Below, piece by piece: positions 1-64,000 of a DNA stretch of 64,000 bases. The notes beneath the pieces were generated by a model. It made no database searches. It was not told where the DNA came from and saw nothing but the letters and a program-made list of their open reading frames with translations. A program made the translations under genes and the position numbers. Numbering within the stretch: position 1 is the first letter of the stretch; each line of letters begins with the position of its first letter. The stretch is from Halobacterium litoreum (GTDB taxonomy: Archaea > Halobacteriota > Halobacteria > Halobacteriales > Halobacteriaceae): assembly GCF_021233415.1 (NCBI RefSeq), contig NZ_CP089466.1:248001-312000 (forward strand), written 5' to 3'.

Positions 1-135
1 TACAGCGTCGCGTCGCTCCCCGGATTCGCCGCCGAGGCCGGCGACGACCCGGCAGAAAGTGCGGTCGTTGCGGCCGTCGCGGTCTTGCTCGCGTCCGGCC
101 TCGCCCGTCGCCTGTGGCGTCGCGTCCGGTCGTAG
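1..135 (+). CDS. C-terminal end of a probable membrane protein (partial)
   Basis: The open frame enters from the left edge and ends at TAG 133-135. The 44 visible residues contain one hydrophobic stretch (around AVVAAVAVLLASGLA) followed by an arginine-rich tail ending RRLWRRVRS. That is the pattern of a last membrane helix with a positively charged cytoplasmic end. Nothing in the visible part identifies the family. It lies 40 nt upstream of the MoaE fusion on the same strand, so it could be co-transcribed. Confidence 0.5.
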   Translation, partial: YSVASLPGFAAEAGDDPAESAVVAAVAVLLASGLARRLWRRVRS

Positions 136-175
136 CGGCGACACCTACAAGCGGCGGGCCGCCCCACGTTTCTCC

Positions 176-940
176 ATGCAACTGGTGGGCATCACCGGCC
201 CGGAGGCCGACGCCGTCGCGGACCGCGTCGCCGAGCGCCTCGCAGACCGCGGGCGCGTCGGCGTCGTCCGCGAGGGCGCGACGGACGCCCCGGACTGGAC
301 GGCGTACGTCGTCGGCGACGGGTGGACCGGCGTCGGCGGCGACCGCTCGGTGGACGACGTACTCGACGAACTCGCTCGCGACCACGACTACGCGCTCCTC
401 GTGGACTTCCCCGACGCTCGCGTCCCGCAAATCGCAGTCGGGGACGCCGACGTTGCCGCCCCCGCACTCGAACTCGACCCGGTGAACCCCGACCTCGATT
501 CGGCGGTCGACGCCGTCGAGGACGCCGAACCGTTCGAGACGCTGTCCTCGCTCGTCGCGGACCTGAAACGCACCTCCGAAGCAGACTACGCGGGCGCCGT
601 CGCGACGTTCACCGGGCGGGTCCGAGCGCTCGAAGACGAGGACGACGACTGGACGGAGTCGCTGACCTTCGAGAAGTACGACGCCGTCGCCGCGGAGCGC
701 AGCGAGACGATTCGCGAGGAACTGGAGGCCCGAGACGGCGTGCTCGGCGTGCGTCTGCACCACCGGGTCGGGCGCGTGGACGCCGGCGAGGACATCGTGT
801 TCGTCGTCGTGCTCGCGGGCCACCGCGAGGAGGCGTTCGCGGCCGTCTCGGACGGCATCGACCGCCTCAAGGCGGAAGTGCCGATTTTCAAGAAGGAGGT
901 GACGGTCGACGAGGAGTTCTGGGTCCACGACCGGGAGTGA
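176..940 (+). CDS. moaE: Molybdopterin synthase catalytic subunit (MoaE) fused to a MobB-like N-terminal domain
   Basis: 254 aa. Residues from about 134 to the end are a MoaE domain: the opening DYAGAVATFTGRV, then HHRVGRV, GHREEAFAAV and LKAEVPIFKKE, which carries the conserved lysines near the active site. MoaE transfers sulfur from thiocarboxylated MoaD to precursor Z, making molybdopterin in the cytoplasm. The first ~130 residues look like the MobB-type nucleotide-binding partner fused to MoaE in haloarchaea. The P-loop position reads ITGPEADAVAD, with no GKT/GKS, so nucleotide binding there is doubtful. ATG 176 is chosen because the frame upstream lacks family similarity. Confidence 0.85.
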   Translation: MQLVGITGPEADAVADRVAERLADRGRVGVVREGATDAPDWTAYVVGDGWTGVGGDRSVDDVLDELARDHDYALLVDFPDARVPQIAVGDADVAAPALELDPVNPDLDSAVDAVEDAEPFETLSSLVADLKRTSEADYAGAVATFTGRVRALEDEDDDWTESLTFEKYDAVAAERSETIREELEARDGVLGVRLHHRVGRVDAGEDIVFVVVLAGHREEAFAAVSDGIDRLKAEVPIFKKEVTVDEEFWVHDRE

Positions 941-1150
941 CGGCGCGCCCTCGCCGCGACCCACCCCCGAATCGGCCCGATTTCGGGACTCGACGCGCGT
1001 TCACCACCATTAACTCCATCGCACGTGTCTATAGTGAAAGAAACTCTCAGAGCGCTCGATAAAATGTCTAAGCGAATTTCGAACTGTGGTGAAACGTCCG
1101 ACGGAATCGATTTTCGGGTGAAAACGCGCGAATCTGCCCGAACGTTCACC

Positions 1151-1160
1151 CCTTTATAAC
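1151..1160 (+). promoter_or_regulatory. TATA-box promoter of the 83-aa gene
   Basis: The AT-rich box CCTTTATAAC sits in otherwise GC-rich DNA about 40 nt before ATG 1198, placing transcription start near 1183 with a leader of roughly 15 nt. The 250 nt upstream (941-1150) hold no gene I can support. Confidence 0.5.
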
Positions 1161-1197
1161 CCCGTCCGGCCAGTAGGGGTGAGCGAGGCCAACGACA

Positions 1198-1449
1198 ATG
1201 AGCGCAACCCAACAGCCCTCCACTGACGCCGAACCGACGGACAAGGAATCCCGCCTGAAGTCCTACCTCCGCGAGAAGGCCGAAGACGGCGAGCTCTACT
1301 TCAAGAGCAAGTTCATCGCGGACGACGTGGGCATGTCCCCGAAGGAGATCGGCGCGCTCATGGTGAAACTCTCGAACTCCGCGAAGGACCTCGACGTCGA
1401 GAAGTGGTCGTACACGAGCGCGACCACGTGGCGCGTCCAGCCCGCGTAA
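1198..1449 (+). CDS. Small conserved haloarchaeal protein, winged-helix-like
   Basis: 83 aa. After a disordered polar N-terminus, the segment KESRLKSYLREKAEDGELYFKS is followed by FIADDVGMSPKEIGALMVKL and a basic/aromatic end (EKWSYTSATTWRV). The helix-turn-helix-like spacing and the final beta hairpin suggest a winged helix. I know this as a widely conserved haloarchaeal family of unknown function (possibly DUF7123, from memory). It is a single gene with its own promoter. Confidence 0.75.
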   Translation: MSATQQPSTDAEPTDKESRLKSYLREKAEDGELYFKSKFIADDVGMSPKEIGALMVKLSNSAKDLDVEKWSYTSATTWRVQPA

Positions 1450-1555
1450 CGCCGGCCTACCGCGCCGACCCGTCGTCGAATCGACCGCTCCCGCACGCGT
1501 CCCCTCGCGTGCCCCACCACTCCCCGCTTTCCTCCCCCACTTCCCCCGACTAAGC

Positions 1556-1562
1556 GTTTAAA
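1556..1562 (+). promoter_or_regulatory. TATA-like box for the site-2 protease gene
   Basis: GTTTAAAC lies 25-31 nt upstream of ATG 1588, the spacing expected for a leaderless haloarchaeal transcript. Confidence 0.45.
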
Positions 1563-1587
1563 CGGCTGTGGCCGCAACGATACCACG

Positions 1588-2697
1588 ATGTCGGCTCAGC
1601 CGCCCGACGACGCGCCCGCCCCGTCGGCGTTCCAGTCGGTCTTCGACGTGTACGAGGTGCGCGAGACCGACGGCGCCGTGCTCTACTTCGGGGACCCGAC
1701 GACCGACCAGCGAACGCTCGAACGCACCGTCTGGCCGGTGTTCCGCGACCACGGCTACGACGTCCAGTTGGCCGAGCGCACGGGCGAACTCGTACTCGTC
1801 GCCCAACCCCACGAAGCGGACTCCGGCGGCGTGCCGTGGAAGAACGCCGCCCTGTTCGTCGCGACGCTGCTCTCGACGCTGTTCGTCGGCGCGCAGTGGT
1901 ACTACGTCGACCCGTTCTCCCCCGAGATTCTGCGCGCGCTCCCGTTCACCGTCGCCGTGATGGGCGTTCTGGGCGTCCACGAGGCCGGCCACTACGTGAT
2001 GAGCAAGTACCACGACGTGGACGCCAGCCTCCCCTACTTCATCCCGTTCCCGTCGCTGTTCGGGACGATGGGTGCGGTCATCCGGATGCGCGGCCAGATG
2101 CCCGACCGCGACGCCCTCTTCGACATCGGCGCGGCCGGCCCGCTCGCCGGACTCGTCGCCGCTGTCGTCGTCGGCGCCATCGGCCTCGTGCTCCCGCCGG
2201 TGTCGGTGCCGCCGGAGGTCGTCAACTCCGCGTCCGCCGTCGAAATCCGGTTCGGCTACCCGCCGCTCCTCCAGGCGGTCGCGGCGGTGCTCGGCGAACC
2301 GCTGGCGTACAGCGACCCGACGAAGTCCATCAACCCCGTCGTGATGGGCGGGTGGATTGGCATGTTCATCACGTTCCTGAACCTCATCCCGGTCGGCCAA
2401 CTCGACGGCGGCCACATTCTGCGGTCGCTCGTCGGCGACACCGCCGACCGCATCGCGCCCCTCGTCCCGACCAGCCTGTTCGCGCTCGCCGGCTACCTCT
2501 ACCTCACGAACGACGCCGGGAACGCCGCCGGCATCTGGGTGATGTGGGGTATCATGGCGTCGGTCGTGACGTTCATGGGGAGCGTCGAACCGATCGACGA
2601 CCGACCCCTCGACAAGCGCCGGGTCGCCGTCGGCGTGCTGACGTTCGCACTCGGCGCGCTCTGTTTCATGCCCGTCCCCATCCAAATCGTCGGCTGA
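1588..2697 (+). CDS. Site-2 protease family (M50) membrane metalloprotease
   Basis: 369 aa polytopic protein. The zinc motif HEAGH is at residues 131-135, inside a hydrophobic helix, and the second metal-ligand motif LIPVGQLDGGH (Asp about 273) follows in a later helix, as in the M50/S2P family of intramembrane proteases. An N-terminal soluble domain of about 80 residues (YEVRETDGAVLYFGDP) precedes the membrane part, as in archaeal members. The likely role is cleavage of membrane-bound regulators or signal-peptide remnants; the substrate cannot be inferred. It runs convergently towards thiL, 15 nt away. Confidence 0.88.
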   Translation: MSAQPPDDAPAPSAFQSVFDVYEVRETDGAVLYFGDPTTDQRTLERTVWPVFRDHGYDVQLAERTGELVLVAQPHEADSGGVPWKNAALFVATLLSTLFVGAQWYYVDPFSPEILRALPFTVAVMGVLGVHEAGHYVMSKYHDVDASLPYFIPFPSLFGTMGAVIRMRGQMPDRDALFDIGAAGPLAGLVAAVVVGAIGLVLPPVSVPPEVVNSASAVEIRFGYPPLLQAVAAVLGEPLAYSDPTKSINPVVMGGWIGMFITFLNLIPVGQLDGGHILRSLVGDTADRIAPLVPTSLFALAGYLYLTNDAGNAAGIWVMWGIMASVVTFMGSVEPIDDRPLDKRRVAVGVLTFALGALCFMPVPIQIVG

Positions 2698-2712
2698 ACG
2701 TCGCCGACAGAA

Positions 2713-3573
2713 TCAGTGTGTCCAGCCGCGGTCCGCGAGCTCGTCGCCGTCCATCGAGACGCCCGACTCGGTGACTTCGCCGACGACCGACACGGGCACG
2801 TCGCAGGCGGCTTCGACCCCGCTCACGGCGTCCGCGGGCACCGTCGCCACGAGTTCGAAGTCCTCGCCGAACGAGATGGCCTCGTCCAGCGGGTCGTCCG
2901 CGAGCCCCCGGAGTTCGTCGGCGACGGGGACGGCGCCGGCCTCGATTTCGAACCCGCAGTCGCTGGCCTCCGCGAGTTGGTGGAGCGAGCGCGCGAGCCC
3001 GTCGCTGGAGTCCATCATCGCGGTCGCGTGCTCGCCGAGCGCGCGCCCCGCCGCCACCCGCGGGTCGAATCGGAACAGGTCGTTCGCGCGCTCGATTTCG
3101 CCGGCCTCGAACAGTCGGAGGGCGGCCGCGCTCCGTCCGAGCGTCCCGGTCACGACCACGCGCTCGCCCGGACTCGCGCCGTCCCGCCCGATGCGCTCGT
3201 CCACGTCGCCGATGGCTGCCGTCGCGACCGTGAACTCGTCGTGGCCGTCGAGGTCGCCGCCGACGTACTCCGCGTCCACGCGCTCGCAGACCTCGCTCGC
3301 GCCGTCCACGAACCCCGTCAGTTCGTCCTCGTCGAAGTCGGGCGCGCCGTACACCGCGACCGCCGCCGACGCCGACGCGCCCATCGCCGCCACGTCCGAG
3401 AGGCTCGCACCGACCGCCCGCCAGCCGGCCGTGTACCGCGTCGTCCCGCCGGGGAAGTCCGTCGCCTCGTGGAGCATGTCGATGGTGACCACCGTGCCGT
3501 CCACGACTGCGGCGTCGTCGCCCGCGCTCGACACGAGCCCGCCGACGAGAGACAGCGCCGCCCGTTCGTCCAT
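2713..3573 (-). CDS. thiL: Thiamine-monophosphate kinase
   Basis: 286 aa. It shows the ThiL/PurM-type layout: an N-terminal GDDAAVVDG, the metal site VTIDMLHEATDF, ASLSDVAAMGA, then YVGGDLDGHDEFTVATAAIG, MDSSDGLARSL and the late GEDFELV motif. It phosphorylates thiamine monophosphate to thiamine diphosphate with ATP. The start at 3573 gives MDERAALSLVGG; upstream codons lack similarity to the family. It is divergent from rps19e with a 129-nt intergenic region carrying the rps19e promoter. Confidence 0.92.
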   Translation of the reverse strand: MDERAALSLVGGLVSSAGDDAAVVDGTVVTIDMLHEATDFPGGTTRYTAGWRAVGASLSDVAAMGASASAAVAVYGAPDFDEDELTGFVDGASEVCERVDAEYVGGDLDGHDEFTVATAAIGDVDERIGRDGASPGERVVVTGTLGRSAAALRLFEAGEIERANDLFRFDPRVAAGRALGEHATAMMDSSDGLARSLHQLAEASDCGFEIEAGAVPVADELRGLADDPLDEAISFGEDFELVATVPADAVSGVEAACDVPVSVVGEVTESGVSMDGDELADRGWTH

Positions 3574-3671
3574 GCCACCGCCTTCGCTGTCCCTCCTCAA
3601 AAGACCGCGGATGCCGGACGCGGCGGGTCTGGGGCCGCTCGCCGCCCGGTCGCTCGGCCGGCTAACGATGG

Positions 3672-3678
3672 CTTTAAA
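3672..3678 (+). promoter_or_regulatory. TATA box of rps19e
   Basis: CTTTAAA is centred about 27 nt upstream of ATG 3703, which implies a leaderless S19e transcript. Confidence 0.5.
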
Positions 3679-3702
3679 CGAATCCGACGAGAATTCCGCC
3701 CA

Positions 3703-4158
3703 ATGGCAACCCTCTACGACGCCCCCACGGACGAGCTCCTCGACGAGCTCGCCGCGGAACTCGAAGAGCGACTCGACGAACCGGACTGGGCGCAGTTCGC
3801 GAAGACCAGCGTCGGCCGCGAACTCCCCCCCGAGCAGGAGGACTTCTGGGCGCGCCGCGCCGCGAGCCTCCTGCGTAAGGTCGCGGTCGACGGCCCCATC
3901 GGCGTGAAGCGACTCTCCTCGGCGTACGGCGACACCCGCGACGGCTCCAACCGCTACGTCGTCTCGCCGTCGGACTCCACGAACGGCTCGCGGAACATCG
4001 TCCGTACCATCCTCCAGCAACTCGAAGACGAGGACCTCGTGGAGAAGCAACACGACCGCGGTCGCGTCGTCACGGGCGAGGGTCGCAGCCTCCTCGACGA
4101 CACCGCCAACGACGTCATCGAGAACCTCGACCGTCCGGAACTCGAGCGCTACGCGTAA
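3703..4158 (+). CDS. rps19e: 30S ribosomal protein S19e
   Basis: 151 aa, normal archaeal length. Diagnostic segments are FWARRAASLLRKVAVDGP, IGVKRLSSAYG and GSRNIVRTILQQLEDEDLVEK, the winged-helix body of S19e, which is needed for late small-subunit maturation. It is followed after 156 nt by PDCD5 and the PP-loop gene; S19e next to PDCD5 is a common archaeal arrangement, so joint expression is plausible although a separate promoter for PDCD5 is possible. Confidence 0.96.
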   Translation: MATLYDAPTDELLDELAAELEERLDEPDWAQFAKTSVGRELPPEQEDFWARRAASLLRKVAVDGPIGVKRLSSAYGDTRDGSNRYVVSPSDSTNGSRNIVRTILQQLEDEDLVEKQHDRGRVVTGEGRSLLDDTANDVIENLDRPELERYA

Positions 4159-4314
4159 CGCTTCTTCGCTCGTTCGAGAGAGCGAGCCGTCTTCCACTCG
4201 GGCAGCGGCGCCGCCGTCTCGGGCGCGCTCCGCCGGCTTCGGGCGTCGCGTGCTCCCGCGACATTGCCTGGGTGCGCAACAATTAACGGGATTCGCGGCC
4301 AACTACCGAGCAAC

Positions 4315-4671
4315 ATGAGTGGGAACCCAGACGACGAACGGCTCGACGAGCTGCGCCAGCAGAAGATGGAAGAGCTGAAACAGCAACAGCAGGGCGGCGG
4401 CGACGCCCAGCAGGAAGCCCAGCAACAGGCCCAACAGCAGGCCGAACAGCAGAAACAGGCCCTGCTCAAGCAGCACCTGACCGACGGCGCGCGCAAGCGC
4501 CTGAACACCATCAAGATGAGCAAGCCGCAGTTCGCGGAGAAGGTCGAACAGCAGGTCGTCGCGCTCGCGCAGTCCGGGCGCCTGCAGGACCGCATCGACG
4601 AGGAGCAGATGAAAGAACTCCTCAAGGAACTCAAGCCGGACTCCAAGAGCTTCAACATCAGCCGCCGATAG
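4315..4671 (+). CDS. PDCD5-family DNA-binding protein
   Basis: 118 aa. It has a charged N-terminal helix, a long glutamine-rich stretch (residues about 20-50), and the PDCD5 core [20 protein letters not shown] with the end [21 protein letters not shown]5/TFAR19 proteins bind nucleic acid in archaea; the exact role is not settled. ATG 4315 is preferred over an upstream in-frame start because the family begins here. The stop codon TAG is directly abutted by the next gene's ATG, indicating tight translational coupling. An AATTAAC box about 30 nt upstream may be its own promoter. Confidence 0.93.
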
Positions 4672-5265
4672 ATGGAGTTAGGACTCCTCTACAGCGGCGG
4701 GAAGGACTCCACGCTCGCGGCGCTCGTCCTCGAGCGCTTCTACGACATCACGCTCGTCACGGCGCACTTCGGCGTCACCGACGAGTGGGAACACGCGCGT
4801 GACGCCGCGGCCGCGACGGACTTCGAGTTCGAGGCGCTGGAACTCGACCGCGACGTGGCGACGGACGCCGTGGAGGCGATGCGCGAGGACGGCTACCCGC
4901 GCAACGGCATCCAGCACGTCCACGAGCACGCGCTGGAGGCGGTCGCCGACCTCGGGTTCGACGCCATCGCCGACGGCACGCGCCGCGACGACCGCGTTCC
5001 CACGGTGTCGCGGGCGCAAGCCCAGAGCCTCGAAGACCGCCACGAGGTGGACTACCTCTCGCCGCTGTCGGGGTTCGGTCGTGGCGCGGTCGACCGCCTC
5101 GTGGACGCCGAACTCGACGTGGAGGTCGGGCCGAGCGAGGAGATTCCGCGCGCCGACTACGAGGCCGAACTGCGCGCCGTCCTCGCCGAGGAGTACGGCG
5201 AGGACGCCATCCGCGAGGTGTTCCCGGACCACGACCAGACGTACGTCCACGGTCTCCGGGACTGA
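4672..5265 (+). CDS. PP-loop ATPase of the adenine nucleotide alpha-hydrolase superfamily
   Basis: 197 aa. The PP-loop SGGKDSTLAAL is at residues 9-19, the signature of ATP pyrophosphatases that adenylate a substrate, such as tRNA-thiolating enzymes. AHFGVTDEW and a later GTRRDDRVPTVSR segment match a mainly archaeal group of short PP-loop proteins (I believe COG2117). No cysteine pair or RNA-binding add-on domain is present, and the diphthine-ligase GEGGE motif is missing, so a Dph6 assignment is unlikely. Its place directly behind PDCD5 and S19e points to a translation-linked task. Confidence 0.75.
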   Translation: MELGLLYSGGKDSTLAALVLERFYDITLVTAHFGVTDEWEHARDAAAATDFEFEALELDRDVATDAVEAMREDGYPRNGIQHVHEHALEAVADLGFDAIADGTRRDDRVPTVSRAQAQSLEDRHEVDYLSPLSGFGRGAVDRLVDAELDVEVGPSEEIPRADYEAELRAVLAEEYGEDAIREVFPDHDQTYVHGLRD

Positions 5266-5316
5266 GTTCGCCGCAATCGAATTACTCTTCTCCGGGCGCC
5301 CGCTCCGTTCGCGTGA

Positions 5317-6189
5317 ATGGAGTCGGGGCTCGTCTACGCGCTCGTCGCGGCCGGCATCTGGGGCACTTACCTGTTCGCGCTGAAACGCTACTTCGCGGGC
5401 ATCCACGGCGCCGTCCTCACGGTGTTCGTGAACGCCGCCGCCATCGCGTGGTACCTCCCGTACGCGGTCGGCACCGGCGACGGGATGCCGGCGTTCCCCA
5501 CGCTCGACACCGCGGCCCTCGCGGTCCTCGCGGGCACCATCGTCATCGGCGGCGCGGGATTCCTGCTGTCGGTGCGCGCGCTCGCCGTCGGCGACGTGTC
5601 CTACGTCGCGCCAATCGCGAAAATCGTGCCCGTGTTCGTCGTTCCCATCGAGGTGCTCGGCCTCGGCGCCAGCCTCGACCCGACCGCCGTCGTCGGCATC
5701 GGCGTCGCCACCACCGCGGTCTACCTCGCGAACTACGAGGGCGGCCACCTGCTCGCGCCGCTCCGGCGCGCCGTCCACGCCCGCCCCGCGCAGTTGGCGG
5801 TCGTCTCGGCGATGCTGTACGCCGTCAGCGACGTGGGCCGCCGCCTCGTCCTCGACGGCTTCACGTTCCCGACGAAGGTCTGGGTGCCGACGTTCCTCGG
5901 CGGCGTCGCAATCGCCGTCCTCCCGCTCGCGCTCCGCCGGTGGCCGAGCGAGGGCGTCCGGCCCCATCTCCCGAAGTTCGTGCTCGCGGGGTCCGGCGTC
6001 GCCGTCGGCGAACACGTCACCGCGCTCGCGTTCGCCAGCGCCCCCGCCAGCATCGTCTCGACGCTCGTGAACGCGCAGGCCATCGTCGCCGTGCTGATGG
6101 GCTGTGTCCTCCTGGACGAACCCGGACTGCGTCGGCGACTCGGGGCTGCTGTGCTGGCGGTCGTGGGCGTCGGACTGATTGCGATTTGA
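5317..6189 (+). CDS. EamA/DMT-family membrane permease
   Basis: 290 aa with about ten hydrophobic segments arranged as two repeats of five, as in the drug/metabolite transporter superfamily. The first half begins GLVYALVAAGIWGTYLFALKR, the second restarts near AVVSAMLYAVSDVGRRLV, and the end, ALVNAQAIVAVLMG followed by LLDEPGLRRRLGAAVLAVVG, is typical of EamA repeats. The substrate is unknown. The 463 nt downstream, before hisS, contain two repeat elements and no gene. Confidence 0.85.
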   Translation: MESGLVYALVAAGIWGTYLFALKRYFAGIHGAVLTVFVNAAAIAWYLPYAVGTGDGMPAFPTLDTAALAVLAGTIVIGGAGFLLSVRALAVGDVSYVAPIAKIVPVFVVPIEVLGLGASLDPTAVVGIGVATTAVYLANYEGGHLLAPLRRAVHARPAQLAVVSAMLYAVSDVGRRLVLDGFTFPTKVWVPTFLGGVAIAVLPLALRRWPSEGVRPHLPKFVLAGSGVAVGEHVTALAFASAPASIVSTLVNAQAIVAVLMGCVLLDEPGLRRRLGAAVLAVVGVGLIAI

Positions 6190-6254
6190 TTCTGTTCGGT
6201 TGTGTTGCCCTCGTTTCGTCTGTACGCTCTCGCGTGGTTCGTGGCGACGCGTCC

Positions 6255-6371
6255 TCGAAAGCCCCGGCGCGCTCGCGGTCGCTCACTCGCTGTGCGCTTC
6301 GCTCCCGGCGGTCGCTGCAGTGCTTGCTTCGTGAGACGACCACGTGAACGCGAGCGCGCCGCCCCTTTCGG
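6255..6371 (-). repeat. Palindromic-ended interspersed repeat, copy A (reverse orientation)
   Basis: This copy runs from TCGAAAGCCCC at the left to GGGGCGGC/CCCCTTTCG at the right. Its reverse complement matches copy B at 6446-6554 and a third copy at 35421-35529: GAAAGGGGC end, the core GCAAGCACTG, then GAAGCGCACAGCGAG, then GGGGCTTTCGAGGAC. It is non-coding; open frames across it are an effect of its composition. Confidence 0.75.
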
Positions 6372-6445
6372 ATTCCTGCCCTGCCGGCTGACCAGTCGGT
6401 AGCAGCGCGCTCGGTAGCCATCCGGTAGCCGTGTGGGGTGGGAAT

Positions 6446-6554
6446 TCGAAAGGGGCGGCCGGGTACGCGAAGCACGGCGACGCAAGCACTGGAACGAGCG
6501 AAGCGAGTGAAGCGCACAGCGAGCCGCGCGAGCGTAGCCGGACGGGGCTTTCGA
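6446..6554 (+). repeat. Palindromic-ended interspersed repeat, copy B
   Basis: 109 bp, opposite to copy A and 74 nt from it. Ends are inverted repeats: TCGAAAGGGGC...GGGTACGC at the left and GCGTAGCC...GGGGCTTTCGA at the right. The core holds GCAAGCACTGGAACGAGCG and GAAGCGCACAGCGAG. Its length equals that of the copy at 35.4 kb. The remaining 98 nt to hisS show no gene and no clear TATA box. Confidence 0.78.
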
Positions 6555-6652
6555 GGACACGGCGTCTCCAAGCACAGAACCAACAGCTGGACTCCCCCGA
6601 CACGAAACACGGAACGGAAGCATTGAAGCGCGAGACGCGAGTAGCACGCTCC

Positions 6653-7951
6653 ATGTACGACCGACTCAAGGGATTTCGCGACTTCTACCCCGACGAGATG
6701 GGGCCGCGTCGGGTGGCGATGGACGCGCTGGAGGGCGCGGCCGCCCGGTACGGCTTTCGGGAGATTGGCACGCCCGCGCTGGAGTCTACGCAGATGTACG
6801 TGGACAAGTCCGGCGAGGGAATCGTCGATGAACTGTACTCCTTTACCGACAAGGGCGGCCGTGATGTGGCGCTGACGCCCGAACTGACGCCGACCGTCGC
6901 GCGGATGGTGGTGGCCAAACAGCAGGAACTCTCGAAGCCCATCAAGTGGTACTCGACGCGGGCGTTCTGGCGCTACGAGGAGCCCCAGCAGGGGCGGTTC
7001 CGGGAGTTCTACCAGACGAACGTGGACATCTTCGGGTCGAGCGACCCGCGCGCCGACGCGGAGGTACTGGCGGTGGCGGCCGACGGCCTCACCGAACTCG
7101 GCCTGACGAGCGAGGACTTCGAGTTCCGCGTCTCGCACCGGGACATCCTCGGCGGCCTGCTGGAGGCGTTCGACGCCGACGTGGACGTCGAAGAAGCGAT
7201 TCGCACCGTGGACAAGCGCGAGAAAATCGAGCGCGCGGAGTACCTCGACGGCCTCGCGGCGGCGGGCCTCTCCTACGACCAGGCCGAGCGCTTCGACGAC
7301 CTGCTCGCGGGCGACGACCTCGACGCACTCACTGAATTCGCGGGCACCGAGCGCGTCGACGACGCCGTCTCGAACCTGCGGAACGTCCTCGCCGCCGCCG
7401 AGAACCTCGGCGTGCGCGAGTACTGCGACGTGTCCCTGACGACCGCCCGAGGGCTCGACTACTACACCGGCGTCGTCTTCGAGTGCTTCGACTCCACCGG
7501 CGAGGTCGGGCGCTCGGTGTTCGGCGGCGGGCGGTACGACGACCTCATCGAGGAGTTCGGCGGCCAGCCGACGCCCGCGGTCGGCGTCGCGCCCGGCCAC
7601 GCGCCCCTGAATCTCCTGCTCGAACGCGCCGGCGTCCTCCCCGAGGGCGAGTTCACCGCGGACTACTACGTTCTGCAGGTCGGCGACACGGAGGCCGAGG
7701 CGGCCGAGGTCGCCACCGCGCTCCGCGACCGCGGGAACGTCGTGGAGACGGACGTCTCCGGGCGGAGTTTCGGCGCGCAGATGAACTACGCCGACGGCAT
7801 CGGCGCCGAAACCGTCGTCATCGTCGGCGAGCAGGACCTCGCGAACGGCGAGGTCACGGTCAAGGACATGGAGAGCGGCGACCAGACGACTGCGCCGTTC
7901 GAGGACTTCCCCGGCGACCGCGACCGCCCGACACTCGAAGATTACCAGTAA
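6653..7951 (+). CDS. hisS: Histidyl-tRNA synthetase
   Basis: 432 aa class II synthetase that charges tRNA-His. Motif 1 region: RLKGFRDFYPDEMG and ALESTQMYVDKSGE; motif 2: WYSTRAFWRYEEPQQGRFREFYQ; histidine-specific segments: TARGLDYYTGVVFE and GGGRYDDLIEEFGG. The C-terminal anticodon-binding domain (from about residue 335, YYVLQVGDTEAEA) is present. Length is normal. The start at 6653 gives MYDRLKGFRDF, the usual archaeal N-terminus. It is followed after 4 nt by truA on the same strand. Confidence 0.96.
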   Translation: MYDRLKGFRDFYPDEMGPRRVAMDALEGAAARYGFREIGTPALESTQMYVDKSGEGIVDELYSFTDKGGRDVALTPELTPTVARMVVAKQQELSKPIKWYSTRAFWRYEEPQQGRFREFYQTNVDIFGSSDPRADAEVLAVAADGLTELGLTSEDFEFRVSHRDILGGLLEAFDADVDVEEAIRTVDKREKIERAEYLDGLAAAGLSYDQAERFDDLLAGDDLDALTEFAGTERVDDAVSNLRNVLAAAENLGVREYCDVSLTTARGLDYYTGVVFECFDSTGEVGRSVFGGGRYDDLIEEFGGQPTPAVGVAPGHAPLNLLLERAGVLPEGEFTADYYVLQVGDTEAEAAEVATALRDRGNVVETDVSGRSFGAQMNYADGIGAETVVIVGEQDLANGEVTVKDMESGDQTTAPFEDFPGDRDRPTLEDYQ

Positions 7952-7955
7952 GCGG

Positions 7956-8747
7956 ATGCCCCGCCGCGCGTTCCGAATCGCCTACGACGGCCGGCCGTAC
8001 TACGGGTTCCAGCGCCAGCCGGACGTGACGACCGTGGAAGGCGAACTGTTCGGCGCGCTCCGGCGCCTCGACGCCTTTTCTGGTGAGAAGCCACCCGGCT
8101 ACGCGGCGGCGGGTCGGACCGACGCGGGCGTCTCGGCGCGCGCGCAGACCATCGCGCTCGACGCCCCGGAGTGGCTGACGCCGTACGCGCTGAACGGCGA
8201 ACTCCCGGACCCGATTCAGGCGTGGGCGGCCGCCGACGCGCCCGCGGACTTCCACGCGACCCACGACGCCGAGTACCGGGAGTACCGGTACTACTGGCTC
8301 GCCTCGGAGGCCGACGACACCCGGGCACGCCGGGCGTTGGCGGCGCTCGCTGGCGAACACGACTTCCACAACCTCACGCCCGACGACGACCACACCGTCC
8401 GGGACCTCGCTGTCGACGTGGCACGCGACGGCGACTTCCTCGTCGTCACGGTTCGCGCGAGCGGTTTCTCTCGGGAACTCGTGCGCCGGGTCGTCTCGCT
8501 CGCACAGGAAGTCACCGACTCGGGCGACTTCGACCGCATCGACCGCGTGTTCTCCGAGGAGCCGATTCAGGGCAACGCGGGCGTCCAGCCGGCGAATCCC
8601 CAGCCGCTCGTGCTCCACGACGTGGGCTACGACCTCGACTTCGAAGTGGACGAGGACGCCGCCGAGCGCGCGCGGCGGACGTTCCGAGCGCTACGGGACG
8701 ACCGGCTGGCGGGCGCTCGCGTCGCCGGCGACCTCGCCGACCTCTAA
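7956..8747 (+). CDS. truA: tRNA pseudouridine(38-40) synthase TruA
   Basis: 263 aa. IAYDGRPYYGFQRQPDVTTVEGEL opens the enzyme in shortened form (YDGRPYYGFQ, VTTVEGEL), and the catalytic motif AAGRTDAGVSARAQ holds the aspartate that attacks uridine. Later FVVTVRASGFSRELVRR-type sequence and the short length are typical for archaea. It isomerises uridines in the anticodon arm. Four nucleotides separate it from hisS, so the two form a tRNA operon. It converges with the M28 peptidase gene with 4 nt overlap. Confidence 0.95.
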   Translation: MPRRAFRIAYDGRPYYGFQRQPDVTTVEGELFGALRRLDAFSGEKPPGYAAAGRTDAGVSARAQTIALDAPEWLTPYALNGELPDPIQAWAAADAPADFHATHDAEYREYRYYWLASEADDTRARRALAALAGEHDFHNLTPDDDHTVRDLAVDVARDGDFLVVTVRASGFSRELVRRVVSLAQEVTDSGDFDRIDRVFSEEPIQGNAGVQPANPQPLVLHDVGYDLDFEVDEDAAERARRTFRALRDDRLAGARVAGDLADL

Positions 8748-10060
8748 TCCCAGTCCGCGGGCCACACGTCCGCGGCCTCCATGCCCGGACGCATCTCGCG
8801 GTCGAGGAGGCGCTCGCGGAGCGCGGACTGGTCGGGTCGGGGCACGGACTCGCGGGTGAGCCGCCGGACGAGGAGCGCGGCGAGCATCCCGTGCTCGCGA
8901 ATCACTCGCGAGTCGGCCTTGTCGCGGGTGTCGGCGTGCGTGTGGCCCCAGCCGCGGCCGCGTTCGGGCGTGACGCTGTGCAATTGGACGGCTGGCGCGC
9001 CGGCGCGCAGGAACGGCCAGTGGTCGCTGTACGGGTGGACCGTCTCCTCGACTTCGATTGGGTGGCCGGTGCGCTCGCTCACGGCATCCAGCGCGTCGCC
9101 GAACTCGGGGATGCCGTGGGTGAACGCGCGCATCGTCCGGTAGCGGCCCGCGCCGTCGACGTTCACGACTGCGCGCACCGACTCGGGGTCGAGCGTTTCT
9201 GCGAGCGCGTGCGAGCCCTGCAGGCCGACTTCTTCGGCACCGACCGTCGCGACTCTGACCCGGCAGTCGAGGTCGAGGTCCGCGAGGACGCGCGTCGCGG
9301 CGACCACGGTGGCGACGCCACACCCGTTGTCGAGCGCGCCCTCGGCGATGTCGTGGGCGTCGTGGTGCGCGAGCACGACGACCTCCTCGTCGGTGTTCGG
9401 GCCGAGGATGGCGTGGGCGTTGGCTCCCTCGCCCGGCGCCGTGTCGGCGTCCACCGCGAGTTCGACCGCACCGTCGCGGTCGGCGTACTCGCAGAGCCAG
9501 TCGCCCGTCTCGGTGGAGACGCCGACGGCCGGAATCTCGCCCTCGCGCCCGAAGCGCAGCGAGCCCGTCGGGGGCAGTTGGCCGTCCTTGTGGTTGTAGA
9601 AGACGAACCCGGCGGCGCCGTGGTCGACTGCCCGACCGTACTTCTCCATCCGGTGGACGAGGCGGCCGCCCGGCGGACTGTCCGTGGACGCGAGTGCCAC
9701 GGTATCTTCCACGTCCGCGTCCTCGAAGTCGTCCTCGGTGCCGTAGCCCACGTCCACGAGCCGTCCTGCTATCTCGGCACTCGGCGCGTAGGGGAGCGAA
9801 ATCGCCTCGAACGCGCGCTCCGTCGGCGCCGTGACGCGCAGCGAGCAGTCGCCCCGCGTCCACACCGGGAGGTCGAAGGATTCGACGGTGGCGTCCCGAG
9901 CGCCGGCGTCCGCGAAGGCGTCGGCGGCGATTTCGGCGGCCCGTCGCTCGCCGTCGTGGCCGGCGAAGCGGTCGTCGAGTTCGGTGAGCGCGGTGAGCAC
10001 GTCCCACGGCGTCTCGTCGGTCCACGCCCGCCCCAGCGCGAGCGCTTCGTCGTCGGTCAT
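8744..10060 (-). CDS. M28-family zinc aminopeptidase
   Basis: 438 aa. The protein has an inserted PA-like domain (AGFVFYNHKDGQLPPTGSL, residues about 135-200) within an M28 catalytic domain. Metal ligands are seen in VVLAHHDAHDIAEGALDNGCG (His and Asp), VGAEEVGLQGSH (catalytic Glu pair), VVNVDGAGR (Asp) and a late GHTHADTRDKAD (His). No signal peptide is visible at the chosen ATG 10060, so a cytoplasmic peptidase is likely. Family members release N-terminal amino acids from peptides. It is divergent from pepF with 102 nt between them. Confidence 0.88.
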   Translation of the reverse strand: MTDDEALALGRAWTDETPWDVLTALTELDDRFAGHDGERRAAEIAADAFADAGARDATVESFDLPVWTRGDCSLRVTAPTERAFEAISLPYAPSAEIAGRLVDVGYGTEDDFEDADVEDTVALASTDSPPGGRLVHRMEKYGRAVDHGAAGFVFYNHKDGQLPPTGSLRFGREGEIPAVGVSTETGDWLCEYADRDGAVELAVDADTAPGEGANAHAILGPNTDEEVVVLAHHDAHDIAEGALDNGCGVATVVAATRVLADLDLDCRVRVATVGAEEVGLQGSHALAETLDPESVRAVVNVDGAGRYRTMRAFTHGIPEFGDALDAVSERTGHPIEVEETVHPYSDHWPFLRAGAPAVQLHSVTPERGRGWGHTHADTRDKADSRVIREHGMLAALLVRRLTRESVPRPDQSALRERLLDREMRPGMEAADVWPADWD

Positions 10061-10130
10061 GGCTCGCGGTACGCGCGGCGGACAGTTAATTTCGCGGGCG
10101 GTCGTCGGCAAGCGCGACGCCGTTTGCCAA

Positions 10131-10138
10131 CGTTTAAC
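10131..10138 (+). promoter_or_regulatory. TATA box of pepF
   Basis: CGTTTAAC is 25-32 nt upstream of ATG 10163, consistent with a leaderless transcript. Confidence 0.45.
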
Positions 10139-10162
10139 CGACCCGCCGCGGAGCAATCGGGT

Positions 10163-11953
10163 ATGAGCAGCGTCCCCGAACGAGACGACCTGGACGACGA
10201 CTACAAGTGGGACTTGGAGTCCATCTACGCCACCGACGAGGACTGGGAGGCGGCCTTCGACGACCTCCAGTCGAAACTCGACGACCTCGAAGCCTACGAG
10301 GGCCGGCTGACCGAGGACGGCGACACCCTCCTCGAAGCCCTCGAACTCCGCGACGACATCTACCGGCAGGCCGAGAAGGTGTCGTCGTACGCCCGGATGC
10401 GCTCCGACGAGGACACGCGCGACCAGGAATACCAGGCGCTCCGCGCTCGCGGCGCGAGCCTGATGGCCGACGTGTCGAGTGCGACCTCCTACTTCGACCC
10501 CGAACTGCAGGACTGCACGCGCGAGGAACTCCAGTCGATGGTCGAGTCCACCGAGGGCCTCGAGGAGTACGAGCACTACTTCGACGACGTCCTCCGGATG
10601 AAGCCCCACACGCGCTCCGCGGAGGTCGAGGAACTCCTGAGCGACCTGAGCGAGGTGTTCGGCGCGCCGAGTGACGCCTACAACATGCTCACGGACGCCG
10701 ACCTCGAGTTCCCGACCGTCGAGAAGCCGGACGGCGACGCCGTCGAAATCTCGCAGGCGAACCTCACGAAACTCCTCAAACACCAGGACCGCGAGTTCCG
10801 CGAGACCGTCCACGAGGAGTTCTACGAGACCATCGGCGACGTCCGGAACACCATCGGGTCGACGATGAAGAGCCAGATGAAAAAGGACGTGAAACTCGCG
10901 GAGGCGCGGAACTACGACACCGCCCGCGAGGCCGCCCTCGACGGCTCGAACATCCCGACGGACGTCTACGACAACCTCGTGGACACGGTCGACGACAACC
11001 TCGACAAGCTCCACCGGCACGCCGACCTCAAGCGCGAGGCCCTCGGCGTGGACGAACTGAAGATGTGGGACCTCTACATGCCCATCGTCGACTCCGAGAG
11101 CCCGGAGGTCACCTACGACGAGGCCAAAGAACACGTCGTCGAGGCCGTCGCGCCGCTCGGCGAGGACTACCAGGACCGCGTCCGCGAAGGCCTCGAATCG
11201 AACTGGGTGGACGTCTACGAGAACCGCGGGAAGCGCTCGGGCGCGTACTCCGGGGGCACGTACGACACCCAGCCGTTCATCCTGATGAACTACCAGGACG
11301 ACATCTCCTCGATGTTCACGCTGGCCCACGAACTCGGGCACAGCCTCCACAGCCAGTACACGAGCGACGAGCAGCCCTACGTCTACTCGCAGTACGAAAT
11401 CTTCGTGGCCGAGGTGGCGTCGACGGTCAACGAGGCGCTGCTCGTCAACCACCTGCTGGACACCGTCGAAGACGAGCACTTCCGCCGCCACATCCTCAAC
11501 GAGTACCTCGAGCGGTTCCGGTCGACGCTCTACCGGCAGACGCTGTTCGCGGACGTCGAACAGCGCCTCCACGAACTCACCGAGGAGGGCGAGGCGCTGA
11601 CGCCCGACCGCATCGACGAGGTGTACGGCGAGCGCAAGCGCGCGTACTACGAGCCCGCCGACGTGGACGAGCACATCACCCGCGAGTGGATGCGCATCCC
11701 GCACTTCTACTACAACTTCTACGTGTTCCAGTACTCCACGGGCATCTCCGCGGCCGTCGCGCTCGTGCAGGACATCCTCGAAGAGGGTCAGCCGGCCGCC
11801 GACCGCTACCTGGAGTTCCTCGAGCGCGGCTCCAGCGAGTACCCGCTGGAGCTGCTCCGGCACGCCGGCGTGGACATGTCCACGAGCGAGCCCATCGAGC
11901 GCGCGCTCTCCGTCTACGACGACTACCTCGGCGAGGCCGAAGACCTCGTCTGA
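10163..11953 (+). CDS. pepF: Oligoendopeptidase F (M3B metallopeptidase)
   Basis: 596 aa, the usual length. The zinc motif HELGH is at residues 389-393 within MFTLAHELGHSLHSQYTS, and the family-specific EIFVAEVASTVNEALL follows with the third ligand (Glu). The N-terminal helical region (YKWDLESIYATDEDWE) is the typical PepF start. It degrades short peptides in the cytoplasm, which fits with PAN encoded next: the proteasome produces peptides that PepF can shorten. The gap to PAN is 89 nt, so a separate promoter is possible. Confidence 0.95.
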   Translation: MSSVPERDDLDDDYKWDLESIYATDEDWEAAFDDLQSKLDDLEAYEGRLTEDGDTLLEALELRDDIYRQAEKVSSYARMRSDEDTRDQEYQALRARGASLMADVSSATSYFDPELQDCTREELQSMVESTEGLEEYEHYFDDVLRMKPHTRSAEVEELLSDLSEVFGAPSDAYNMLTDADLEFPTVEKPDGDAVEISQANLTKLLKHQDREFRETVHEEFYETIGDVRNTIGSTMKSQMKKDVKLAEARNYDTAREAALDGSNIPTDVYDNLVDTVDDNLDKLHRHADLKREALGVDELKMWDLYMPIVDSESPEVTYDEAKEHVVEAVAPLGEDYQDRVREGLESNWVDVYENRGKRSGAYSGGTYDTQPFILMNYQDDISSMFTLAHELGHSLHSQYTSDEQPYVYSQYEIFVAEVASTVNEALLVNHLLDTVEDEHFRRHILNEYLERFRSTLYRQTLFADVEQRLHELTEEGEALTPDRIDEVYGERKRAYYEPADVDEHITREWMRIPHFYYNFYVFQYSTGISAAVALVQDILEEGQPAADRYLEFLERGSSEYPLELLRHAGVDMSTSEPIERALSVYDDYLGEAEDLV

Positions 11954-12042
11954 GGCGGCCAGCGCGTCTGAAACGCGCCAGTCGGTAGGCGTTCAGCCTA
12001 CCCAAAGGAACTTCTACGCCCGGGCCCTAGGACGGGCAACGA

Positions 12043-13278
12043 ATGTCGCGTAGTCCCTCACTGCCGGACCGGCCGACGCTCGATGTCGACCCCGAGTCGA
12101 CGCCGGAGGAACACCTCGACGCGCTCCACGACCACTACGGGGAGATTCTCGAAGTCCACGAACAACTCCAGGACCAACTCGACGAAGTCGAGTCGCGTCG
12201 GGAGGAACTCCGCGAGGAGGTCAACCGCCTCCAGCGGGAGAACGAGACGCTGAAGACGGCGTCGCTCTACCTCGCGACGGTCGAAGACCTGCCCGAGGAC
12301 GGCAACGCGGTCATCAAGCAACACGGCAACAACCAGGAAGTGCTGACCGAACTGTCGCCGCGCCTCGCCGAGAAACTGGAGGTCGGCGACCGCGTCGCCA
12401 TCAACGACTCCTTCAGCGTCCAGCGCGTGCTCAGCGACGAGACGGACGCCCGCGCGCAGGCGATGGAGGTCGACGAGTCGCCGACCGTCGAGTACGACGA
12501 CATCGGCGGCCTCGACGAGCAACTCCGTGAGGTCCGGGAGGCCGTCGAGGACCCGCTCGTCAACCCCGAGAAGTTCGACGCGGTGGGCGTCGAACCGCCG
12601 AGCGGCGTGTTGCTCCACGGGCCGCCGGGCACCGGGAAGACGATGCTCGCGAAGGCGGTCGCGAACCAGACCGACGCCACCTTCATCAAAATGGCCGGCT
12701 CCGAGTTGGTGCGGAAGTTCATCGGCGAGGGCTCCCGGCTGGTCCGGGACCTCTTCGAACTCGCCGACCAGAAGGAGCCAGCCATCATCTTCATCGACGA
12801 AATCGACGCCGTCGCCGCGAAGCGCACGGACTCGAAGACGTCGGGTGACGCCGAGGTTCAGCGTACGATGATGCAGTTGCTCTCGGAGATGGACGGCTTC
12901 GACGAGCGCGGCGACGTGCGCATCATCGCCGCCACCAACCGCTTCGACATGCTGGACTCCGCGATTCTCCGCCCGGGCCGCTTCGACCGCCTCATCGAGG
13001 TGCCGAACCCGGTCGAGGAGGCCCGCGAGCGCATCCTCGAAATCCACGCCGCCGAGATGAACGTCGCGGAGAGCGTGGACTTCACGGACCTCGCGCGGGA
13101 CACGGACGGCTTCTCGGGCGCGCAGTTGGCGAGCCTCACGACTGAGGCGGGGATGTTCGCGATTCGGGACGACCGCCGCGAGGTCCGGCGCGAGGACTTC
13201 GACGACGCCTACGAGAAACTCGTCGCGGAGGGCGACGACGAGGAGTTCGGCGCGAGTTACCCGAGTTACATCCAATAG
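12043..13278 (+). CDS. pan: Proteasome-activating nucleotidase PAN (AAA ATPase)
   Basis: 411 aa. Order: a coiled-coil at about 30-75 (HEQLQDQLDEVESRREEL), an OB-like domain, Walker A GPPGTGKT at 193-200, Walker B IIFIDEID, the arginine-finger region AATNRFDMLDSAILRPGRFDR in parts, and the C-terminal helical lid. PAN hexamers unfold proteins and feed them to the 20S proteasome. The last three residues are Tyr-Ile-Gln, so the penultimate tyrosine of the canonical HbYX gate-opening motif is missing. A GCCCG/CGGGC inverted repeat lies at about 12018-12037 just before the start. Confidence 0.95.
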   Translation: MSRSPSLPDRPTLDVDPESTPEEHLDALHDHYGEILEVHEQLQDQLDEVESRREELREEVNRLQRENETLKTASLYLATVEDLPEDGNAVIKQHGNNQEVLTELSPRLAEKLEVGDRVAINDSFSVQRVLSDETDARAQAMEVDESPTVEYDDIGGLDEQLREVREAVEDPLVNPEKFDAVGVEPPSGVLLHGPPGTGKTMLAKAVANQTDATFIKMAGSELVRKFIGEGSRLVRDLFELADQKEPAIIFIDEIDAVAAKRTDSKTSGDAEVQRTMMQLLSEMDGFDERGDVRIIAATNRFDMLDSAILRPGRFDRLIEVPNPVEEARERILEIHAAEMNVAESVDFTDLARDTDGFSGAQLASLTTEAGMFAIRDDRREVRREDFDDAYEKLVAEGDDEEFGASYPSYIQ

Positions 13279-13313
13279 CGAAGGCTCTTTTCGGTGAGCG
13301 GGCTACTCCGGGT

Positions 13314-13787
13314 ATGACCATTCGAGTGGCGTGGGGAACCGGCACCGGCCCGACCGAGATGTCGGCGTACGACGCCGCGCTCGCGGCCGCGAACCTCCAC
13401 AACTACAACCTCGTCTCCGTCTCGTCGGTGATTCCCGCGGACGCCGACGTCGAGGCGGTCGGCACCGCACCCGACCTGGGGCCGGCCGGCAATCGCTTGA
13501 CCGTCGTGCAGGCGCACGCGAACGCCGCCGGCCCCTCTCGCGTGAGCGCGGCGCTGGCGTGGGGGAAAAGCGACGCCGGTCCGGGCCTGTTCTACGAGGT
13601 CGCCGACGAGACGGCGGCCGAGGACGTCGAGGCGCGCGTGCGCGCCGGCATCGACGCCGGGATGGACCTTCGCGACTGGACGCCCGCGGACGTGTCGGTT
13701 CGTACCGCGAGCGCCGACGCCGACCCCGGCGAGTACGCCGCCGCCGTGGTGGTCGCCGCCTACGGCGACAGCGAGTCGATTCTCTGA
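13314..13787 (+). CDS. pdaD: Pyruvoyl-dependent arginine decarboxylase
   Basis: 157 aa. The proenzyme shows WGTGTGPTEMSAYDAAL at the start and the self-cleavage region LVSVSSVIPADA (residues about 40-50), where Ser-Ser cleavage creates the pyruvoyl group on the alpha chain. GKSDAGPGLFYEVAD and EYAAAVVVAAYGDSESIL match the rest of the family. It converts arginine to agmatine, the precursor of polyamines and of agmatidine in tRNA-Ile2. It lies 35 nt behind PAN on the same strand. Confidence 0.9.
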   Translation: MTIRVAWGTGTGPTEMSAYDAALAAANLHNYNLVSVSSVIPADADVEAVGTAPDLGPAGNRLTVVQAHANAAGPSRVSAALAWGKSDAGPGLFYEVADETAAEDVEARVRAGIDAGMDLRDWTPADVSVRTASADADPGEYAAAVVVAAYGDSESIL

Positions 13788-13844
13788 GTGCGAGCGCTTC
13801 CCACAGTGTAAGGCCTTTACGTGGTGGCCACTAATCGGCTGGGC

Positions 13845-14216
13845 ATGCACGGGAACTCGCCGTACAGTGGGTCGGAACCGTCGGACCCGGAACCGGAACT
13901 CACCGGGACACAGCGCCGCGCGCTCAAGCACAGCATCAACCAGATCGCGGCGCGGACTCGGGACTTCCTCCCGGACGAGTACGTCGTCGGCTCCGAAATC
14001 TCGTCGTCGACCGCGGGCGTGCAGGTCACGGTCGCCGTCCGGCCGCCGGTCGGCAGTCCCGTGAGCGCCGGGTTTTCCCCGGAGTTCGAGGACGTCTCCG
14101 ACGACGACCTCATCCCCTCCGAGGACCGCGAGGAGGTCGCTCGCGGCCTCGCGGCGAGCGCAGCGCTCCAAGTCAAGCACGCGCTCGGCGACGACGTGCC
14201 GAAGACGGCGCGCTAG
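13845..14216 (+). CDS. Conserved haloarchaeal protein (DUF5811-like)
   Basis: 123 aa, acidic, no membrane segment. A conserved block LTGTQRRALKHSINQIAAR, then FLPDEYVVGSEI and VQVTVAVRPPVGSPVSAGFSP, resembles what I remember as DUF5811, a haloarchaea-only family with no known function. A GTG eight codons upstream is in frame, but ATG 13845 (MHGNSPYSG) matches the family start. It is the last gene on the plus strand before infB, which converges from the other side. Confidence 0.75.
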   Translation: MHGNSPYSGSEPSDPEPELTGTQRRALKHSINQIAARTRDFLPDEYVVGSEISSSTAGVQVTVAVRPPVGSPVSAGFSPEFEDVSDDDLIPSEDREEVARGLAASAALQVKHALGDDVPKTAR

Positions 14217-14291
14217 TTCTTTCGTTCGTAGCCGGTTGCCGTGGTTAGCGGCGTGAGGAAGACGTCGTACGCCGTCGTTCGTCCGTGACGG

Positions 14292-16088
14292 TCACTTCCC
14301 CCAGAAGGGGTCGCGTTTCCGCATGATTTCGAGGTACGCTTTCAGTGCCTCGCGCTCGTCGGCGGGAATCTCGTCGGAGAGTTCCTGTTCGAGGACTTTC
14401 GCGTGTTTCTCGGGGAGGTCGACCCAGAGCTCGTCGCCCTCCTCGATGTCGCGGCCGACCGTCGGGCCGTCGATGGAGACGCTGACGCGGTTGCCCGCGC
14501 GGGCCTCGTCCACGTCCTCGCCCTGGTCTTGAATCCCTTTGACGACGCCGACGCGGTCGAGGTCGTTGCCCTCCACGAGGCCGACCGGCGTGTTGCGCTT
14601 GAGGGTGCCGGAGACGACCTCCACGCCGACGACTGCGGGGTCGTTCTGCCGGAACACGTGGTCCTTGAGGATGCGGAAGCGCGCCGGGCGCACGATGTTC
14701 TCGAAGATGGCTTGCTGTTGTTCGCGCTCGCGTTCCTCCACGAACGTCTCGTAGTCCTCGACGAGTTGGTAGATGACGTCGCTGTCGAACAGGCGGACGT
14801 TCTCCTCGTCGGCCTTGCGCTCGGCGTCCGCGAGCACGTCGACGTTGAACCCGAGGATGGTGCGGTGTTTGTCGTCGTCGGCGGTCGTCGCCATCGCCAC
14901 GTCCCGGGGCGCGATGTCCCCGACTTCCGCGGACATCACGGGAATCTCGGCTTCCTGCATCGCGTTCGCGAGCGCTTCGAGGCTGCCGAGCGTGTCGGCC
15001 TTCACGACGACGCCCTCCTCGGCCGTCTCGACGGCGACCTCCGCGAGTTCGGCCTCGACCTCCTCGACGACCGTCGCCACGTCGCGGTCGCCGACGACGC
15101 GCACCGGCGCGCCCGCCATCGCGTCGTCGAGGTCGGGCGCCGCGATTTTCAGGCCGGCGGCGGCCTGCATCTCGGGCACGTCCTCGAAGCGCTTCTCGGT
15201 GCGAATCTCCGCGAGTTCGCGCGGTTTCAGGAGCGCCCGAACCTCCGTGACGATGGGTTGGTTCTTCGCGCCGACGACGATGGTGTCGCCCTTGCGGACG
15301 GTGCCGTCGTACAGAATCACGTCGAGGGTCTTCCCGAAGCCCTGCTCGTCTTTGACTTCGAGGACGGTGCCGGCGCCCGGCCCGTCGATGTTCACCTCCA
15401 TCTCCGATTTCATGTAGCGCTGGGCGAGCCCCATCAACACGGTGAGCAGGTCGGGGACGCCCTCGCCGGTCATCGCCGACACGGGGATGACGCCGATGTT
15501 CGCCTGGAAGTCCTGCACGCGCCAGTAGAGGTCAGAGGAGAACCCCGCGCCAGAGAGTTCGCCGATGAGTTCGTACAGTTTCTCGTCGAGTTGAGAGCGC
15601 ACGCGGTCGGTCTGGGCCTCGTAGGTCTGCTTGATGGGCGCATTCTCCGTGGGGTTCCAGCCGGGGATGGTGTCGACTTTGTTCGCGGCGACGACGAACG
15701 GCGTCCCGGTGTCCTTCAGGATGCGGATGGCCTCCTCGGTCTGGGGCTGGAAGCCGTCGTTGACGTCCACGACGAGGACGGCGATGTCGGCGAGCGCGCC
15801 GCCCCGCGACCGGAGCGTCGAGAAGGAGTGGTGGCCGGGCGTGTCGATGAACAGCAGGCCGGGCAGGTCGAACTCCGTGGGGTCGACGAGGCTTCCGGCG
15901 ACTTCGGACACCACGTCCAGGGGCACGGCGGTCGCGCCGATGTGCTGGGTGATGGCGCCGGCTTCGCCGTCGATGACCGCGGAGCCGCGGATTTCGTCGA
16001 GTAGGCTGGTCTTCCCGTGGTCGACGTGACCGAGAACCGCCACGATTGGCGTGCGGAGGTCCCCGGGGGATTCGGATTCGTCGGGCAT
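14292..16088 (-). CDS. infB: Translation initiation factor aIF5B (IF-2 type)
   Basis: 598 aa. G-domain motifs: GHVDHGKT at residues 20-27, DTPGHHSF (G3) and NKVD (G4); domains II to IV follow, with a C-terminal MRKRDPFWGK. It lacks the long N-terminal extension of bacterial and eukaryotic factors, as usual for archaea. The GTPase promotes joining of ribosomal subunits and start-tRNA placement. Unlike most genes here it has a leader of about 30 nt with a strong Shine-Dalgarno (GGAGG at 16098-16102), and a TATA-like TTTAATTCC (plus strand 16142-16150). Confidence 0.96.
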   Translation of the reverse strand: MPDESESPGDLRTPIVAVLGHVDHGKTSLLDEIRGSAVIDGEAGAITQHIGATAVPLDVVSEVAGSLVDPTEFDLPGLLFIDTPGHHSFSTLRSRGGALADIAVLVVDVNDGFQPQTEEAIRILKDTGTPFVVAANKVDTIPGWNPTENAPIKQTYEAQTDRVRSQLDEKLYELIGELSGAGFSSDLYWRVQDFQANIGVIPVSAMTGEGVPDLLTVLMGLAQRYMKSEMEVNIDGPGAGTVLEVKDEQGFGKTLDVILYDGTVRKGDTIVVGAKNQPIVTEVRALLKPRELAEIRTEKRFEDVPEMQAAAGLKIAAPDLDDAMAGAPVRVVGDRDVATVVEEVEAELAEVAVETAEEGVVVKADTLGSLEALANAMQEAEIPVMSAEVGDIAPRDVAMATTADDDKHRTILGFNVDVLADAERKADEENVRLFDSDVIYQLVEDYETFVEEREREQQQAIFENIVRPARFRILKDHVFRQNDPAVVGVEVVSGTLKRNTPVGLVEGNDLDRVGVVKGIQDQGEDVDEARAGNRVSVSIDGPTVGRDIEEGDELWVDLPEKHAKVLEQELSDEIPADEREALKAYLEIMRKRDPFWGK

Positions 16089-16097
16089 AGATGTAAT

Positions 16098-16102
16098 CCT
16101 CC
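16098..16102 (-). promoter_or_regulatory. Shine-Dalgarno sequence of infB
   Basis: On the minus strand GGAGG sits about 10 nt before ATG (16088). It is one of the few clear ribosome binding sites in a window where most start codons lie right behind the promoter. Confidence 0.7.
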
Positions 16103-16165
16103 GAGAGAACGGTTGTTACCCGAACAGAGCGGGCCACGTGGTTTAATTCCATCGTCACGCCGCGA

Positions 16166-16645
16166 CTACTCCACGACGACGGTGCCCCGCATCCCGATAG
16201 AACGGTGGGGCGCACAGTAGTAGTCGTACTGCCCCGGAACGTCGAACGTGTGCTCGTAGACGTGTTCGCTCCCGTACGTCTCGCCGTCGTCGCCCGCCGT
16301 CCCCGTCCAGTCGGCGTCCGCCGGTTGGCCCGCCGGTCGGACGTTGTGACCGCCGCCGTCCCACTCCCAGCGAACGGTCGCCCCGGCGTCGACGGTGACC
16401 GTCCGTGGCGCGAACTCGAAGTCACCGCCCGGTGCGACGGTGACGACCGTCGTCTCGGTTTCGTCGCCGCCGGAGCCCACCGTTGTCGTCGTCGGCTCCG
16501 TCGTCGATGCCGTGGTGGTCGATTCGGCCGTCGTCGTCGTTTCCGTCGCCGTGGTCGCCTCGTCGTCCGCGCCGTCGCCAGCACACCCGGCGAGTGCGGC
16601 GGCGAGTCCGGTCGCGCCGGCGGCGAGCAGTGCGCGTCGATGCAT
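16166..16645 (-). CDS. Halocyanin-type blue copper lipoprotein
   Basis: 159 aa. The N-terminus is MHRRALLAAG...AALAGC, a Tat-like arginine pair and a lipobox with Cys21 as lipid anchor. A Thr/Glu-rich linker (about 30-65) leads to a plastocyanin-like domain with the four copper ligands His100 (GGGHNV), Cys144 and His147 (YYCAPH) and Met152 (IGMRG). It should carry single electrons at the outer face of the membrane. It is downstream of infB's promoter region and transcribed in the same direction; no redox partner is adjacent. Confidence 0.92.
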   Translation of the reverse strand: MHRRALLAAGATGLAAALAGCAGDGADDEATTATETTTTAESTTTASTTEPTTTTVGSGGDETETTVVTVAPGGDFEFAPRTVTVDAGATVRWEWDGGGHNVRPAGQPADADWTGTAGDDGETYGSEHVYEHTFDVPGQYDYYCAPHRSIGMRGTVVVE

Positions 16646-16760
16646 AGTTCGAGGTGGGCGAGCCCTCACAAGAGGATTCTCCCAAATCCCACCGGAGTTC
16701 GTCACGCGCCCGTCCGACGACCCCGCGGGGTTTATGTGAATCCCGAGAGTCACACCGGGT

Positions 16761-17003
16761 ATGGCCGACATCCTCGCCGAGAACCTCTCCGGGAAGGCCG
16801 TGATGGGGTCCGACGGCACGGAACTCGGGATGCTGTACAACATCACGATGGACCTGAAGTCCGGGAAACTCCAGGACCTCCTCGTGGAGCAACACGAGGA
16901 GTCGACGGTCGCAATCGACTTCCCCACCGACGAGAACGGCCGGTATCGCGTCCCGGTCAACCGCGTGCAGGCCGTGAAGGACTACATCGTCGTCCAGCGA
17001 TAG
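16761..17003 (+). CDS. PRC-barrel domain protein
   Basis: 80 aa, essentially one PRC barrel: GKAVMGSDGTELGMLYNITMD, a beta-rich middle and the end YRVPVNRVQAVKDYIVVQR. Stand-alone archaeal PRC-barrel proteins are thought to act in RNA metabolism or, in haloarchaea, cell division (CdpB proteins); which applies here is not visible. Its stop shares a nucleotide with the GTG start of nob1, so the two are translationally coupled, which favours a ribosome-related role. A TTTATGTG box lies 24-30 nt before the ATG. Confidence 0.85.
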   Translation: MADILAENLSGKAVMGSDGTELGMLYNITMDLKSGKLQDLLVEQHEESTVAIDFPTDENGRYRVPVNRVQAVKDYIVVQR

Positions 17004-17461
17004 TGCGCGTCCTCGACTCGTCGGCGTTCATCCACGACTACGACGCCGACGGCCCGACGGCGTCGGTGCCCGAGGTCCGCGAGGAACTCACCGACTCCGC
17101 GGCGTTCCGGTTCGACGCGGCGTCCGGCGGCGGCATGCAGGTCCACGTCCCCGGCAACGAGTCGCTGCGGGCGGTCCGGTACGCCGCCGAGCGCACGGGC
17201 GACGACCGCGAACTGTCCGAGACGGACCGCCGCCTGCTGGCGGCCGCCCGCGAACTCGGCGGGACGCTCGTCACCGACGACTACGCGATGCAGAACGTCG
17301 CCGACGAACTCGGCGTCGACGTCGAAGTCATCGCGCAGGACGGCATCTCGGAGCGCCGAGACTGGCGCTTCCAGTGTGCGGGCTGTGGCCGGGAGTTCGA
17401 CGAGTCGAAACCCCGGTGCCCGGTCTGTGGCAGCGACCTGTCGCGGAAGAACCCCCGTTAG
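17003..17461 (+). CDS. nob1: Nob1-type rRNA maturation endonuclease (PIN domain plus zinc ribbon)
   Basis: 152 aa with GTG start. A PIN domain (LDSSAFIHDYD with catalytic Asp5, a central acidic ETDRRLLAAA, and LVTDDYAMQNVA) is followed by a zinc ribbon with two cysteine pairs (CAGCGREF and CPVCGSDLS). This is the layout of Nob1, which cuts the 3' end of 16S rRNA precursors. The GTG overlaps the preceding stop codon by one base. It overlaps the small minus-strand gene behind it by 4 nt, tail to tail. Confidence 0.92.
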   Translation: MRVLDSSAFIHDYDADGPTASVPEVREELTDSAAFRFDAASGGGMQVHVPGNESLRAVRYAAERTGDDRELSETDRRLLAAARELGGTLVTDDYAMQNVADELGVDVEVIAQDGISERRDWRFQCAGCGREFDESKPRCPVCGSDLSRKNPR

Positions 17462-17592
17462 TCCACGCACTCCAGCCCGTTCTCGATGAGTTGTCGCAGG
17501 ACCTCCTGCTCCGAGAGCCCGTACTCGCGGGCCAACTCGTCGATGTCCGCCGCCAGCGAGTCCTCGCAGACGACGGAGTACTTCTGGGGCAT
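17458..17592 (-). CDS. 44-aa conserved-looking small protein, possible ribbon-helix-helix type
   Basis: The complete frame starts ATG at 17592 and ends TAA at 17458-17460. It reads MPQKYSVVCEDSLAADI followed by DELAREYGLSEQEVLRQLIENGLECVD. A beta strand followed by two helices with the EYGLSEQEVLRQLIENGL pattern is how short ribbon-helix-helix (CopG/Arc-like) proteins look. A dimeric DNA-binding role is an inference from this pattern only. Its coding strand is the only good candidate in the 187-nt gap between nob1 and the CPBP gene. Confidence 0.65.
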   Translation of the reverse strand: MPQKYSVVCEDSLAADIDELAREYGLSEQEVLRQLIENGLECVD

Positions 17593-17648
17593 ACCCCTTC
17601 CATTCGCGGACCGGGGACGTAATACTTAGTCAGCCCCGCGTCAGACGC

Positions 17649-18683
17649 TCACGAGAACGCGGCGTACGCGAGCATGAACTGGACGGCGTCGTAGACGCCG
17701 TGGACGACGACCGGCGCGAACAGGTCGTCGGTGCGTTCGTAGGTGACGCCGAGCACCAGCGAGACGACGAACACGCGGGAGAGCGTGACGAGCACGGCGC
17801 CCGGCGGCACGCCCGTCGCGGTGTACGCGAGCACGTGACTCCCCGTGAACACGAGCGACGCGGCGGCGACCGCGGCGTACCGCGAGTACGACCCGTAGAG
17901 GTACTTCTGGACGCCGTTTCGCGCGAGCAGTTCCTCGCCCGGCCCGATGAACAAAAGCGAGACGACGGCGAGCGGCGGGAGGATGCCGGGGTGGGCTTTC
18001 GCCGTCTCGACGAGGCCGTGGGTGCTCTGCGGGAGCGAGAACACGGTGACGACGGCGTTCATCGCGAGGTGCAACGCGAAGATGGCGACGACGCCGACGC
18101 CCGCGACCGCCACGTCGCGCCGTCCGGGCTTGCTGACGTCGATGCCCCCGTCGAACCACTGCACGAACGCGACGCCCGCGATGCCGTAGCCGGCGCTCGC
18201 GACGGCGGTGTTCACTGGCACGGTGACGAGCGGGTCCTCGGGGAGGAACGCGACGGCGACGCTGGCGAGCAGGCCGCCGAACACGAGCGCCGCGAGCGAC
18301 GCGACGACTGCGACGACCGTGCGTCGCTCGCGCGCTCTCACCCCCGATTTCTCGACGCCAGCGACGGCGGCGGCGCCCGCCGCGACGGCGCCGAGTCCGG
18401 CGAACAGCGCGACGAGCGGGCCGGCCGAAAGTGCGCCGGAGACGTCGAGAATGCCGGCGGCCGCGGCGAGCGCGAGGCCGGCGCTGGCGGCGGTCGCGGC
18501 GTAGTCGAGCCACGCCGGCCCGGAGCCGTGGCGGCGCGCCGCGAACGCGAGGAGCGCGGCGCCCGCGAACCCGCCCGCGGCCTGCGCGGCGAGCGCTGGC
18601 GCGGGCGTCCAGTCGAGGAACGCGGCGGCGAGGCCGACGCCCGCGACGACGAAGCCGACGGTCTGCGCGTACCGGTCGTTCAC
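17649..18683 (-). CDS. CPBP-family intramembrane glutamic protease
   Basis: 344 aa with about nine hydrophobic segments. The three CPBP (Rce1/Abi) motifs are visible in the second half: GPGEELLARNGVQKYLY (Glu-Glu...Arg), FTGSHVLAY (His) and FAPVVVHGVYDAVQF (His...Asp). Related proteins cut prenylated or hydrophobic substrates; in prokaryotes the targets are mostly unknown. It lies 25 nt upstream of pgi's end in the same direction, so pgi-CPBP may be one transcript. Confidence 0.87.
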   Translation of the reverse strand: MNDRYAQTVGFVVAGVGLAAAFLDWTPAPALAAQAAGGFAGAALLAFAARRHGSGPAWLDYAATAASAGLALAAAAGILDVSGALSAGPLVALFAGLGAVAAGAAAVAGVEKSGVRARERRTVVAVVASLAALVFGGLLASVAVAFLPEDPLVTVPVNTAVASAGYGIAGVAFVQWFDGGIDVSKPGRRDVAVAGVGVVAIFALHLAMNAVVTVFSLPQSTHGLVETAKAHPGILPPLAVVSLLFIGPGEELLARNGVQKYLYGSYSRYAAVAAASLVFTGSHVLAYTATGVPPGAVLVTLSRVFVVSLVLGVTYERTDDLFAPVVVHGVYDAVQFMLAYAAFS

Positions 18684-18708
18684 GCCCGGGGATGAGGGGC
18701 GAGCGGGC

Positions 18709-20004
18709 TTAGGTGCTGTCGTTCGCGTCGCCGACGCCGAGTTCGGTCTTCTCGGGGAGCGCCTCGTCGCCCCGGAGCAGGCCGCGTGCGGCGTCTTTCC
18801 CCCACTCGACGGCGGGCTGCGTGAACGTCTCGACGCCGTACAGTTCGCCGGCGAGCACGCAGGCGGCCTCGAAGTCGAAGAGGAGACGGCCGAGCGCGCG
18901 CTCGTCGAGGCGGGGAATCTCGACGCGAACGCTCGGGACGCCGGACTCCGCGAGGCTGGCTTCGGTCGCCTCGAACTCGGCGTCGAGCAGGCCGCCGAGC
19001 GTGTTCCCGGCGAGGTAGTCGAGGCCGTCGAGGTCGCTGTCGGGAATCCCGCGGTCGGCGCGCTCGCGGGGGCGGACGAGCGTCACGAGTTTGTCGCGGG
19101 GGCCGGCGCGGTAGAGTTGGAGTTGGCTGTGCTGGTCGGTCGCGCCGAGCGCGCGGGCGGGCGTCTGCCCGAGGCCGTCCTTGCCGAGGCTCTCGGCCCA
19201 CAGTTGCGCGAACCACTCGGCGAACGTCTCCAACCCCTCGGCGTACGGCATCATCGCGTTCACGCCGGCGCCGCGCACGTCGAGGGCGTACGCCGTCGCG
19301 CCGTAGGCGTACGCGGGGCAGTCGAACAGCGACCCGGCGAGTGCGTCCATGCCGTCGCGGCCGCCGGCGAGAATCTCGTGGACGTCCGCGCCGGCGAGCG
19401 CGGCGGCGGGGAGCGCGACGGTCGAGAGGGCGGAGAAGCGCCCGGGGACGCCCTCGGGCACGTCGAGCGCGGGCAGGTCGTGTTCGTCCGCGAGGTCCCG
19501 GAGGTTCCCCTCGGGACCGGTCGTGACGAACGTGCGGTCGGTCCAGTCGACGCCCGCCTCGGCCATCGCCTCGCGCACGACGAGGAAGTTCGCGAGCGTC
19601 TCAGCCGTCGTCCCCGACCGCGAGACGACGTGGACCGCGGTCTCCGAGAGGTCGACGTCCGCGAGCAGGTCCTCGACGTGTTCGGGGTCGACGTTGTCGA
19701 GGACGTGGGCGTCGATGTCGCCGCCGACGGCCTCGGTGAGCGTCGCGGCGCCGAGCGCGCTCCCGCCGATGCCCACCGTCAGCAGCGTCTCGCTGTCCGC
19801 GAACGGTTCGACCGCCGCCTCGATTGCGTCGGCGTCGGCGGTCTCGGGGAGATTGAGCGCGGCGTACCCGAACTCGTCGGCGTCCATCCCGGCGGCGATG
19901 CGGTCGTGCGCGTCGGCCACGCGGTCGTCTAAGCGTTCGAGGGCGTCCTCGGGGACGCCCGGATTCGCGGCCGAAGCGAGCGCGTTCCCCACGTCTACGT
20001 ACAT
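18709..20004 (-). CDS. pgi: Glucose-6-phosphate isomerase
   Basis: 431 aa, the shorter type found in haloarchaea and some bacteria. Sugar-phosphate and catalytic regions: VGIGGSALGAATL, VHVVSRSGTTAETLANF and the late GATDQHSQLQLYRAG; the C-terminal FTQPAVEWGKDAARG supplies the family's lysine-containing helix. It interconverts glucose-6-phosphate and fructose-6-phosphate, mainly for gluconeogenesis in these organisms. ATG 20004 gives MYVDVGNALASAA. Confidence 0.95.
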   Translation of the reverse strand: MYVDVGNALASAANPGVPEDALERLDDRVADAHDRIAAGMDADEFGYAALNLPETADADAIEAAVEPFADSETLLTVGIGGSALGAATLTEAVGGDIDAHVLDNVDPEHVEDLLADVDLSETAVHVVSRSGTTAETLANFLVVREAMAEAGVDWTDRTFVTTGPEGNLRDLADEHDLPALDVPEGVPGRFSALSTVALPAAALAGADVHEILAGGRDGMDALAGSLFDCPAYAYGATAYALDVRGAGVNAMMPYAEGLETFAEWFAQLWAESLGKDGLGQTPARALGATDQHSQLQLYRAGPRDKLVTLVRPRERADRGIPDSDLDGLDYLAGNTLGGLLDAEFEATEASLAESGVPSVRVEIPRLDERALGRLLFDFEAACVLAGELYGVETFTQPAVEWGKDAARGLLRGDEALPEKTELGVGDANDST

Positions 20005-20088
20005 GCCAACGACCGGGACGCGCGAGCGCTTAAGCGTGGTTGGTCTCCCGCGGACAGACTCTTGGCGTCGCCGGACGCACACTCGCCC

Positions 20089-20481
20089 GTGACGCGACTG
20101 CTCCCCGACCGACCGGCGACGTGGATGGACGTGGCGGCGGGCGTGCTCTCGGCGTGGCTCCTCGTCGCGACGCTCCGGCGCGTCGAAGCGCTCTCTCTGC
20201 CGGCCGCAGGCCTCGCGTTCGCCGCGACACTCCTCGCGCTCGGCCCGCTCGCGCGGTCCGCGCTCGGCGAACGCGCCGGCGCGTGGTTCGACGCCATCGG
20301 CTTCCGCGGGCGCGGCTTCGTGATTCTCGGATTCGCCGCCGTCGTCCTGCTCGCGCGCGACCTCGCACTCGTCCCCTCCCTTCCTGTCGAGAGCCTCTCC
20401 GCGGGCGTCTTCCTCGCCGTCGTCGCCTTCGTTCCAGCCCAGGCCCTCGCCGCCGGTGGCGTCGCGGGCTGGCGGGCGTGA
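20089..20481 (+). CDS. Small integral membrane protein, unknown function
   Basis: About 130 aa with GTG start (MTRLLPDRPATWMDVAAG); a TTG nine codons upstream or ATG 20122 are alternatives. There are four hydrophobic stretches (VAAGVLSAWLLVATL, AAGLAFAATLLALG, FVILGFAAVVLLA, GVFLAVVAFVPAQALA). No recognised motif. It begins the plus-strand run of small envelope-related genes after pgi, with which it is divergent. Confidence 0.65.
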   Translation: MTRLLPDRPATWMDVAAGVLSAWLLVATLRRVEALSLPAAGLAFAATLLALGPLARSALGERAGAWFDAIGFRGRGFVILGFAAVVLLARDLALVPSLPVESLSAGVFLAVVAFVPAQALAAGGVAGWRA

Positions 20482-20532
20482 CCCGGAAGCGAGTCGCCGC
20501 GCTTTTGCTCCGTGCGCGCCGAGTCTCCGACG

Positions 20533-21099
20533 ATGGGACGGTTCGACAGTTACTCGGGGCTGCTCACGGCGTTCCCGTACGCGTTCCGGCAGTCCGACTC
20601 CCGGCTGTTCCGGAGTTACGTCGTCGTCAGCGGCGTCCTCGGCGCGCTGTTCGCGTTCCTGATGGCGGGCGCGCTGTTCGTGCTCATCGGGAACACGGCG
20701 GGCGCGCGCGGCGGGTCGCTGACGCTCTCCCGGACGTTCTACGTCGTCGTGGGGCTGTTCGTCTTCATCCCGCTGGTCGCGCCCGTGCTGTTGGTGGCGC
20801 GCCGCCACCGCCGCGAGACGCCGGTCGGCGAGCGCTACGACCCCGGCCTCGCGGCGGCGGGCTACCTGTTCGTGCTGTCGGTGTACCTCGGCGTCGTGGC
20901 GTCGATGCCGCCGACGTTCGAGACGAACGGCGAGGTCGTCGCCCGCCCGCCGCCCTCCGGGCTGTTCGCGCCGGTCGTCGAACTCCTCTACGAACTGCCC
21001 GCGGTGGCGTCGCCGGTCGTCCCGCTGGTCGGCGCGGTCGCCGTCTACGCCGCCCACCGCCGCTTCGGGTCGAAACACGGAAACAGCGAGCGAGCGTAG
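20533..21099 (+). CDS. Haloarchaeal integral membrane protein, unknown function
   Basis: 188 aa. It starts MGRFDSYSGLLTAFPYAFRQSDSRLFRSY and shows four membrane helices (VSGVLGALFAFLMAGALFVLI, VVVGLFVFIPLVAPVLLVA, AGYLFVLSVYLGVVASM, VVPLVGAVAVYAA), with a short extracytoplasmic loop between the last two. Basic residues flank the second helix (RRHRRE). I do not recognise the family. It is followed after 9 nt by the DUF5812-like gene, so the two are likely co-transcribed. Confidence 0.78.
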   Translation: MGRFDSYSGLLTAFPYAFRQSDSRLFRSYVVVSGVLGALFAFLMAGALFVLIGNTAGARGGSLTLSRTFYVVVGLFVFIPLVAPVLLVARRHRRETPVGERYDPGLAAAGYLFVLSVYLGVVASMPPTFETNGEVVARPPPSGLFAPVVELLYELPAVASPVVPLVGAVAVYAAHRRFGSKHGNSERA

Positions 21100-21108
21100 G
21101 CGGCGGCG

Positions 21109-21576
21109 ATGACCGACGAGAAGACCGCCACGTTCCTCGTGACGGAGGCCGGCGACGGCTCCGCGATTCTCTCCGACGTGTCGGACGCACAGGTACACAC
21201 GCTCTCCGAGAACCCCGGCGTCGAGAAGGGCGACGTGCTGGAGGCGACCGTGTCGCCGGACCCGCCGATGGGCGTCACGTACAGCGTCGTCGAGGTCGAG
21301 GAGCGCAAGGAGATTCCGGTCGAAGTGAGCGACGAGTCGCCGACCCCGCAGGCCGTCGAGATGGCCGAGGACCTGCCGGAAGGCGACCTCGCGACGACGG
21401 AGCGCGCCGGCGTCGGCGAAGTCCACGTGCTCGCGGTGCCCGCCGACGGCGTCGAGGACGCGGTCGACGACGTGCGCGAGGACTCCGCGACCGTCGCTCG
21501 CGCCGCCCGCATCGGCATCGCTCGCGTCGAGATTCGGTACGGCGAGGACTTCCTGAGCGTCCGGTATCTCCCCTGA
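21109..21576 (+). CDS. Conserved haloarchaeal protein (DUF5812-like)
   Basis: 155 aa, very acidic and soluble. Sequence such as ATFLVTEAGDGSAILSDV, VHTLSENPGVEKGDVLEATV and ARAARIGIARVEIRYGEDF corresponds to the haloarchaeal family I remember as DUF5812. The first half looks like a small beta-barrel. No function is known. Its stop abuts the stop of the converging gene. Confidence 0.75.
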   Translation: MTDEKTATFLVTEAGDGSAILSDVSDAQVHTLSENPGVEKGDVLEATVSPDPPMGVTYSVVEVEERKEIPVEVSDESPTPQAVEMAEDLPEGDLATTERAGVGEVHVLAVPADGVEDAVDDVREDSATVARAARIGIARVEIRYGEDFLSVRYLP

Positions 21577-21879
21577 CTACGACGGCCCGGCCTCGCTCTG
21601 GACCTCCCAGCCGGACTGCACGCCGCAGGCCTCCCGCTCGACGAACTCGATTTCGGTCTCCTCGGTGAGTTCGCCGTCTCCCTCCACTGCTTCGACGCGC
21701 AGCGGCACGTCCGGGCTGTCGCCACAACAGCCGACGTCGAGGAACACGTCCCACACGTCGCCCTCGCGGGCCGGCCCCTTCGTCTTCCGGAGGTACGCCT
21801 TCATGTGGTTCGTCGTGAGTTGGTCGCGACCCCAGTCGCTCACGTCCGCCGGGAACGAGAGCGTGACGCGTTCGGTCAT
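21577..21879 (-). CDS. Small haloarchaeal protein with cysteine motif, unknown function
   Basis: 100 aa. It begins MTERVTLSFPADVSDWGRDQLT and contains a VGCCGDSPDVPLR segment plus a third cysteine (EACGV). The cysteines might bind a metal, but the spacing matches no zinc-finger type I know. It ends with no gap against the stop of the plus-strand neighbour and is preceded by a membrane-protein gene in the same direction (42 nt apart). Confidence 0.7.
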   Translation of the reverse strand: MTERVTLSFPADVSDWGRDQLTTNHMKAYLRKTKGPAREGDVWDVFLDVGCCGDSPDVPLRVEAVEGDGELTEETEIEFVEREACGVQSGWEVQSEAGPS

Positions 21880-21920
21880 ACCCGGAGGTACGCGCGAGAA
21901 CTGGATAGGTCTGCCGCCGG

Positions 21921-22535
21921 TTAGTCGTCGGCGCTGTCCAGCCACGCCGTGAGCGCCGCCACGTCGGGCCGCAGGTGGCGCGCACCGACGGTCGCCACCA
22001 GCACCGCGCCGACGGCGTCGAACACCAAGTCGAGGAGCGTGTCGTCGATGCCGTACTGCACGAGCACGGGGTCGAGGTTCGTGGCGAACGCCGCCTCCCG
22101 TCCGACGAACTCCACGACCTCCCAGAGCACGCCGAACGCCATCGTCACGAGCAGGATGAACACCGCGAGGAACGGTCGCGGGAAGTAGAGGTCCTCGCGG
22201 TGGTAGTCCAGCGCGCGCGCCGTCGTGTACCCGGCGGCGGCGACGAGCGCCGCGGAGAACGCGTGCGTGAGGTGGTCGTACCACCAGACCGTGTGGTAGG
22301 GCCCGGTCATCCCGACGGTGTGGAGGAAGACGGCGGCCCCGACCCACACCGACACGCCGGGCGAGAGCCGGAGGCTGAAGTCGCGCCTGACGACCGCCGG
22401 CACGAACGTGACGAGGAGGCCGAGCGCGGCGTTGACGACGACGCTCACGTTCTGCGTGGCGAGGCCGAAGACGAGCGTCGCCGCGATGCCGGCCTGGAGG
22501 GCGCGCACGAGGTTCCGGGACACCGACTCGTCCAT
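21921..22535 (-). CDS. Polytopic membrane protein related to the YjdF/DUF2238 group
   Basis: 204 aa, about six hydrophobic segments. The stretch WWYDHLTHAFSAALVAAAGY and the later FGVLWEVVEFVGRE contain the conserved His/Asp/Glu residues seen in DUF2238 (YjdF-like) membrane proteins, and IDDTLLDLVFDAVGAVLVA is the matching end. Function is unknown. The start at 22535 gives MDESVSRNLVRALQAG. It is divergent from the next gene. Confidence 0.75.
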   Translation of the reverse strand: MDESVSRNLVRALQAGIAATLVFGLATQNVSVVVNAALGLLVTFVPAVVRRDFSLRLSPGVSVWVGAAVFLHTVGMTGPYHTVWWYDHLTHAFSAALVAAAGYTTARALDYHREDLYFPRPFLAVFILLVTMAFGVLWEVVEFVGREAAFATNLDPVLVQYGIDDTLLDLVFDAVGAVLVATVGARHLRPDVAALTAWLDSADD

Positions 22536-22652
22536 ACGTGTCGTTGACGCGGCAGCCTCGTAAATCCGCCGCGGCGTCCCGGCCGCCGGGGCGGAATTCT
22601 GTCCCATAGGCGACGACAAACTGAAATAGGCCCGCGGCCTACCCCCTCATCC

Positions 22653-23270
22653 ATGATGGCGACGACGCACGCGCTCGCGGGCCTCGCGCTCGCGGCGCTT
22701 GTCGCACCTGTCGCACCCGAACACGCGCCGACCATCGCCGCGGCGGGGCTCGCCGGCGGCGTCTTCCCCGACCTCGACCTCTACGCAGGACACCGCCGCA
22801 CCCTCCACTTCCCCGTCTACTACGGCGTCGCCGCCGCGCTCGCCGCTGCGCTCGCCGTCGTCTCCCCGAGCGCGCTGACCGTCGGCGCCGCCGTCTTCCT
22901 CGCCGCCGCCGCGCTCCACGCCGCCGGCGACGCGCTCGGCGGCGGCCTCGAACTCGAACCGTGGCGCGCCACCAGCGAACGCGCCGTCTACAGCCACTTC
23001 CACGGGCGCTGGATTCGTCCCCGGCGTCTCGTCCGGTACGACGGCGCGCCCGAGGACGTCGCCGTCGCCGCCGTCCTCGGCGTCCCCGCCGCGCTCGCGC
23101 TCGGGCCGCCGACTCACCGCGTCGTCGCCGCCGCGCTCGCCGTCTCCGCGGGGTACGCCGCCGTCCGCAAGTACCTCCCGACGGTCGCCACGCGACTGGT
23201 CGCCGTCGTCCCCGAGGGCGTCCGTCGGCGCGTCCCTGACCGGTTCTCGAACGCCGGCGAACAGGTATAA
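22653..23270 (+). CDS. Membrane-bound metal-dependent hydrolase family (YdjM/DUF457-like)
   Basis: 205 aa. Features: MMATTHALAGLALAALV at the N-terminus with a metal-ligand His, GGVFPDLDLYAGHRRTLHF with Asp and His residues, and alternating hydrophobic segments. This agrees with the LexA-regulated YdjM-type predicted membrane hydrolases. The reaction is not known. It ends 35 nt before secF; AAGAAGC flanked by ATAAG/CTTAT at 23267-23281 overlaps its stop and may belong to the secF promoter. Confidence 0.78.
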   Translation: MMATTHALAGLALAALVAPVAPEHAPTIAAAGLAGGVFPDLDLYAGHRRTLHFPVYYGVAAALAAALAVVSPSALTVGAAVFLAAAALHAAGDALGGGLELEPWRATSERAVYSHFHGRWIRPRRLVRYDGAPEDVAVAAVLGVPAALALGPPTHRVVAAALAVSAGYAAVRKYLPTVATRLVAVVPEGVRRRVPDRFSNAGEQV

Positions 23271-23305
23271 GAAGCCTTATCCTCGCGCGCTCCCGACCGG
23301 CACCC

Positions 23306-24163
23306 ATGCCCAAATTCGAGGTCCCGGAGGTCGACCTCAGCCAGTACTCCATGCGGGAACTCGTCGCCCCCCCGCTGGCGGTGCTGGTCGTCGCGCTCGC
23401 CGTCATCGGCGCGACGTTCGCCCTCACGGGGTCGCCGGTCGCTCTCGGCATCGAGTTCACAGGCGGTTCGGAGGCTGTCGTCGACTCGAGTGCGTCCCAG
23501 TCGGCCGTCGCCGACGCGTTCGTCTCCGACCCGTCTTCGATTCGCAGTGTCGGTACCGGCGGCGGCACGTACATCGTCACCTTCCAGTCCGAGAACGTGC
23601 CCGACGTCCGCGACGACGCCGACGCCGACATCACAATCGTGCAGTCACAGACCACGTCCGCGACGTTCGGCGGCTCCACCCAGCAACTCGCCGTACTCGG
23701 CGTCGTGGGCGGCTTCGTCGGCATGAGCATCGTCGTCTTCCTCCTGTTCCGGTCGTTCGTGCCGAGTATCGCCGTGGTCCTCTCGGCGTTCAGCGACATC
23801 GTCGTGCCCGTCGCGCTGATGAACCTCTTCGGCATCCAACTCTCGCTGGGCACCGTCGCCGCCCTCCTGATGCTCATCGGTTACAGCGTCGACTCCGACA
23901 TCCTCCTGAACAACCACGTCCTCCGGCGCTCCGGCGGCTTCTGGGAGAGCGTCCACCGCGCGATGCGCACCGGTGTCACGATGACGTTGACCTCCATCTC
24001 CGCGATGACCGTGATGGCCGCCGTCTCCTACTTCTTCGGCATCCAACTGCTCACGTCCATCGCCATCGTGCTCGTCCTCGGCCTCGCGACTGACCTGATG
24101 AACACGTACATGTTGAACGTCACACTGCTTCGCTGGTACAAGTTCGAGGGGGTGAAACGATGA
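23306..24163 (+). CDS. secF: Protein translocase subunit SecF
   Basis: 285 aa with six membrane helices. After the first helix comes the SecF signature LGIEFTGGSEAVVD and a periplasmic-type domain to about residue 120; the second half has LNNHVLRRSGGFWES and repeated helices of the RND fold. SecF works with SecD to support late steps of protein export at the outer face. secF precedes secD here, the order seen in haloarchaea, and the genes overlap by 4 nt (ATGA). Confidence 0.95.
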   Translation: MPKFEVPEVDLSQYSMRELVAPPLAVLVVALAVIGATFALTGSPVALGIEFTGGSEAVVDSSASQSAVADAFVSDPSSIRSVGTGGGTYIVTFQSENVPDVRDDADADITIVQSQTTSATFGGSTQQLAVLGVVGGFVGMSIVVFLLFRSFVPSIAVVLSAFSDIVVPVALMNLFGIQLSLGTVAALLMLIGYSVDSDILLNNHVLRRSGGFWESVHRAMRTGVTMTLTSISAMTVMAAVSYFFGIQLLTSIAIVLVLGLATDLMNTYMLNVTLLRWYKFEGVKR

Positions 24164-25680
24164 GCTGGTTCCGCGAGAACTGGCGGGTCGGCTTCCTCGT
24201 CGTCCTCCTGCTCGCGAGTTCGGTCGCGCTGTTCGCGCCCGGTATCGGCGCGAGCGCGGGCGACAGCGGCGGCGGGAACGAGGCGTCCTCCCCGACGAAC
24301 CTCCAGTACGGTCTCGAACTCTCTGGTGGCGTCCGCCTGCGGGCGTCCGTCGTCGGCGTCACCGCCGAGGGCGTCGACGTGACCCAAGCCAACGAGGACG
24401 CCATCGAGGCGAACGTCTCGTCGGCGCTGGGGCTCGAACGCGACAGCGTCCGCGCCCGCGAAGGGACCGACGTGGTGGAAGTGTACTCGAACGCCTCCAC
24501 GAGCGAGGTGGAGGCCGCGCTCACCGACCTCGGCTACGAACCCGACAACGTCCGCACGGGCGTCACCGAGACGACGCGGGACACCATCGTCACCACCATC
24601 GAGAGCAAGGTCGACGCCACCGGGTTCTCCGGGACGTCGGTCTACACGGCGAACCCGCGCGGGACGAGTGACCGCTACGTCGTCATCGAGGTGCCGGGCC
24701 GGAACGCCTCGCAGGTCAAAGACCTCATCGAGGGCCGCGGCGAGGTCGAGATGTGGGCGTACTACCCCGAGAACGGCAGCCAGACGAACACGACGGTCAT
24801 CACGAAACAGGACCTCGACACCATCAGTCAGGCCCAGACTGACTCCCGCGGCGTCCCCATCGTTCCGGTCGAACTGACCGACGAGGGCGCCGAGCAGTTC
24901 GCGGCCGACATGCGCCAGTACGGCTTCACGCAGGAGGGCGTCGGGAACTGCCAGTGGCCCAACGGCGGCTACTGCCTGCTGACGACCGTGGACGGCGAGG
25001 TCGTCTACGACTCCAGTCTCGGTGACGGCCTCGCGCGGGACATGGAGAACGGCGACTTCGCGCGCTCCGGGACGTTCGTCATCGAGGCGAGTACGATGGA
25101 GGAGGCCCGCGAACTGCAGGTCAACCTCCGCGCCGGCGCGCTCCCCGCCGAGTTGTCCTTCGAGAACTCCTACTACGTCTCCCCGAGTTTCGCCGAGCGG
25201 TACAAGCCGCTCTCGCTCGTGACGGGCATCGCCGCCGCGCTCGCCGTCTCGCTCGTCGTGTTCCTGCGGTACGGCGACGCGAAGGTCGCGGTGCCGATGG
25301 TGTTCACGGCGCTCTCGGAGGTGGTCATCCTGCTCGGATTCGCGGCGGTGTCCGGGCTGGCACTCGACCTCTCGCACATCGCCGGGTTCATCGCGGTCAT
25401 CGGGACGGGGGTGGACGACCTCGTCATCATCGCCGACGAGGTGATGACCGAGGAGGTGTCCTCCAGTCGCGTCTTCCAGAGTCGCTTCCGGAAGGCGTTG
25501 TGGACCATTGGCGCGGCCGCCGCGACGACCATCATCGCGATGTCGCCGCTGGCGGTGCTCAGCCTCAGCGACCTCTGGGGCTTCGCCGTCGTCACCATCC
25601 TCGGCGTGCTCGTCGGTGTGCTCATCACGCGCCCGGCGTACGGTGACATCCTCCGGCGCCTCCTGACCCAGGACCACTGA
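24160..25680 (+). CDS. secD: Protein translocase subunit SecD
   Basis: 506 aa. The first helix is followed by LQYGLELSGGVRLRASV, the SecD equivalent of the D1 motif, then a large external domain (about residues 40-330) and five helices with TGVDDLVIIADEV and the end LITRPAYGDILRRLL. It overlaps secF by four bases, so both subunits are made from one message. A long-standing role is export of surface proteins, which this window encodes in number. Confidence 0.95.
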   Translation: MSWFRENWRVGFLVVLLLASSVALFAPGIGASAGDSGGGNEASSPTNLQYGLELSGGVRLRASVVGVTAEGVDVTQANEDAIEANVSSALGLERDSVRAREGTDVVEVYSNASTSEVEAALTDLGYEPDNVRTGVTETTRDTIVTTIESKVDATGFSGTSVYTANPRGTSDRYVVIEVPGRNASQVKDLIEGRGEVEMWAYYPENGSQTNTTVITKQDLDTISQAQTDSRGVPIVPVELTDEGAEQFAADMRQYGFTQEGVGNCQWPNGGYCLLTTVDGEVVYDSSLGDGLARDMENGDFARSGTFVIEASTMEEARELQVNLRAGALPAELSFENSYYVSPSFAERYKPLSLVTGIAAALAVSLVVFLRYGDAKVAVPMVFTALSEVVILLGFAAVSGLALDLSHIAGFIAVIGTGVDDLVIIADEVMTEEVSSSRVFQSRFRKALWTIGAAAATTIIAMSPLAVLSLSDLWGFAVVTILGVLVGVLITRPAYGDILRRLLTQDH

Positions 25681-25969
25681 CTGACTGCCTGCCGTCTCGT
25701 TTTCGTCGTTTTCGTGGCCGTGAAGCGACCGGTTACGCCGACGTACGCGTCGGTTTCGGCGAGCAAACCGTCGACAGTCCGGCGGGCTTCCGACCCGCGA
25801 CGTGCCCGTTTCCGCGAGTTACCTGAACACTATTCTGTGGTGCAGTCGGGCGGCGTCGAGTAAGGTGTGTACTACAAACGGACCGGTAGGCGATACTCGG
25901 TGTCGTGCAACACGGGGAATCGGGCGCCGTGCCGCGCCGACAGACTGGTTCGCCGCGCTCGACGAGCGC
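25681..25969 (+). other. 289-nt intergenic region before the COG1361/RND operon
   Basis: It starts with a T-rich stretch (GTTTTCGTCGTTTTCG) just behind secD, a likely terminator, and holds short AT-richer pieces (ACACTATTCTG; GTACTACAAACGG) that may be promoter elements. No open frame with haloarchaeal protein character was found in it. Confidence 0.4.
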
Positions 25970-28900
25970 ATGAGCCGCGACCGCCGCGTCCTCGCCGTCG
26001 CCGTCGCGTGCATGTTCGTCGTCGGCGCGTTCGGCGTCGTCGCCGGAGACGCGCCGACGCTGGCGGGCGGCGGCGACTGCGACGACGACCACGACGACAC
26101 GACCACGACCACGACGACCACGACCGAGGACTGCGACGACGACCCGACCACGACCACGAGGAAGACGACCAAACGCACCACGACGAAGCGACCGCCGAAG
26201 ACGACCGAGGAGCCCGAGGACGTGACCGTCGAGGGGGAACCCGACCTGTCGGCGTTCCTCCCGGAGAACACGGTGTCGCCGGGCGAGGAGACGCGCCTCG
26301 TCGTCCAGTTGTCGAACGGCGGCACCGTCGACGACGGCGGCCTCGACACGCCGCCCGAGGGTGAGGACGCCGTGACGACGGCGCGGAACGTCGAGGTGGA
26401 ACTGGAGGACGGCGACGCGCCGGTGACGATCCAGACCGGGACGACGCCGCTGGGCGACCTGCCGGCGGGCGCCATCGGCGAGGCGGGCTTCGACGTGGTG
26501 GTCGACGAGGACGCCGACCCCGGCGTCTACGAACTGGACGTGACCGTCGACTACGACTACACCGAGGAGATTTCGAACGACGACCGGGACGAGGAGTCCG
26601 AGACGGAGACGTTCGAACTCGACCTCGTGGTGACCGAGGACGCGCGCTTCGAGGTGGTGGACGTGGACGAGGACCTGCAGGTCGGCGAGACCGGAACCGT
26701 CGAGGTGACCCTGGAGAACGTCGGCGAGGAGGACCTGCGGGACGCGACGGTGACGATTCGCTCCCGGAACCGCGACCTCACGGTCGACTCGGGGTTCAAC
26801 GCGACGCGGTACATCGGGGACTGGGACGACGGCGACGAGGAGACGGTGGAGATCGAGGCGACGGCGCTGAACACCTCGGCGCCCCAGCGGTACGCGCTGT
26901 CCGCGGTCGTCGAGTACACCGACGAGGACGGCGACCCACAGCGGGCCGTGCCGCGCCCCTTCGGCGTGCGCATCGACGACGAGCAGGCCTTCGACGTGGA
27001 CGACGTGGAGGGCGACCTGCGGGTCGGCGAGGACGGGGCCGTCGTGGGGACCGTGACCAACGACGGGCCACAGCCGGTCGCCGACGCGGTGGTGCGACTC
27101 GTGGACGGCGACGGGGACGTGGTGGCGCGGCGTGCCGCCGTCGTGGGCGACCTGGACGACGGCGAGAGCGAGGACTTCCGGATTCCCGTTCGCGTGCCGG
27201 CCGACGCGGAACCCGGGGAGCGCAGGCTGTCGTTCGTCGTGGACTACGTGAACCGGGACGGGGACGCGCGCCGGAGCGACCCGCTGTTCGACACCGCCAC
27301 GGTGCTCGACGAGCGCGACGACTTCGCCGTCTCGGACGTCGAGGAGTCCCTGCAGGTCGGGGAGACGGGTACCGTCGAACTGACGCTCGCGAACCTCCTC
27401 GACGAGGACGTCACGGACGCGACGGTGACGGTGCGGTCGCCGAACGCCGACCTGCGACTCGGCGGCGACGGCGAGGCGACGCGGTACGTCGGCGACTGGG
27501 ACGAGGCCGACCTCGAGACCGTCGCGGTGGAGGCGACCGTCGCCGACGGCGCGGGCACGCAGCGCTATCCGCTGGAGGTAACCGTCTCCTACACCGACGA
27601 GGACGGCGACGACCAGACCTCGGACGTGCTGGTCGTGTCGGTGACGCCAGACGGCGAGCAGGGCTTCGCCGTGGAGGACGTGACGAGCACCCTCCGGGTC
27701 GGCGAGGAGGGCCGCGTGAACGGCACCGTCCGGAACCTCGGGCCGAGCCACGTCGAGACGGCCGTCCTCCGCGTCACCGGCACCGACGACAACCTCCGGC
27801 CCCGCGAGCGAACCGTCGTGCTCGGCGACCTGCTCGTCGGCGACGAGGCCGACTTCTCCGTTCCGGCGTCGGTCCTCGACACCGCACAGCCCGGCCAGCG
27901 ACGCCTCACGGTCGTCGTGGAGTACGTCACGCCCGCGGGCGACCGCCGGGAGAGCGACCCCATCTCGGTCGTCGCCGCGGCGTCCAGCGAGACGGCGCGC
28001 TTCGAACTCGCGACCGTCGACGCCGACCTGCAGGCCGCCGACGACGGCACGCTCGCCCTCGAGGTGGTGAACCGCGGGAACGAGACGCTGACCGACGCCA
28101 CCGTCTCGCTGACCTCCCGCAGCACGAGTCTGCTCGTCGGCGACGGCGTCAACGACACGCGGTTCGTCGGGCGGTGGCCGACGGGCGAGCGCCGAATCGT
28201 CCGGTACCGAGTGCGCGCCGGCAACGAGACCGGGAACCAGACGTACGCCTTCGAGGCGTCGGTGGCCTTCGAGGACGAGGAGGGACAGCCCCAGCGCTCG
28301 GACGCGCTCGCGTTCGGCGCGACGCCCGCCGACGAGCAGGCGTTCGCCGCCGAGACCGTCGAGAGCACGCTGCGCGTCGGCGAGGAGGGTCGCGTTCGCG
28401 TCGCGCTCACGAACACCGGGCCGGCGAACGTCACTGCCGCGGGCGTCACGCTCGTCACCGACGCGCCGAACGTCGCGCCCGTCGAGACGGAGGCCGCGGT
28501 CGGCGACCTCGCGGCGGGCGACGTGGTGGCGTTCGAACTCCCCGTCGAAATCACCGAGAACGCCGGGCCGGGCGTCCGTCAGTTCGCGTACCGCGTCCAG
28601 TACACCGACGACGACGGCGACCGGCGGACGAGCGACCGCCTCACCACGGACGTGCGGGTCGCGCCCGAGCGCGAGGCGTTCGTCGTCGAGCGCGAGACGG
28701 TCAGCGCGACGGCCGGACAGAGCACCGTGGTCGAACTCACGGTGACGAACAACCGCGGCGTCACCGTCACCGAGATTCAGGCGAAGGCGTTCGCCGACGA
28801 CCCGCTCTCGGTGAGCGACGACCAGGCGTTCGTCGCCGCCCTCGAACCGAACGAGTCGGCGACGATTCGGTTCACCGTCTCGCCCGCCGGGAGCGCCGGC

Positions 28901-29227
28901 GAGAAGGCCTACCCGCTGTCCGTCGACTTCCTCTACACGACGCCGGACGGCGACACCGAACTCTCCGAACCCGTGAACGTCGGCGTGGACGTCGACCGAC
29001 CGCCGCCGAGCGCGCTGCCGGCGTGGGTGCTCCCCGCCGTCGCGCTGCTCGTCGTCCTCGTCGCCGTCGCGCTCGTGATTCGACACCGGCGCAGCCAGCG
29101 CGCCGGCGAGGACGACGCGGCGAGTGACGGCGAGAACGACGAGACGGACGGCGGTGCGGACGACGGCGAGACGGACGGCGGCACCGACGACGGGTCGTCG
29201 TGGTTCGGCGACGACGAGAACGGATGA
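25970..29227 (+). CDS. Secreted multi-domain repeat protein with C-terminal membrane anchor (COG1361/CARDB-type)
   Basis: 1085 aa. It has a signal peptide (MSRDRRVLAVAVACMFVVGAF start), a Thr/Asp-rich linker (about 35-90), an initial Ig-like domain, then Ig-like domains of about 110 residues in two alternating forms. One form has LQVGETGTVEVTLEN and RYIGDWDDGDEETV; the other has LRVGEEGRVNGTV and VVLGDLLVGDEADF. Three such pairs and a final domain precede one membrane helix (LPAWVLPAVALLVVLVAVAL) and an acidic tail. The fold matches the CARDB/COG1361 S-layer-like group. The stop overlaps the next gene's start (ATGA), so it works with the RND permease. Confidence 0.82.
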   Translation: MSRDRRVLAVAVACMFVVGAFGVVAGDAPTLAGGGDCDDDHDDTTTTTTTTTEDCDDDPTTTTRKTTKRTTTKRPPKTTEEPEDVTVEGEPDLSAFLPENTVSPGEETRLVVQLSNGGTVDDGGLDTPPEGEDAVTTARNVEVELEDGDAPVTIQTGTTPLGDLPAGAIGEAGFDVVVDEDADPGVYELDVTVDYDYTEEISNDDRDEESETETFELDLVVTEDARFEVVDVDEDLQVGETGTVEVTLENVGEEDLRDATVTIRSRNRDLTVDSGFNATRYIGDWDDGDEETVEIEATALNTSAPQRYALSAVVEYTDEDGDPQRAVPRPFGVRIDDEQAFDVDDVEGDLRVGEDGAVVGTVTNDGPQPVADAVVRLVDGDGDVVARRAAVVGDLDDGESEDFRIPVRVPADAEPGERRLSFVVDYVNRDGDARRSDPLFDTATVLDERDDFAVSDVEESLQVGETGTVELTLANLLDEDVTDATVTVRSPNADLRLGGDGEATRYVGDWDEADLETVAVEATVADGAGTQRYPLEVTVSYTDEDGDDQTSDVLVVSVTPDGEQGFAVEDVTSTLRVGEEGRVNGTVRNLGPSHVETAVLRVTGTDDNLRPRERTVVLGDLLVGDEADFSVPASVLDTAQPGQRRLTVVVEYVTPAGDRRESDPISVVAAASSETARFELATVDADLQAADDGTLALEVVNRGNETLTDATVSLTSRSTSLLVGDGVNDTRFVGRWPTGERRIVRYRVRAGNETGNQTYAFEASVAFEDEEGQPQRSDALAFGATPADEQAFAAETVESTLRVGEEGRVRVALTNTGPANVTAAGVTLVTDAPNVAPVETEAAVGDLAAGDVVAFELPVEITENAGPGVRQFAYRVQYTDDDGDRRTSDRLTTDVRVAPEREAFVVERETVSATAGQSTVVELTVTNNRGVTVTEIQAKAFADDPLSVSDDQAFVAALEPNESATIRFTVSPAGSAGEKAYPLSVDFLYTTPDGDTELSEPVNVGVDVDRPPPSALPAWVLPAVALLVVLVAVALVIRHRRSQRAGEDDAASDGENDETDGGADDGETDGGTDDGSSWFGDDENG

Positions 29228-31665
29228 GGGCGGACCGTCGTCTCGTCCGGGCGGTCGCGCGAGCCACGGTCGACCGACCCGGCGCGGTGGTCGTCGGCTT
29301 CCTCCTCCTGACGGGCGTGTTCGCGGTCGGGCTCGGGAACGTCTCGACCGAGGCCGGCACCAGCCAGTTCACCGAAGACCTCCCCGCACAGCGCGCCTTC
29401 GAGGCGGTCAACGAGAAGTTCACGCCGACGTTCGCGCCCGACACCGGGAGCACCCAACTGGTGCAGTCCAGCCGGAACGTCCTCTCGAAACCGTCGCTGT
29501 TGCGGCTGCTGGAGGCCCAAAAGCGCCTCGCAGAGCGCCCGAGTCTGCGTGTCGTCTCCACGACGAGCGCGGCCTCTGTCGTCGCGACCACGCTCGACCC
29601 GACCGCCGAGGACCTCGACGCCCAGATTCGCGCCGTCGAGCGCGCGACGCCCGGCGAAATCGACGCTGCGGTCCGCGACGCCGCCGCGAGCGAGGGGTTC
29701 GCGAACCAACTCAGCGACGACTTCAACCGCCCCGGCGCGCGCGCCAGCGCCACTGTCGCCGTCGTCGAACACGAACTCCCCGCCGGCCTCTCGGCGACGG
29801 CGGGCGCCGGCACCGACAGCCCGCTCACGTCGATTCAGGTGCGCGCCCAGCGCGTCGTCGCTTCGGCCGGCGGCGACATCACCGTCTTCGGCGCCGGCCT
29901 CGTCGCCGCGGAGTTCGCGAACGTCGTCTTCGACTCCCTGATTCTCGTGTTGCCAGCCTCTATCACGCTCATCTTCGCGTTCCTGCTGGTGGCGTACCGC
30001 GACCCCGTCGATTTGGTGTTGGGGCTCGTCGCGCTCGCCGTCGCGCTCGTCTGGACGTTCGGCTTCCTGGGGCTCGTGGGCATCCCGTTCTCCCAACTGC
30101 TCATCGCCGTCCCGCCGCTGTTGCTCGCCGTCGGCATCGACTTCGGCATCCACAGCGTCAACCGCTACCGCGAGGAGCGCGTCGAGGGCAACGCAATCGA
30201 ACCGTCGATGGCGGTCGCCAGCCGGCAACTGCTCGTCGCCTTTTTCATCGTCACGGCCACCACCGCGCTCGGGTTCGCCGCGAACCTCACCAGCGGCCTC
30301 GCCCCGATTCGGGAGTTCGGCCTCGTCGCCGCCGTCGGCATCACGTTCACGTTCCTCATCTTCGGCGTCTTCCTGCCCGCGTCGAAGGTGCTCGCCGACC
30401 GCTTCCGCGAGCGCCGGAACCTCCCGACGTTCGGCGAGCGACCGCTCGGCGCGGAGGGGTCGCTTCTGGGGTCCGTTTCGGCGGGCGGTCTCGTCGCCGC
30501 GCGGAAGGCGCCGCGTCTCTTCGTCGCGTTCGCCGTCCTGCTCGCCGCGCTCTCCGGGTTCTACGGGCTCGGCGTCGACACGGAGTTCTCCCAGAACGAC
30601 TTCCTCCCGCCCGAGGAGACGCCCGATTACCTCGACGACCTGCCGGAGCCGTTCCGCCCGAGCGAGTACACCGTCACGGGCACCCTGAACTTCTTAGAGG
30701 CGAACTTCGAGCGCTCGCAGGGCGACTCCGTCACCGTCTACGTCGAGGGGATACTGCGCCGGGACTACGCCCTCGAATCCTTCGAGCGCGCCGCCAGCGA
30801 CCCGCCAGCCGTCGTCGTGTCCGCGAACCGCACGGCGACCACGCAGAGCATCCTCGACGTGATTCGGGACCGGGCCGCCCAATCGGCGTCGTTTCGCCGC
30901 CTCGTCGAGCGCAACGACGCGAACGACGACGGTGTTCCCGACGACAACCTCGACACCATCTATTCGGCGTTGCTGGACTCGCCCGCCCGCGACCGCGCGC
31001 TCCGCTTCGTCACCGACGACCGCCGGGCCGCCCGCGTCGTCTACACGCTGGAAGCCGACGCCACGCAGGCCGAGGTGTCGCGGGCGGGCCGCGAACTCGC
31101 CGACCGTCACCGGTTCGAGGCGACCGCCACCGGCGAGACGGTCGTGTTTCAGGCCGTCTCGGACGTGATTCTCGCGTCGGCCGTCACCAGCCTCGCCGTC
31201 GCGCTCGCCGCCACCGCCGTCTTCCTCGTCGCCGTCTACGCCGCCTTGGAGGGCCGGCCGTCACTCGGCGTCGTCAACCTCGTCCCCATCGTCCTCACCA
31301 TCGCCTACCTCGCCGGGTCGATGCGCGCGTTCGGCCTGCCGTTTAACGCGCTCACCGCCACCATCCTCTCTATCACCATCGGCCTCGGCACCGACTACTC
31401 CGCGCACGTCGTCCACCGGTTCGCCGACGAGTACGGCCCCGACGAGACGGTGTACGACGCGCTCGACGACGCCGTTCGCGGAACCGGGAGCGCGCTCGCC
31501 GGGAGCATGCTCACCACTACCTCCGGCATCGGCGTGCTCGTATTCGCCATCACGCCCGTCCTCGGGCAGTTCGGCGTGCTCACCGCGCTCTCAATCTTCT
31601 ACTCCTACCTGACCGCAGTGTTCCTCACGCCGTCGGTGCTCGTGCTCTGGGGGCGCGTCGCCTAG
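29224..31665 (+). CDS. RND/MMPL-family membrane permease
   Basis: 813 aa with about 12 helices in two halves, each with a large external loop. Diagnostic are VGIDFGIHSVNRYREER in the first half and IGLGTDYSAHVVHRFADE in the second, the RND proton-relay region of the HpnN/MMPL branch. EDLPAQRAFEAVNEKF after helix 1 is also typical. Substrates for archaeal members are not established; lipids or envelope molecules are plausible. The partner gene supplies an external Ig-like protein with its own anchor, suggesting a two-part envelope export or assembly unit. Confidence 0.87.
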   Translation: MRADRRLVRAVARATVDRPGAVVVGFLLLTGVFAVGLGNVSTEAGTSQFTEDLPAQRAFEAVNEKFTPTFAPDTGSTQLVQSSRNVLSKPSLLRLLEAQKRLAERPSLRVVSTTSAASVVATTLDPTAEDLDAQIRAVERATPGEIDAAVRDAAASEGFANQLSDDFNRPGARASATVAVVEHELPAGLSATAGAGTDSPLTSIQVRAQRVVASAGGDITVFGAGLVAAEFANVVFDSLILVLPASITLIFAFLLVAYRDPVDLVLGLVALAVALVWTFGFLGLVGIPFSQLLIAVPPLLLAVGIDFGIHSVNRYREERVEGNAIEPSMAVASRQLLVAFFIVTATTALGFAANLTSGLAPIREFGLVAAVGITFTFLIFGVFLPASKVLADRFRERRNLPTFGERPLGAEGSLLGSVSAGGLVAARKAPRLFVAFAVLLAALSGFYGLGVDTEFSQNDFLPPEETPDYLDDLPEPFRPSEYTVTGTLNFLEANFERSQGDSVTVYVEGILRRDYALESFERAASDPPAVVVSANRTATTQSILDVIRDRAAQSASFRRLVERNDANDDGVPDDNLDTIYSALLDSPARDRALRFVTDDRRAARVVYTLEADATQAEVSRAGRELADRHRFEATATGETVVFQAVSDVILASAVTSLAVALAATAVFLVAVYAALEGRPSLGVVNLVPIVLTIAYLAGSMRAFGLPFNALTATILSITIGLGTDYSAHVVHRFADEYGPDETVYDALDDAVRGTGSALAGSMLTTTSGIGVLVFAITPVLGQFGVLTALSIFYSYLTAVFLTPSVLVLWGRVA

Positions 31666-32414
31666 AAGTCAGTGAGTTTCGCCTCCGTCGCGCCCTTCGC
31701 GTCCAGCCCGAACTCCGCGAGTTCCACGAAATCCAGGTCGTTGTCCCGGAGCGCGCGCTTCACGCGCTCGGACGCCGACGGCGCGACGAGCATTCCCCTG
31801 ACCTCGTCGTTGCTCTCGGCGTACAACTCCACGTAGCGCTTGAGTTGGTCGAAGTGGTTCAGCGTCGCCTGAATTCGCTTGACCTCCACGACGACCGGCG
31901 TGCCGTCGTCGTCCACCGCGTAGAAGTCCACGAAGCCGTACTTCGTCTCGCGCTCGTGTTCCACGATGCGCAGGCCGGCTTCCAGTTCCTCGGGGTTCGC
32001 CTCGATGTACTCGTGCATCTCGGCCTCCGTTCCGGACTCCTCGTAGGTCGCGCCGTCCTCGGCGTCGAATCTGGTCACGCCGTACACCTCGTGGAGGCGC
32101 GTCTCCACGCGCTCGCTCGGGTTCGTGCGGCGCGCGAGCAACACGGCGTCGCCCTCGCTCTCCCGGGCCTCGACGGTGCCGCCGCCCGGCATCCAGTTCA
32201 CGGGCTTGTGGCCCGTCGGCTGGTGGACGAGGAACGTCCCGTCGGGTTTCGCCACCAGCAGTCGGTCGCCCTCGTCGAGGTAGCCGTTCGTCCGGCCCTC
32301 GTACTCCACCTCGCAGCGCGCCTGCACGCTCAACACCGCGCCGTCCCGGAACGCTGCCTTCGCCGCCTCGACGAACGCCTCGGGGTCCGGCGCCTCCACT
32401 CGCTGTGCGGCCAT
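31662..32414 (-). CDS. nucS: Endonuclease NucS
   Basis: 250 aa. The N-terminal half is a beta-rich DNA-binding/dimer domain (VLSVQARCEVEYEGRTNGYL, VHQPTGHKPVNWMPGG). The C-terminal RecB-like nuclease has EANPEELEAGLRIVEHE, GFVDFYAVDDDGTPVVVEVKR and the Gln of RIQATLNHFDQLKRYV. NucS/EndoMS cuts mismatched or branched DNA and replaces MutSL-type repair in many archaea; PCNA binding is usual. ATG 32414 is chosen since MAAQRVEAPD starts the similarity. It overlaps the RND gene's end by 3 nt. Confidence 0.93.
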   Translation of the reverse strand: MAAQRVEAPDPEAFVEAAKAAFRDGAVLSVQARCEVEYEGRTNGYLDEGDRLLVAKPDGTFLVHQPTGHKPVNWMPGGGTVEARESEGDAVLLARRTNPSERVETRLHEVYGVTRFDAEDGATYEESGTEAEMHEYIEANPEELEAGLRIVEHERETKYGFVDFYAVDDDGTPVVVEVKRIQATLNHFDQLKRYVELYAESNDEVRGMLVAPSASERVKRALRDNDLDFVELAEFGLDAKGATEAKLTDF

Positions 32415-32526
32415 GTCTCTCGGAGGCGACGAGCGGCGGCGACGAAAAGGATGCGGATTGCGCGCCGCCGTCGCACCGCCCGCGACTCGGGGGCAGTTTC
32501 TTGTGGCCCCGTCGGCGTGTCTCGGC

Positions 32527-32991
32527 ATGGAAATCAGCGGGCCCTCCGGCAAACTCCAGATAGCCCTGACGCTCCTCGTCGGCGTCGCCACCGTCGGCTA
32601 CGGCGCGTACAGTTACGACGCGCAGACCGCGGCCCTCGACTCCACGGTAGAGGTCGACGCCACGCTCACGGACGTCTCCGTGGAAGAACACGCCGGGAAG
32701 GGCGACACGTACAGCCCGAAGGCGACCTACGAGTACACCTACGAGGGCGAGACGTACACCTCCGCGAACGTCTATCCGGGGAAACTCCCGCGAGAGTTCG
32801 GAAGCAGGGAGAAGGCGCGCTCCCAAATCGACGGCGGTCCCGGCGACACCATCACCGCGCACGTGCCGACCGACGACCCCGGAAACGCGTTCCTGAAGCA
32901 CAAAACGAGCGACAAACCCCTGCTCGTCGTCGGCTTCGGCTTCCTGTTCGTCCTCGGCGCCGCGTACTCGATAGTGAAGGGGCGGTACTGA
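32527..32991 (+). CDS. DUF3592-type membrane protein
   Basis: 154 aa. A helix near the N-terminus (LQIALTLLVGVATVGYGAY), an external beta domain with the DUF3592 pattern (VEVDATLTDVSVEE, YSPKATYEYTYEGETYTSANV, and VHVPTDDPGNAFL-like sequence) and a second helix (LLVVGFGFLFVLGAAYSIV). The function is unknown. It is divergent from nucS and convergent with rnhB (3 nt apart). Confidence 0.8.
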   Translation: MEISGPSGKLQIALTLLVGVATVGYGAYSYDAQTAALDSTVEVDATLTDVSVEEHAGKGDTYSPKATYEYTYEGETYTSANVYPGKLPREFGSREKARSQIDGGPGDTITAHVPTDDPGNAFLKHKTSDKPLLVVGFGFLFVLGAAYSIVKGRY

Positions 32992-32994
32992 CGC

Positions 32995-33627
32995 TCAGAA
33001 GTCGTCGAGGCCGGACTGCTCGGCGGCCGCGAGCGCGTCCGCGCTGGTCTGCCACGACGCTCGCGCGCAGTCGGGCAGACCACCCTGCTCGCGGACGTAC
33101 TCGCGCAGGAACTCGCGGGTCGTCGGGTCGCTCGGGTAGCCCGAGCCCACGTCGCCGTACTCGGCGGCCAGCGCCGCGACGTGGTCGTCGCGGGCGACTT
33201 TCGCGACGACGCTTGCCGCCGCGACCAGCGCGTACTCGTCGTCCGCGCCGTGCTCGGCGGTCACGTCGATTTCGGCGTCGACGCCCTCGGCGACCCGGCG
33301 CCCGAACCGGTCCTCGTTCACGTCCCCGGCGTCCACGTGGCCCGAGTCGCCGCCCTCGGCGACCTGTGAGAGCGCGTCGGCTTGTGCCGCGACCGTCAGC
33401 GCGTTCATGTCCGTCGCCGGGTCGTCGATGCGCGCGACGGGAATCTCCGCGACGCCCACGGTCATCCGGTCCCGAATCTCGGCGTCCAGCGTCTCGCGCC
33501 TGTCGGCGGTGAGGCGCTTCGAGTCCGCGACGCCGTCGGGCAGGTCGTCGGCGTCGCCCGCGACGGCCGCCGCGAACATCGACCCGAGTACCGGCCCCTT
33601 GCCGGCCTCGTCGACGCCGAAGGCCAT
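32995..33627 (-). CDS. rnhB: Ribonuclease HII
   Basis: 210 aa. The active-site Asp-Glu pair is in FGVDEAGKGPVLGSM, with further acidic ligands in the DEYALVAAASVVAKVARDD region; GSGYPSDPTTREFL is a family hallmark. It removes RNA from RNA-DNA hybrids. Its ATG overlaps the pus10 stop by one base (TGATG), so translation is coupled to pus10. Confidence 0.95.
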   Translation of the reverse strand: MAFGVDEAGKGPVLGSMFAAAVAGDADDLPDGVADSKRLTADRRETLDAEIRDRMTVGVAEIPVARIDDPATDMNALTVAAQADALSQVAEGGDSGHVDAGDVNEDRFGRRVAEGVDAEIDVTAEHGADDEYALVAAASVVAKVARDDHVAALAAEYGDVGSGYPSDPTTREFLREYVREQGGLPDCARASWQTSADALAAAEQSGLDDF

Positions 33628-34907
33628 CAGTGCAGGAACTCCGTGTCCTCGAAGGACTCCTCTTCGCCCTCGACGGCGACCACGTCCAGCGCCGTGACCG
33701 TCGCGTCCACGCCGAGCAGGCCGGCGAGACTCGGGTTCGTGCGCCCCTCGTCGCCGGAGACGAGTTCCTTGATGTAGAGGCCGCCCTCGCCCTCGACCTC
33801 CACGACGGCGTGCTCGTCGTCCTCCAGTTCCGCGGAGATGTCGTAGACCTCGCGTTCGCGCGTGAGTTCCGCGCGCCGGTGGTCCACGCGGTGGGGCGTC
33901 TCCTGCTGGATGGTCGCGCCGTCTAACTCCGCGATGGCGGCCTGCAGGTCGTCGTCGCTCACGGCGCTCCCGAACTCCACGTTCGCGCGGTAGCGCTTGC
34001 GGGCGTCCAGTTCCTTCACGCGCTCGACCATCCCGTAGTCGGCGACGCGCACGCCCTCGACTTCCACCTTCCCCTCGGCGTACTCGTTGATGGCCGCTTC
34101 GAGCGCGTCGGCGTCCGGGTGGCGGTTCGTCGGGTGTTCGACCTCCACGACGAACGGCCGCCCCGTCCCGAGCATCAGCGCGTCGATGTCCTCGCGGCCC
34201 GCGCCGTGGAACGACTCGGCGCCCCCGTCCATCGCCTCCACGACCGGCGGCGCGGTCAACTGCTCCACGCTCTCGGGGTACCGGAATCCCGTGCCGTCGC
34301 AGTGCGGGCACGGCGAGTCAACGAGCGTCCCCGTCCCGTTGCAGTCCGAACACGGCCACTTCGTCTGCGGAATCCCGCGTTCGAGCTTGCGGTAGCGCCC
34401 GTACACGAACGCCGAGTTCACTGTCACGTCGACGGTCTCTTCCTCGACGTTCAGCACGGCGAGCACGTCCGGGCGCTCGAAGTCCACGTCCGTGCCCGTC
34501 GCCTGCCCCACGCGCTTCCCGACCTCGCGGTTGCACTCGGACTTGAACAGTTCGCCCGCGTCCGCGTCCAGCCCCGCGAGGTCGCGGAGCATCGTCTCGT
34601 TTTCCTCCACCAGCGGCGGCGCCCGCGTCCCCACTTGGTACGTGTCGAACGCCACGTCCTCGATTGCGTCGCGGACCATCTCCGCGAACTCCTCGAAGCG
34701 CCCGGACAGCCCCTCGCAGACCCAGCAGTCCGCGGTGTCCGGCGACTCGTAGGGCTCGTCGTCTTCGAGCGCCATCGTCGTCCGGAGCGCCCGCCCGCGC
34801 TCCGCGTTCGACAACCCGAAACTCCGGTCCGCGAAACACCGCCCGAGACACGCGTCACAGACGGGGTCCTCCGCCGCGACGCGCCGCGCGTCCTCCAAGA
34901 CAGTCAT
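33627..34907 (-). CDS. pus10: tRNA pseudouridine(54/55) synthase Pus10
   Basis: 426 aa. The N-terminal THUMP-containing part has paired cysteines (CDACLGRCFAD, CWVCEG) forming a zinc site, and an additional CSDCNGTG/CPHCDGTG zinc knuckle follows in the centre. The catalytic part shows GAGREDIDALMLGTGRPFVVE with the essential Asp. Archaeal Pus10 makes pseudouridine 54 and 55 in the T-loop of tRNA. TrmY, which methylates pseudouridine 54, is encoded 700 nt away. Start 34907 (MTVLEDARRVAAEDPVC) precedes the first cysteine pair by 16 residues. Confidence 0.95.
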   Translation of the reverse strand: MTVLEDARRVAAEDPVCDACLGRCFADRSFGLSNAERGRALRTTMALEDDEPYESPDTADCWVCEGLSGRFEEFAEMVRDAIEDVAFDTYQVGTRAPPLVEENETMLRDLAGLDADAGELFKSECNREVGKRVGQATGTDVDFERPDVLAVLNVEEETVDVTVNSAFVYGRYRKLERGIPQTKWPCSDCNGTGTLVDSPCPHCDGTGFRYPESVEQLTAPPVVEAMDGGAESFHGAGREDIDALMLGTGRPFVVEVEHPTNRHPDADALEAAINEYAEGKVEVEGVRVADYGMVERVKELDARKRYRANVEFGSAVSDDDLQAAIAELDGATIQQETPHRVDHRRAELTREREVYDISAELEDDEHAVVEVEGEGGLYIKELVSGDEGRTNPSLAGLLGVDATVTALDVVAVEGEEESFEDTEFLH

Positions 34908-34974
34908 GGGCGTGTCGTCGCGCGCCGGTGGTACGTATGCTTCGGTCCGCCGATGCGCCCCGTGACAGCGACAA

Positions 34975-35304
34975 TCACTCCTCCCCGTCCTCGTCCTCTC
35001 CACGCGGCAACCGCCGCACCGCTTTCACCCATCGCTCTTTCGCCGCCTGCCCGGGGAACGCGCTCGGGTTCCACGCGATGTCGTACCCCGGACTGTACGT
35101 CACGTCGACGGTCCGGGCGCGCCACATCGCGGCCGCCAGCGCGACCAGCGCCAGCGCGAACGCGCCGGCGAGCGCGGCGCTCCTCGGGTCGTCGATGGGC
35201 CACAGCACCGGGCCGACGAGCACCACGAGGGCGACCAGCGTCACCGCTTCGAAGACGAACAGCAACGCCGACCCCGAGAGTTCGAGGCTTCGGCCCATTC
35301 CCAT
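34975..35304 (-). CDS. Small two-helix membrane protein, unknown function
   Basis: 109 aa. Two hydrophobic helices (LLFVFEAVTLVALVVLVGPVLW and AALAGAFALALVALAAAMW) are followed by a soluble stretch with YSPGYDIAWNPSAFPGQAA and a basic-then-acidic tail (RWVKAVRRLPRGEDEDGEE). ATG 35304 or 35298 (MGMG) are both possible. It lies upstream of pus10 in the same direction with a 67-nt gap. I do not recognise the family. Confidence 0.68.
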   Translation of the reverse strand: MGMGRSLELSGSALLFVFEAVTLVALVVLVGPVLWPIDDPRSAALAGAFALALVALAAAMWRARTVDVTYSPGYDIAWNPSAFPGQAAKERWVKAVRRLPRGEDEDGEE

Positions 35305-35420
35305 TCCGGGGGCTCGTTCGGAGGACAGATAGGTTTTGTCGCGCCACTCGAACCGACGCTGTTCGGATAGACGAGTCGTTGGTCGTTTCGCTTGTCGTTC
35401 AGCCGGTAGTCCTGGTGGAT

Positions 35421-35529
35421 TGAAAGGGCGAGGCTGGGTACGCGAACCCCCGCGAGGCAAGCACTGGAGCGAACGGAGTGAGCGAAGCGCGCAGCGAGCG
35501 GCGGGAGCGTACCCAGCCGAGGGCTTTCA
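35421..35529 (+). repeat. Palindromic-ended interspersed repeat, copy C
   Basis: 109 bp with terminal inverted repeats of about 24 bp. The left end is TGAAAGGGCGAGGCTGGGTA(CGC), the right end the complement of TGAAAGCCCTCGGCTGGGTA(CGC), including a perfect 12-bp pair GGCTGGGTACGC/GCGTACCCAGCC. The core GCAAGCACTGGAGCGAACGG and GCGAAGCGCGCAGCGAGCG matches copies A and B at 6.3-6.55 kb. The 20 nt on its left (GGTAGTCCTGGTGGA) also resemble the flank of copy B. The rest of the 308-nt gap between 35305 and 35612 shows nothing else. Confidence 0.8.
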
Positions 35530-35612
35530 GTGAGTGCCACCGCTCGTCGTCGCTGTGAAGCCGACTACCCGAACCCGACAGACAGAAGCCACCCAGCCCC
35601 GACACACCACGC

Positions 35613-36203
35613 ATGCGAACATTCGTCGTCCTCGGGCACGACGCCCCGACGGACCCCGATTTCCCGCTCGACGACCTGCCGGGTGCGGCCGGCCGCCTCG
35701 ACGTGCTGTGTCGGTGCGTGAGCGCCGCGGTGTTCCTCTCGCACGGCATCCGCGAGGACGTCGAGGTCTATCTCGTGCTCCGGGACGAACTCACCGTCCG
35801 CATCGATAGTTCCGAGTTGCAGTACATGAGTCCGGACGAGCGCAACGTCGCGAGCCTGCTGAAGCAAGCCATCGAGGCGAAGGACGGCGCCATCGGGCAC
35901 CGGGAGGCCGAGTCGACGCCCGGCATCCACGTCTCGAAGCGCGGGTTCGAGGCCGTGCTCGACTCGCTCGACGGGACGGTCGTTGAACTCCACGAGGACG
36001 GCACGCCACTCGCCGACGCGGAGCCGCCCGAGAACCCCGTGTTCGTGCTCTCGGACCACGGCGACTTCACCGACGAGGAGGCCGCGCTGCTCGCCGAGCG
36101 CAGCGACCGCCGGGTGCGCGTCGGCCCCCAGATTCTGCACGCCGACCACACGGTCACCGTCGCACACAACTACCTCGACACCGACGGCTTCACCGACTAC
36201 TGA
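35613..36203 (+). CDS. trmY: tRNA (pseudouridine(54)-N1)-methyltransferase TrmY
   Basis: 196 aa SPOUT-class enzyme. [39 protein letters not shown] and the SAM-knot region [20 protein letters not shown] with [20 protein letters not shown] are family signatures. It converts pseudouridine 54 to N1-methylpseudouridine, using the product of Pus10. Its stop TGA shares one base with the next ATG. Confidence 0.95.
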
Positions 36204-36646
36204 TGCGGGTGAGTGTCATCGGCGCGAGCACGCCCACGGAATCCGGTATCGACACCGCCCGCGAACTCGGGCGCGTGCTCGGCCGACGCGGCCACACCGT
36301 CGTCTGCGGCGGCCTCGGCGGCGTGATGGAAGCCGTCTGCGAGGGCGCGCGAGACGCCGACGGCCACACCATCGGCATCCTCCCGGGCGAGGACCGCGAC
36401 GCCGCCAACGAGTACGTCGAGACCGCTATCGCGACCGGGATGGGCCACGCGCGGAACGCGCTCGTCGTGATGAACGGGGACGCCGCAATCGCCGTCGAGG
36501 GGAGCGGCGGCACGCTCTCGGAGGTCGGGTTCGCGTCCGTGTACGACCGGCCGATTGCGGGCCTCGACGCGCCCGACGCGCCGCACGTCGAAGCCGTCGA
36601 GACGCCCGACGGCGCCGTCGACTACGTCGAGGACGCGACGAGCTGA
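36203..36646 (+). CDS. LOG-like Rossmann protein (TIGR00725 type)
   Basis: 147 aa. It has VSVIGASTPTESGIDTARELG, CGGLGGVMEAVCEGARDADG, IGILPGEDRDAANEY and the end motif VEGSGGTLSEVGFA, i.e. the GG-G and GGT-E nucleotide-binding features of the SLOG superfamily. The authentic cytokinin-activating LOG enzymes carry PGGxGTxxE; here the motif is EGSGGTLSE, fitting the TIGR00725 subgroup with unknown substrate. It is translationally coupled to trmY. Confidence 0.82.
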   Translation: MRVSVIGASTPTESGIDTARELGRVLGRRGHTVVCGGLGGVMEAVCEGARDADGHTIGILPGEDRDAANEYVETAIATGMGHARNALVVMNGDAAIAVEGSGGTLSEVGFASVYDRPIAGLDAPDAPHVEAVETPDGAVDYVEDATS

Positions 36647-36722
36647 CTCCCGGAATCGCGAGAGAAGGCGAGAACCGAGAGAGAAAACGAGGTTTCGGCG
36701 CGCTACGCGCCGGCTTCGACGG

Positions 36723-39067
<2,345 letters not shown>

Positions 39068-39093
39068 CCGCCCACGTGCGTCTGTTCGAGTGC

Positions 39094-39166
39094 GGGCCGG
39101 TGGGGTAGCTTGGTATCCTTCGGCCTTCGGGTGGCCGTAACCGCGATTCGAATTCGCGCCGGCCCA
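39094..39166 (+). tRNA. tRNA-Pro, anticodon CGG
   Basis: 73 nt. The acceptor stem is GGGCCGG (39094-39100) with CCGGCCC (39159-39165) and discriminator A. The D arm is GGGGTAGCTTGGTATCC. The anticodon stem is CGGCC/GGCCG with loop TTCGGGT, anticodon CGG reading the proline codon CCG. The T arm has stem CGCGA/TCGCG with loop TTCGAAT. No intron, no encoded CCA. Confidence 0.93.
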
Positions 39167-39454
39167 CTTCTCCCGCATTCTGCTCGGACAGCGGCGGCGT
39201 TCGCGAGACTGTTCTGCTTCGTCGCGGTTTTAGTCGGTCGTTAATGCGCTCTGCGGGTGCCAGCCGTCTTGCGCTCGCCCGACGCGAACGCGTTATTGTA
39301 CCCTGAATAGGGAAAGAGTATAAGTCACAATCGCGATAAGCGGTGGTAAGCGCGTACTCAAGTGGAGGGGAGGTGGTTAGGATGTGGATAACATCCTTCA
39401 CCGCGGCTCAGCCGCCGCACCCAAACTCGCACTTCGGTACGCGTATCAGAAACC
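39167..39454 (+). promoter_or_regulatory. Long leader and promoter region of the first pilin gene
   Basis: After the tRNA there is a T-rich GGTTTTAG stretch (39224 onward), then GAGTATAAG at about 39315-39323, a TATA box giving a leader of roughly 105 nt before ATG 39455. The leader contains a GGATGT/ACATCC inverted repeat (39380-39385 and 39391-39396). No gene is supported here. Confidence 0.45.
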
Positions 39455-39841
39455 ATGAAAGACAAAATCAGTCTCTTCGACCTGCCGGACGACGACGACC
39501 GTGGCGTGAGCCCGGTCATCGGCGTCATCCTGATGGTGGCGATTACGGTCATCCTCGCCGCCGTCATCGCGAGTTTCGTGCTCGGCTTCGGCGGTAGCGT
39601 CTCCAGTAACGCGTCTGCCGGTGTGGATATCAGCCCAGATGAAAGTAATACCGGTAATGTTACCGTCTCTGTCGTTTCAAAGGGAGACGATACCCTCCGG
39701 GTCTCCTGTGTTGACAGCGGTGGCAGCGAATTGAACAGCACTTCGAGTGTCGGTGGTTCGATGTCCTGTGCTGAGGGCTCTAACGTCGTCGCTGTCGGCA
39801 ACGACAACGCCAACAACGCGACCATCCGGACCGACATCTAA
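39455..39841 (+). CDS. Type IV pilin-like protein with class III signal peptide
   Basis: 128 aa. The N-terminus, an acidic leader and [20 protein letters not shown], is the haloarchaeal pilin signal cut by PibD before the hydrophobic helix that builds the filament core. The mature domain is small, Ser/Asn/Thr-rich and contains two cysteines (RVSCVDSGG and GSMSCAEGS). It ends [10 protein letters not shown] second pilin gene with the same motifs faces it from 40420. Codon use is less GC-rich than in the neighbours. Confidence 0.9.
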
Positions 39842-39940
39842 ACCGCGAACTCGCCCGGTTCGCTCCCTTTAGGGAATTCGGTCCCCCGCCACCTCTCCGC
39901 TCGGCGCGACGCGCCGAGACGCACACGGGAATCGCCGTGT
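39841..39940. terminator. Three consecutive hairpins between the convergent pilin genes
   Basis: Directly behind the first pilin's stop: AACCG/CGGTT (39841-39860), a perfect CTCGGCGCG-A-CGCGCCGAG (39900-39918), and ACACGG/CCGTGT with a six-base loop (39923-39940). CTCCCTTTAGGG lies between the first two. The set could stop transcription from both sides or stabilise the 3' ends. The next 99 nt to the second pilin's end show nothing further. Confidence 0.5.
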
Positions 39941-40039
39941 GGTGTTCCACTGAATCTCCCTCCTCGCGCTAATTCGACAGCAGCCGCTACGCTCTCTTCG
40001 CGTTCTCCGCGTCAGTCCTGCCCGGTCGATGGGCGTCGA

Positions 40040-40420
40040 TTACACTCGGGTTCTGACGACGGCTTCGTCGCCGCCGTCGGTCACCGCGACGACGCTGTCG
40101 CCGGCGCAGTCGAGGATGCGGTCGCCGATGTCGGCGAGCGTTCCGGCGTCGGTGTCGGGGCCGCTGGGGCTGTTGAGCGTGTCCGCGCCGGTGCAGTAGA
40201 CGCCCGCGGTGTCGTCGCCGAGCGACGTGACGGTGACGTTGCCGTCGTCGACGGAGACGGTGGCTCGCGGGCCGTCGTCCACGCTGCCGCCGAAATCGAG
40301 GACCGCGGCGGCGACGACGGACGCGAGGATGACGGTGAGCGCGACCATCAACACGACGCCGATGACCGGGCTCACGCCGCGGTCGTCCAGTTCGGGCGCG
40401 TCGATGGTGGTGTCCTGCAT
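40040..40420 (-). CDS. Second type IV pilin-like protein
   Basis: 126 aa. The signal region [21 protein letters not shown] and [11 protein letters not shown] parallels the first pilin closely. The mature domain again has two cysteines (GVYCTGADT and ILDCAGDSV), and both proteins end in a block of the type VVAV-D--D-A-VRT. ATG 40420 is preferred over an upstream ATG at 40468 because the TATA box (CCTTTATT, 40471-40478 on the minus strand) sits against 40468, so the message must start later. Confidence 0.88.
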
Positions 40421-40540
40421 GGTGTGGTCGGTGGCGGGCGCTCGTTCGTCTGGGTATGGCGGCGTCACGGAATAAAGGCTCGTGGCTTCTCGCCGGCGTG
40501 GGCGACGACGTTATGCCGGCGGCGGCCGTGGTCCACGCCG

Positions 40541-41263
40541 ATGATAGAGGGGTTGGACGAGGACGTGGCGGACGCGTCGGCGGTGCGGGAGCGCCGGGAC
40601 GACGTGGTGGCGCGGGTGCGCGAGCACGCCGGGCAGATGGCGTGGGAACTCGCGCGCTTGGAGGGCGGCGAGTACGGACGCCGGTCGTTTCGCGTGGATG
40701 GCGGGGAGTGGACGGTGAAACACGAGGCCGGCGAACTGGAGTTCCTGCGCTTCGAGGGGCAGGCCGGGCTGGACGTGTACGTCGTGTCGACCCACCAGCC
40801 CCCGGAGCCCGAGCCGCTGGCGCGGGCGATGGAGCATTACGCGGGCCTCGTGGATTCGTTCGAGGCGTACGTCCGGGGACTCGACGGCGTGCTCGACGGC
40901 GTGCCCGAGGAGTTCCCCGAGGTGGCGTCGGCGGCGTCGGTGGCCGACGAGCGCGACCGCGTCGTCTCGCGGATTCGCGGCGTCGCCGACGAGATGGCGG
41001 GCGCGTTACACCGCGTGGAGAACACCGAGTACGGGACGTTCGCGGCGACGGTCGAGGGGACGCGCTGGGAGTTGAAACGCGAACTCGACCGCGCGTCGTA
41101 CGTGCGCGTCGGCGGCGCGCAGGGCGTCTATCTGGTCTCCCAGTACGGGCCGCCGTCGGCCCGCGACCTCCGTGAGTACGCGCCGGACGTGGCGTCGTTC
41201 GTCGCGGCGTTCAACGAGGACGTGGCGTCGCTGAGCGACGACCTCGATTCGGTGTCGCTGTAG
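40541..41263 (+). CDS. Protein made of a tandemly duplicated ~115-aa domain, unknown function
   Basis: 240 aa, soluble and acidic. Residues about 12-120 and 125-240 align: ERRDDVVARVREHAGQMAWEL versus DERDRVVSRIRGVADEMAGAL (one residue trimmed from each), GGEYGRRSF versus NTEYGTFAA, GEWTVKHEAGE versus TRWELKREL, and LDVYVVSTHQPPEP versus GVYLVSQYGPPSA. Each half looks like helix, beta meander, helix. I do not recognise the family. It is divergent from the second pilin with 120 nt between. Confidence 0.8.
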   Translation: MIEGLDEDVADASAVRERRDDVVARVREHAGQMAWELARLEGGEYGRRSFRVDGGEWTVKHEAGELEFLRFEGQAGLDVYVVSTHQPPEPEPLARAMEHYAGLVDSFEAYVRGLDGVLDGVPEEFPEVASAASVADERDRVVSRIRGVADEMAGALHRVENTEYGTFAATVEGTRWELKRELDRASYVRVGGAQGVYLVSQYGPPSARDLREYAPDVASFVAAFNEDVASLSDDLDSVSL

Positions 41264-41340
41264 GTCCCGCAGGCGCGACGGCGTGCCGCCGGGATTCCAC
41301 ACCTTCATTACGCGGGCGCTCCGTTTCCCACCCGATTACC

Positions 41341-41877
41341 GTGAGTGGGGAGCGCGTCGTCGAGAACGCATCGGAGGCCGGGAAACAGACGCGACTCGTG
41401 GTGGTGTGCGGGCTGCCGGGCGCGGGGAAGACGACCGTCGCGGAGCACGCCGTCGACGCGCTCGACGCGACGCTGTTCCGGACGGACGTCGTGCGCAAGG
41501 ACTTGTTCCCGGACCCCGAGTACACGCGCGAGGAGATGCGCGCCGTCTACGACGAACTGTTCTCGCGGGCCGAGGACGCCGTGGCCGACGGTGACGCCGT
41601 GGTGCTCGACGGGACGTTCAAGCGCCGCGAGTACCGCGGGCGGGCGCGTCGGGCGGCCGAAGAACTCGGCGTGCCGTTCACGCTCGTTCGCGTCGCCTGC
41701 GAGGAGGACGTGGTTCGGGAGCGGATTCGCGCGCGCTCCGGGGACGCGAGCGACGCCGACTTCGAGATTCACCAGCAGTACCGCGAGGAGTTCGAGTCGC
41801 TCGCCGGGGAGCACGCGCGCGTGGACAACTCGGGGACGCTGGAGGAGACGCTCGCGCAGGTCGACCGCCTGTTCTAG
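41341..41877 (+). CDS. P-loop kinase-like protein (AAA_33 / zeta-toxin-like fold)
   Basis: 178 aa with GTG start. Walker A is VVCGLPGAGKTTVAEH (residues about 21-36), followed by FRTDVVRKDLFPDPEYT, DGDAVVLDGTFKRREYR (Walker B region) and a lid RERIRARSGDASDADF. This is the small-molecule/polynucleotide-kinase-like branch of P-loop NTPases (AAA_33). Substrate unknown. The gene starts 77 nt behind the duplicated-domain gene. Confidence 0.82.
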   Translation: MSGERVVENASEAGKQTRLVVVCGLPGAGKTTVAEHAVDALDATLFRTDVVRKDLFPDPEYTREEMRAVYDELFSRAEDAVADGDAVVLDGTFKRREYRGRARRAAEELGVPFTLVRVACEEDVVRERIRARSGDASDADFEIHQQYREEFESLAGEHARVDNSGTLEETLAQVDRLF

Positions 41878-41918
41878 GTCTCGCCACGCTTTTCTCCGCG
41901 CTCTGCGAATCGCCGTCG

Positions 41919-42464
41919 ATGAGCGACGACCCCATGGCGTGGGAGACGACGAACCGCAAGACGGCGTACACGTGCCCGGGGTTCGACGTCGTCCACGAGG
42001 ACGTAGTGTTGCCCGACGGCACGGAGACGGACTTCGACTACCTCGTCGACGACCCCGCCGTCGTCGTCCTGCCGTTCACGCCCGACGGCGACGTGGTGCT
42101 CATCGAGGAGTGGCGCCAGACCGTCAAGCGCGTGAACCGCGCGCTCCCGGCGGGGAGCGTAGAGGGCGACGAGGACCTCGCGGTGGCGGCGCGCCGGGAA
42201 CTCACGGAGGAGACGGGCTACGAGGCCGAGTCGGTCGAGCGGTTCGCGACCTACGAGCCCGCCAACGGCATCAGCGACGCCGTCCACCACTACTTCGTCG
42301 CGGAGGGCTGCGAGCCGACGGGCGAGCAGAACCTGGACTTCAACGAGTCGATTCGCGTGACGACCGAGGCCTACGACGAACTCCTCGATTCGGTCCGTCG
42401 GGACGACGTGCGCGACGGCCGCACCGCGCTCGGCGTGTTGCAGTACGAACTCGGCGACGCGTAG
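41919..42464 (+). CDS. Nudix hydrolase, ADP-ribose pyrophosphatase-like
   Basis: 181 aa. The Nudix box reads from GSVEGDEDLAVAARRELTEE to TGYEAE, with the expected Gly, Glu, REL and EETG positions; LIEEWRQTVKRVNRALPAG in front is the ADP-ribose-type substrate region. The likely reaction is cleavage of nucleoside diphosphate sugars such as ADP-ribose. A small 37-aa gene converges on it downstream. Confidence 0.88.
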   Translation: MSDDPMAWETTNRKTAYTCPGFDVVHEDVVLPDGTETDFDYLVDDPAVVVLPFTPDGDVVLIEEWRQTVKRVNRALPAGSVEGDEDLAVAARRELTEETGYEAESVERFATYEPANGISDAVHHYFVAEGCEPTGEQNLDFNESIRVTTEAYDELLDSVRRDDVRDGRTALGVLQYELGDA

Positions 42465-42536
42465 CGCGACCGGAGGCCGCGGTCTCGACCGCCGGTCGAA
42501 GCGGTCAGCCAGTTCGAGCGGCGCGAGAGCGGGCGT

Positions 42537-42650
42537 TTAATCGAACAGTTCGCCGTTGAGGCCGGTGGTACCGGTCCAGTACGACCGGAAGAACAGGAAC
42601 AGATACGCGGTGACCAGGGCGACAGCCACACCCAGCATCAGGAGTTCCAT
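42537..42650 (-). CDS. 37-aa single-helix membrane microprotein
   Basis: A complete frame: ATG at 42650, TAA at 42537-42539. It starts MELLMLGVAVALVTAYLF, continues LFFRSYWTGTTG and ends LNGELFD. One membrane helix with a short polar C-terminus. The region has no competing frame with haloarchaeal character, and the sequence is more protein-like than chance (helix, aromatic belt RSYW). Homologues could not be checked. Function unknown. Confidence 0.55.
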   Translation of the reverse strand: MELLMLGVAVALVTAYLFLFFRSYWTGTTGLNGELFD

Positions 42651-42729
42651 ACGCGCGTTTCGGCAGACGAACAGATAAATCCCTGTCAGCGGGGGCGGGG
42701 CTTATTTCGGTCCGACGCGACGCCCCTGC

Positions 42730-42900
42730 ATGGGAACCATCGTCTACGAGGACCCCCAGAAGGGCGTGACCGAGTGGCCGACCGACGACGAGAACCTCCA
42801 CTACGACGAGGACACCGGCCACTGGCTGGTGCGGACTGAGGACGGCACCGTCCGGCGGATTCCCCGCGAGCGCGTCTGTTACGTGGAGACGTCGGTGTAG
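42730..42900 (+). CDS. 56-aa conserved-looking small protein
   Basis: ATG at 42730, TAG at 42898-42900. It begins [17 protein letters not shown], then [15 protein letters not shown] and [20 protein letters not shown]. It is acidic with a beta-rich pattern and one cysteine near the end. It precedes tgtA by 44 nt. I do not recognise a named family. Confidence 0.68.
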
Positions 42901-42944
42901 CCGAACGGCAAGCCCTATGCGAGCGAGGCGGCTACCGGGGGCTA

Positions 42945-44417
42945 ATGAGAGAGGTCTTCGAAATCGCCGCGCAGGACGGCGCGGCGCGCATCGGCGAACT
43001 CGACGTGCCGCGGGCGGGCGTCACCGTCGAGACGCCGACCCTGATGCCGGTCGTGAACCCGAACCTGATTACGGTCGACCCCGCGCGCTTCCCGGAGTTC
43101 GGCGCGGAGATGCTCATCACGAACTCCTACATCATCAAGAACGACCCCGACCTGAACGAGCGCGCGCTCGACGAGGGGCTCCACGAGATGCTCGGCTTCG
43201 ACGGCGCCATCATGACCGACTCGGGGAGTTTCCAACTCGCGGAGTACGGCGAAATCGACACCGACACCGAGGAGATTCTGCAGTTCCAGCGCGACATCGG
43301 GAGCGACATCGGGACGCCCGTGGACATCCCGACGCCGCCTGATTCGTCCCGCGAGCAGGCCGAAGAGGAACTCGCGACCACCCAAGAGCGCCTCGAACTC
43401 GCGGAGACCGTCGACGTCGGCGATATGCTCGTGAACGCGCCCGTGCAGGGGTCGACGTACCCCGACCTCCGCGAGCGAGCGGGCGAGCACGCCTACGGCA
43501 CGAGCCTCGATTTGTTCCCGGTGGGCGCGGTCGTCCCGCTGATGAACCAGTACCGCTACGACGACATGACGGAGGCCGTGCTCGCGGCGAAACGCGGCCT
43601 CGGGCGGGACGCCCCCGTCCACCTGTTCGGCGCGGGCCACCCGATGATGTTCGCGCTCGCCGCGGCGCTCGGCTGTGACCTCTTCGACTCCGCCGCGTAC
43701 GCCATCTACGCCCGCGACGACCGCTACCTCACGGTCTCCGGGACGAAACACCTCGACAGCCTCCACTACTTCCCCTGTGACTGCCCGGTCTGCGCCGAGC
43801 ACACGCCCCGCGAGGTCGAGCGCATGGGCGACGCCGCCCGGGAGGAACTGCTCGCCGAGCACAACCTCCACGTCTCCTTCGGCGAACTCCGGCGCGTCAA
43901 GCAGGCCATCAAGGCCGGGAACCTGATGGAACTCGTGGAGGCGCGCGCCCACGCCCACCCCCGGACGCTGGACGGCTACCGCGCGCTCCTCGACCACGCC
44001 GACCAACTCGAAGCGAGCGACCCCGCGAGCAAGGACGCGTTCCGGTACACGTCCGCCGACAGCGCGCGCCGTCCCGAAGTCCTCCGGCACCACCGGCGCC
44101 TCGCGCGCCTCGACGTGGCGGGCGACGACGTGCTCCTCACCGAGGGCGACGACAACCGCCGGTTCGACGAGTGCTGGAACGTCGTCGCGCCGTTCGGCCC
44201 CTTCCCGTCCGCGCTCTCCACGACCTACCCCCTAACAGCGGAGACGCCTGAGCGAATGGACGCCGCGGGCTACGAGGCGGCCGCCGAGGGAATCCGGCGC
44301 CTCGCCGACGCAAACCCGGAGACGCAGTTCACGCTCGCGCACCACGACTGGCCCGCCACGGCGCTCGACGCGGTGCCCGAGCGCGTGGAGACGGTGGACA
44401 CGTCGGGCGGCGACTGA
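42945..44417 (+). CDS. tgtA: tRNA-guanine(15) transglycosylase (archaeosine pathway)
   Basis: 490 aa. Catalytic motifs: [14 protein letters not shown] with the Asp that holds the base, the second Asp region [14 protein letters not shown], and the zinc site [15 protein letters not shown]. It swaps guanine 15 in the D-loop for preQ0. The PUA domain that ends many archaeal TGTs is absent: the protein stops soon after the catalytic/C1 domain, as in other haloarchaea where ArcS carries the PUA. ArcS follows after 39 nt, so the two form an operon. Confidence 0.95.
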
Positions 44418-44456
44418 AAGGCAAGGCAATTGGGCGCGCGCCCCCGAACAGAGGGC

Positions 44457-46211
44457 ATGACCGACTACTTCGAGGTCCACGAGCGCGACGCCGCGGCGCG
44501 CGTGGGCGAACTCCGCCTCGCGGAGTCCGTGACGACGCCGGCGCTCGCCGACGACGTCGTCGAGGACGCCGGGAGCCGGTGGGCGGAACCCCAATCACTC
44601 CCCGAGGGCGACGACTTCGTGCTGACCGTGCTTCCCCACCGCGCGTTCCCGTCGGGGACCGCCGACGAGGTGCAGGAGTCGTTCGCGCCGGACTACCCGG
44701 ACGTCGACTACCCGAGCGCCGCAGTCGTCTCTCCGGAGACGGCCGATGACTTCGGCGCCGACGCGTACGTGCTGTCGGGCGCGCCCGGGACCGTCGGCCA
44801 CGGGTCGGCGTTCCGCGACGCCGTCGTCGAGGTTCGAGAGGCCGTCCCGGACGACACTGCGCTCTACCTCCCGGGCGTCGCGACGCCCCAGAACGTCGCC
44901 GTGCTCGTGTACGCGGGCGTCGACCTCGTGGACGCCGACCGCGCCGTGATTCGCGGGACGCAGGGCACCTACCTCACGACCGACGGCGAGTACGACCTCG
45001 ACGAACTGGACGAACTGCCGTGTGCCTGTTCGGCGTGCCGCCAGCCAATCAGTGAATTCGACCGGGAGGACTGCGTCGACCACAACGTCGCCCTGCTGGA
45101 GGCCGAGTTGGCGCGCGTGCGTCGCCGCATCCGTGACGGTCGCCTCCGGGACTACGTCGAGGGGCAGGCGCGCCACGAGGCGTGGGTGACCGCGGCGTTC
45201 CGCGAGTTCGACCAGCAGTACGGCTACCTCGAGGAGCGCACGCCCGCGCTCCGCGACTCCCTGCTATTGGCGTCGACGGAGGACGCGCTCCGCCGCGTGG
45301 AGATTCAGCGCTTCGCCGACCGCGTCACCTCGCGGTACAAGAAACGACTGGACGGCCATCCCCTCCTCCTCGTGCCGTGTTCCGCGCGGAAGCCGTACAG
45401 CGACTCTCAGAGCCACCGGCAGTTCCAGGACGCCGCCGACTACCGCGCGCACATGGTCTCCATCACGTCGCCCATCGGGGTCGTGCCCCAGGAACTCGAA
45501 CTCACGTACCCCGCCCAGCACTACGACTCCGTGGTGACGGGGCGGTGGAGCGAGGAGGAGAAGGACTTCGTCGCGCGCGTCCTGAAGCGCTATCTCGAGC
45601 GCACCGACTACTCCCGAGTCATCGCGCACGTTCCGCCGGAGGGCTACCGCGACATCTGCGAGCGCGTCGCCGGCGAGGTCGACGTCCCCTTCGAGTTCAC
45701 CGTCGAGGAGCACCCGACGACGAGCGAGGCGCTCGGCGAACTGAACGCCGCGCTCGCGGGCGAGGACAAGATTTGGGTGCAGGAACGCGAGGAGGCCACG
45801 CTTCGCTCGGTGGCCGACTACTTCATCGGCGACGGCGCGGGCGACGACCTGTTCCCGGACCTCGAAGTGCAGGGCCGCTACCCGAAACTGCAGGCGCTCG
45901 ACGCGGACGGCGAGCAGTTGGCGGCGCTCGTCCCCGAGTACGGGTCGCTGTCGTTCACGCTCGCCGGCGCGCGCCGCTGGGTGGACAGCGACGCGCCCAC
46001 CAAGCGCGTGGAGATAGACGGCTTCGTCCCGCAGGGGAGCGTGCTCGCACCGGGTATCCTGGACGCGAGCGACGACATCCGGGTCGGCGACGAAGTGGTC
46101 GTCGAGGGGCCGAAGGCCTTCGCGGTCGGGCGCGCGCAGATGCCCGGCCCGGCGATGGCCGACGCCACTCGCGGCGTCGCGGTGCAGGTCCGCCACTGCG
46201 AGGAGAAGTGA
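44457..46211 (+). CDS. arcS: Archaeosine synthase ArcS (formerly TgtA2)
   Basis: 584 aa. The N-terminal half is a TGT-like domain without the catalytic DSGSFQ motif (YFEVHERDAAARVGELRLAE in parts) and has a cysteine cluster (CACSACRQP). The ArcS signature LLVPCSARKPYSDSQSHRQF (20 residues) follows, and a PUA domain ends the protein (EIDGFVPQGSVLAPGILDAS, DEVVVEGPKAFAVGRAQM). It adds the amide nitrogen to preQ0 in tRNA, giving archaeosine. ATG 44457 (MTDYFEVHERDA) is preferred over an in-frame start nine codons earlier. Confidence 0.95.
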   Translation: MTDYFEVHERDAAARVGELRLAESVTTPALADDVVEDAGSRWAEPQSLPEGDDFVLTVLPHRAFPSGTADEVQESFAPDYPDVDYPSAAVVSPETADDFGADAYVLSGAPGTVGHGSAFRDAVVEVREAVPDDTALYLPGVATPQNVAVLVYAGVDLVDADRAVIRGTQGTYLTTDGEYDLDELDELPCACSACRQPISEFDREDCVDHNVALLEAELARVRRRIRDGRLRDYVEGQARHEAWVTAAFREFDQQYGYLEERTPALRDSLLLASTEDALRRVEIQRFADRVTSRYKKRLDGHPLLLVPCSARKPYSDSQSHRQFQDAADYRAHMVSITSPIGVVPQELELTYPAQHYDSVVTGRWSEEEKDFVARVLKRYLERTDYSRVIAHVPPEGYRDICERVAGEVDVPFEFTVEEHPTTSEALGELNAALAGEDKIWVQEREEATLRSVADYFIGDGAGDDLFPDLEVQGRYPKLQALDADGEQLAALVPEYGSLSFTLAGARRWVDSDAPTKRVEIDGFVPQGSVLAPGILDASDDIRVGDEVVVEGPKAFAVGRAQMPGPAMADATRGVAVQVRHCEEK

Positions 46212-46360
46212 CAGGCGGGCGGTCGTCGTCGCTGACACGACCCCGCTTTACGTGGCCTCGTCGAACTCCTCGTCCGGTGTTATTATCGCCGTAACACCTC
46301 GGTGTCCCGCGAATCGAGGGTATATTTACGCCCCGCCTGAATTGTACTTAGCCGGTACAT

Positions 46361-46369
46361 TATTGTTTA
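46361..46369 (+). promoter_or_regulatory. TATA-like box before the 98-aa gene
   Basis: TATTGTTTA lies 28-36 nt upstream of ATG 46397. It supports that start over ATG 46418 and suggests a leaderless message. The region 46212-46360 is AT-richer than average (GGTATATTTACG) but has no gene. Confidence 0.4.
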
Positions 46370-46396
46370 GCGTTACTTTCAAGTGGCTTATCAACT

Positions 46397-46693
46397 ATGC
46401 CTACATGCGCTCCAATAATGGGGGACAGAAACACAGTTCAACAGTCGAGGGGGGTACTCGACGTGAACGGCCCGCAGTTCGAGAACCGACAGTGGATCGT
46501 CGCGAAGTCGCTGCTCGAAGTCAACGACGCGTGTACGCGCACACTCGAGGACCTGGTCTTCCACGCGACGCGACCGGACGCCGACGACCGGTCCGACCAA
46601 CTCAAACAACAAATAGACGACATGATTCGGCGACACGAGCGACTCGTCGCAGAACTCGAACTGGCCAGAGAAGCGATAGACGGTCCCGAATAA
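46397..46693 (+). CDS. Small helical cytoplasmic protein, unknown function
   Basis: 98 aa (91 aa if ATG 46418 is used). There is no signal peptide or membrane segment. Mostly helical: NRQWIVAKSLLEVNDACTRTLE and RSDQLKQQIDDMIRRHERLV (cut short) look like two long amphipathic helices that could form a coiled-coil. It stands directly in front of the winged-helix gene and the surface locus, with lower GC than the average. I do not recognise the family. Confidence 0.72.
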   Translation: MPTCAPIMGDRNTVQQSRGVLDVNGPQFENRQWIVAKSLLEVNDACTRTLEDLVFHATRPDADDRSDQLKQQIDDMIRRHERLVAELELAREAIDGPE

Positions 46694-46699
46694 CCCTTA

Positions 46700-46725
46700 A
46701 TACTGTTAGTACTCGCTAACAGTAT
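46700..46725. promoter_or_regulatory. Perfect 10-bp inverted repeat, operator or terminator
   Basis: ATACTGTTAG and CTAACAGTAT are exact complements separated by TACTCG. The repeat begins 7 nt behind the 98-aa gene's stop and ends 68 nt before the winged-helix gene, upstream of that gene's TATA box. No T-run follows. The AT-rich arms and the place favour a binding site for a dimeric regulator over a terminator. Confidence 0.55.
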
Positions 46726-46759
46726 CTACGAATAGTTCGAAACCGGATAGGAACCCCGG

Positions 46760-46767
46760 AATATATG
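46760..46767 (+). promoter_or_regulatory. TATA box of the winged-helix gene
   Basis: AATATATG lies 26-33 nt upstream of ATG 46793, so the message is probably leaderless. Confidence 0.55.
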
Positions 46768-46792
46768 TCCGCGAGGCGCGAGTCTTGGCACG

Positions 46793-47086
46793 ATGAAACT
46801 CGCCGTTCCGACGGACTTCGAGATATTAGACGCGCTTTCCGACGGCAAACGAAACAACGCCGTCAACATCTCTCACATCATCGATAAGAACCGCGCGTAC
46901 ATCAACACGCGCCTCCCCGTGCTCGCCGACTACTCGCTCGTCGAGCGCGTCGGCCCCGCGCCGAACAGCGGGCTCTACGCGATCACCGAGAAAGGACAGG
47001 TCGTCCTCGAACACCGCAGCGTCTACGAGGACGGCGACGTCGACGACTTCGACCAGTTCGTCGACGACGAACTGAACGGCGAGTAA
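46793..47086 (+). CDS. Winged-helix transcriptional regulator
   Basis: 97 aa. The whole protein is one winged-helix domain: DFEILDALSDGKRNNAVNIS (helices 1-2), DKNRAYINTRLPVLADYSLV (recognition helix) and ERVGPAPNSGLYAITEKGQ (wing), then an acidic tail. Small regulators of this kind are frequent in haloarchaea (PhiH1-repressor-like). Its promoter region carries the perfect inverted repeat, a natural autoregulatory site. It lies 200 nt in front of the giant surface gene and could control it. Confidence 0.82.
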   Translation: MKLAVPTDFEILDALSDGKRNNAVNISHIIDKNRAYINTRLPVLADYSLVERVGPAPNSGLYAITEKGQVVLEHRSVYEDGDVDDFDQFVDDELNGE

Positions 47087-47170
47087 CGCTTCTCATCTCG
47101 GGTCCGTCCGCCGCGGCTCGCTTCTCCCACCCGGTAGTTCCTGCTTAACGCCCAACCTATTCTCTCCGAA

Positions 47171-47205
47171 ACTATTTTAACCTCTTTTGCTATATACCGA
47201 CAGTA
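47171..47205 (+). promoter_or_regulatory. Promoter region of the giant surface-protein gene
   Basis: CTATTTTAACC (47172-47182) is the best TATA element and implies a leader of about 80 nt before ATG 47287, longer than usual here. TATACCGACAGTA (47193-47205) just behind it recurs with one change in front of the subtilase gene (55339). Long leaders are known for haloarchaeal S-layer messages. Confidence 0.5.
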
Positions 47206-47286
47206 CATGCGAATGGTGGGTAGCGATGACACGTCGGGGGACTGGCGGGGATTGCTGTCCGGCATTCGCTGTGACTCAACCACAAC

Positions 47287-50200
47287 ATGACACGGACTTC
47301 GAAGACTGAACAGGCGCGCGCGGTACTACTCGCGGCGCTGATGGTGCTCTCCGTCATGGTGGGCTCCATCGCGTTCGCCGGGAGTGCTGCAGCCGCCTCA
47401 AACGCCGGACCCGAGGAGTTCTCCGATCTGGGGACAGATGCGGGGACGCTCGCGGCCGGTGAGACGGCAGTCGTACAGACAATAGAAGTGAACGACACCG
47501 ACGCGGACGACGGAACCGGTGACACGAACCCGGTCAACGTGACCAAGGTCAACGTGTCCAATGCAGGTGGCACCACCGTCTCCGCGTCGAACGTCTCCGA
47601 GGTGCGGATTCTCGACGCGAGCGGCAACGAGCTCGCGTCGGCCGCCCCGTCCGGAGCGCTGAGTACCGGACAGACTTTCGACATCACGAACGTCACTATC
47701 CCGGACAACGGGAGTACGACGCTCCAAGTCGAAGTGACGATTGCCCCGGACGCCACGGAAGACGGCAACACGCTGGAACTGGCCACGAAGGCGAACTGGA
47801 CGGAGGGACCGAACTCCGGCCAGACCGCCTACGTGACTGACGGTGTCGCCGAGACGCTCGACACCGTCGAGCCGGGTCTCAGCAGCGCGTCGACGGCTGA
47901 CAACGACAACGACGGCTCCGTCGACACGATTACCGTCATGTTCAGCGAGGACGTACAGGACTCGTCCGTCGAGGCTTCGGACTTCTCGCTGAGTGACGGT
48001 AGCGTCGACAGCGTCGACACGAGCCCGTCCGACAACAGCACAGTCCACCTGACGGTGAGCGATGTCGGCGACACGGCGGCGACGCCGAACGTCAACCTCT
48101 CCGCAGGTAGCGTCACCGACGTCGCCGGCAACGCTGGCCCGGCGGCTGAGGAGCAGGTCACTGCGACTGACAACGCGAACCCTGCCGTGACGGACAAGAA
48201 CCTGAACAAGACGCTCGTCAACGACGCGGACGCACCCGCCACGGTCGAGGTCAACGTCACGTTCAGCGAGAACGTCACCGCTGGTACCGTCCAGATTGTC
48301 GACAGCGGTCTGGCCACCAGTCCGCTCGACGTGACTGGCTCCGTCGACAACGACACGTTCAGCGGAACGGTCACGATCAACGACAACAACGACGACGTCG
48401 AAGCGAACCTGAGCGTCACTGGATTCAGCGGCGAGAACGGCAACACTCAGGAAGCGTACAGCCAGCAGGCGCTGACCATCGACACGCAAGAGGACATCAG
48501 CATCAATTCCGCTGAGACGGCCGACCTGAACGACGACGGAACCGTCGAGACGATCAACGTCACGTTCAGTGACGCTGTCGACGACAGCACCGTTCTCACC
48601 GCAATCGAGAACGACGACTTCAACCTCAAGTCCGCTACCGTCGAAGACCTCAACGGTGGCGAAGCGAACGACGCGACGGTCTCGCTCGAAGTCTCCGGAC
48701 TCGGGAACACGGCGGCGACGGACGAACTCTCGCTGTTCTCGAACTCCATTGAGGACACCGCGGGTAACCCCGGTCCGACGACTGGTACGTTCAAGCCGGT
48801 CAGTGACGGCGCGAAGCCCGTCGTCACCGACGTGACGCTGAACGTCACTGAACTGAACGAGTCCGACGTGCCTGCCGACGTCGAAGTCAACGTCTCGTTC
48901 AGCGAGAAGATGGGCACTGACCCGTCGGTCACGCTCGTCGGTCTCAGTCAAGGCGACATCACGGCGTCGCCCGCGAGCGCTGACGACGGCGACGCGAACC
49001 TGTCCGCGACGACTGTCAGTCAGATTGCAGATAACGACGAGGACGTCTCGGTCTACGTCAACGTCTCCGATGGCGACGACAGCAGCGGGAACGCTGTCGA
49101 GACGTGGAACCAGAGCGACCTCACCGTCGACACGCTCGCCCCGAGTGTCACCGTGAACAACTCGGAAGCGCCCGAGGGCGAAATCGTCAGCGGTGAACTC
49201 GACCTCTCGACGTTCTTCGACATCTCGGAGGACGACGGGGGCGAGACGACGTACCTGATCAACACGACCGCCGGCGGCTCGAACTACTCCGAGGTCAACG
49301 AGCAGTTCGACACGAACTCCATCGACGACACCGCGCACCTGACCGTGCGCGCCGTCGACACGGACAACGTCGGCAACAGCGACAACGCGACGACGGCCGA
49401 CATCAACGTCGACAACACGGCACCGCAGGTCACCATTCAGAGCCCGTCCGAGACGACGGCTCGCCAGAGCGGTGGCGTACTCGACGTGACCGTCGACGTC
49501 ACCGAGCAGAACCTCGCAGCCGACAACGCGACGCTCGTGCTTTCGGATGGCAACAAGACCATCCAGTACAACGCGTCGCTGAGCGACGGTTCGAACGAGG
49601 TCGACCTCCTGCTGAACACGTCCGAGAACGCCTCGGATGCGTCGGCCATCGAGCCGAACCTGTCCGCGACGAACACCACGTTCGACACGCAGACGGTCTA
49701 CGACCTGTCCGTGACGGTCGACGACTCCACGGGCAAGTCCACGACCGCGACGCAGACGGACGCGCTGTTCCTCGACGACACGGCGCCGGCGAACTTCAGC
49801 CTCGTCGCGCCGAGCGAGGCGACCGAGTACGACCCGACGGTCGAGGGTGAAGACGAACTCGTCGTTTCCTACGGCTACACCGAGGACAACGTCGACACCG
49901 TGACCGTGTCGCTCACGAACGAGAGCGGCGCAGTCGCGAACGTCACAGTCGACGAGTCCCAGTACACGGACGACGGCGTCATCAAGAGCTTCGAGCTCGA
50001 CCTCGTCGACTCCTTCGACACCGGTTCGCTGGCCGACGGTCGGTACAACGTCTCCGTGACGGTGACCGACCTCGCCGGCAACAAGCTCGTCGACAACACG
50101 ACGAACGCGCCGGTCGCGATCAACGCCGAGTCGCCGTCGGACGGCACGCCGTCCTTCCAGGGCACCACGCCGACCGCGACGGCGTCCATCGGCGAGGACC

Positions 50201-53200
50201 CGGAGAACGTGACGGTCGAAGCGACCTACAACGTCTCCGTGCCCGAGGTCACTGACGCGGGCGCCATCGAGGACCCGCAGAACTCCCTCGAGAACGTCGA
50301 CGTCACCGCACCCAACGCGACCGTCGTCGTGGACTACTACGACGCGAGTGAGGGCAAGTACCTCACGTACACCGAGGAAGTCGCTGTCGACTTCTCCGGT
50401 GAGAACGCGACCGCGAACGCGACCATCACCGAGAGCGTGACGGTCGACATCAGTGACGTCGGCCCGTCGCTCGACGACGGTGACCGCGTGCTCAAGCGGA
50501 CGGCGTCGCTCTCCGGCAACGTCGGCGTCGACGTCGAGGCGTCCTACGGGACCGCCTCGAACACCGACGCTGTCGACACGGGGACGACGACCTTCGTCGA
50601 CAACGAGACGGTCGCGCCGACCCTCGACAGCATCGAAGTCGACGGTGACGTGAGCGCGACGAGCGACGAACTCGTGCTCACGTTCGACCGTCCGGTGCAG
50701 GCGACGGCCGCCGGCATCACTGCCGACGACTTCGCCTACATCAACGAGAACGGCAACGTCGACAACTACGTGACCGCAGTCAGTGGCGTCGGTGACGGCG
50801 ACACCCAAGTCACGGTCACGCTGAACGGTGCTGTCGAAGCCGGCGACGTCGGCTCCGACATCGTCAGCATCCAGCCCGACGTGCTGGAGAACACCGAATC
50901 GCCGAACAAGAACGTGTCCGCGACGAGCGACACGTTCGCGGAGACCACCGCGCCCGTGCTGACGGACGCGACGGTCGGCGACGACGCGTCGACGGTCACC
51001 GTGACCTTCGACGAGCAGGTGCAGGCCGCGAACGGTAGCGACCTCACCGCCGCGAACTTCAGTTACTCCGGTAGCGCGAACGTGACGAGTGTGAGCCAGA
51101 CGGCCGACGACACGGTCGTCGTCACCCTCGACGCGTCCGTCACCTCCGGAGAAATCGGCAGCGCCGAAATCGCGGTCAGCGACGTGTACGACCGCTTCGG
51201 CAACTCCCTCACGGACAGCACGGCGGTCACCGACGGCACGAAGCCGTCCGACCTCCAGATTGTCCAGCCGACCCAGCAGACCACCGTGAAGTCCGACGAC
51301 CTCCTCGACGTGACGTACGGCTACGTCGAGAACGTCCCGGACAACGCGGAGACGACCGAAATCACGCTCACCGACAACGACGGCACGTCGTACACCTTCA
51401 CGGTTGACGACACGCAGTACGTCGCGGGCGTGAACAAGACCGTCACGCTCGACTTGGGTAACAAGGGCACCCTCGAAGACGGTGCTTACCACGTCGAGAT
51501 TACGGTCACCGACGCAGACAGTAACGAGGACACCGTCCAGACCGAGGACGCCGTCGTCGTGGTGAACGACGAGGCGCCGACGGTCAGTGACGTGTCCATC
51601 GCGAGCGACACGTCGGACATCGCGTCCGACTCGACGCTGAACGTCACGTACGACTACGACCCGGCACCGAACGCGACGAGCGTCACGGTGTGGGTTGTCG
51701 ACAGCGAGGACGCCGGGAACTTCACGTCCGGTGACCTCGCGAACGCGTCGTACACGACCTACGAGAAGTCCGTCGACCACGGCGTCGTCGACGACCGCAA
51801 ACTCTCCGTCGACCTCGGCGGCGAGATTGCGGACAACGACGACTACACGGTCTTCGTGACCGCGACGGACGCCGACGAGATGCAGAGCGACGCGGCGCAG
51901 GCGTCGAGCACGCTCGACGTGAACGCCGAGAAGCCGAGCATCGAATCCGTCGAAGCGAACGCCGGCAGCGACACGGTCACGGTGCAGTTCACCGAGGCCG
52001 TCGTCCCCGGCGACGATGACGCGAACATCACGCGCGCCGACTTCGCGTACCAGAACGTGAACGGCGCGGGAGCGAGCGCCATTGAGTCCGTCGCCGTCCA
52101 CGACGGCGACACGGTGACGCTCGAGCTCGACGCCGAGGTCACGAGCGGTGACCTCGGCAGCGACCACGTGAACGCCCGCGGTGGGCAGATCGTGGACACC
52201 GACGGCGACAACGCGCGCGTCGTCGGCACCGACGCGGTCGCGCTGTCCGACTCGACCCAGCCGACGGTCGGCTCGGTCGACGCGGGCGCAATCAACGCGA
52301 ACAACGCCGACAGCTACGACGTGACCGTCGACACGGGGTCGGAAGTGACCGACGTCTCGGTGACCGTCACCGGGTCGAACGGCACGTCCGTCTCCGACAG
52401 CGCGACGGCAGTCACGGGCGAGGCGACCCTCACCGTCAACGCTAGCGCGCTCGAAGACGGTAGCGTCACTGTCGACGTGACGGTGACCGACGCGGCCGGT
52501 AACGAGGCCTCGGCCTCGCGCACGGTCACGAAGGACACCGACGCGCCGACCATCGAATCCGCGACGACGAACGCGGGGACGAACACGGTTACGGTGACGT
52601 TCTCCGAGGACGTCACTGGCGTCTCCGCGTCCGCGCTCGGCATCACGAGTTCGAGCCACGAAGTCATCGACGTCGTGGACGACGGCTCGTCCGACGCCAC
52701 CGTGCTGGTGGTGCTGAACGAGTCGGTGCCCGCGGCCGCAATCAACGACAGCAGTGTCGCCCAGATTACGGCCGCCGGCGTCACTGACGTGGCCGGCAAC
52801 CCGGTCGCGTCCCAGCAGAAGCTGACTGACGTGGACGCGCCGAGCGTCATGAGCGTCACCGCGGACCGCGGCGACGAGAACGTGACCATCACGTTCTCCG
52901 AGAACGTGGACGCGGGCGAAGAGGGGGCGCTGAACGCCTCTGACTTCGCGTACACCGACGCGAACGATGCCGGCGCGTCCGGCATCGAGTCGGTGACCCA
53001 GACCGGCCCGCAGACGGTCGTCCTCACGCTGAACGGGTCGCTCACGCCGAGCGACATGGCCGAGGACACCGTCGGCATCGAGGCGGACAGCGTGTTCGAC
53101 TCGGTCGGTCACCCGGTCGCTGCACACAGCAGCAGTATCGGTATCACTTCGGACGTCAGCGTGTCGACGACCGAGGACTCGGTCACGGTGACTGTGGTGT

Positions 53201-54312
53201 CGCCGAACAACGTGTCCACGGCCATCGACTCGCCGATTACGGTCGAGAAGAAGTACCGCGAGCTCGGTTCGCTCGAAGGCTTCGAGCTGAACGAGCGGTA
53301 CACGAAGACGCTGAAGGCGTCCGACTTCGAGAAGGTCGAGGCCGGCGTCTACGAGGCGACGGTCTCGGTCGACGAGGACGGCGTCTACGTGGCGTCCGGT
53401 ACGGTCGACTCGATGATGATGTCCGCCGAGGGTATGGTCGACGCGGAAGCGCCGCACCCGACCGACGCGGTCATCACGGACGTCACCAGCGAAGCGCAAC
53501 TTGACGACACGCGGGACACCACGCGCGTTCGCGTGCTGTTCAACGAACCGATCGACGCGAGCGAAATCCTGCCGAGCGACGTCTCCATCGAAGGGTTCGA
53601 CGGAGAGGTCGTGGCAGTCCAGCCGGCCGGTCCGCTCGGCTCGGTGACGGTCGTCGTCGAGGGCAAGGTCCAGACGGGTGCGTACCCCGACGTGACCATC
53701 GACGGTGACAGTTACACGGACCTCGCCGGGACGGCCGGCGAGGAGGGCGGCGACACGGTGGTCCACACCGACACGCTCGACCTCTCGAAGGGCCAGAACT
53801 TCGTGTCCGTGCCCGCAGCGAGCGGCGAACTCGACCTCGACGAACTCGACACGTCCGAGGTCGACGCCATCTACGCGTACGACGCAGCGTCGAACGAGTG
53901 GGAGGCGTACGACCCCGACGCGAAGGAGAACGACTTCTCCGCGCTCGAGGGCGGTGAAGGGTACGTCTTCGTGATGGACGAAGCCGCAACCCTCGAAGTG
54001 AACGTGTACAACGTCGCTGGCGCCGAGGCCGGTGCCGCGGCGCCCGCACCGAACCAGCAGGAACTGACCGAAGGGTGGAACCTCGTCGGTCAGTTCCAGG
54101 AGTACGACCAGTCGGTGACGACGGCGCTGTCGTCGCTGGGCAACGACTCCGTCTACAGCGTGCTCTCGCAGGACGAGTCCGCAGACGGCATCGCGTACGA
54201 GTCCTACGGCGCGGGAGACTTCGAGACGATGGAGCGCGGCGAGGCCTACTGGCTGTTCGTGCAGGACGACGAGGTGTACACCGAGTCGTCTGGCCACACG
54301 GTCGCGGTCTAA
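47287..54312 (+). CDS. Giant secreted Ig-like repeat protein, S-layer/adhesin type
   Basis: 2341 aa. The signal peptide is the haloarchaeal surface-glycoprotein type (LLAALMVLSVMVGSIAFAG, cut near AAAASNAG). The mature protein is a chain of Ig-like domains, at least nine recognised by VTVTFSEDV-type strands and ends like VTDVAGN (e.g. TVTVTFDEQVQAANGSDLTA). Two longer domains of another type start near FSLVAPSEATEYDP and LQIVQPTQQTTVKS. It contains many N-x-S/T sequons and no cysteine that I noticed. The C-terminus has two GWNLVG-like modules (KGQNFVSVPA; TEGWNLVGQF) and ends SSGHTVAV, with no membrane helix or PGF-CTERM. The anchored protein 40 nt downstream may hold it at the cell. Confidence 0.85.
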   Translation: MTRTSKTEQARAVLLAALMVLSVMVGSIAFAGSAAAASNAGPEEFSDLGTDAGTLAAGETAVVQTIEVNDTDADDGTGDTNPVNVTKVNVSNAGGTTVSASNVSEVRILDASGNELASAAPSGALSTGQTFDITNVTIPDNGSTTLQVEVTIAPDATEDGNTLELATKANWTEGPNSGQTAYVTDGVAETLDTVEPGLSSASTADNDNDGSVDTITVMFSEDVQDSSVEASDFSLSDGSVDSVDTSPSDNSTVHLTVSDVGDTAATPNVNLSAGSVTDVAGNAGPAAEEQVTATDNANPAVTDKNLNKTLVNDADAPATVEVNVTFSENVTAGTVQIVDSGLATSPLDVTGSVDNDTFSGTVTINDNNDDVEANLSVTGFSGENGNTQEAYSQQALTIDTQEDISINSAETADLNDDGTVETINVTFSDAVDDSTVLTAIENDDFNLKSATVEDLNGGEANDATVSLEVSGLGNTAATDELSLFSNSIEDTAGNPGPTTGTFKPVSDGAKPVVTDVTLNVTELNESDVPADVEVNVSFSEKMGTDPSVTLVGLSQGDITASPASADDGDANLSATTVSQIADNDEDVSVYVNVSDGDDSSGNAVETWNQSDLTVDTLAPSVTVNNSEAPEGEIVSGELDLSTFFDISEDDGGETTYLINTTAGGSNYSEVNEQFDTNSIDDTAHLTVRAVDTDNVGNSDNATTADINVDNTAPQVTIQSPSETTARQSGGVLDVTVDVTEQNLAADNATLVLSDGNKTIQYNASLSDGSNEVDLLLNTSENASDASAIEPNLSATNTTFDTQTVYDLSVTVDDSTGKSTTATQTDALFLDDTAPANFSLVAPSEATEYDPTVEGEDELVVSYGYTEDNVDTVTVSLTNESGAVANVTVDESQYTDDGVIKSFELDLVDSFDTGSLADGRYNVSVTVTDLAGNKLVDNTTNAPVAINAESPSDGTPSFQGTTPTATASIGEDPENVTVEATYNVSVPEVTDAGAIEDPQNSLENVDVTAPNATVVVDYYDASEGKYLTYTEEVAVDFSGENATANATITESVTVDISDVGPSLDDGDRVLKRTASLSGNVGVDVEASYGTASNTDAVDTGTTTFVDNETVAPTLDSIEVDGDVSATSDELVLTFDRPVQATAAGITADDFAYINENGNVDNYVTAVSGVGDGDTQVTVTLNGAVEAGDVGSDIVSIQPDVLENTESPNKNVSATSDTFAETTAPVLTDATVGDDASTVTVTFDEQVQAANGSDLTAANFSYSGSANVTSVSQTADDTVVVTLDASVTSGEIGSAEIAVSDVYDRFGNSLTDSTAVTDGTKPSDLQIVQPTQQTTVKSDDLLDVTYGYVENVPDNAETTEITLTDNDGTSYTFTVDDTQYVAGVNKTVTLDLGNKGTLEDGAYHVEITVTDADSNEDTVQTEDAVVVVNDEAPTVSDVSIASDTSDIASDSTLNVTYDYDPAPNATSVTVWVVDSEDAGNFTSGDLANASYTTYEKSVDHGVVDDRKLSVDLGGEIADNDDYTVFVTATDADEMQSDAAQASSTLDVNAEKPSIESVEANAGSDTVTVQFTEAVVPGDDDANITRADFAYQNVNGAGASAIESVAVHDGDTVTLELDAEVTSGDLGSDHVNARGGQIVDTDGDNARVVGTDAVALSDSTQPTVGSVDAGAINANNADSYDVTVDTGSEVTDVSVTVTGSNGTSVSDSATAVTGEATLTVNASALEDGSVTVDVTVTDAAGNEASASRTVTKDTDAPTIESATTNAGTNTVTVTFSEDVTGVSASALGITSSSHEVIDVVDDGSSDATVLVVLNESVPAAAINDSSVAQITAAGVTDVAGNPVASQQKLTDVDAPSVMSVTADRGDENVTITFSENVDAGEEGALNASDFAYTDANDAGASGIESVTQTGPQTVVLTLNGSLTPSDMAEDTVGIEADSVFDSVGHPVAAHSSSIGITSDVSVSTTEDSVTVTVVSPNNVSTAIDSPITVEKKYRELGSLEGFELNERYTKTLKASDFEKVEAGVYEATVSVDEDGVYVASGTVDSMMMSAEGMVDAEAPHPTDAVITDVTSEAQLDDTRDTTRVRVLFNEPIDASEILPSDVSIEGFDGEVVAVQPAGPLGSVTVVVEGKVQTGAYPDVTIDGDSYTDLAGTAGEEGGDTVVHTDTLDLSKGQNFVSVPAASGELDLDELDTSEVDAIYAYDAASNEWEAYDPDAKENDFSALEGGEGYVFVMDEAATLEVNVYNVAGAEAGAAAPAPNQQELTEGWNLVGQFQEYDQSVTTALSSLGNDSVYSVLSQDESADGIAYESYGAGDFETMERGEAYWLFVQDDEVYTESSGHTVAV

Positions 54313-54352
54313 CCACACCAACTCTCGCCATCTTTGGGGGTAATTCAACAAC

Positions 54353-55219
54353 ATGACACGAACTACGAACTGGCGGAAGTTGGTCGTCGTCGCGGTAGTC
54401 GCGACGCTGTTCGTCGCCGGCCCCGCGGCCGCGGCGGCTGCGTCGTCGACGCCGCCCTCGCCACCGCACCGATTCTTCGGGACGGTCGAGGACGCGAACG
54501 GCGACGCTGTCGACGGGGCGGTCGTCGAGGTCGTCTACGACGGCGACGTCGTCGCTACCGACACGACCGACTCGGACGGGTACTACGACGTGCGCGTCTC
54601 CGAGGAGGACGTCGATCAGACCGAGGAGCGAACCGTGACTGTCACCGTGGGTGACCGCTCGACGACGTTCGAGTGGGAGTCCGCCGGGTCGACCGAGGCG
54701 AACTTCAGTCTCGGCTCGGCTGGCGGTGGCGGCGACACCGGCGGTGACGACGGCGACTCCGGAAGCGGTGGTGACGGCGACACCGGCGGCAGTGACGGTA
54801 ACACTGGCGGCGGTGGTGACGGTGACACCGGTGGGTCTGGTAGTGACGACGGTTCCGACGACGGTCAGAACAACGCCGGCGGCGGCGGTGGCGCTGGTGG
54901 CGGTGGCGGCGGTGGCGGTGCTGGTGGTCAGGAAGACACGACCACGCAGACGCCGACCACGACCGCTCAGCCGACCACCCAGTCCACCGAGCAGACGACG
55001 GACGCGCCCACCACGTCGGACGACACGACGACGACGGACGGCACGCAGTCGACGGTCGACGACACGACCGACGACGCGACCACGTCCGAGGACGGCGACG
55101 AGAACCCGTCCGGTGACAGCGCCGACGACGGTTCGGGCGGCGGCGTGCCCGGCTTCGGCGTCGGTGTCGCACTCGTCGCGCTGCTGGCTGCCGCACTGTT
55201 GGCACTCCGCACCGAATAG
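54353..55219 (+). CDS. Secreted PGF-CTERM protein with carboxypeptidase-regulatory-like domain
   Basis: 288 aa. Signal peptide (LVVVAVVATLFVAGPAAAA), one Ig-like/carboxypeptidase-regulatory-like domain at about 42-120 (FGTVEDANGDAVDGAVVEVV, DSDGYYDVRV), a Gly/Ser/Asp-rich and then Thr-rich stalk, and the end GGGVPGFGVGVALVALLAAA plus a short basic tail. This is the PGF-CTERM signal processed by archaeosortase A to a lipid-anchored protein. It follows the giant gene after 40 nt with GGGGG 12 nt before the ATG; both genes share the bases ACAACATGACACG around their starts. Confidence 0.87.
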   Translation: MTRTTNWRKLVVVAVVATLFVAGPAAAAAASSTPPSPPHRFFGTVEDANGDAVDGAVVEVVYDGDVVATDTTDSDGYYDVRVSEEDVDQTEERTVTVTVGDRSTTFEWESAGSTEANFSLGSAGGGGDTGGDDGDSGSGGDGDTGGSDGNTGGGGDGDTGGSGSDDGSDDGQNNAGGGGGAGGGGGGGGAGGQEDTTTQTPTTTAQPTTQSTEQTTDAPTTSDDTTTTDGTQSTVDDTTDDATTSEDGDENPSGDSADDGSGGGVPGFGVGVALVALLAAALLALRTE

Positions 55220-55327
55220 CACGCGAACCACTCCGACGAATTCTCCTTCTTTTATCGCGCGAGTAGCCGCGGCGACGCGCAGGTCGTACCGCGGACAATC
55301 GACGGTGCTGGAGTGGTTAGGACAGGA

Positions 55328-55358
55328 TTAATTATTTGTATACCGACGGTATATACCG
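55328..55358 (+). promoter_or_regulatory. Subtilase promoter with two overlapping palindromes
   Basis: TTAATTATTT (55328-55337) is a TATA box 28-37 nt from ATG 55365. Behind it, TATACCG-A-CGGTATA (55339-55353) and CGGTATATACCG (55347-55358) are perfect palindromes that overlap by seven bases. Their place between TATA box and start is that of a repressor operator. The region 55220-55327 holds a T-rich CTTCTTTTATC stretch that may end the preceding message. Confidence 0.6.
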
Positions 55359-55364
55359 TATCGC

Positions 55365-57083
55365 ATGGAGCAGACTCGTCGAAACTTCATCAAGACGGCG
55401 GCGGCTGCCGCGGGGGGACTCGCAGTCGGCACGCACTCTGTCGTCGCGAACGGTACAGTCGAAGACCAGTATCTGGTAGACACGCGCTCGGCGAACTCGG
55501 ACGCGTGGCGTGAGGACGTCGAAATCGTGGAGGAAGCGCCCGAACTCGGATTCGCGTCCGTACGAGGGAGCGAGAGCGCGCTCGCTGGCCTCGACTACGC
55601 CGCGGAAATCGAGTACGAGGTCGCGCCGCCGGGCCGCCCGGAAGAGGCGCCCGCGACCGAGAACGGGGACGCCACCGACCTCGCCGCACAGGACGTAGAC
55701 GCGGGCGACGCCGATATCCCCGGGCCACATCCGCTTCAGTGGGACAAGAAGGCACAGGGCGTCGCGGAACTCCACGAGCAGGGCATCACCGGAGAGGGCG
55801 CCCGCATCGGCATCGTGGACGGCGGCATCGACCCCGACCACCCTGACCTCTCGGGGAACCTCCGGGAGGACCTCTCCGAGAACTACTCGGCGGCGCCCTC
55901 GACGGGCGTGCCGGAGGGAGGCTACCACGGGACGCACGTCGCCGGCATCGCGGCGGCGACGGGGGACAGCGCGGCAGACGGCGGCCCGTACGTCGTCGGG
56001 ATGGCGCCCGAGGCGGAACTCGTCGACAAGAAGGTGTTCCCGTTCAAATCCAGTTCGTCGTTCCTGAACGCGATCCGGTCCGCCGTCGACGACGGCTGTG
56101 ACGTGGTGAACATGAGCTTCGGTCCGGGGTCGCCGTACGGTCCGAGCGTCGAGTCCCACCTGAACGCCGAGGCGTACACGCGCGTCGGGAAGTACGCCCG
56201 CGACAACGGCACGCTCCTCGTGGAGTCCGCGGGGAACGCCGACGTGAACATCGACGCCACACCGGAACTCTCCACGAACACCGGAAAGGGGAGCCAGCCC
56301 GGCTACCTCTCGATTAGCGCGACCGGCCCGGCGACGGTGCCGAGTACGATTCCGGACTTCGGGAGCGTAGCGCCGACCACGGCGCCAGCGTACTACACGA
56401 GCTACGGCCCGGAGAGCGTCGACCTGAGTTCGCCCGGCGGGAACGTCCTGTTCACCGACTTCGACGGCGTCCTCAGCACGATGCCGCCCGAGAACCCCGG
56501 CGGCTTCGCCCGCATCGGCGACGGCGAGTACGGCGCCTACGGCACGCTCCACGGCACGAGCATGGCCGCGCCGAACGTCACCGGCGTCGCCGCGCTCCTC
56601 GCGGCGGAGAACCCCGACGCGACGCCCACGCAACTCAAGCAGACGCTCGAATCGACGGCACGAACAATCGATGAGGCGCCACCGGACATCTTCGAGGCGG
56701 CTGGCATCCCCGGCATCGGCTACTTCGAGTCGACGAACGACACGCTGTTCGGCGACTTCGAACTCGAAGACCCCTACTCGTCGAAGACCTACCGCGGTTC
56801 CGGCCACCTCGACACGGTCGCCGCCGTCTCGACGGGCATCCCCGACGCCATCGAGGGCGGCGTCGACGTGATGGGGGAGACGTACTATCCGGCTGACCCG
56901 GACGGAGACGGCAAGTACGAGGACGTGAACGGCGACGGCGTCGTCGACATGGACGACGTGGAACTCCTCTACCAGATGGCACTCCGGAACGTCGTGCCCG
57001 CCGACACGGCCGCGTTCGACTTCAACGGCGACGGTACGTTCGACATGTACGACGTGCAGGCGCTCGTCCGGCAGGTCGAGTGA
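55365..57083 (+). CDS. Tat-exported subtilisin-like protease with C-terminal dockerin-like module
   Basis: 572 aa. The twin-arginine signal is RRNFIKTAAAAAGGLAVG. After a propeptide-like stretch, the S8 catalytic triad is Asp152 (GIVDGGIDPDHPDL), His191 (GTHVAGIAAATGD) and Ser399 (HGTSMAAPNVTG). The last ~65 residues hold two calcium loops of the dockerin I kind, DVNGDGVVDMDDVELLYQM and DFNGDGTFDMYDVQALVRQ. Such halolysin-type proteases fold before export and act outside. The dockerin-like end suggests docking on a partner; no cohesin was recognised nearby. Its promoter shares a motif with the giant surface gene. Confidence 0.92.
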   Translation: MEQTRRNFIKTAAAAAGGLAVGTHSVVANGTVEDQYLVDTRSANSDAWREDVEIVEEAPELGFASVRGSESALAGLDYAAEIEYEVAPPGRPEEAPATENGDATDLAAQDVDAGDADIPGPHPLQWDKKAQGVAELHEQGITGEGARIGIVDGGIDPDHPDLSGNLREDLSENYSAAPSTGVPEGGYHGTHVAGIAAATGDSAADGGPYVVGMAPEAELVDKKVFPFKSSSSFLNAIRSAVDDGCDVVNMSFGPGSPYGPSVESHLNAEAYTRVGKYARDNGTLLVESAGNADVNIDATPELSTNTGKGSQPGYLSISATGPATVPSTIPDFGSVAPTTAPAYYTSYGPESVDLSSPGGNVLFTDFDGVLSTMPPENPGGFARIGDGEYGAYGTLHGTSMAAPNVTGVAALLAAENPDATPTQLKQTLESTARTIDEAPPDIFEAAGIPGIGYFESTNDTLFGDFELEDPYSSKTYRGSGHLDTVAAVSTGIPDAIEGGVDVMGETYYPADPDGDGKYEDVNGDGVVDMDDVELLYQMALRNVVPADTAAFDFNGDGTFDMYDVQALVRQVE

Positions 57084-57163
57084 CGTAACGCGACGCCGTC
57101 GTTCTACTTCTTTCTCTCTGCTCTTGGAGAACGCACAAGTCACGGGGCTCCCTACGACGTCGC

Positions 57164-57586
57164 ATGCGAGTTGCGGACGCGATGACGTCGCCGGTGGTGA
57201 CGGTGCCGGCGGACGCGTCGCTGCGGAAGGCGGCGGACCGAATCTGCGAGGAGGATATCGGGAGCGTCGTCGTGACGCGTGACGGGAATCCGGCGGGCAT
57301 CCTCACGGAGCGGGATTTCGTGGCGGCGGGCAGGGAGTACGACCGGGCGTTCGGCGAGATTCCGGTGTACGCGGCGGCGTCAGGGCCGCTGGTGACGGTG
57401 CGGCCGGACGCGTCGCTGCGGAAGGCGGCCCGCGAGATGAGCGAGGCGGGCGTGAAGCGCCTGCCGGTGGCCGACGGCATCGACCTCGTGGGAATCTTGA
57501 CGGCGTCGGACCTGGTGGGGGTGGGGGAGTCACTGGATTCGGCGGCCAAGCGGTACGTGCAGGAGCGGGAGGACTGGCTGTCCTAG
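57164..57586 (+). CDS. CBS-domain pair protein
   Basis: 140 aa, two CBS domains: MRVADAMTSPVVTVPADASL with DIGSVVVTRDGNPAGILTE, and GPLVTVRPDASLRKAAREM with VKRLPVADGIDLVGILTA. Such stand-alone pairs bind adenine nucleotides as energy sensors. The partner is not evident. It overlaps the converging sulfatase gene by 4 nt. Confidence 0.92.
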   Translation: MRVADAMTSPVVTVPADASLRKAADRICEEDIGSVVVTRDGNPAGILTERDFVAAGREYDRAFGEIPVYAAASGPLVTVRPDASLRKAAREMSEAGVKRLPVADGIDLVGILTASDLVGVGESLDSAAKRYVQEREDWLS

Positions 57587-58827
57587 AGGTAGCCGAGGTC
57601 TTCGAGGTGGTCGTCGATGTCGAGCTGTTCGACTTCGTCGAGGGGGCGGCCGCGTTCGGGCATGAGCCGCTGGAGTTTCGCTTCGAGCGCGCTGTCCTCG
57701 ATGCGCTGGAGTTCGCGGGGGTCGGCTTCGAGGTCGTAGAGTTCGGAATCCCAGTCGCGGTCGGGGTATTCGACGTACTTCGCGCCGTCGTATCGGATGG
57801 CGCGCGCCCAGTTCTTGTCGCCGTGGAGGGAGGCGCCGCAGGCGCGCATGTAGGCGGGGCGGTCGGCGACGCCGGGACGAATCGGGTCGCCGTCCACGTC
57901 GTTCTCGGGGCGGGCGTCGACGCCGAGCGCGTCTAAGAGGGTGGGGAACACGTCGACCTGTCGGAGTTGGGCGTCGACGCGCGCGGATTCGATGCCGGGG
58001 CCGGCGAGGACGAACGGGACGTTCGTGGTGAAGTCGTAGACGTTCTCGCCGTGGCCGTTCTCGAGGTAGTGGTCGGCGATGTCGGGGCCGCGGTCGGCCC
58101 ACCGGCGGTTGAGTTTGCCGGCCCAGTTGCGGGTGTCGACGCCGCCGTAGTACCGGAGGGCGTCGCGGGCGGACTTCAGGAGGAGGCGGACGGGGCTGTT
58201 CCGGAAGGTGACGCTCTCGCCGTGGTCGCCGAGGAACGCGACGACGGTGTCGTCGGGCGCGGCGTCGACGAGCGCCTCGATTTCGCGGTCGAGCGCGGAG
58301 AGCGCGCGGCCGTACGGGGTCTCGCCGTACTCAGGGCTGTCGAACTCGCTGGGGACGCGGACGTCCTCGTGAATCTCCCAGAGGTGGACGAACGCGGCGA
58401 ACGGTTCGGGCAGACTCTCGACCCTGCTGAGCCCTTCGGAGCGCCAGTCGCCGAACATATCGGCGTTCTCGGCCCGGTGGTCGTACTCGTCGAAGCCGCG
58501 GTCGAGACCCGTTTCCGGGAGGAGCGGCCCCGTCACCATCGCTTCGGTGTGGTAGCCCGCGTCGCCGAGCACTTCGGCGAGTGGGTCGACGTCCGGCGAG
58601 AGCGTGCCGTGGCGCAGGGACTGCACGCCGTTGCGCTCGTTGTAGGTGCCCGTGAGCAGGCTCGCCATCGCGGGCGTGGTGGTGGTCGTCGTCGAGTAGA
58701 GGTTCGAGCAGTCCATGCCGCGCTCCCGGAGGCCGTCGAGGAACGGGGTGTCGGTGCGGTCGCTTCGCACGAAGTCGTCGCGCAGGCAGTCCACGCAGAC
58801 GACGAGTAGATTCGGCGTGTCGGTCAT
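57583..58827 (-). CDS. Sulfatase-family protein (alkaline-phosphatase superfamily)
   Basis: 414 aa, no signal peptide. Metal-site motifs: LLVVCVDCLRDDFV at the N-terminus, TTTTTTPAMASLLTGTYN where the nucleophile (here Thr) lies, FLGDHGESVTF, and the ending LYDLEADPREL. The sulfatase C/S-x-P-x-R motif reads T-T-P-A-M-A, so formylglycine-type sulfatase chemistry is unlikely; phosphodiester or phosphoglycan chemistry is possible. Its ATG overlaps the previous gene's stop (ATGA), so both related proteins are made together. Confidence 0.85.
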   Translation of the reverse strand: MTDTPNLLVVCVDCLRDDFVRSDRTDTPFLDGLRERGMDCSNLYSTTTTTTPAMASLLTGTYNERNGVQSLRHGTLSPDVDPLAEVLGDAGYHTEAMVTGPLLPETGLDRGFDEYDHRAENADMFGDWRSEGLSRVESLPEPFAAFVHLWEIHEDVRVPSEFDSPEYGETPYGRALSALDREIEALVDAAPDDTVVAFLGDHGESVTFRNSPVRLLLKSARDALRYYGGVDTRNWAGKLNRRWADRGPDIADHYLENGHGENVYDFTTNVPFVLAGPGIESARVDAQLRQVDVFPTLLDALGVDARPENDVDGDPIRPGVADRPAYMRACGASLHGDKNWARAIRYDGAKYVEYPDRDWDSELYDLEADPRELQRIEDSALEAKLQRLMPERGRPLDEVEQLDIDDHLEDLGYL

Positions 58828-59732
58828 GTCTTGTAGCCGAGACTCTCCAGTCGCTCGTCCACGACGTCCGCGTCGGTCTCGTCGGTCGCGGGCGCCGCGC
58901 CGTCGCCGGGGTCGCGGGTCTGTTCGTCGGTCGCCGAGGTCACGCACCACGGCACCTCGCGGAGCGCGGGGATGTCGACGCCGCCGGGGTGGCCGTAGAT
59001 GTGGTGCTCGCCGAACGCGTTGCCGTGGTCGGCCGTGAGCACGGCGGTGTCGGCGTCGACGTTCGAGAGGAGTAGTTCCACGTCTTCGAGGACGGCTTCG
59101 AGGTTGCGCTCGTAGTCCGCCCACACGTCGGCCTCACTGCGCTTGCCGAACCGGAGTTCCTCCCAGACGGACATCGGCTGGTCGCCCCAGTCGTCGAGCG
59201 CGATGCCGTCGTCGTCCCCGAACACGGTCGGGAAGTGCGGCTGCATGTAGTGGACGACGAGGCGCTCGGTGTCGGCCTCGCGGCCCGCGCGAATCGCGGC
59301 GTCGGTCAGCGGACGGGGCGGAATCGTGCCGGTGTCGTCGTCCCACGCGTGCTTCCAGACCTCGTCTACGTACCCGAACCGGTCGGTGTCGATGGTCCGA
59401 GTGGTGTAGGGGTTCCCGGTGACGTACGCGACGTCCGCGAGTTCGTCGTCGGTCGCCGCCCCGAAGACGGATTCGAGCCACTCCGTGGACGTGCTCGCGG
59501 GCGACGTGGCGGTGTCGCCGACGTCGAAGGAGTAGTCGCCGTCGCCGACGACGTCCGCGAACACGTCGGCGCGACACGCGTCGAGCACGACGAGGAGGTC
59601 CCAGTCGGCGTCCAGCACCGGGTCAGGGTCCGTCCGCGAACCCACCGCGTAGTAGGTGCGGGAGACGAACTCGCGGACCGCGTCCAATCCGGCGTACCGG
59701 AGACTGCGGACGGCCGCCGCGAGGTCGGACAT
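58824..59732 (-). CDS. Second, shorter sulfatase-superfamily protein
   Basis: 302 aa. WDLLVVLDACRADVFADVVG at the N-terminal metal site, TSPASTSTEWLESVF at the nucleophile region and AVLTADHGNAFGEHHIYGHP at the second metal site place it in the alkaline-phosphatase superfamily. The C-terminal VDERLESLGYK resembles the end of its neighbour (DDHLEDLGYL). The protein lacks the central insertion of the 414-aa relative. ATG 59732 is preferred to the GTG one codon before. Haloarchaeal homologues often lie near glycan genes, which fits the surface locus next door. Confidence 0.8.
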   Translation of the reverse strand: MSDLAAAVRSLRYAGLDAVREFVSRTYYAVGSRTDPDPVLDADWDLLVVLDACRADVFADVVGDGDYSFDVGDTATSPASTSTEWLESVFGAATDDELADVAYVTGNPYTTRTIDTDRFGYVDEVWKHAWDDDTGTIPPRPLTDAAIRAGREADTERLVVHYMQPHFPTVFGDDDGIALDDWGDQPMSVWEELRFGKRSEADVWADYERNLEAVLEDVELLLSNVDADTAVLTADHGNAFGEHHIYGHPGGVDIPALREVPWCVTSATDEQTRDPGDGAAPATDETDADVVDERLESLGYKT

Positions 59733-59818
59733 CACGCGTCCCCCCGGCGCGGCGCGTAGCGGTCGTTCACGCCACCGGAATCGGTCGGCGGCTACAAGAC
59801 TGCTACGGAACCGCCGCG

Positions 59819-60736
59819 TCAGTCGCCGGCGAGCGCGCCGAACTCGTGGTCGCCCGAGACGGCGACGTTCCCCCGACGGACGGCGGTGTCGCCGGCGAGG
59901 TGGGCTCGCGCCGCCGCGACGAGCGCGTCGGCTTCGAGTGGCTGGCCGCGCGCTCGCACGTCCTCGACGGTGGCCTCCGGCGGCACCTCGAAGGCGCGCT
60001 GGGTGAGAATCGGGCCCTGGTCGAGGTCGGTGGTGACGTAGTGGGCGGTGACGCCGGCGACCCGGACGCCCGCCTCGACGGCCTGCCGGTAGGCCTGGGC
60101 GCCGGGGAACGCCGGCAGCAGGCTCGGGTGGACGTTGACGATGCGGCCCGCGTACCGGAACACCACGTCCGGGCTGAGGATGCGCATGTAGCGCGCGAGC
60201 AACACGAGGTCCACGTCGTACTCGTCTAGGAGGTCGAGCAGGCGGTCCTCGTCGGGCTTGCCGGAGTCGTCGCCCACGTCGTAGAACGGGACGCCGTGCT
60301 CGTCGGCGATGGCTTCGAGGTCGTCGTGGTTCCCGACGACGACGCGAATCTCCGCCGAGAGGTCCGCGTCGAGGAGCGCGCGCAGGCAGTGGTCCTCTTT
60401 CGTCACGAGGACGGCGACGCCCTCGTCGCGCTCGTCGGGGAAGCGCACGCGCACGTCCACGCCGAGGTCGTCGCCGAGGACGGCGAGCGCGGCGCGCAGT
60501 TCCTCGCGCTCCGCGTCCGTGGCCGGGCCGTCGCTGTCAGGAGCGACGTCAGCATGAAGGGTCATCCGGAAGACGCCGTCGCGGACGGTCTGCTCGATGT
60601 CCTCGACGTTCGCGTCGCGCTCGAACAGCAGTCCCGTGACGCCCGCGACGATGCCGGTGCGGTCGGCTCCGACCACCGTGATTTCGGTGTGGTCGTCGCG
60701 CGTCGCTGCGCCCGTGGGCTGCCGTTCGCTGGGCAT
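59819..60736 (-). CDS. purU: Formyltetrahydrofolate deformylase
   Basis: 305 aa. An N-terminal ACT domain (EITVVGADRTGIVAGVTGLL) precedes a formyltransferase-like catalytic domain: FRYAGRIVNVHPSLLPAFPG and GVTAHYVTTDLDQGPILTQ with the catalytic Asn-His-Asp set. It hydrolyses 10-formyltetrahydrofolate to formate and tetrahydrofolate. Residues after that (ATVEDVRARGQPLEADALVA) are typical of the family end. It is divergent from purS, with 123 nt between, and together they concern one-carbon units and purine synthesis. Confidence 0.92.
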   Translation of the reverse strand: MPSERQPTGAATRDDHTEITVVGADRTGIVAGVTGLLFERDANVEDIEQTVRDGVFRMTLHADVAPDSDGPATDAEREELRAALAVLGDDLGVDVRVRFPDERDEGVAVLVTKEDHCLRALLDADLSAEIRVVVGNHDDLEAIADEHGVPFYDVGDDSGKPDEDRLLDLLDEYDVDLVLLARYMRILSPDVVFRYAGRIVNVHPSLLPAFPGAQAYRQAVEAGVRVAGVTAHYVTTDLDQGPILTQRAFEVPPEATVEDVRARGQPLEADALVAAARAHLAGDTAVRRGNVAVSGDHEFGALAGD

Positions 60737-60859
60737 ACCACCGGAGACGGCGCGAGCGCGGATAAGCCGCGCCCCTCGCGCAACGTCTGCCGATGCACGT
60801 TCGTGTATCTTCGCACGTTTCCAAAAGAGTCTTTGACCACGGTCGCCCACAACTACGCG

Positions 60860-61114
60860 ATGACCGCGTACACCGCGACGGTGACGGTCCGACTCAAGCG
60901 GGGCGTCCTCGACCCCGAAGCCGAGACCACCCAGCGCGCGCTCGAACGCCTCGGGTTCGAACTCGCGGACCTCCGCTCCGCGGACCGCTTCGAGATAGAC
61001 CTCGACGCCGACGACGCCGACGCCGCCGCCGACCGCGCCGGCGAGATGGCCGACCGACTGCTCGCGAACCCGACCGTCCACGACTACGACGTCGCGGTCG
61101 AACAGCGAGAATGA
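60860..61114 (+). CDS. purS: Phosphoribosylformylglycinamidine synthase subunit PurS
   Basis: 84 aa. AYTATVTVRLKRGVLDPEAE and TTQRALERLGFELADLRSA are the PurS signatures. It bridges PurL and PurQ in the enzyme that makes formylglycinamidine ribonucleotide. It is followed by purQ, but with a 79-nt gap that contains a hairpin. Confidence 0.94.
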   Translation: MTAYTATVTVRLKRGVLDPEAETTQRALERLGFELADLRSADRFEIDLDADDADAAADRAGEMADRLLANPTVHDYDVAVEQRE

Positions 61115-61118
61115 CTTC

Positions 61119-61163
61119 CGAAAGACAGTCCTGCTCGCTGCGCTCCGCGGGCTGTGACTTTCG
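61119..61163 (+). terminator. Hairpin between purS and purQ
   Basis: CGAAAG-ACAG-TCC (61119-61131) pairs with GGG-CTGT, a GA bulge and CTTTCG (61149-61163), enclosing GCTCGCTGCGCTCCGC. It starts 5 nt behind the purS stop. It may attenuate purQ, protect the purS message or be a degenerate repeat. Confidence 0.5.
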
Positions 61164-61193
61164 ACGTCACACTCGCCACCGGGGGTGGCTCGC

Positions 61194-61868
61194 GTGACGG
61201 TATCGGTCGTCCGCTTCGGCGGGTCGAACTGCGACCGGGACGCCGTCCGCGCGCTCGAATCCGTCGGCGCGGACGCCCAACTCGTCTGGCACGAGGACGG
61301 CCTCCCCGAGGACACCACGGGCGTCGTCCTGCCCGGGGGCTTCTCGTACGGCGACTACCTGCGCGCCGGCGCGATGGCCGCCCAGTCCCCGATTCTCGAC
61401 GACGTGCGCGAGGCCGCCGGCGACGGCGTGCCCGTGCTCGGCGTCTGCAACGGCGCGCAAATCGGCTGCGAGGCCGGCCTGACGCCGGGCGCGTTCACGA
61501 CGAACGCGAGCGCTCGCTTCCAGTGCGAGCGCGTCCACCTGCGCGTCGAGAACGCCGACACGCCGTGGACCGCGGCCTACGACGAGGGCGACGTCATCGA
61601 ACTCCCAATCGCGCACGGCGAGGGGCGCTTCGAGGTCGCCGAGCCCGCCTACGACGACCTCGTCGAGTCCGACCGCGTCCTGTTCCGGTACTGCGACGCC
61701 GACGGCGACGTCACCGACGACGCGAACCCGAACGGCTCCCGTGGCGCGGTCGCGGGCGTCCTCGGCGAGCGCGAGACGGTCGCCGTGATGATGCCCCACC
61801 CCGAGCGCGCGACGCTCCCGGAACTCGGCCTGACCGACGGCCGCGGCGTCCTCGGCGCGTTCGCGTAG
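61194..61868 (+). CDS. purQ: Phosphoribosylformylglycinamidine synthase subunit PurQ
   Basis: 224 aa, glutamine amidotransferase class I. VLPGGFSYGDYLRAGAMAA contains the oxyanion region, GVPVLGVCNGAQIGCEAG the nucleophile Cys, and MPHPERA the His-Glu of the triad. It supplies ammonia to PurL. GTG 61194 (MTVSVVRFGGSNCDRD) matches the family start; GTG 61185 is a possible alternative. Confidence 0.94.
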   Translation: MTVSVVRFGGSNCDRDAVRALESVGADAQLVWHEDGLPEDTTGVVLPGGFSYGDYLRAGAMAAQSPILDDVREAAGDGVPVLGVCNGAQIGCEAGLTPGAFTTNASARFQCERVHLRVENADTPWTAAYDEGDVIELPIAHGEGRFEVAEPAYDDLVESDRVLFRYCDADGDVTDDANPNGSRGAVAGVLGERETVAVMMPHPERATLPELGLTDGRGVLGAFA

Positions 61869-62189
61869 CTACTCCTCGATTCTCTGCCCCCAGAAGCCGC
61901 CGTGCTTGGTGACGGTCACGTCCCCCCGCACGCGAACCTGACACGCCAGTCGCAGGCCGCTGTCGGCGTCGTGGGGCGGGAAGGAGAGTCGCCGCCGCTC
62001 TCCGCTCGTCGGTTCGCTCACGTCGCCCTCGACTTCGACGGCACACGTCCCGCAGGTCGCCATCCCGTGGCAGTTCAGGGTGTCCGAGAGCCCGTTGTGG
62101 GGCGTCTCGCCCGCCTCCTTCAGGGCGTCCCGCAGCGTCGCACCCGTCTCGCACTCGATGTCGCGGCCCTCGTAGTGTATCGTCGGCAT
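61869..62189 (-). CDS. 2Fe-2S plant-type ferredoxin
   Basis: 106 aa. Cysteines for the cluster: CHGMATCGTCAVEVEG (three) and LACQVRVRG (the fourth). The end FWGQRIEE is common in haloarchaeal members. It is shorter than the main halophilic ferredoxin, which carries an acidic N-terminal insertion absent here, so it is a secondary electron carrier. It abuts the purQ stop with no gap. Confidence 0.92.
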   Translation of the reverse strand: MPTIHYEGRDIECETGATLRDALKEAGETPHNGLSDTLNCHGMATCGTCAVEVEGDVSEPTSGERRRLSFPPHDADSGLRLACQVRVRGDVTVTKHGGFWGQRIEE

Positions 62190-62285
62190 ACCGCACGGTA
62201 GGGGCGCCAGTGCCCTACCGATTTCCCCGCGCGACGACTCGCCGCCGGGGAAACCACGATACGGCCGGCGCTCCTACTCGGCCAC

Positions 62286-62612
62286 GTGGACGAACCACAG
62301 CCAGCCGAGGAGTGGCCCGACCGCCCGCTCTCCGAGGCCGAGGCACGCGACCTCCGCGAGGGCGACGTGCGCGCGGTCTGGGTGATGGACCACGAGGAGA
62401 GCGTCCGGTCGGCGGTCCTCCCCGACGACGCACCGGACGACGCGGTCGTCGACGTCGTGCTCGAGACCGAGGACGCCTTCGAGATGTACAGCTACACGGG
62501 CGGCCGGTGGATGAACTACGGAACCCAGCGGCGAGACGACGAGGACGCACCGTCGATGGCGGGCACCCTCGAATCCTATCGCGTGCTCGCCGGCGAGTCG
62601 GCGGGCTTCTGA
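62286..62612 (+). CDS. Small acidic haloarchaeal protein, unknown function
   Basis: 108 aa with GTG start. Sequence such as PLSEAEARDLREGDVRAVWV, ETEDAFEMYSYTGGRWMNYG and AGTLESYRVLAGESAGF suggests an alpha-beta fold without membrane segments or cysteines. I do not recognise a named family. It is divergent from the ferredoxin gene and converges with the methyltransferase gene (3 nt apart). Confidence 0.7.
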   Translation: MDEPQPAEEWPDRPLSEAEARDLREGDVRAVWVMDHEESVRSAVLPDDAPDDAVVDVVLETEDAFEMYSYTGGRWMNYGTQRRDDEDAPSMAGTLESYRVLAGESAGF

Positions 62613-62615
62613 GTC

Positions 62616-63308
62616 CTACTTCGGCACCCAGACGAGCGGGTGGTTCCGCCACATCCACGGCTCCTCCGGCTCGTCGACGACCGACCAGAAGCTCCGCGGC
62701 CACGTCCCGAGCGCGTCGTGGATGGCGTCGTAGGACAGCGTGCTCTCGCCGTCCAAGAGGAGGCTGAAGCGCTCTTCGTGGCGCTCCGGGTCGAAGTCGT
62801 CGTCTGGCGGGTTCTGGATGGCGGCGCGGTAGTGCGAGCGCGCGAGGTCGTTCGTGTACGCGAGCACGAGCGTGCCGCCGGGCGCGACGGCGTCGTACAG
62901 CGACCGGAGCGCGCGCTCGGAGTCGGCGACGTAACAGAGCGTGTGACAGCAGACGACGAGGTCGAACTGCCTGCCCGGGTCGAACTCCGGGAGGACGCCG
63001 CGCTCGAACGCGGCGTTCGCGACGCCCTCGCTGGCGGCGCGCTCGCGGTTCTCTGCGACGACGGAGCCGGCGGCGTCGTATCCGAACACCTCGGTCTCGG
63101 GGTGGCGCTCGGCGAGCGCGAACGCGACCGGGCCGGGGCCACAGCCCACGTCGGCGACGGAGTCGGGGGCGCCGCGCTCGCTCAAGAACGCGGGCAGCAG
63201 GTCGACGACGTGTGCCGTCGCGGGCGTCGCGCCGTCGCGTTCGTCCGCGTCGGCGTCTCGCCAGAATGCGTTCCAGTCGATGGTGTCGGGGTGGGTGGCG
63301 TCAGTCAT
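62616..63308 (-). CDS. Class I SAM-dependent methyltransferase
   Basis: 230 aa. The SAM-binding motif I is SVADVGCGPGPVAFALAE, the acidic loop is VFGYDAAGSVV, and FDLVVCCHTLCYVADSERAL is the post-motif region. The end, EEPWMWRNHPLVWVPK, is rich in tryptophan. The substrate is unknown. Its ATG overlaps the stop of the hydrolase upstream, so both come from one message. Confidence 0.88.
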   Translation of the reverse strand: MTDATHPDTIDWNAFWRDADADERDGATPATAHVVDLLPAFLSERGAPDSVADVGCGPGPVAFALAERHPETEVFGYDAAGSVVAENRERAASEGVANAAFERGVLPEFDPGRQFDLVVCCHTLCYVADSERALRSLYDAVAPGGTLVLAYTNDLARSHYRAAIQNPPDDDFDPERHEERFSLLLDGESTLSYDAIHDALGTWPRSFWSVVDEPEEPWMWRNHPLVWVPK

Positions 63309-64000
63309 GCTCGAAGGGCGTCGAGGGCGTCCAGCGCGGCGGTCCACGAGTCGCGGTCGGCGTCGGCGGTGCCGGCGGGCGTGCCGCCGTGGACGACGTC
63401 CGGGCCGTCTTCGGTCTCTGCGACGGCGCGCTCGGTTGTCGGGTGGTACGGGACGAAAAACGAGTGCCCGGCGTCGGGGAAGTGGTGGTGGGTCGCGTTC
63501 CCGGGAGCGTCGGTCATCGCGTTCGCGACTTCTTCCGCCATCTCGCCGGCGTGCCAGACGCCGTCGTCGCCGCCCGAGACGAGCACTACGTCGGCCGCGA
63601 TTTCCTCGACCGGGAGACGGACGCTTTCGAGCGCGCCGTCGGGCGCGTGTTCGACGAACGCCTCGAACAGCGGTCGGTGACGGAGGCCGCGGTCTGTCTC
63701 CTCGGGTCGGCCGTCCGGACCCGGATGCGGGAGCACCGGGAGCGCGTCGCCGTCCACGCGCCACGCCGACGGCGGCGGGCCCTCGCCGTCCTGCTCGCCG
63801 AACCACGCGTACGCGCTCGGGGCGTACGCCACGACGACGCCCACGCCGTCGCGCTCGGCGGCCGTCAGAAACGCGAGTTCGGTGCCACGCGACGCGCCAA
63901 TCACGCCCACGTCGCCCGCCGCCACGTCGTCGCGGGCGTGGAGGAAGTCGATGGCGCCGCCGACGTACGAGACCGGCACTTCGGCGAACGGCTCTGGGAC
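63305..64000 (-). CDS. Alpha/beta hydrolase of the acyl-CoA thioester hydrolase (BAAT C-terminal) type, N-terminus beyond window
   Basis: At least 231 codons are visible and the frame continues past the right edge. The nucleophile elbow is VGVIGASRGTELAF, the acid lies in VVLVSGGDDGVWHAGEM and the catalytic histidine in FPDAGHSFFVPYH. This is the BAAT/DUF1749-like acyl-CoA thioesterase C-terminal domain; simple haloarchaeal members contain little else. It overlaps the methyltransferase gene by 4 nt. Confidence 0.8.
   Translation of the reverse strand, partial: VPEPFAEVPVSYVGGAIDFLHARDDVAAGDVGVIGASRGTELAFLTAAERDGVGVVVAYAPSAYAWFGEQDGEGPPPSAWRVDGDALPVLPHPGPDGRPEETDRGLRHRPLFEAFVEHAPDGALESVRLPVEEIAADVVLVSGGDDGVWHAGEMAEEVANAMTDAPGNATHHHFPDAGHSFFVPYHPTTERAVAETEDGPDVVHGGTPAGTADADRDSWTAALDALDALRA

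Follow-up and report, generated by a model that had tools for sequence, protein, structure and literature searches.

The DNA analysed here (the window) is a 64-kb stretch of the Halobacterium litoreum genome, and the eight genes that an earlier note had listed in it were all found at the positions given there. The first encodes a small acidic protein without a Pfam family (46397..46693, + strand; approximately 76–98 aa, its start being uncertain), which accompanies the gene for a 97-aa winged-helix regulator, a putative repressor of subfamily A3 (46793..47086, +). These are followed by a giant gene for a secreted surface protein of 2341 aa (47287..54312, +), by the gene for its putative anchor partner, a PGF-CTERM protein of 288 aa (54353..55219, +), and by that for a 572-aa Tat-exported subtilase (family S8) with a type I dockerin (55365..57083, +). 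The last three genes encode a protein of the CBS family type (57164..57586) and two sulfatases of the alkaline phosphatase superfamily (57583..58827 and 58824..59732, both on the − strand), which overlap by four bases and the second of which is weakly recognised (Metalloenzyme, E 0.067).

The giant protein carries a haloarchaeal surface signal peptide (TIGR04207) and the Ig-like Big_5 domain, both above cut-off, and approximately 19 Ig-like repeats were found between residues 196 and 2157 by iterative profile search. In a structure search its Ig domain resembles the S-layer proteins SbsB and SbsC (Z 11–12), and its N-terminal stretch is similar to the S-layer glycoprotein profile (E 1.9e-8; 9e-17 in genome G003). 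The protein has no cysteine, 18% Asp and Glu and 2.3% Lys and Arg, and contains 62 N-glycosylation sequons, as compared with 33 in shuffled sequences (shuffle maximum 49), of which a single one falls within the last 341 residues. Its proposed docking end is a double domain, GWN (53764..54309, +), which is all-beta, almost free of sequons and without a Pfam or NCBIfam family; comparison of its model with the PDB gave a top Z of 5.9 and nothing convincing, a result that speaks neither for nor against novelty. The giant has no C-terminal anchor of its own, this being carried by the partner.

The partner consists of a signal peptide, a mature N-terminus with the segment PPSPPHRFFG, a transthyretin-like/CarboxypepD_reg domain (54437-54712), a low-complexity stalk rich in Gly and Thr, likewise present in the eight relatives read, and a PGF-CTERM (55133-55210). 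The latter matches TIGR04126 with 33.2 bits (cut-off 24.5) and PF18204 with 22.7 (cut-off 18.8), as expected of an ArtA-substrate motif; in other species the membrane end is a plain transmembrane helix, and partners of several genomes contain a PGF-pre-PGF domain. Nearly all mature partners open with PPxPP or PPPxPA, a feature absent from the one orphan (G258). The fold of the partner domain modelled by AlphaFold is transthyretin-like, with a pLDDT of about 95.

Linkage of the giant and partner genes

Among 391 haloarchaeal genomes searched, the GWN C-terminus has 29 full-length matches in 26 genomes, and the open frames of the related giants range from 1280 to 2753 aa, with a widely variable number of repeats. 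A short partner gene lies 3' of the giant on the same strand in 27 of the 29, the other two stopping at contig edges, so that giant and partner are adjacent and in the same order at every testable locus (27/27), over 13 genera and five families. The conserved synteny for which the earlier note had proposed a search is thus borne out for this pair. Seen from the partner, 26 of 27 strong matches (E<1e-20) sit behind a giant; lone weaker partner-type genes exist, including those of one Halorubrum subfamily (five loci). Other large proteins with weaker GWN matches have a partner-type gene approximately 1 kb or less downstream in 12 of 13 cases, and the same order occurs in RefSeq-annotated Halobellus ramosii and in the methanogen Methanohalobium evestigatum. 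At eight loci the partner starts 957–2856 bases past the GWN module, mostly because the giant has further domains there, and GWN may therefore not serve as the docking end at every locus.

Adjacency of this kind shows co-inheritance and does not by itself show binding. The sole open reading frame matching both profiles (L094) was considered as a natural fusion of GWN and partner and rejected, as it led to the giant of Halorubrum aidingense, in which GWN is followed by an additional generic CarboxypepD_reg-like domain and which is paired with a separate partner all the same. In some species the giant and partner genes share one frame. A giant-plus-partner read-through chain modelled in AlphaFold gave confident separate domains and no usable interface; as a single chain for which the inter-domain error was not reported, this model informs on the separate folds only.

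Protease, regulator and neighbouring genes

The protease has a Tat signal (TIGR01409, 23.5 bits; cut-off 16.7), a Peptidase_S8 domain above cut-off (PF00082, E 3.7e-44) whose D-H-S motif regions are kept in all six orthologues aligned, and a C-terminal type I dockerin (56916-57077; PF00404, 42.4 bits, cut-off 22.9). Seven orthologues, scoring 804–1167 bits where the next best match reaches 254, were found in three Halobacterium, three Haloferax and one genome from a third family. The three Haloferax are named in the references only of a Science paper on tissue-forming haloarchaea. Most genomes with the giant and partner lack the protease, and in all seven genomes that possess it the protease gene directly follows the pair. 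The scattered, independent occurrence of core homologues that, according to the earlier note, would refute the system was therefore not observed. A cohesin was considered as the partner of the dockerin and set aside, since no match to PF00963 above cut-off was found in the seven protease-bearing genomes.

HTH Pfam families match nine of ten relatives of the winged-helix protein, which, when compared with phage regulators as a possible relative of the PhiH1-type repressor family, gave at best 37–41% identity over 67–73% of the query. Within subfamily A3, 14 of the 16 strong copies (nine genomes) lie at most 8.1 kb from a GWN/partner pair. Homologues of the small acidic protein are encoded 5' of the winged-helix gene or of the giant at other loci (L034, L035, L039/L012, L027, L049, L150, L148, L047).

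Three promoters of the set contain the motif TACYGNYRGTA. It precedes the winged-helix gene as TACTGTTAGTA (46701..46711), within the larger inverted repeat ACTGTTAG-tactCG-CTAACAGT, and the giant gene as TACCGACAGTA (47195..47205), about 20 bases downstream of the TATA-like TATTTTAA; the motif was derived from regulator and giant promoters, and the sole additional match in the window, TACCGACGGTA (55341..55351), lies 14 bases ahead of the protease start. The five strand-matches at these three places compare with 0.04 expected from shuffled sequences (shuffle maximum 2), and the CBS and sulfatase genes have no such motif upstream, so that the shared promoter motif described earlier is real and confined within the window to the regulator, giant and protease. 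Over the whole genome, a 14-base form of the motif has exact matches at the giant, at the protease and at one other place. Further operator-like sites (C1:2463073, 1960047 and 1569169) have neighbours unconnected to the surface and were regarded as chance matches or as unrelated. Equivalents of the giant-promoter site were found at six other loci, the same protease-promoter site in H. bonnevillei and H. salinarum, and a similar one in Hfx. mucosum; the Haloferax cassettes have weaker motifs and no nearby winged-helix gene. The winged-helix subfamily and the TACYGNYRGTA operator tie together the parts of the set.

Congeners without the cassette keep the order arcS-CBS-sulfatases-purN, which represents an empty site (L158–L160), and each of the ten congeners searched has the second sulfatase. 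The cassette of other genomes lies on the opposite side of the CBS and sulfatase genes, or elsewhere. Because of these empty sites and other insertion places, the CBS and sulfatase genes were excluded as members, and the polymer modification that the earlier note included in the system finds no support. What remains of the single coherent surface system proposed there is a smaller one, comprising the giant, the partner, the protease, the winged-helix gene and the operator. This cassette is mobile: the giant is missing from most congeners and its presence is patchy, the Haloferax copies cluster with those of Halobacterium (63–68% identity to the window) and some copies are plasmid-borne. The protease and the small regulators come and go among loci while the pair stays.

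Possible architecture of the surface structure

We consider it likely, with a probability of roughly two in three, that the locus encodes a repressor-controlled, two-component surface fibre similar to SlaA/SlaB, with the giant as outer rod and the partner as anchor. The giant would be exported by Sec and heavily N-glycosylated, forming a long Ig-like rod whose N-terminus resembles that of an S-layer protein and which lacks its own membrane anchor. Its C-terminal GWN module would be bound by the exposed N-terminus of the partner, that is, by the polyproline segment and the transthyretin-like domain, while the Gly/Thr-rich stalk would bridge the space beneath the S-layer and the PGF-CTERM, or elsewhere the plain transmembrane helix, would hold the partner in the membrane. 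The scaffold and anchor roles assigned in the earlier note fit this arrangement; the protease it regarded as a processing enzyme may, in the subset of genomes that have it, trim or release the assembled structure, acting on it or together with it. The winged-helix protein would bind TACYGNYRGTA at its own promoter and at those of the giant and the protease, at sites which probably overlie the transcription starts, and so repress them. The structure may serve adhesion, aggregation or shielding.

The genes slaA and slaB are neighbours, as are those for the large outer protein and the smaller anchor at all testable loci here. The S-layer of Sulfolobales (PMC10903991) likewise combines a large, beta-rich, glycosylated and anchorless outer protein with a smaller membrane-anchored protein, the latter bearing N-terminal beta-sandwich domains that the partner domain may resemble. 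However, in SlaB three beta domains are combined with a long coiled coil on the C-terminal side, ahead of the transmembrane segment (PMC10903991), whereas in the partner there is a single transthyretin-like domain, with a Gly/Thr-rich stalk in place of a coiled coil and a PGF-CTERM or single transmembrane end. The giant also differs in its Ig repeats and variable length, and the system in having a separate S-layer glycoprotein homologue, an accessory protease and an operator-linked regulator. The likeness lies in structure and not in any demonstrated sequence relationship: SlaB (8qox_B) is one of the best structural matches of the partner domain, with a Z of 10.3 over 83 residues at 2.3 A, and carboxypeptidase D domains score equally, so that the match to SlaB by itself does not discriminate, as transthyretin-like and Ig-like folds are common.

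The haloarchaeal ArtA-dependent S-layer glycoprotein (NF041335 / TIGR04216) shares with the giant the TIGR04207 signal, a similar N-terminal stretch, the high acidic content and the sequons, but the giant lacks a PGF-CTERM, would be anchored in trans by the product of the adjacent gene and scores far under the family cut-offs; NF041335 matches it only near the N-terminus and below the whole-protein cut-off, a strict threshold reached by no match genome-wide. The PGF-CTERM and PGF-pre-PGF models (TIGR04126, TIGR04213), found respectively in the partner here and in several partners elsewhere, cover a sorting end or a middle domain. The dockerin recalls cellulosome-type cohesin-dockerin systems, but without the cohesin.

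A mobile island for surface variation, in which giant, PGF protein and protease are co-selected in a serotype-like exchange and the first two reach the surface independently, without contact, seems unlikely to us. Patchy occurrence with an empty site, the grouping of Haloferax copies with Halobacterium, plasmid-borne copies and variable repeat number are all consistent with it, but the pair remains unbroken and in order across genera and families while protease and regulators vary, the giant itself lacks an anchor, and this order is seen again both with large proteins of otherwise different kinds and in a methanogen. Still less probable is that the partner helps to export or mature the giant, as a membrane-tethered chaperone, or tethers the protease, rather than being a permanent anchor. 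Its small size, membrane tether, transthyretin-like domain and apparent co-transcription with the giant, judging from gene position, would suit such a role, as would the dockerin of the protease, which hints at something on the surface to dock to; most genomes, however, have the pair without the protease, a long stalk with PGF-CTERM is typical of displayed surface proteins, and the seven protease-bearing genomes lack a cohesin above cut-off. That the giant simply serves as the S-layer glycoprotein of this organism, or as a secreted sheath of the halomucin type, among ordinary neighbours, is largely refuted despite its surface-glycoprotein signal peptide and near-N-terminal S-layer match, since a separate 883-aa S-layer glycoprotein homologue (G000:C1:2277761), which matches the profile in its C-terminal part as well, excludes it as the only S-layer protein, and since it lacks a PGF-CTERM, is absent from most congeners and has conserved neighbour genes.

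Beyond the two-component fibre proposed for this locus, we suggest more tentatively, at somewhat less than even odds, that GWN and the polyproline/transthyretin-like domain constitute a dedicated docking pair which holds many different giants on a separate membrane anchor in haloarchaea, in at least one methanogen and probably in a Thermoplasmata archaeon. It may thus be a surface-display system common to unrelated giants, with a module unnamed in the protein-family libraries searched. No account of an obligate pairing between GWN giants and anchors was found in the papers searched, which covered few subscription journals.

Annotations usually treat large haloarchaeal surface proteins singly, as 'surface glycoprotein' or 'hypothetical', and for those without a PGF-CTERM we know of no obvious means of attachment. 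The recurrence of giant plus anchor across haloarchaea and in one methanogen suggests a so far undescribed mode of constructing the archaeal cell surface from two parts. If docking underlies the pairing, this would provide a general rule for how such giants are held, together with a testable binding pair, and would reveal a regulated, horizontally moving surface cassette that is found in the genetic model species Halobacterium salinarum.

Architecture and conservation of the giant-partner pair

All eight genes of the surface locus described in the earlier note were recovered by annotation and profile checks of the window, with the properties given there. The largest (47287-54312, + strand) encodes a secreted surface protein of 2341 aa, here called the giant, which carries a signal peptide of the haloarchaeal surface-glycoprotein type and, by iterative profile search, about 19 Ig-like repeats. 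Cysteine is absent from its sequence, acidic residues make up 18% and basic ones 2.3%, and N-glycosylation sequons number 62 (33 in shuffles), only one of them in the final 341 residues. A domain search of the giant found no PGF-CTERM; this sits on the next gene, encoding the partner (54353-55219, + strand), in which a signal peptide is followed by a CarboxypepD_reg-like domain, a Gly/Thr-rich stalk and PGF-CTERM.

The double domain at the C-terminus of the giant (GWN module, 53764-54309) matched no family in Pfam or NCBIfam when 18 members were searched, and its all-beta model, of moderate confidence (pLDDT 75, pTM 0.74), had no convincing match in the PDB. The last Ig-like domain of the giant matches the S-layer proteins SbsB and SbsC (Z 11-12). 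The N-domain of the partner was predicted at a pLDDT of about 95, and its best structural matches include SlaB (Z 10.3), tied with transthyretin-like domains of carboxypeptidases.

Profiles of the giant's C-terminus (A1) and the partner's N-terminus (A2) were searched against the same 391 genomes of the class. A1 gave 29 full-length matches from 26 genomes, 13 genera and 5 families, genome counts being species samples rather than independent events; their open frames span 1280-2753 aa with one exception (G389, 318 aa), and weak matches were mostly Ig repeats. The loci include Halobacterium salinarum, Halobacterium bonnevillei, Haloferax larsenii, Haloferax mucosum, Haloferax elongans, Natrinema, Haloarcula, Halorussus, Halorubrum, Halobellus, Halolamina and Halospeciosus. 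When the two lists were joined, the proposed association of giant and PGF-CTERM gene proved to be conserved: a same-strand partner lies downstream of 27 of the 29 giants, the other two lying at contig edges, and it is immediately behind the giant wherever a contig end does not interrupt the locus. In the other direction, of 27 partner matches with E<1e-20, 26 have a giant in front of them; the single orphan (G258) also lacks the PPxPP or PPPxPA that directly follows the signal peptide in nearly all partners. One genome carries two giants in tandem, each with a partner behind it (G020:C1:1686000-1722000; L028, L029); the short partner there (148 aa) belongs to the upstream giant and is counted among the 27.

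The pairing is wider than the giant family defined by A1. A partner-type gene lies within about 1 kb downstream of 12 of the 13 weaker A1 matches touching the GWN part, and most of 37 weaker partner loci (L112-L147, L151), with some exceptions, have directly upstream a large secreted protein (745-1932 aa) that carries a GWN[FL]-type motif close to its end. The two-gene rule has a second branch, in which large secreted proteins ending in GWNFVGA...GYWV are encoded ahead of partner-type anchors whose N-termini resemble PPPTPAAYYG (L114, L118, L120, L125, L130, L133, L136 and others). In RefSeq annotation, genes named 'surface glycoprotein' or 'Ig-like' precede 'PGF-pre-PGF' genes on plasmids of Halobellus ramosii and Methanohalobium evestigatum, and the pair of the latter species, a methanogen, shares GWNLLG and PPHMVYG features; a Thermoplasmata contig (L051) holds a weak instance. 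In one Halorubrum subfamily (L117, L123, L124, L127, L146) no GWN gene lies upstream of the partner-type gene (about 490-515 aa), whose product may use a giant encoded elsewhere.

Protease, neighbouring genes and cassette position

Orthologues of the Tat-exported subtilase with dockerin (55365-57083, + strand) number seven in 391 genomes (804-1167 bits; next match 254 bits), in three Halobacterium, three Haloferax and one further genome (G251). All seven directly follow a giant-partner pair, which bears out the suggested linkage of this protease to the locus. The C-terminal regions of the Haloferax giants are 63-68% identical to that of the window giant, and in a tree they group with the three Halobacterium sequences in a single clade of full support, within which the tree does not fix the branching order. 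Because these sequences share one clade while the chromosomal surroundings of the cassette (giant, partner and protease) differ between the two genera, its transfer between families would fit. Behind the three-gene cassette, two Haloferax species encode an ATP-binding protein and two membrane proteins that together resemble an ABC transporter (L036:13849-17067, L038:13831-17049), and a similar membrane protein is encoded close to the Natrinema pair (L040:12933-14006).

The CBS gene (57164-57586) and two reverse-strand sulfatase genes (57583-59732), which the earlier note had included in the system, are neighbours and not members, because congeners lacking the cassette keep them and the position of the cassette relative to them varies. 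Three such congeners (L158-L160) have the order arcS, CBS, sulfatase 1, sulfatase 2, purN, and sulfatase 2 was found in 10 of 10 congeners searched. The cassette lies on the far side of the block in G003, a searched genome, and after CBS in Halobacterium bonnevillei; in Haloferax the genes of the block are not near it. In several genera and two families the cassette stands shortly after arcS, the archaeosine synthase gene (L031, L033/L046, L034, L039, L049; window 44457-47287), and this recurrence suggests a preferred or ancestral site.

Regulator and operator

The winged-helix gene (46793-47086, + strand) belongs to a small subfamily whose 16 strong copies are spread over nine genomes; 14 of these lie within 8.1 kb of a GWN or partner gene. 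Sequences before giants and winged-helix genes share, across genera, the imperfect palindrome TAC-N5-GTA. The promoter motif postulated for the locus is indeed shared: TACYGNYRGTA occurs in the window only before the winged-helix gene (46701), the giant (47195) and the protease (55341), with 0.04 occurrences expected from shuffles; as the motif is post hoc for the first two, the protease site is the sole independent check. That site is also present in Halobacterium bonnevillei and Halobacterium salinarum. A 14-base form has exact matches in the whole genome at the giant, at the protease and at one further position. An exact operator-like site lies at G000:C1:2463073, with an amidohydrolase gene on one side and hisG on the other; any link to the surface regulon is doubtful.

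The operators of the set cover the expected transcription start, with TATA-like sequences about 20 bases upstream; this position suggests that the bound regulator would repress the set. Where the window has its operator, nine loci (L034:6798-6965, L035:3694-3861, L045, L047, L049, L050, L148-L150) encode, just before the giant, a ribbon-helix-helix-like protein of 53-56 aa, whose match to PF01402 (E 0.0099) is below the cut-off. Control therefore varies while the pair stays.

A possible additional surface structure

As a giant without an anchor always precedes a membrane-anchored stalk protein, we infer most simply that the partner holds the extracellular giant. SlaB is the membrane anchor of the two-component S-layer of Sulfolobus, and giant and partner would work alike, as a large outer protein and its membrane anchor. 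Unlike SlaA/SlaB, the pair has no coiled coil, and lattice formation is only a possibility; we therefore do not assign it to that system. The protease, which is exported by a different route from giant and partner and shares the operator, most likely trims or releases the surface structure, its presumed substrate. Because a separate S-layer glycoprotein homologue is encoded elsewhere in the genome of this organism, giant and partner probably make up a further surface coat or an adhesive fibre, produced only under some conditions.
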